Assembly: GCA_021792045.1 (NCBI GenBank)
Contig: JAJYVJ010000047.1
Location: 1-12,242 of the forward strand
Length of the DNA: 12,242 nucleotides
From: Thermoplasmata archaeon
GTDB lineage: Archaea > Thermoplasmatota > Thermoplasmata > Thermoplasmatales > Thermoplasmataceae
Direction of reading: 5' to 3'
Below the pieces are notes generated by a model. That model was not told the DNA's origin and did not search any database. It was given only the letters and a program-made list of their open reading frames with translations. Numbering within the stretch: the stretch's first letter is position 1; each line of letters starts with the position of its first letter. Positions 1 through 12,242 of this stretch are shown here, one piece after another. The translations under genes were made by a program, and so were the position numbers.

Positions 1-23
1 GTAATGTTCTTTACATTGAAATG

Positions 24-34
24 GATATATAATA
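24..34 (+). promoter_or_regulatory. TATA element of the channel gene
   Basis: The sequence GATATATAATA lies about 40 bases before the ATG at 69. An archaeal transcript start about 25 bases downstream would fall near 54 and leave a leader of about 15 bases. That leader carries the Shine-Dalgarno-like GAAGGTCA (57-64), four bases before the start codon. Confidence 0.5.
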
Positions 35-68
35 CCATAATAAACATAATTGCTATGAAGGTCACAAT

Positions 69-1178
69 ATGAAGAAACCGGAAATAAACGTGTTCGTCGT
101 TATCCTTGGTGTAGTAACGATCATAATTGGAGCAACAATAATACCATCAACTCACGTTTACTCGTTCTATTTATTTGGAAAACTAATAATTGTTTCCCAG
201 AGGGGACTATCGTTCTTCACTGTTCTTGACGGATTCTTCATTACAATAGTAGGATACGGCTTAAAGGACAAGGGAAGGGGCCCCTGGAGAGCTATTGTTT
301 CAGCTACGATTGTAACTCTGTTCATTCTTTCACTGAGCAGTCTAAGGCACTACGACATCACGTGGATCGGGCTTGCACTGGCGATTCTGGTCTTGGTGTT
401 GCTCATTAGGCATAGGAAAGAGTATGTTTACCCTTCTATTTCTCTCGGCAGGCCAGAAATTGCAGTTGCCTTAATAGCAATAATTTTCACCGTTAGCTAT
501 GGTGTCGGAGGATCTCTGCTCCTCGGCAATCAGTTTATCCCGCGCATAACTAATATTGAGGATGCTTTGTATTTTACGGGCGAAGCAGTTACGACATTAG
601 GCCTTGGAGACATACTTCCAGTGACTTTTACATCAAGGATGTTTACAATATCACTTTCTGTGCTCGGTATAGGTATATTCTTTGGGGCAATGGCAATAAT
701 AATAACACCTATTATAGAAAGAAGGATTGGGGGGATAGTAATAAGAATGGGAGAACGCCAATTAAAATCCTTGAAAAATTACGTGCTAGTCCTCGGCTAT
801 TCTGATTTTGTTCACGGTTATGTGACAAATATAAAAAATAGCGGGAAAGTCGTCGTGATAGTGATAAGAGACCAAACGCAAGCCGATAAACTACGAGCAG
901 ATGGTTTTATAGTCCTGAATCAAAATGCAGATGAAGAGGATCTATTGAATTCGTTTAACCTTGAAAATTCATCACGAATATTGGTGGCCTCAAACGATGA
1001 CGGTTATAATCTACTTATTGTTGCAGCTATTAATCAGATCAAAAACCAGGAAAAATTCAAAGATAAGATTACCGTCCTAGTTTCTAACAATAAGAATCTT
1101 AACAAATTTAAAATATTTGGATATGAGATTGCCGATATTTCTTCCGTCGTAAGCAAATATCTTCAGGGCGGCTACTGA
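69..1178 (+). CDS. Potassium-channel-like membrane protein with cytoplasmic TrkA-N/RCK domain
   Basis: This is a 369-residue ion channel of the two-helix pore plus RCK type, probably passing K+ across the cytoplasmic membrane. About six hydrophobic segments are visible (roughly 8-26, 45-63, 74-92, 98-114, 129-152 and 191-214). The pore loop (163-186) carries the filter TLGLGD at 176-181; K+ channels usually have TVGYGD or TVGFGD, so the second and fourth positions are both Leu. The fourth segment lacks the regular arginines of a voltage sensor. Residues 238-369 have the beta-alpha pattern of a TrkA-N domain, but the nucleotide-binding glycine motif is degenerate (LGYSDFVHG, 242-250), and no TrkA-C domain follows. 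The start is supported by a Shine-Dalgarno-like GAAGGTCA at 57-64. The gene stands alone, with a possible relic of a relative just downstream. The family call is firm; ion selectivity and ligand are inferred. Confidence 0.85.
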   Translation: MKKPEINVFVVILGVVTIIIGATIIPSTHVYSFYLFGKLIIVSQRGLSFFTVLDGFFITIVGYGLKDKGRGPWRAIVSATIVTLFILSLSSLRHYDITWIGLALAILVLVLLIRHRKEYVYPSISLGRPEIAVALIAIIFTVSYGVGGSLLLGNQFIPRITNIEDALYFTGEAVTTLGLGDILPVTFTSRMFTISLSVLGIGIFFGAMAIIITPIIERRIGGIVIRMGERQLKSLKNYVLVLGYSDFVHGYVTNIKNSGKVVVIVIRDQTQADKLRADGFIVLNQNADEEDLLNSFNLENSSRILVASNDDGYNLLIVAAINQIKNQEKFKDKITVLVSNNKNLNKFKIFGYEIADISSVVSKYLQGGY

Positions 1179-1235
1179 TATTCGTCTATTACAGAATATG
1201 TTGAATCCCTTACTCCAATGATGATAACCCACTAG

Positions 1236-1331
1236 ACTCTTTTTTTGATTCTGCTGGCGAATAAGTACACGTGGATCGGGCTTGGACTGCCCCGTACTTT
1301 TCCTAGTCCAGTATTAATTTTTCTTTCCACC
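1236..1331 (+). pseudogene. Relic of a second channel gene (decayed duplicate)
   Basis: Bases 1268-1289 match bases 359-380 of the channel gene with one mismatch in 22 (C376 against G1285). Read in the channel frame, this stretch is open from 1236 to a TGA at 1332. It begins TLFLILLANKYTWIGLGL. The channel has TLF at residues 83-85 and TWIGLAL at 98-104, so similarity extends beyond the exact match, with a gap of about four residues. After the shared block the sequence turns into non-channel sequence. The simplest reading is a remnant of a tandem paralogue that was mostly deleted. A chance match of this length in 12 kb is unlikely, but the piece is short. Confidence 0.4.
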
Positions 1332-1434
1332 TGACCCCGTTATCTAATAACAGGCGATATTTCGTATTATGCTTGAATTTTTCAAATTGCGTTCCGCTAT
1401 AACCTCATCTCCCAAACAAAGGTGGTAGATAGGA

Positions 1435-2661
1435 TCACGTTAAAGCAAGGATACCAAAAACAACGACGAAGATCATACTTGCCCAGTAAGCTATTTCACC
1501 TTTTCTAGAAGTAGAATAATCACCCATTATAGATCGGTTTCTGGCTATTATACCCATTAGCACACCAGGGCCGATCAGGACAAACACAAAGACCACTAAC
1601 AAGTCAAGAACCGTGTTAATTAGTAACGTCGCAGGAATAATCAAAGCTATTATGACTGCGGGAAGACTTTCCAGAATGTAAACAATAGATGATTTTTCTC
1701 TTTTGATTCCAAGTGCTTCCATGAATCCCCATGCGCTTCCAAGAGAAATTACCACGAGAGCCAGAAATGCAGCGCCTATTAAACCAACACCGAATATGTA
1801 GGGGGAATACACTCCGGCTATAGCGGAAAGACCTTTTGATAATTCCGGGATCGATGCAAAATCCATGTCAGGGTTTATCCCACTCATGGCCATCTCTACA
1901 ATAACCATCAGCATTTCGGAAACAACCGCCCCAAAAAGAGTTTCCATCCTCATTGACTTTAATGCGATCTGAGTAAAGCGAGATCTTTTTCTGGTCTTCG
2001 TATCACCAGAGATGTCAGCATCTATGTTGCTTTTTCTTACGTGAGACACTTTTTCAGCAGTTGCGGAAGCTTGAAAAAATAACATGAATGGCATAATTAC
2101 AGCACCAACATTCACGGCAAGCATGAAGAGAAAAGTTGGCGACGGGACAAGGTATACAGGGTTGTAAGATTTGATTCCTCTCACAACAAGTGTAGCCATG
2201 AAAGCCACTATAAGAAAGGCCGACACTGCGACCAATATTGATTCAGTGACCCCGTATTTTCTTCGAATCACAATAGCCAGATGAATTATATAAAAAATTG
2301 GAAGCGAAAATATTATTGGAACACCAAAGAAAGAAAGTCCAATAGCAATACCTAAGTATTCTACTATGTAAGTTATTACGTCGGTCAGTACCATTGGGAG
2401 GGTTGTAATCACTGCAATTTTATGAGAATAATTGCCCCGAATAACCTCGCCTAAACCCTTTTCGGTTGCAACACCAATCCTGCCTGATGTTTCTTGGACG
2501 AAGTAAAGTGGAATTATAAGCAGAATCATAAACCAGATAAGACCATACTTGAATATTGCACCTGTTTCAGCCGCACCGATTGTACTGCTTGCGTCCATAT
2601 CGGCAATCATTACAAGCCATGCTGGCCCAAAGAACTTTATGTACTTTCTGAAATTTCTTAT
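1435..2661 (-). CDS. NRAMP-like divalent metal transporter with variant metal-site motifs
   Basis: This is a membrane carrier of the NRAMP (SLC11, MntH) fold with ten to eleven hydrophobic helices, expected to import a divalent cation with protons. Counting from the Met at 2610, helix 1 carries IADMDASS (2-9), where canonical members have DPGN. Helix 6 carries AVIMPF (170-175), where canonical members have MPH. The Ala and Met of the helix-6 site are kept; the helix-1 Asn and helix-6 His are not. Similar changes are known in NRAMP-related magnesium carriers, so the ion cannot be assigned. The first ATG (2610) gives 391 residues but cuts helix 1: the conserved FFGPAWLV is encoded just upstream in frame. 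No ATG, GTG or TTG exists in frame back to a stop at 2701-2703. The start is drawn at an ATA codon (2661), which would give 408 residues, but this is a guess. A DtxR-type palindrome lies in its promoter. Confidence 0.85.
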   Translation of the reverse strand: MRNFRKYIKFFGPAWLVMIADMDASSTIGAAETGAIFKYGLIWFMILLIIPLYFVQETSGRIGVATEKGLGEVIRGNYSHKIAVITTLPMVLTDVITYIVEYLGIAIGLSFFGVPIIFSLPIFYIIHLAIVIRRKYGVTESILVAVSAFLIVAFMATLVVRGIKSYNPVYLVPSPTFLFMLAVNVGAVIMPFMLFFQASATAEKVSHVRKSNIDADISGDTKTRKRSRFTQIALKSMRMETLFGAVVSEMLMVIVEMAMSGINPDMDFASIPELSKGLSAIAGVYSPYIFGVGLIGAAFLALVVISLGSAWGFMEALGIKREKSSIVYILESLPAVIIALIIPATLLINTVLDLLVVFVFVLIGPGVLMGIIARNRSIMGDYSTSRKGEIAYWASMIFVVVFGILALT

Positions 2662-2690
2662 CCTGGTCGTATTTCTTCCTGCGCCAGAAA

Positions 2691-2704
2691 TTAGGTATAC
2701 CTAA
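2691..2704. promoter_or_regulatory. Perfect palindrome TTAGGTATACCTAA, probable DtxR/MntR-family operator
   Basis: The 14 bases read identically on both strands. Half-sites TTAGG/CCTAA are those known for DtxR, IdeR, MntR and SirR type metal-responsive repressors. The site begins where the NRAMP TATA element ends and lies before the expected transcript start (about 2683). Bound repressor there would block polymerase recruitment. A metal-transport gene behind it fits the family's known role. The regulator itself is not in this window. Confidence 0.7.
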
Positions 2705-2714
2705 ATAAATATTT
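2703..2714 (-). promoter_or_regulatory. TATA element of the NRAMP gene
   Basis: On the minus strand this reads AAATATTTATTT. Transcription would begin about 25 bases on, near 2683. The leader to the first ATG (2610) would then be about 73 bases, and to the ATA codon at 2661 about 22 bases. A weak AGGAAG lies in that leader. Confidence 0.5.
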
Positions 2715-2825
2715 GCTAAAGCGCGTATTTTAAGTGTGGAAAGTGATACAAAATAAAGAACTGTTAAAAATTTTACTGCATTGAATACCCGAAAAATTTA
2801 TTCTAACAGAAACGAAATCCAGCAA

Positions 2826-2894
2826 CACTTACTGTGCATGCGTAAGTGATCAATAATTTAAAGTAAATAATGCCAAGATTCAAAAGTCACTTAC
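2826..2894. repeat. Three copies of CACTTAC in the divergent control region
   Basis: CACTTAC occurs at 2826-2832 and 2888-2894, and its reverse complement GTAAGTG at 2842-2848. The first two copies face each other across nine bases and form a dyad. AAGTGAT at 2844-2850 recurs at 2741-2747. Repeated short motifs between divergent promoters suggest protein-binding sites, but no known regulator is recognised. Confidence 0.4.
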
Positions 2895-2919
2895 TATCAA
2901 ATTTGGTATTAATTTGATA
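2895..2919. promoter_or_regulatory. Dyad with nine-base arms over a probable MFS-side promoter
   Basis: TATCAAATT (2895-2903) and AATTTGATA (2911-2919) are exact reverse complements separated by seven bases. The right arm runs into the TATA-like GATATAAAA, so a bound protein would cover that element. An operator is more likely than a terminator, because no gene ends here. Confidence 0.5.
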
Positions 2920-2923
2920 TAAA
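2915..2923 (+). promoter_or_regulatory. TATA-like element facing the MFS gene
   Basis: GATATAAAA, followed by more A-rich sequence, would place a transcript start near 2945, just before the ATG at 2949. That ATG opens only 14 codons (stop at 2991-2993), in frame with the MFS gene. A weaker alternative is AATTAAATA at 3012-3020, which would place the transcript start near 3042. Confidence 0.35.
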
Positions 2924-3068
2924 AAAATATGCATGATACAAATTTGCAATGGCAATCTTTACAATTTGCAGCAATATCATTCGCAAAAATTAGACGATAA
3001 CTGCAAAAATCAATTAAATAGTCGGAAGCGATAAGAGTAGAACGAGTAATAATACATATCAGTATAAG

Positions 3069-4292
3069 ATTCGGGGATTCGACAAAAGATTATGGATTCT
3101 TAGTGCAACCAGATTCATAAGAGCGTTTGGTAGAGGATCAACATTCATATTTCTCCCGCTCATTTTTATAATCGATTACAAAGTATCATTTATTGAAACA
3201 GGGGTTCTTCTCGGATTTGCCACAGTGATCATGGCTGTTATTCAATATTTTTCAGGAATTTTTACTGATAAAATTGGCAGGCGATCAATCCTAGTTTATT
3301 CACAAATACCTGCCGTAGTGCTCTATCTTTTGATCTATTACACTGTCGCTGTCCCCCATTACTTTATTCCATTAGTTCTTTCATGGTACGGAACCATAGT
3401 TGTCAATTCTGTCCAGTATCCTGCTGTGCAGGCCTCTGTTGCCGATATAACGGAAGTTCAGGATCGATTATCCGGTTATACGATGATGAGAATAATGGCA
3501 AACCTTGGTATTGCGGTTGGACCATTGCTGGGAGCCTACCTTGCTGGCTACGGGTTACAGTATATTTTTCTTATCTCTGCCATAGCAACAGTCGTTGAAA
3601 TTGTCATGCTTTACTTAATGATGAGAGAAACGTATTTCCCGAGACTTCATGAACCGCTGTTGAAGGGCGACCTCTCAAAGGCATATAGATCGGATAAATT
3701 TTTTATTGCATTCATCGTAATAGGAATTTTCCTTGGATTCTTCATGAGGCAAAGAGGAAGTTCATTAACAGTTTACTCCATAGCCATAGAGAATCTCCCA
3801 TTCATGTATTTAGGTTATATTTGGGCACTTAATGGTCTCCTAGTTGTCCTGATTCAGATCCCTATACTAAGGCTCATGACAAATGCGGGTAACCCTATGT
3901 TATGGAGAGGCATAGGAACCATCTTCTATGCTGGGGCCTTTTTGGTATTAGTAAATTATCCTACATTAGAGATACTACTTTTGTTCATGACCATCTCTAC
4001 ATTCGGAGAAGATATGCTTTCACCAACAACTCAGAGCATAATTACCTCCATAGCTCCCGAAAACATGAGAGGATCATACATTGGTGTGTACAATCTTTAC
4101 ATCAGCATAGGTTCCTTCAGTGGTGCCATAATAGGATTATGGCTTCTAGCAGTCTTAAGAAATTTAACTGCAACTTATTGGATCATTATAGCAATCGGAT
4201 CCATCGCAACGGCAGTAATGTACATCTCAATAAGCGGACAATTTAAGAAGAGATTTGCTGAGATACCGAAAACTGTAATTGAACAGAGCTAA
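3069..4292 (+). CDS. Major facilitator superfamily transporter, start codon non-canonical or lost
   Basis: This is a 12-helix secondary transporter, probably an exporter or solute carrier in the cytoplasmic membrane. Counted from 3069 it has 407 residues, normal for the superfamily. The helix 2-3 loop holds motif A as GIFTDKIGRR (63-72). A polar linker near residues 150-170 separates the two six-helix halves, and the tail is basic. The first ordinary start codon is GTG at 3225 (355 residues), but that would remove helix 1. The in-frame sequence before it (GFDKRLWILS, then an Arg-rich turn and a hydrophobic helix) is clearly protein-like. From there back to a TAA at 3015-3017 there is no ATG, GTG or TTG. 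The ATT at 3069 sits where such proteins usually begin, so I place the start there. A start-codon mutation or sequence error is equally possible. The substrate is unknown. Confidence 0.85.
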   Translation: MRGFDKRLWILSATRFIRAFGRGSTFIFLPLIFIIDYKVSFIETGVLLGFATVIMAVIQYFSGIFTDKIGRRSILVYSQIPAVVLYLLIYYTVAVPHYFIPLVLSWYGTIVVNSVQYPAVQASVADITEVQDRLSGYTMMRIMANLGIAVGPLLGAYLAGYGLQYIFLISAIATVVEIVMLYLMMRETYFPRLHEPLLKGDLSKAYRSDKFFIAFIVIGIFLGFFMRQRGSSLTVYSIAIENLPFMYLGYIWALNGLLVVLIQIPILRLMTNAGNPMLWRGIGTIFYAGAFLVLVNYPTLEILLLFMTISTFGEDMLSPTTQSIITSIAPENMRGSYIGVYNLYISIGSFSGAIIGLWLLAVLRNLTATYWIIIAIGSIATAVMYISISGQFKKRFAEIPKTVIEQS

Positions 4293-4324
4293 GATTTACT
4301 ACGAAAAATAATGTTCAGTTACAA

Positions 4325-4345
4325 TAAAATAATAAGTGTATTTTA
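4325..4345. terminator. Weak AT-rich hairpin between convergent genes
   Basis: TAAAAT (4325-4330) and ATTTTA (4340-4345) are reverse complements around a nine-base loop. They lie between the MFS stop and the zinc-ribbon stop. The stem is short and all A/T, so this is only a candidate. Confidence 0.2.
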
Positions 4346-4349
4346 ATGG

Positions 4350-4592
4350 TTATTGAGCGTCATTGTCCTTATCCCCTAGTTCCGCAAGGAACTTCTTATA
4401 TTCTTTATCATTAAATTCAAATATTACAGGACCAACATACCCGCAATCGTTGCATTTATAGGTTCCTGTGACAAAGCCTATCTCGAAGAATATATTTTCA
4501 GATCCGCATTGCGGGCAGACTTTGTGCTGCCTCTGCAAAGGTTGACCGCTCATCTTTTTTCCTTCATTATTTTCTGACTTCATTCCAATCAT
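4350..4592 (-). CDS. Small zinc-ribbon protein
   Basis: This is a short soluble protein with one zinc ribbon. CPQCG and CNDCG supply four cysteines about 20 residues apart, each CxxC forming a zinc knuckle, followed by a hydrophobic strand and an acidic helix rich in Lys and Glu. Similar small ribbons occur in archaeal transcription and translation proteins, but the acidic catalytic hairpin of transcription factor S is absent, so no function is assigned. Three starts are possible. TTG at 4616 (88 residues) lies upstream of the predicted transcript start. ATG at 4592 (80 residues) has AAGGA eight bases before it. ATG at 4553 (67 residues) has GAAGGA six bases before it. I use 4592 because it fits the TATA element at 4628-4636; 4553 is nearly as good and keeps the whole ribbon. 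Confidence 0.7.
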   Translation of the reverse strand: MIGMKSENNEGKKMSGQPLQRQHKVCPQCGSENIFFEIGFVTGTYKCNDCGYVGPVIFEFNDKEYKKFLAELGDKDNDAQ

Positions 4593-4627
4593 CACTAATT
4601 TCCTTATAATATTCAACCTCTACATGC

Positions 4628-4636
4628 TATTTAATT
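4628..4636 (-). promoter_or_regulatory. TATA element of the zinc-ribbon gene
   Basis: The minus strand reads AATTAAATA here. A start about 25 bases downstream would fall near 4606, giving a leader of about 14 bases before the ATG at 4592. Confidence 0.4.
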
Positions 4637-4715
4637 ATTGCCTTTTGTACAACAATATCGGTTAATTGAAATTTTCAATAATACGCCGTCATCTTCCTTA
4701 CTTTGTTGAAGATTG

Positions 4716-4726
4716 AAATAAATATA
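4716..4726 (+). promoter_or_regulatory. TATA element of the reductase gene, leaderless arrangement
   Basis: AAATAAATATA is centred about 26 bases before the ATG at 4747. No Shine-Dalgarno sequence is visible before that ATG. Transcription and translation probably begin at nearly the same base, as is common in this archaeal order. Confidence 0.5.
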
Positions 4727-4746
4727 CCATTGATCAATCACATCCT

Positions 4747-6195
4747 ATGCCGAATCCAGAACAAAACTATGACCTGATTATTTCAGGGGCAGGTTTTGCA
4801 GGTCTTTCTGCAGCGATTATCGCGTCCAAGAAATTAGATCGAGTTCTGCTCATAGACAGAAATCCCAGCCAGAATGTTGGGAAAAAAACCACATGGGGAT
4901 GGGTATGTGGAGATGCCATTGGGAAACCACACATTGATTTTCTGGAAAAGAAGATCGGCGTAAAGTTTGGATCTCCAGAGATAGAAAGAGATTTTCATGC
5001 GGTTTATGCTCTTTCTCCTGACCTGAAAAATAGATTCAAATTTGATGGAGATGGATACGCGTTGGACAGACCAGAATTTGAGGCAAGACTACTGAAAATC
5101 GCCCTTAGTGCTGGTATAAAATATCTGGACAATTTCGAAATAGATGGCCCTATATTGGAAGAAAACCACGTTTCCGGGATTTACGGCAGAGACAATAACA
5201 ATCAAGTGATGGTTTTCAGGTCCAAAGTTGTAATAGACGCTTTGGGTATATCGTCAGTACTAAGAAGAAAACTTCCTCAAAATCCATTCATAGAAAGAAA
5301 CATAGAAAGTAATGACATAGTGCTTACTGGAAGATACATTTTTGAATATGATCGTTCCGATGAGAACCCAGGTTTTTTTGATAAGAGCAACGCATTAATT
5401 CACCTGAACAACAATATAGCACCTGGAGGCTATGCCTGGGTTTTTCCAAAAGGCGAGAAGAGAGTTAACATCGGCCTGGGAGTGCAGAAAGCGGCAATGG
5501 AAATAAGGAATCGAAAACTTAAGGTTAATGATGCAGTAAAATCACTCCTTGATAACTATGTAAAACTCAATTCAAAATTATACAATTTAAGAATTTATAA
5601 CAAGAATAATAATGGTACCGGTTTCTGGACCGTTTCTGTTCGCAGGCAGCTCGACTCGGTTGTTTTTAACGGATATATGGGTGCAGGCGACAGCATGGCT
5701 ATGCCGAACCCGCTTAGTGCAGCGGGCATAGGGCCCGCCATTATATCTGGAATTCTTTCTGCGGAAAATGCAATAAGGGCGATAGAAGAGCGAGATGTTT
5801 CAGTAAAGGGGTTATGGAAATACAATATGGACTACAATATGGCTTATGGCAACAAGATGGGTGGCATGGAGCTCTTTAGAATCTATTTGCAATCACTGAG
5901 CAACAAGAGCCTCAATTATGGTATGGAAAAATTCCTAACACCAGAAGAAGCTTCTGAAATCACCCTCGGAGGCGCTCCGAAATTATCTGCCTTGTCAAAA
6001 TTGAAATTTGCCTTACGAGGGCTAGGGGACATCAAGGCTTTCAAAGGCCTAGTTTATACAGTGCAGCAAATGAAGCTAGTAGACGATCTTTACCGAAATT
6101 ATCCAGAGAATCCAGACAAGTTTGGAACGTTTTCGACGGCGGTAAAAAGTGAGATAAGACATGCAAAGCAGATGTTTAGTCCGCTTACGCTTTGA
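4747..6195 (+). CDS. Geranylgeranyl-reductase-family FAD-dependent oxidoreductase
   Basis: This is a flavoprotein of the archaeal geranylgeranyl reductase (GGR) family, which saturates isoprenoid chains of membrane lipids or related polyprenyl compounds. The N-terminus has the FAD-binding GAGFAG (14-19), with Asp37 closing the second strand. The Cys motif is WVCGDA (52-57), where family members often have RCGEG. DRPEFEARL (107-115) and DALG (164-167) follow the p-hydroxybenzoate-hydroxylase fold. APGGYAWVFPKG (225-236) is the characteristic GGR signature. GAGDS (312-316) with NPLSAAGIG (321-329) binds the FAD phosphates. At 482 residues it is longer than the roughly 400-residue Thermoplasma GGR, mainly by a C-terminal domain, so it is probably a paralogue with a different polyprenyl substrate. 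It appears to be transcribed alone from a leaderless promoter. Family confidence is high; the substrate is inferred. Confidence 0.85.
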   Translation: MPNPEQNYDLIISGAGFAGLSAAIIASKKLDRVLLIDRNPSQNVGKKTTWGWVCGDAIGKPHIDFLEKKIGVKFGSPEIERDFHAVYALSPDLKNRFKFDGDGYALDRPEFEARLLKIALSAGIKYLDNFEIDGPILEENHVSGIYGRDNNNQVMVFRSKVVIDALGISSVLRRKLPQNPFIERNIESNDIVLTGRYIFEYDRSDENPGFFDKSNALIHLNNNIAPGGYAWVFPKGEKRVNIGLGVQKAAMEIRNRKLKVNDAVKSLLDNYVKLNSKLYNLRIYNKNNNGTGFWTVSVRRQLDSVVFNGYMGAGDSMAMPNPLSAAGIGPAIISGILSAENAIRAIEERDVSVKGLWKYNMDYNMAYGNKMGGMELFRIYLQSLSNKSLNYGMEKFLTPEEASEITLGGAPKLSALSKLKFALRGLGDIKAFKGLVYTVQQMKLVDDLYRNYPENPDKFGTFSTAVKSEIRHAKQMFSPLTL

Positions 6196-6259
6196 GTGAG
6201 CCTCTCGCTAAAAAGTTCGAAAACAACAATCGCTTCTTGTATGAAGAATCATGGATAAC

Positions 6260-6267
6260 TTTTTTTT
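6260..6267 (+). terminator. Run of eight T: reductase terminator and/or PEBP promoter
   Basis: Oligo-T tracts terminate archaeal transcription, and this one lies about 65 bases past the reductase stop. It is also centred about 25 bases before the ATG at 6288, so it may serve instead as a weak TATA element for the next gene. Confidence 0.35.
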
Positions 6268-6287
6268 AGGGATTGCAATTATACATT

Positions 6288-6749
6288 ATGACTTTTAAGA
6301 TAGACATACCTGCTTTCAAGTATGGCGCGGACATTGATAAAAAGTTTACCTGCGAGGGCGAAGATATATCTCCGGAGATAAAATGGGAAGATGAACCGGC
6401 TTCGACAAAGTCGTATATACTAACTGTCGAAGATCCAGATGCCCCAGGAGGAACATTTATCCATTGGGTAATGTATAATATCCCTTCTACCATCAAGGAA
6501 ATCCCAGAGAACATTCCAAAGACTGAGACGACTCCACAGGGATTCACGCAGGGAAAAAATAGTTTTGGAAAAATTGGATATAATGGGCCATGCCCACCAA
6601 GGAGAAGCAAGCATAGATACTTCTTTTTACTCTATGCAACTTTAGTGACCGACAAGCTTCCGCCTGGACTGGCACGATCTGACCTTGAAAAGATCATTGA
6701 AGATAAGACCATCAAGAGAGTCACTTTCATGGGCCAGTTCGGAAGGTAA
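6288..6749 (+). CDS. Phosphatidylethanolamine-binding-protein family (YbhB/YbcL-like)
   Basis: This is a 153-residue cytoplasmic protein of the PEBP/RKIP family with no signal peptide. It contains the two family signatures that line the anion-binding pocket: DPDAPGG (49-55) followed by HW (59-60) and YNIP (63-66), and GYNGPCPP (97-104) followed by HRYFF (109-113). Its length equals that of bacterial YbhB. The physiological role of prokaryotic members is not settled, so no reaction is given. The ATG at 6288 is preferred over a TTG at 6273, because the family N-terminus aligns there and the T-run at 6260-6267 would put the transcript start at this point. The gene appears to be a single transcription unit, followed by a hairpin. 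Confidence 0.9.
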   Translation: MTFKIDIPAFKYGADIDKKFTCEGEDISPEIKWEDEPASTKSYILTVEDPDAPGGTFIHWVMYNIPSTIKEIPENIPKTETTPQGFTQGKNSFGKIGYNGPCPPRRSKHRYFFLLYATLVTDKLPPGLARSDLEKIIEDKTIKRVTFMGQFGR

Positions 6750-6809
6750 ATTTGCCCGTTTTCCGGAATCACCGCGATTTCGGATACCACATCCACGTAT
6801 ACGAGGTAA

Positions 6810-6838
6810 TGAATAGAAAAATAAGTTTTCTTTATTCA
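6810..6838. terminator. Hairpin after the PEBP gene
   Basis: TGAATA-GAAAA (6810-6820) pairs with TTTTC (6826-6830) and TATTCA (6833-6838), leaving a two-base bulge and a five-base loop. It lies 60 bases past the PEBP stop and 59 bases before the next start. It may mark the end of the PEBP transcript. Confidence 0.3.
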
Positions 6839-6896
6839 TGATGTTTTCCGAAAGAAAATGTAAATTACCAATGTTATAATGGGTGGTTGAATCAGG

Positions 6897-7532
6897 TTGA
6901 TAAAAGCAGCGATATTTGACATGGACGGCACCCTTCTTGACAGCGAGGCCGTATCATCTGCTTCCACAGATTATGCGTTCAGGACTGTTCTTGGACGGAG
7001 TCTTACCCCAGAGGAAAACGCGCAATTGATTGGACGACCGGTAAGCAAGGTACTGTCTGAATGGTACCCGGATACCGGCAACAAAATCTATGATCTGAGC
7101 AGGTCTTTTTTTCAGGAGAGAGCTCATCTAATAAGCCCCTACCCCGGTGTGAAAGACATGATTTCTAACCTGGTGGGAAAATTCAGACTTGCAGTAGTAA
7201 CATCAAGTCGCAGATTGGACGCAGAGATCCTTCTAAAGAATGCTGCTTTGGATAGCTACATGGATTTTTTTATTGGACAGGAGGACACAAAATTCCAGAA
7301 GCCCGATCCTGAGCCTATTGAACTTGCGCTAAGTAAACTGGGCGTTGATGCAAATGAGGCTGTTTTCGTCGGTGACCAGCCTTACGATATTATCGCTGCT
7401 CATCAGGCAAAAGTGATTGCCATTGGTTCCACATGGGGCTCTGGGGATGCCGACACACTTGAGATGTACCACCCAGATTATATCATCAACAAACCTCAAG
7501 AACTTACAACCCTCCTCAATTTATTGCCATAG
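6897..7532 (+). CDS. HAD-superfamily hydrolase, phosphoglycolate phosphatase/beta-phosphoglucomutase-like
   Basis: This is a 211-residue soluble haloacid-dehalogenase-type phosphatase. Motif I is DMDGT (8-12), with Asp8 the nucleophile and Asp10 the acid/base. Motif II is VVTSSR (100-105). Motif III is Lys135 in QKPDPEP. Motif IV is GDQPYD (159-164), with Asp160 and Asp164 for Mg2+. The helical cap inserted after motif I (about 16-80) is the small C1 type of phosphoglycolate phosphatases, pyrophosphatases and beta-phosphoglucomutases; the substrate cannot be told from sequence. The start is TTG at 6897. An in-frame ATG at 6879 meets a stop three codons later, and the next ATG lies inside motif I. 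GGGTGG at 6881-6886 could act as the ribosome-binding site. The gene converges on the dehydrogenase. Confidence 0.88.
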   Translation: MIKAAIFDMDGTLLDSEAVSSASTDYAFRTVLGRSLTPEENAQLIGRPVSKVLSEWYPDTGNKIYDLSRSFFQERAHLISPYPGVKDMISNLVGKFRLAVVTSSRRLDAEILLKNAALDSYMDFFIGQEDTKFQKPDPEPIELALSKLGVDANEAVFVGDQPYDIIAAHQAKVIAIGSTWGSGDADTLEMYHPDYIINKPQELTTLLNLLP

Positions 7533-7537
7533 GCAAT
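7523..7537. terminator. Small perfect hairpin over the HAD stop codon
   Basis: ATTGCC (7523-7528) and GGCAAT (7532-7537) pair across a three-base loop and enclose the TAG at 7530-7532. The junction is convergent, so this may stop transcripts from either side. There is no T-run directly after it. Confidence 0.3.
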
Positions 7538-7586
7538 GGTAACATTTGCCAGGAAGTCCAACAAAACAAGCCCAATTTCTTCACCG

Positions 7587-8414
7587 TTATATCTCTGGGA
7601 TAAATCTGTTGTCTATGAAGCTGGCCCCTCCGTCAACGAATATCACTGAAGCGTTGATAAATGATGCACCTTCTGTGGCGAGGAAAAGCGCAGGCCCTAC
7701 AACATCCTTCACACGTGCCCAGCGATTCAGAGGAGATTTGGCGGCGCACTCTGAATAGCTCTTTTTGTCCTTTCTGAGGCGTTCTGTCATGGGCGTTTCA
7801 ACTATTCCGGGAGCAATTACATTAACTCTGATGTTGTATTTTCCCATCTCAGCAGAAAATGCCCTGGCTAACTGTATTACTGCTCCTTTGGTTGCAGAAT
7901 AAACCCCCTGGCCTATTTCGGTTCTCTGAGTCAAAGAGGATGCTATGAGGACAACGCTTCCTTCGTTGAATTCCTTTCCAATTTTCACAGCAATCTCCTT
8001 TAAGGCTACGAACGCACCCTTGAAGTTCAGTTCAACTGCTCTGTCAAAAGTTTCATAATCAAAATTCTCTATTCTTTGAACGGGATCGATACCTGCAACT
8101 ACATAAACTGCGTCTATTTTTCCTAGTTTCTCGATCGCTGCAGAATAGAGGTTTCTAACGCTATCGACAGAGGTCAGATCACATACTTCCGTGTATATCG
8201 TTCCCTCTATTCCCTCTACGCTTAATCTTAATTTTTCTAGTGCTTTATCATTTATGTCTGCTGCCATTACTGTTCCTCCATTAGCAAGAACTCCATAGGA
8301 TATACCAAGACCTATTCCGGAACCGGCACCAATTACAAGTGCTCTTATTCCATCTAAAGACAGAATATCACGCATTTCCTCAAAATTGCAGTATTCATCA
8401 TTTTCTATTGACAT
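7587..8414 (-). CDS. Short-chain dehydrogenase/reductase (classical SDR)
   Basis: This is a 275-residue NAD(P)-dependent oxidoreductase with a Rossmann fold. It shows GAGSGIG (29-35) for the cofactor, Asp53 at the end of the second strand (which favours NAD over NADP), Asn130 in ELNFKG, Ser159, and YSATK with Tyr172 and Lys176. PGIVETPM (202-209) and a C-terminal VDGG (260-263) are as in 3-oxoacyl-ACP reductases and glucose or polyol dehydrogenases. The usual NNAG after strand 4 is VVAG (105-108), a departure from the family. The substrate is not identifiable. The start is the ATG at 8414, because the TATA-like ACTATTAAT at 8437-8445 predicts a transcript start at about 8415, so the mRNA is leaderless. 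A GTG at 8432 would add six residues and lies before that point. The gene diverges from pyrD. Confidence 0.88.
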   Translation of the reverse strand: MSIENDEYCNFEEMRDILSLDGIRALVIGAGSGIGLGISYGVLANGGTVMAADINDKALEKLRLSVEGIEGTIYTEVCDLTSVDSVRNLYSAAIEKLGKIDAVYVVAGIDPVQRIENFDYETFDRAVELNFKGAFVALKEIAVKIGKEFNEGSVVLIASSLTQRTEIGQGVYSATKGAVIQLARAFSAEMGKYNIRVNVIAPGIVETPMTERLRKDKKSYSECAAKSPLNRWARVKDVVGPALFLATEGASFINASVIFVDGGASFIDNRFIPEI

Positions 8415-8436
8415 AAATGCTTGATAGAACACGGAT

Positions 8437-8445
8437 TAATAGTTG
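8437..8445 (-). promoter_or_regulatory. TATA element of the dehydrogenase gene
   Basis: The minus strand reads ACTATTAAT, centred about 27 bases before the ATG at 8414. This spacing supports a leaderless transcript and decides the start. Confidence 0.45.
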
Positions 8446-8542
8446 TTTTCTAACCAAAATTACGGTCGAAACTCATAATCATTCTGTAATTGAACCGTTC
8501 TCTCCTTCTCGGTATTTATCTCGGTTAAAAGGATCAGAAAAT

Positions 8543-8552
8543 TGCTTTAAGG
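8543..8552 (+). promoter_or_regulatory. Possible TATA element of pyrD
   Basis: The T/A-rich core GCTTTAAGGT is centred about 31 bases before the pyrD ATG. Transcription would start at about 8573 with a leader of only a few bases. No ribosome-binding site lies directly before the ATG, which fits a near-leaderless transcript. Confidence 0.3.
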
Positions 8553-8578
8553 TGCAGGGCATTTCTCCTTGAATTATT

Positions 8579-9481
8579 ATGCCGTCTATTAGAACCAATG
8601 TGGGCCCGATTTCTTTGGAAAATCCATTCATGCTTGCTTCTGGCATATTGGACGAAAACGGCTACACCATGAAAAGAATACTTGAAAATGGTGCGTCTGC
8701 GGTTGTTACTAAATCCATAGGCACAGATGAAAGGGCCGGTTATTCGACTCCAGTTATTGTAGAACTACCTTATGGCCTCATCAATGCGATTGGACTCGCA
8801 AACCCCGGAATAGATAACTTTGGCGAGGAGATAAAGATTGCACTTAAAGGAAACAGGCCGGTTATTGGAAGTATATTCGGTTCTACTCCTGAAGAATTTG
8901 TGAATCTTGCTCTTAAAATGAAAAACTATGGAGTTAATGCGATTGAACTAAACTTATCCTGCCCCCACGTAAAAGGATTCGGGTCTGAGGTCGGTTCTGA
9001 CCCTGATCTTGTTGAAGAGATTATTAAGGAACTTAAGTCAAAGATAAATATACCTATCTTTTCTAAGCTTTCACCTAATGTTACTGACATTCTTTCTATA
9101 GCCAAGGCTGCAGAAAGATCGGATGCCTTGGTGATGATCAACACCGTTAGAGCGATGTCTATAGACATATATGCAAGGAAGCCCGTATTAAGCAATAAAT
9201 ATGGGGGCTTATCTGGTCAGGCAATAAAGAATATAGGCGTAAGATATGTGTATGAAGTCAAGAAAGAGACGGGACAACAGATAGTTGGAGTTGGAGGAAT
9301 AGAAACGGCAGAGGATGCAGTAGAATATATTATGGCTGGTGCGTCTGCTCTCCAAGTAGGAACTGTGATCCATAAAAAAGGTATAGGCGTTTTTAAAGAG
9401 CTCTCGAGAGGGCTCGAGGAATTCATGAATCATGAAGGATATGAAACCGTAAGTGCAATGACAGGAGTTGCGTTATCTTGA
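8579..9481 (+). CDS. pyrD: Dihydroorotate dehydrogenase, class 1B catalytic subunit
   Basis: This is the 300-residue FMN-binding subunit that oxidises dihydroorotate to orotate in de novo pyrimidine synthesis, in the cytoplasm. It forms a TIM barrel with class 1 signatures: Lys45 in VVTKSIG, ELNLSCPH (123-130) with catalytic Cys128, SKLSPN (162-167), Asn188 in INT, RKPVLSNKYGGLSG (200-213), and the phosphate-binding GVGGI (237-241). A catalytic Cys (not Ser) and an adjacent pyrK place it in class 1B, where electrons pass through an FAD/iron-sulfur partner to NAD+. Its stop overlaps the start of pyrK in TTGA, so the two are probably translated together. The length equals that of Lactococcus-type PyrDB. 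Confidence 0.96.
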   Translation: MPSIRTNVGPISLENPFMLASGILDENGYTMKRILENGASAVVTKSIGTDERAGYSTPVIVELPYGLINAIGLANPGIDNFGEEIKIALKGNRPVIGSIFGSTPEEFVNLALKMKNYGVNAIELNLSCPHVKGFGSEVGSDPDLVEEIIKELKSKINIPIFSKLSPNVTDILSIAKAAERSDALVMINTVRAMSIDIYARKPVLSNKYGGLSGQAIKNIGVRYVYEVKKETGQQIVGVGGIETAEDAVEYIMAGASALQVGTVIHKKGIGVFKELSRGLEEFMNHEGYETVSAMTGVALS

Positions 9482-10224
9482 ATTTTTCAGTTATATTGAG
9501 CAAGGAGGTTGTTGCAAAGAACATAGTAACCCTGAAATTCTCCTTTGACAGACGAGTATATGCTGGACAGTTCGCCATGGTTTGGGCACCTGGCAAGGGT
9601 GAGATACCGGTTTCATTTTCACATACCGGAGATCCAAAGGGGATAACTATAAAGAATTACGGAGATATGAGTGCACCTATAGTTGCACTTAATGCCGGTG
9701 AGAGAATATTTTTCCGTGGTCCTTATGGTAATAGTTTCACAAAGCCTAAAGATGGTGATTACTTACTAATCGGAGGGGGATCTGGAATTGCAAGCCTTGC
9801 TCCACTAATATCAAAAAATGCCCACGGGATCATTTCTGCCCGATCCATGGAGGATTTATTTTTCCTCGACAAATTCGAAAAATCCAAGATCATAGCAACC
9901 ACGGATGACGGATCGTTCGGAATCAAGGGAAACGCACTTGATGCACTGAGAACACTCGACTTGGAAAAATTTCAAGACATATATGTGTGTGGCCCAGAAA
10001 AAATGATGAAGGGGATATATGATTACATTAGACCAAAGAACATTGCTGCTGAATTTTCTCTGGAAAGACCAATGAAATGCGCTATAGGAGTTTGTGATTC
10101 CTGCTCGGTAAATGGGATTCAGATTTGCAAAACGGGACCAGTTTTTGGTATGGATTCTTTAAGGGATTTCACTGAATTTGGGACTACAAGGCTCCTGCTT
10201 TCAGGTAAGCGAGTGAATATTTGA
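9478..10224 (+). CDS. pyrK: Dihydroorotate dehydrogenase electron-transfer subunit
   Basis: This is the 248-residue partner of PyrD, carrying FAD and one [2Fe-2S] cluster and passing electrons to NAD+. The N-terminal ferredoxin-reductase barrel includes IPVSFS (43-48) at the flavin. The nucleotide domain has LLIGGGSGIASL (96-107) and CGPEKM (171-176). The cluster ligands are Cys201, Cys206, Cys209 and Cys217, spaced CX4CX2CX7C. The gap before the last Cys is shorter than in many bacterial PyrK proteins, where it is around 12 to 15 residues. The start is TTG at 9478, sharing TTGA with the pyrD stop. The same TTGA arrangement occurs at the end of this gene (10221-10224). Confidence 0.95.
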   Translation: MNFSVILSKEVVAKNIVTLKFSFDRRVYAGQFAMVWAPGKGEIPVSFSHTGDPKGITIKNYGDMSAPIVALNAGERIFFRGPYGNSFTKPKDGDYLLIGGGSGIASLAPLISKNAHGIISARSMEDLFFLDKFEKSKIIATTDDGSFGIKGNALDALRTLDLEKFQDIYVCGPEKMMKGIYDYIRPKNIAAEFSLERPMKCAIGVCDSCSVNGIQICKTGPVFGMDSLRDFTEFGTTRLLLSGKRVNI

Positions 10225-10544
10225 ATTTAACACTGGTCTTGGATTTTGCAATACCACATTTAGAGTATCCTATAATTGAGGGCAATGCCTTGTTCATTTT
10301 ACATTCATGGACGAAAATTCCTTTTTCATATGAAGATAAAAGTGACCGAAAAACCTATATGTCAACCAGTTATAATATTCTGAGATCTTGAATAAAAAGC
10401 AAAAATGCTGAGGTTACCTGATGCTTCACATGTGCCTGCATACCTTGATTAGGACTATCTAACTGTGCGGAGGTTTTGTCAGCACTATTTGAAATCGGAA
10501 TCGCAACATTGCTCGTGAAGAGATACCATAACAAAAACCTATGA
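10221..10544 (+). pseudogene. Possible decayed third gene of the pyr operon (short ORF then stops)
   Basis: TTG at 10221 overlaps the pyrK stop exactly as pyrK overlaps pyrD. It opens 56 codons (to 10391) with protein-like content, including FAIPHLEYPIIEGNALF. After the TGA at 10389 and further stops at 10419 and 10446, the same frame runs open again from 10449 to 10541 with GLSNCAEVLSALFEIGIATL near its start. A disrupted gene, or a short real gene followed by chance sequence, could explain this. I do not recognise a family. This also covers most of the gene-poor stretch before 10561. Confidence 0.3.
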
Positions 10545-10560
10545 AAATGGAGATATATGA

Positions 10561-10797
10561 ATGCCTGAACAATCAATAGAAAGTAAATGCATTTTCCACG
10601 AAAAAGGAATGTGCCTGCTTCATGAGGGTTTCCCAACAAGATGTAGACTTTGTTTTAATTTCGCATCAGTTCATAGATTCATTTCAAAAGGGAAAATCAA
10701 ACCGATTTATACATTATCTGATTATTTGGACGCAACAGGTCAGGGCAATATACTTTATCCCAAAGATGAAACAATCCAGGACACTCTCGAACTTTAG
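10561..10797 (+). CDS. Small cysteine-cluster protein, unknown function
   Basis: This is a 78-residue protein that I do not recognise. Four cysteines sit in the first half: Cys10, Cys18, Cys28 and Cys31 (CX7C, then CxxC in CRLC). His13 and His21 lie nearby. The spacing could bind zinc or an iron-sulfur cluster. The second half has no clear motif and ends in an acidic tail. There is no signal peptide or membrane helix. A good ribosome-binding site, GGAGAT (10549-10554), lies six bases before the ATG, which supports real translation. It follows the pyr genes on the same strand but after about 340 bases, so co-transcription is uncertain. A hairpin overlaps its stop codon. Confidence 0.6.
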   Translation: MPEQSIESKCIFHEKGMCLLHEGFPTRCRLCFNFASVHRFISKGKIKPIYTLSDYLDATGQGNILYPKDETIQDTLEL

Positions 10798-10802
10798 AGT
10801 GT
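10781..10802. terminator. Hairpin over the stop codon at a convergent junction
   Basis: ACACTCT (10781-10787) pairs with AGAGTGT (10796-10802) around an eight-base loop, spanning the TAG at 10795-10797. The minus-strand gene ends at 10815, so the structure could end transcripts from both directions. Confidence 0.4.
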
Positions 10803-10814
10803 TATGCACAGCGA

Positions 10815-11213
10815 CTAATATGTCAGAAATTCTGCAATCGTAAAACCGATGAGGGCGAATAGAGAGAGAATTGTGAGCGCAATCTTTAGATTTGTTCTCA
10901 TTCGCTGGCTTCTTGTACGTTCTATCGGAAGTTCTCCTTTTGCGTCCAGTTCGAAGAAGGTTTCAAGGGGGACAGAGAAATATGGATTTTTGACATCATT
11001 AACGTAGAACTCATTGTTGTCCTCAAAACCGAATGGGTAGATCAAAAGATACCTATGATACTTAAAATCAATTTCCGGATAAGGACTCCCGCTCGAGAGG
11101 TCTTCGAGCCAGTAATTGAATACGCGAGGATCAAATTTAAAGTCTGCATGATATGTAGAATACGGATTTTTAAGCATTTCAGAGATTTCATCATCAGTGT
11201 ATTTGAACTGCAT
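10815..11213 (-). CDS. Unrecognised protein with C-terminal membrane anchor
   Basis: This is a 132-residue protein of unknown function. Residues 1-100 are polar and rich in Tyr, Phe, Asp and Pro, with repeated N-P-Y (residues 16-18 and 76-78), and look like a small folded domain. A basic patch with Arg100, Arg101, Arg104 and Arg106 precedes a single hydrophobic helix (about 107-129), leaving only a few residues after it. By the positive-inside rule the N-terminal domain would be cytoplasmic, making this a tail-anchored protein. The ATG at 11213 is chosen because GGAGGTGG, an excellent ribosome-binding site, lies five bases before it; an upstream start at 11249 would add 12 residues and bypass that site. 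It has its own TATA-like element, although the EamA gene lies just upstream on the same strand. Confidence 0.7.
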   Translation of the reverse strand: MQFKYTDDEISEMLKNPYSTYHADFKFDPRVFNYWLEDLSSGSPYPEIDFKYHRYLLIYPFGFEDNNEFYVNDVKNPYFSVPLETFFELDAKGELPIERTRSQRMRTNLKIALTILSLFALIGFTIAEFLTY

Positions 11214-11218
11214 AACAA

Positions 11219-11226
11219 CCACCTCC
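11219..11226 (-). promoter_or_regulatory. Strong Shine-Dalgarno site that fixes the start at 11213
   Basis: The minus strand reads GGAGGTGG, five bases before ATG. It is the best ribosome-binding match in the window and contrasts with the leaderless genes around it. Confidence 0.8.
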
Positions 11227-11252
11227 AAATACATGTAAATATAGTACAAGCG

Positions 11253-11260
11253 ATTATTTA
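11253..11260 (-). promoter_or_regulatory. TATA element of the membrane-anchored protein gene
   Basis: The minus strand reads TAAATAAT. A start about 26 bases on (near 11230) gives a leader of about 17 bases that includes the GGAGGTGG site. Confidence 0.4.
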
Positions 11261-11289
11261 TGTAATTACCCTAATATGTTACTCAGATT

Positions 11290-12147
11290 CTATCGTGGTT
11301 TATTGCTGTTGTAAAAAGGCCTAACAAAACTGATTCCTCTTTTAAGCCTGGACGTAAATATTCCGATGAACATTATTATTACACCCAGTACTGAAAGCAA
11401 CTCCGGGAGAGATTTTGTGACGAAAACTCCGATAACCATGGTAAGAGCAGGGACGCTGAACGAAAGAACCGTGATTCGATTCACCTTGCTCATCCTAATC
11501 ATATAATTCCACATAAGAAAAGTTACGACGCCTCCGAGAATGGAGAGCCAGAGAAGGTCTATTACGAAGTCTCCTGTTGGAACTAACCTAAAATCCAAAG
11601 GGCTCAAAGAAAGCATGATGACTGCGCCAATGAGGAATTGAGATGCATTCAACGCTATGGGGTCCTGGGACTTCATCTTCCTGTACATTACGGTATACGA
11701 AGCCCAGAATACTGCATTGCCCACTGTCAATAGTATACCGACAAGATCGAAACCGCCTAAAAGTGGCAAACTGTAAATAATAACACCGAAAAAACCAATT
11801 GATGTTCCAATAATCTCAAGACGTGTTGGTTTTTCCCTGATTAGCATAAACGCTATTGGGAGAGAGAAGAGTGGCATAGAATAACTTAGGACCGCTGATT
11901 CTGATGGAGAAACCAGAGTGAGACCATATGCCCACAGGATCGTGCTTGATGTGGTGAGAAGAGAAAATATGATTATATCCCTGTTAAAAACAAGCTTTCG
12001 TGAAATACCAAGGAGAATAACACCACCTATTAAGAACCTCAATCCCATGTATACTAAAGGAGATGAAAAGAGAAGCCCGTTTTTAGCGAAATAATAGCTC
12101 AGGGCCGTAAATACCACATATGGCAACAGGTATTTTAGTTCCTTCAA
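11290..12147 (-). CDS. EamA/DMT-family transporter
   Basis: This is a 285-residue membrane protein of the drug/metabolite transporter superfamily with about ten hydrophobic helices in two EamA repeats (about 5-126 and 135-266). Each repeat ends in the typical pattern: SYSMPLFSLPIAF (88-100) followed by an R-E-K-P turn and a Gly-rich helix, and SFSVPALTMVIG (229-240) followed by a matching helix. Members export amino acids, nucleotides or drugs; the substrate is unknown. The C-terminal tail is basic (from about Arg267), so it should be cytoplasmic. The start is TTG at 12147, about 30 bases after a TATA element, so the transcript is probably leaderless or nearly so. The reading frame continues upstream without a better start codon. 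Confidence 0.9.
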   Translation of the reverse strand: MKELKYLLPYVVFTALSYYFAKNGLLFSSPLVYMGLRFLIGGVILLGISRKLVFNRDIIIFSLLTTSSTILWAYGLTLVSPSESAVLSYSMPLFSLPIAFMLIREKPTRLEIIGTSIGFFGVIIYSLPLLGGFDLVGILLTVGNAVFWASYTVMYRKMKSQDPIALNASQFLIGAVIMLSLSPLDFRLVPTGDFVIDLLWLSILGGVVTFLMWNYMIRMSKVNRITVLSFSVPALTMVIGVFVTKSLPELLSVLGVIIMFIGIFTSRLKRGISFVRPFYNSNKPR

Positions 12148-12174
12148 TGGGAGGGTAAACTGAATTCGCTTAAA

Positions 12175-12183
12175 GATATATTT
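12175..12183 (-). promoter_or_regulatory. TATA element of the EamA gene
   Basis: The minus strand reads AAATATATC, predicting a transcript start at about 12152, within a few bases of the TTG at 12147. Confidence 0.5.
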
Positions 12184-12220
12184 GAGATATGGGCGGCATC
12201 CCTTTGATGAACTGCGCGTG

Positions 12221-12230
12221 AATTTATATT
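12221..12230 (+). promoter_or_regulatory. TATA-like element at the right edge
   Basis: AATTTATATT on the plus strand would direct transcription starting about ten bases beyond the end of the window. It suggests a plus-strand gene divergent from the EamA gene. Confidence 0.35.
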
Positions 12231-12242
12231 CTGGTCAATCTG

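Follow-up and report, generated by a model that had tools for sequence, protein, structure and literature searches.

Bacterial MntR is a metal-sensing repressor of the DtxR family that acts on the NRAMP gene mntH, and its boxes have half-sites other than TTAGG/CCTAA. In the Archaea, MDR1 of Archaeoglobus fulgidus is a DtxR homologue that represses by blocking the recruitment of polymerase. Thermoplasma acidophilum, from the same order as the relatives analysed here, has a long DtxR-family regulator, the IdeR protein reportedly described by Yeo et al. in 2014. Leyn and Rodionov are said to have described, in 2015, palindromic motifs of archaeal DtxR-family regulators upstream of FeoAB, NRAMP, ZIP and TroA transporter genes, and to have sorted them into groups across orders. 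By title or start of abstract, none of the literature matches listed had DtxR operators of Thermoplasmatales as its topic. In Actinobacteria, IdeR and DtxR likewise repress metal uptake, and the IdeR consensus TTAGGTTAGSCTAACCTAA, a 19-mer, contains TTAGGN4CCTAA (PMC10317159).

The window analysed here is a 12,242-nucleotide stretch of contig JAJYVJ010000047.1 from a Thermoplasmata archaeon. It carries the half-sites of the actinobacterial box at the same spacing of 4, but as a single 14-bp unit, in an archaeal promoter and with an NRAMP gene as the putative target; with a single unit, one dimer would be expected instead of two. The long DtxR proteins of relatives belong to the same fold family as IdeR of T. 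acidophilum. They differ from MntR in their length of about 205 amino acids, which includes a C-terminal extension. MDR1 has another promoter and other targets. The predicted operator adds a lineage to an already known kind of control. With one repressor and few promoters, it would form a compact, testable metal-control circuit for a group of acidophilic archaea.

A conserved palindrome in the NRAMP promoter

The sequence TTAGGTATACCTAA lies at positions 2691–2704, upstream of a minus-strand gene for an NRAMP-family divalent metal transporter (1435–2661, in a frame open from 1435 to 2700). An exact 14-base palindrome beside an NRAMP-like gene had been proposed in the original prediction, and both elements were confirmed: the palindrome has zero mismatches, and the gene product matched PF01566 with an E-value of 1.3e-42 (146.6 bits against a cut-off of 29.8). 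The inverted TTAGG and CCTAA half-sites, four bases apart, are a feature of DtxR/IdeR-type operators, and the site is listed as a candidate one-dimer box. In the earlier label 'DtxR/MntR-type' the first part fits, the half-sites matching those of the DtxR/IdeR boxes cited above; the boxes of MntR differ.

Symmetry alone means little here, because the window contains three perfect 14-bp palindromes where a mean of 0.9 was obtained from 200 first-order Markov sequences. The pattern TTAGGN4CCTAA had a mean of 0.02 in the same sequences. As a bare palindrome TTAGGTATACCTAA is therefore unremarkable, and it takes its meaning from comparison. The upstream limit of the NRAMP frame is a stop codon within the palindrome, so the site is non-coding in that frame. 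No Rfam model matched the window at gathering scores.

The A/T-rich stretch AAATATTTAT (2714–2705, minus strand) abuts the palindrome and precedes it on the strand of the gene. It is the putative TATA box of the NRAMP promoter, and agrees with the TATA element originally placed beside the site. In the orthologue of genome G003 the ATG starts 5 bases past the palindrome, so that a leaderless transcript would put the palindrome between the TATA box and the start. A position between the TATA element and the putative transcript start would fit this spacing.

Relatives of the NRAMP gene were collected in a single scan of genome contigs, which yielded 74 loci, and 52 of these were searched from 250 bases upstream to 90 bases downstream of the match. 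At 13 of the 52, including all five loci that were at least 80% identical (L001–L004 and L009), the exact pattern lay no more than 250 bases before the start of the matched NRAMP. When seven promoters were aligned (the window, G001, G095, G003, G006, G004 and G002), TTATTTAGG and ACCTAATT were invariant, as was TTAT (2708–2705), the final four bases of AAATATTTAT. The mean column identity of this alignment was 57%, with ragged ends counted in.

Recurrence of the site across the order

A set of 117 genomes of the order, reached via G001, was searched for TTAGGN4CCTAA. The pattern occurred at 135 places in 73 of the genomes. Among the cultured relatives, Ferroplasma acidarmanus Fer1 has the site (locus L036). 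It lay just upstream of an NRAMP gene at 29 places and just upstream of a dtxR gene at 21, where about 0.1 would be expected by hand arithmetic. At least 37 genomes have dtxR and NRAMP in tandem within 2.5 kb, with dtxR first; since dtxR coordinates were partial, the 21 places and the 37 genomes are lower bounds.

The other 85 places were assigned to neither gene, and 79 of them were read (all except G031:C55, G035:C95, G036:C53, G063:C42, G013:C178 and G105:C5). These sites precede ZIP-like genes (29), MFS genes (11), genes for FeMo-cofactor-like proteins (9) and other genes that could not be linked to metals (21); one is inside a DtxR frame, and eight have no candidate gene. 'ZIP-like' denotes a BLAST match to one of four representatives. 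When three of these were put to Pfam, one passed the Zip model, one had an E-value of 0.18 and one had no Zip match.

Two of these groups drew attention in their own right. L078, L086, L092, L093, L186 and similar loci, which carry the palindrome, encode membrane proteins of about 250 amino acids with QNLTEG/QNxTEG motifs. Two were put to Pfam and neither passed Zip; they may represent a divergent ZIP group or something else. The small FeMo-cofactor-like proteins (L165, L168, L169, L170, L176, L224, L226, L228 and L229) come from another set of genomes and have the palindrome directly before them. One that was checked matched PF02579, and some are divergent from a DUF2284 metal-binding protein.

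Counted over whole genomes, TTAGGN4CCTAA is often no commoner than the reversed pattern used as control (G001 has 2 places for the former and 3 for the latter), and the case for an operator therefore rests on location and not on frequency. Of the nearest relatives, G095 has the exact site at one place and G001 at two, upstream of NRAMP and of an MFS gene. With up to one mismatch there are 24 places in G001 and 14 in G095 (3 of them exact in all), while the reversed control gave 91 and 89. Inspection of four of the 35 one-mismatch places put all of them in coding frames, two being the same place in G001 and G095, and they were rejected as further sites. With so few exact sites, and the inspected one-mismatch places coding, the regulon of the nearest relatives would be minimal. 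Autoregulation was looked for in G095 and G001, but inspection by eye of the 120 bases before their dtxR genes showed no palindrome. Recurrence at orthologues and at other metal genes had been set as a test of the prediction, and both were found in the order, the former at the 13 loci and 29 NRAMP places given above and the latter at dtxR, ZIP-like and MFS transporter genes. The metal regulon originally envisaged is supported at the level of the order, but would come down to one or two promoters with an exact site in the nearest relatives.

DtxR-family regulators

DtxR-family genes matching PF02742 were found in 111 of the 117 genomes, as the original prediction would have it, and both nearest relatives, G001 and G095, are among these. 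Each of the two has one long DtxR (205 amino acids) and one short one. The long protein of G001 (L096) scored 36.4 bits with PF01325 and 70.3 bits with PF02742, against cut-offs of 26 and 27, and matched structures of IdeR and DtxR, among them 4o5v, which we take to be IdeR of T. acidophilum. That of G095 is a near twin. From these relatives we infer a DtxR in the window organism itself. G073 and G100 had one DtxR match each.

The metal site of L096 has Asp6 at the place of Met10 in IdeR and Met97 at the place of Cys102. Glu100 and His101 of the long DtxR are invariant in the family alignment; for comparison of the primary metal site we take Glu105/His106 as the IdeR numbering. At the first two of the metal-site places, MntR carries Asp/Asn and Glu. 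By alignment, the residues of L096 are thus a set mixed between IdeR and MntR, from which Fe2+ and Mn2+ cannot be told apart.

Operators change with the recognition helix

The recognition helix was compared in 70 genomes with a long DtxR, chosen partly for having a site, and operator labels were assigned by hand. Three classes were distinguished. Class A has Pro or Ala at residue 39 and Thr or Ser at residue 40 (for example SPPTVYEYL; 43 genomes), class B has Arg38 and Gln39 (ARQSVYDEI; 23 genomes), and class C has Gly39 and Ala40 (SPGAINDEM; 4 genomes). One class B protein, L108, scored 22.6 with PF01325, below the cut-off of 26. At NRAMP or dtxR, 40 of the 43 class A genomes have TTAGG operators and 3 have none, while in class B 21 of 23 have TAAGG..CCTTA and 2 have TCAGG..CCTTA; because genomes were chosen partly for having a site, 40/43 and 21/23 are not unbiased rates. 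Three of the four class C genomes have TAATG..CATTA upstream of dtxR and the fourth has none. Fisher's test of helix class against operator gave 8e-17. With the helix columns excluded from the tree, classes B and C each formed one clade (support 0.989 and 0.927), so this association reflects about two evolutionary changes and not dozens.

Of the three class A genomes that have no operator at either gene, G087 and G108 have TTAGG before ZIP-like genes, and G025 is probably a misfiled paralogue. None of the 50 TTAGG places upstream of NRAMP or dtxR comes from a class B genome. No TAAGG site was present in any of 17 NRAMP promoters (14 of class A genomes plus the three of G003, G004 and G006), nor within 300 bases of any of 105 TTAGG sites in fetched loci. 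G093, G094 and G098 have both class A and class B proteins; their NRAMP genes have TAAGG sites and their ZIP-like genes TTAGG sites. Among promoters outside the helix table, that of G107 has an exact TAAGG site, that of G022 has TCAGG..CCTTA, that of G096 is one mismatch from TTAGG, and that of G070 has no site. As TAAGGN4CCTTA occurs in 83 of the 117 genomes, class A included, and is often rarer than its control, only its position at NRAMP counts.

At individual loci, TAAGGN4CCTTA lies upstream of NRAMP in L005, L008, L029, L273, L274, L276, L278–L281 and L288–L299, in genomes whose DtxR helix reads RQ(S/T); L292 (G107) was assigned by its operator alone. In L301, L302 and L303, TAATGN4CATTA closely precedes dtxR genes whose products have a GA(I/V)NDE helix; in the fourth such genome, G028, it is not exact.

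Structures of IdeR with DNA place Pro39 close to base pair 4 and show a contact between Thr40 and base 2 of CCTAA (PMC8464063). Residue 39 and base 4 are changed in class B; class C is changed at residue 40 and base 2 as well. The match between residues and bases is a lead and not proof, because the contact at base pair 4 is described as unspecific in PMC8464063, where a case is made for indirect readout. On balance we favour, by a little, a natural switch of DtxR specificity within the order, in which classes A, B and C would use TTAGG..CCTAA, TAAGG..CCTTA and TAATG..CATTA according to residues 38–40, with two codes side by side in three genomes. The half-site bases that change are those which residues 39 and 40 approach, so if the switch is true, contacts to the bases would be important in a protein family whose recognition of DNA has been argued to be indirect. 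The linked pairs of regulator and operator also provide a natural experiment on DNA reading by repressors of the DtxR family. This covariation is a by-product of the analysis, and a more interesting one than the operator itself.

Proposed control of the NRAMP promoter

We consider it very probable that the palindrome is the operator through which a metal-activated repressor of the DtxR/IdeR type controls the gene for the NRAMP importer. With enough Fe2+ or Mn2+ in the cell, a DtxR dimer loaded with metal would bind TTAGG-N4-CCTAA right behind the TATA element and keep RNA polymerase from initiating at the NRAMP promoter. When metal is scarce, the repressor would depart and the importer would be produced. 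Binding, repression, the identity of the metal and the transcript start are parts of this circuit that we infer. The repressor-operator reading of the original prediction is well supported by comparison.

The operator could also be real but used, in the close lineage of the window organism, by another regulator: either the short DtxR paralogue or a member of a different protein family that has come to occupy the site. The short paralogue of G001 and G095 is of MntR size (about 135 amino acids), and its recognition helix, KPPTTIQLL, resembles class A. In G003, G004 and G006, which keep the site at NRAMP, neither two Pfam models nor the family alignment detected a DtxR. This absence is weak evidence, because the completeness of these assemblies is not stated. 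Against the short paralogue, it is long dtxR genes that the pattern precedes in at least 21 cases, and the operator changes along with the recognition helix of the long DtxR. Class B genomes G011 and G012, moreover, hold short paralogues yet have no TTAGG site genome-wide. Control by a regulator other than the long DtxR is therefore improbable.

Further observations were made on the genomes that keep the site. At the place where G095 has its dtxR, the flanking genes (presumably alaX-like and adenosyltransferase-like, named from sequence) directly adjoin in G003, G004 and G006. G002 has the same adjacency, yet its dtxR lies elsewhere in the genome. PF01325 matches in the three genomes (L128–L130) were rejected as the missing regulator, since by sequence they are a different domain fusion, which we take to be a helix-turn-helix joined to a riboflavin-kinase-like domain. 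Metagenome proteins 68–72% identical to the G001 DtxR exist, and might belong to the lineage of G003, G004 and G006. The palindrome is kept at NRAMP in these genomes at L003, L004 and L009; G004 and G006 also keep it at a ZIP-like gene, and G004 at an MFS gene too. G090 has a site at NRAMP and no PF02742 match.

Repression of NRAMP by DtxR is also to be weighed against a bound DtxR that activates, or that mainly serves the divergent MFS gene (frame 3051–4292) on the other side of the site. The site does lie in the stretch between two divergent genes, but it abuts the TATA-like stretch of NRAMP and is about 350 bases from the MFS frame, and the window MFS protein is only weakly similar (24% over 173 residues, E 2e-4) to the MFS transporters whose genes have a site in other loci, so that we regard this as very unlikely. 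A chance palindrome, kept only through the recency of the relatives, is barely credible: perfect 14-bp palindromes are common in the window and the exact pattern hardly recurs in the nearest relatives, but the half-sites are invariant though much of the promoter has diverged, and the site recurs at NRAMP in distant relatives and at dtxR.

The NRAMP protein

The three database proteins closest to the NRAMP product are 95–98% identical over 93% of the frame, and the named one among them is from a Thermoplasmatales archaeon. The frame has no ATG, GTG or TTG before position 2610, that is, before residue 31 (2610–2700, minus strand), where its first ATG is found; the original prediction was silent on the absent start. 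Comparison with the N-termini of orthologues makes ATA at 2661–2659 the likeliest candidate for an uncertain start. The start-less stretch 2610–2700 is identical in G001 and similar in G095, where its spacing to the palindrome differs by one base.

Canonical NRAMP proteins have the motifs DPGN in TM1 and MPH in TM6. Neither is present in the aligned family, whose TM1 carries DMDASS and whose TM6 carries MPFMLFFQ; in the window protein (P0001) these are at residues 34–39 and 203–210. As judged from its motifs and its Pfam match, the window protein is a relative of NRAMP with non-canonical motifs. M203 and P204 are invariant in the 29 rows of the NRAMP alignment, and the best structural match, 7qia, has Ala-Pro.
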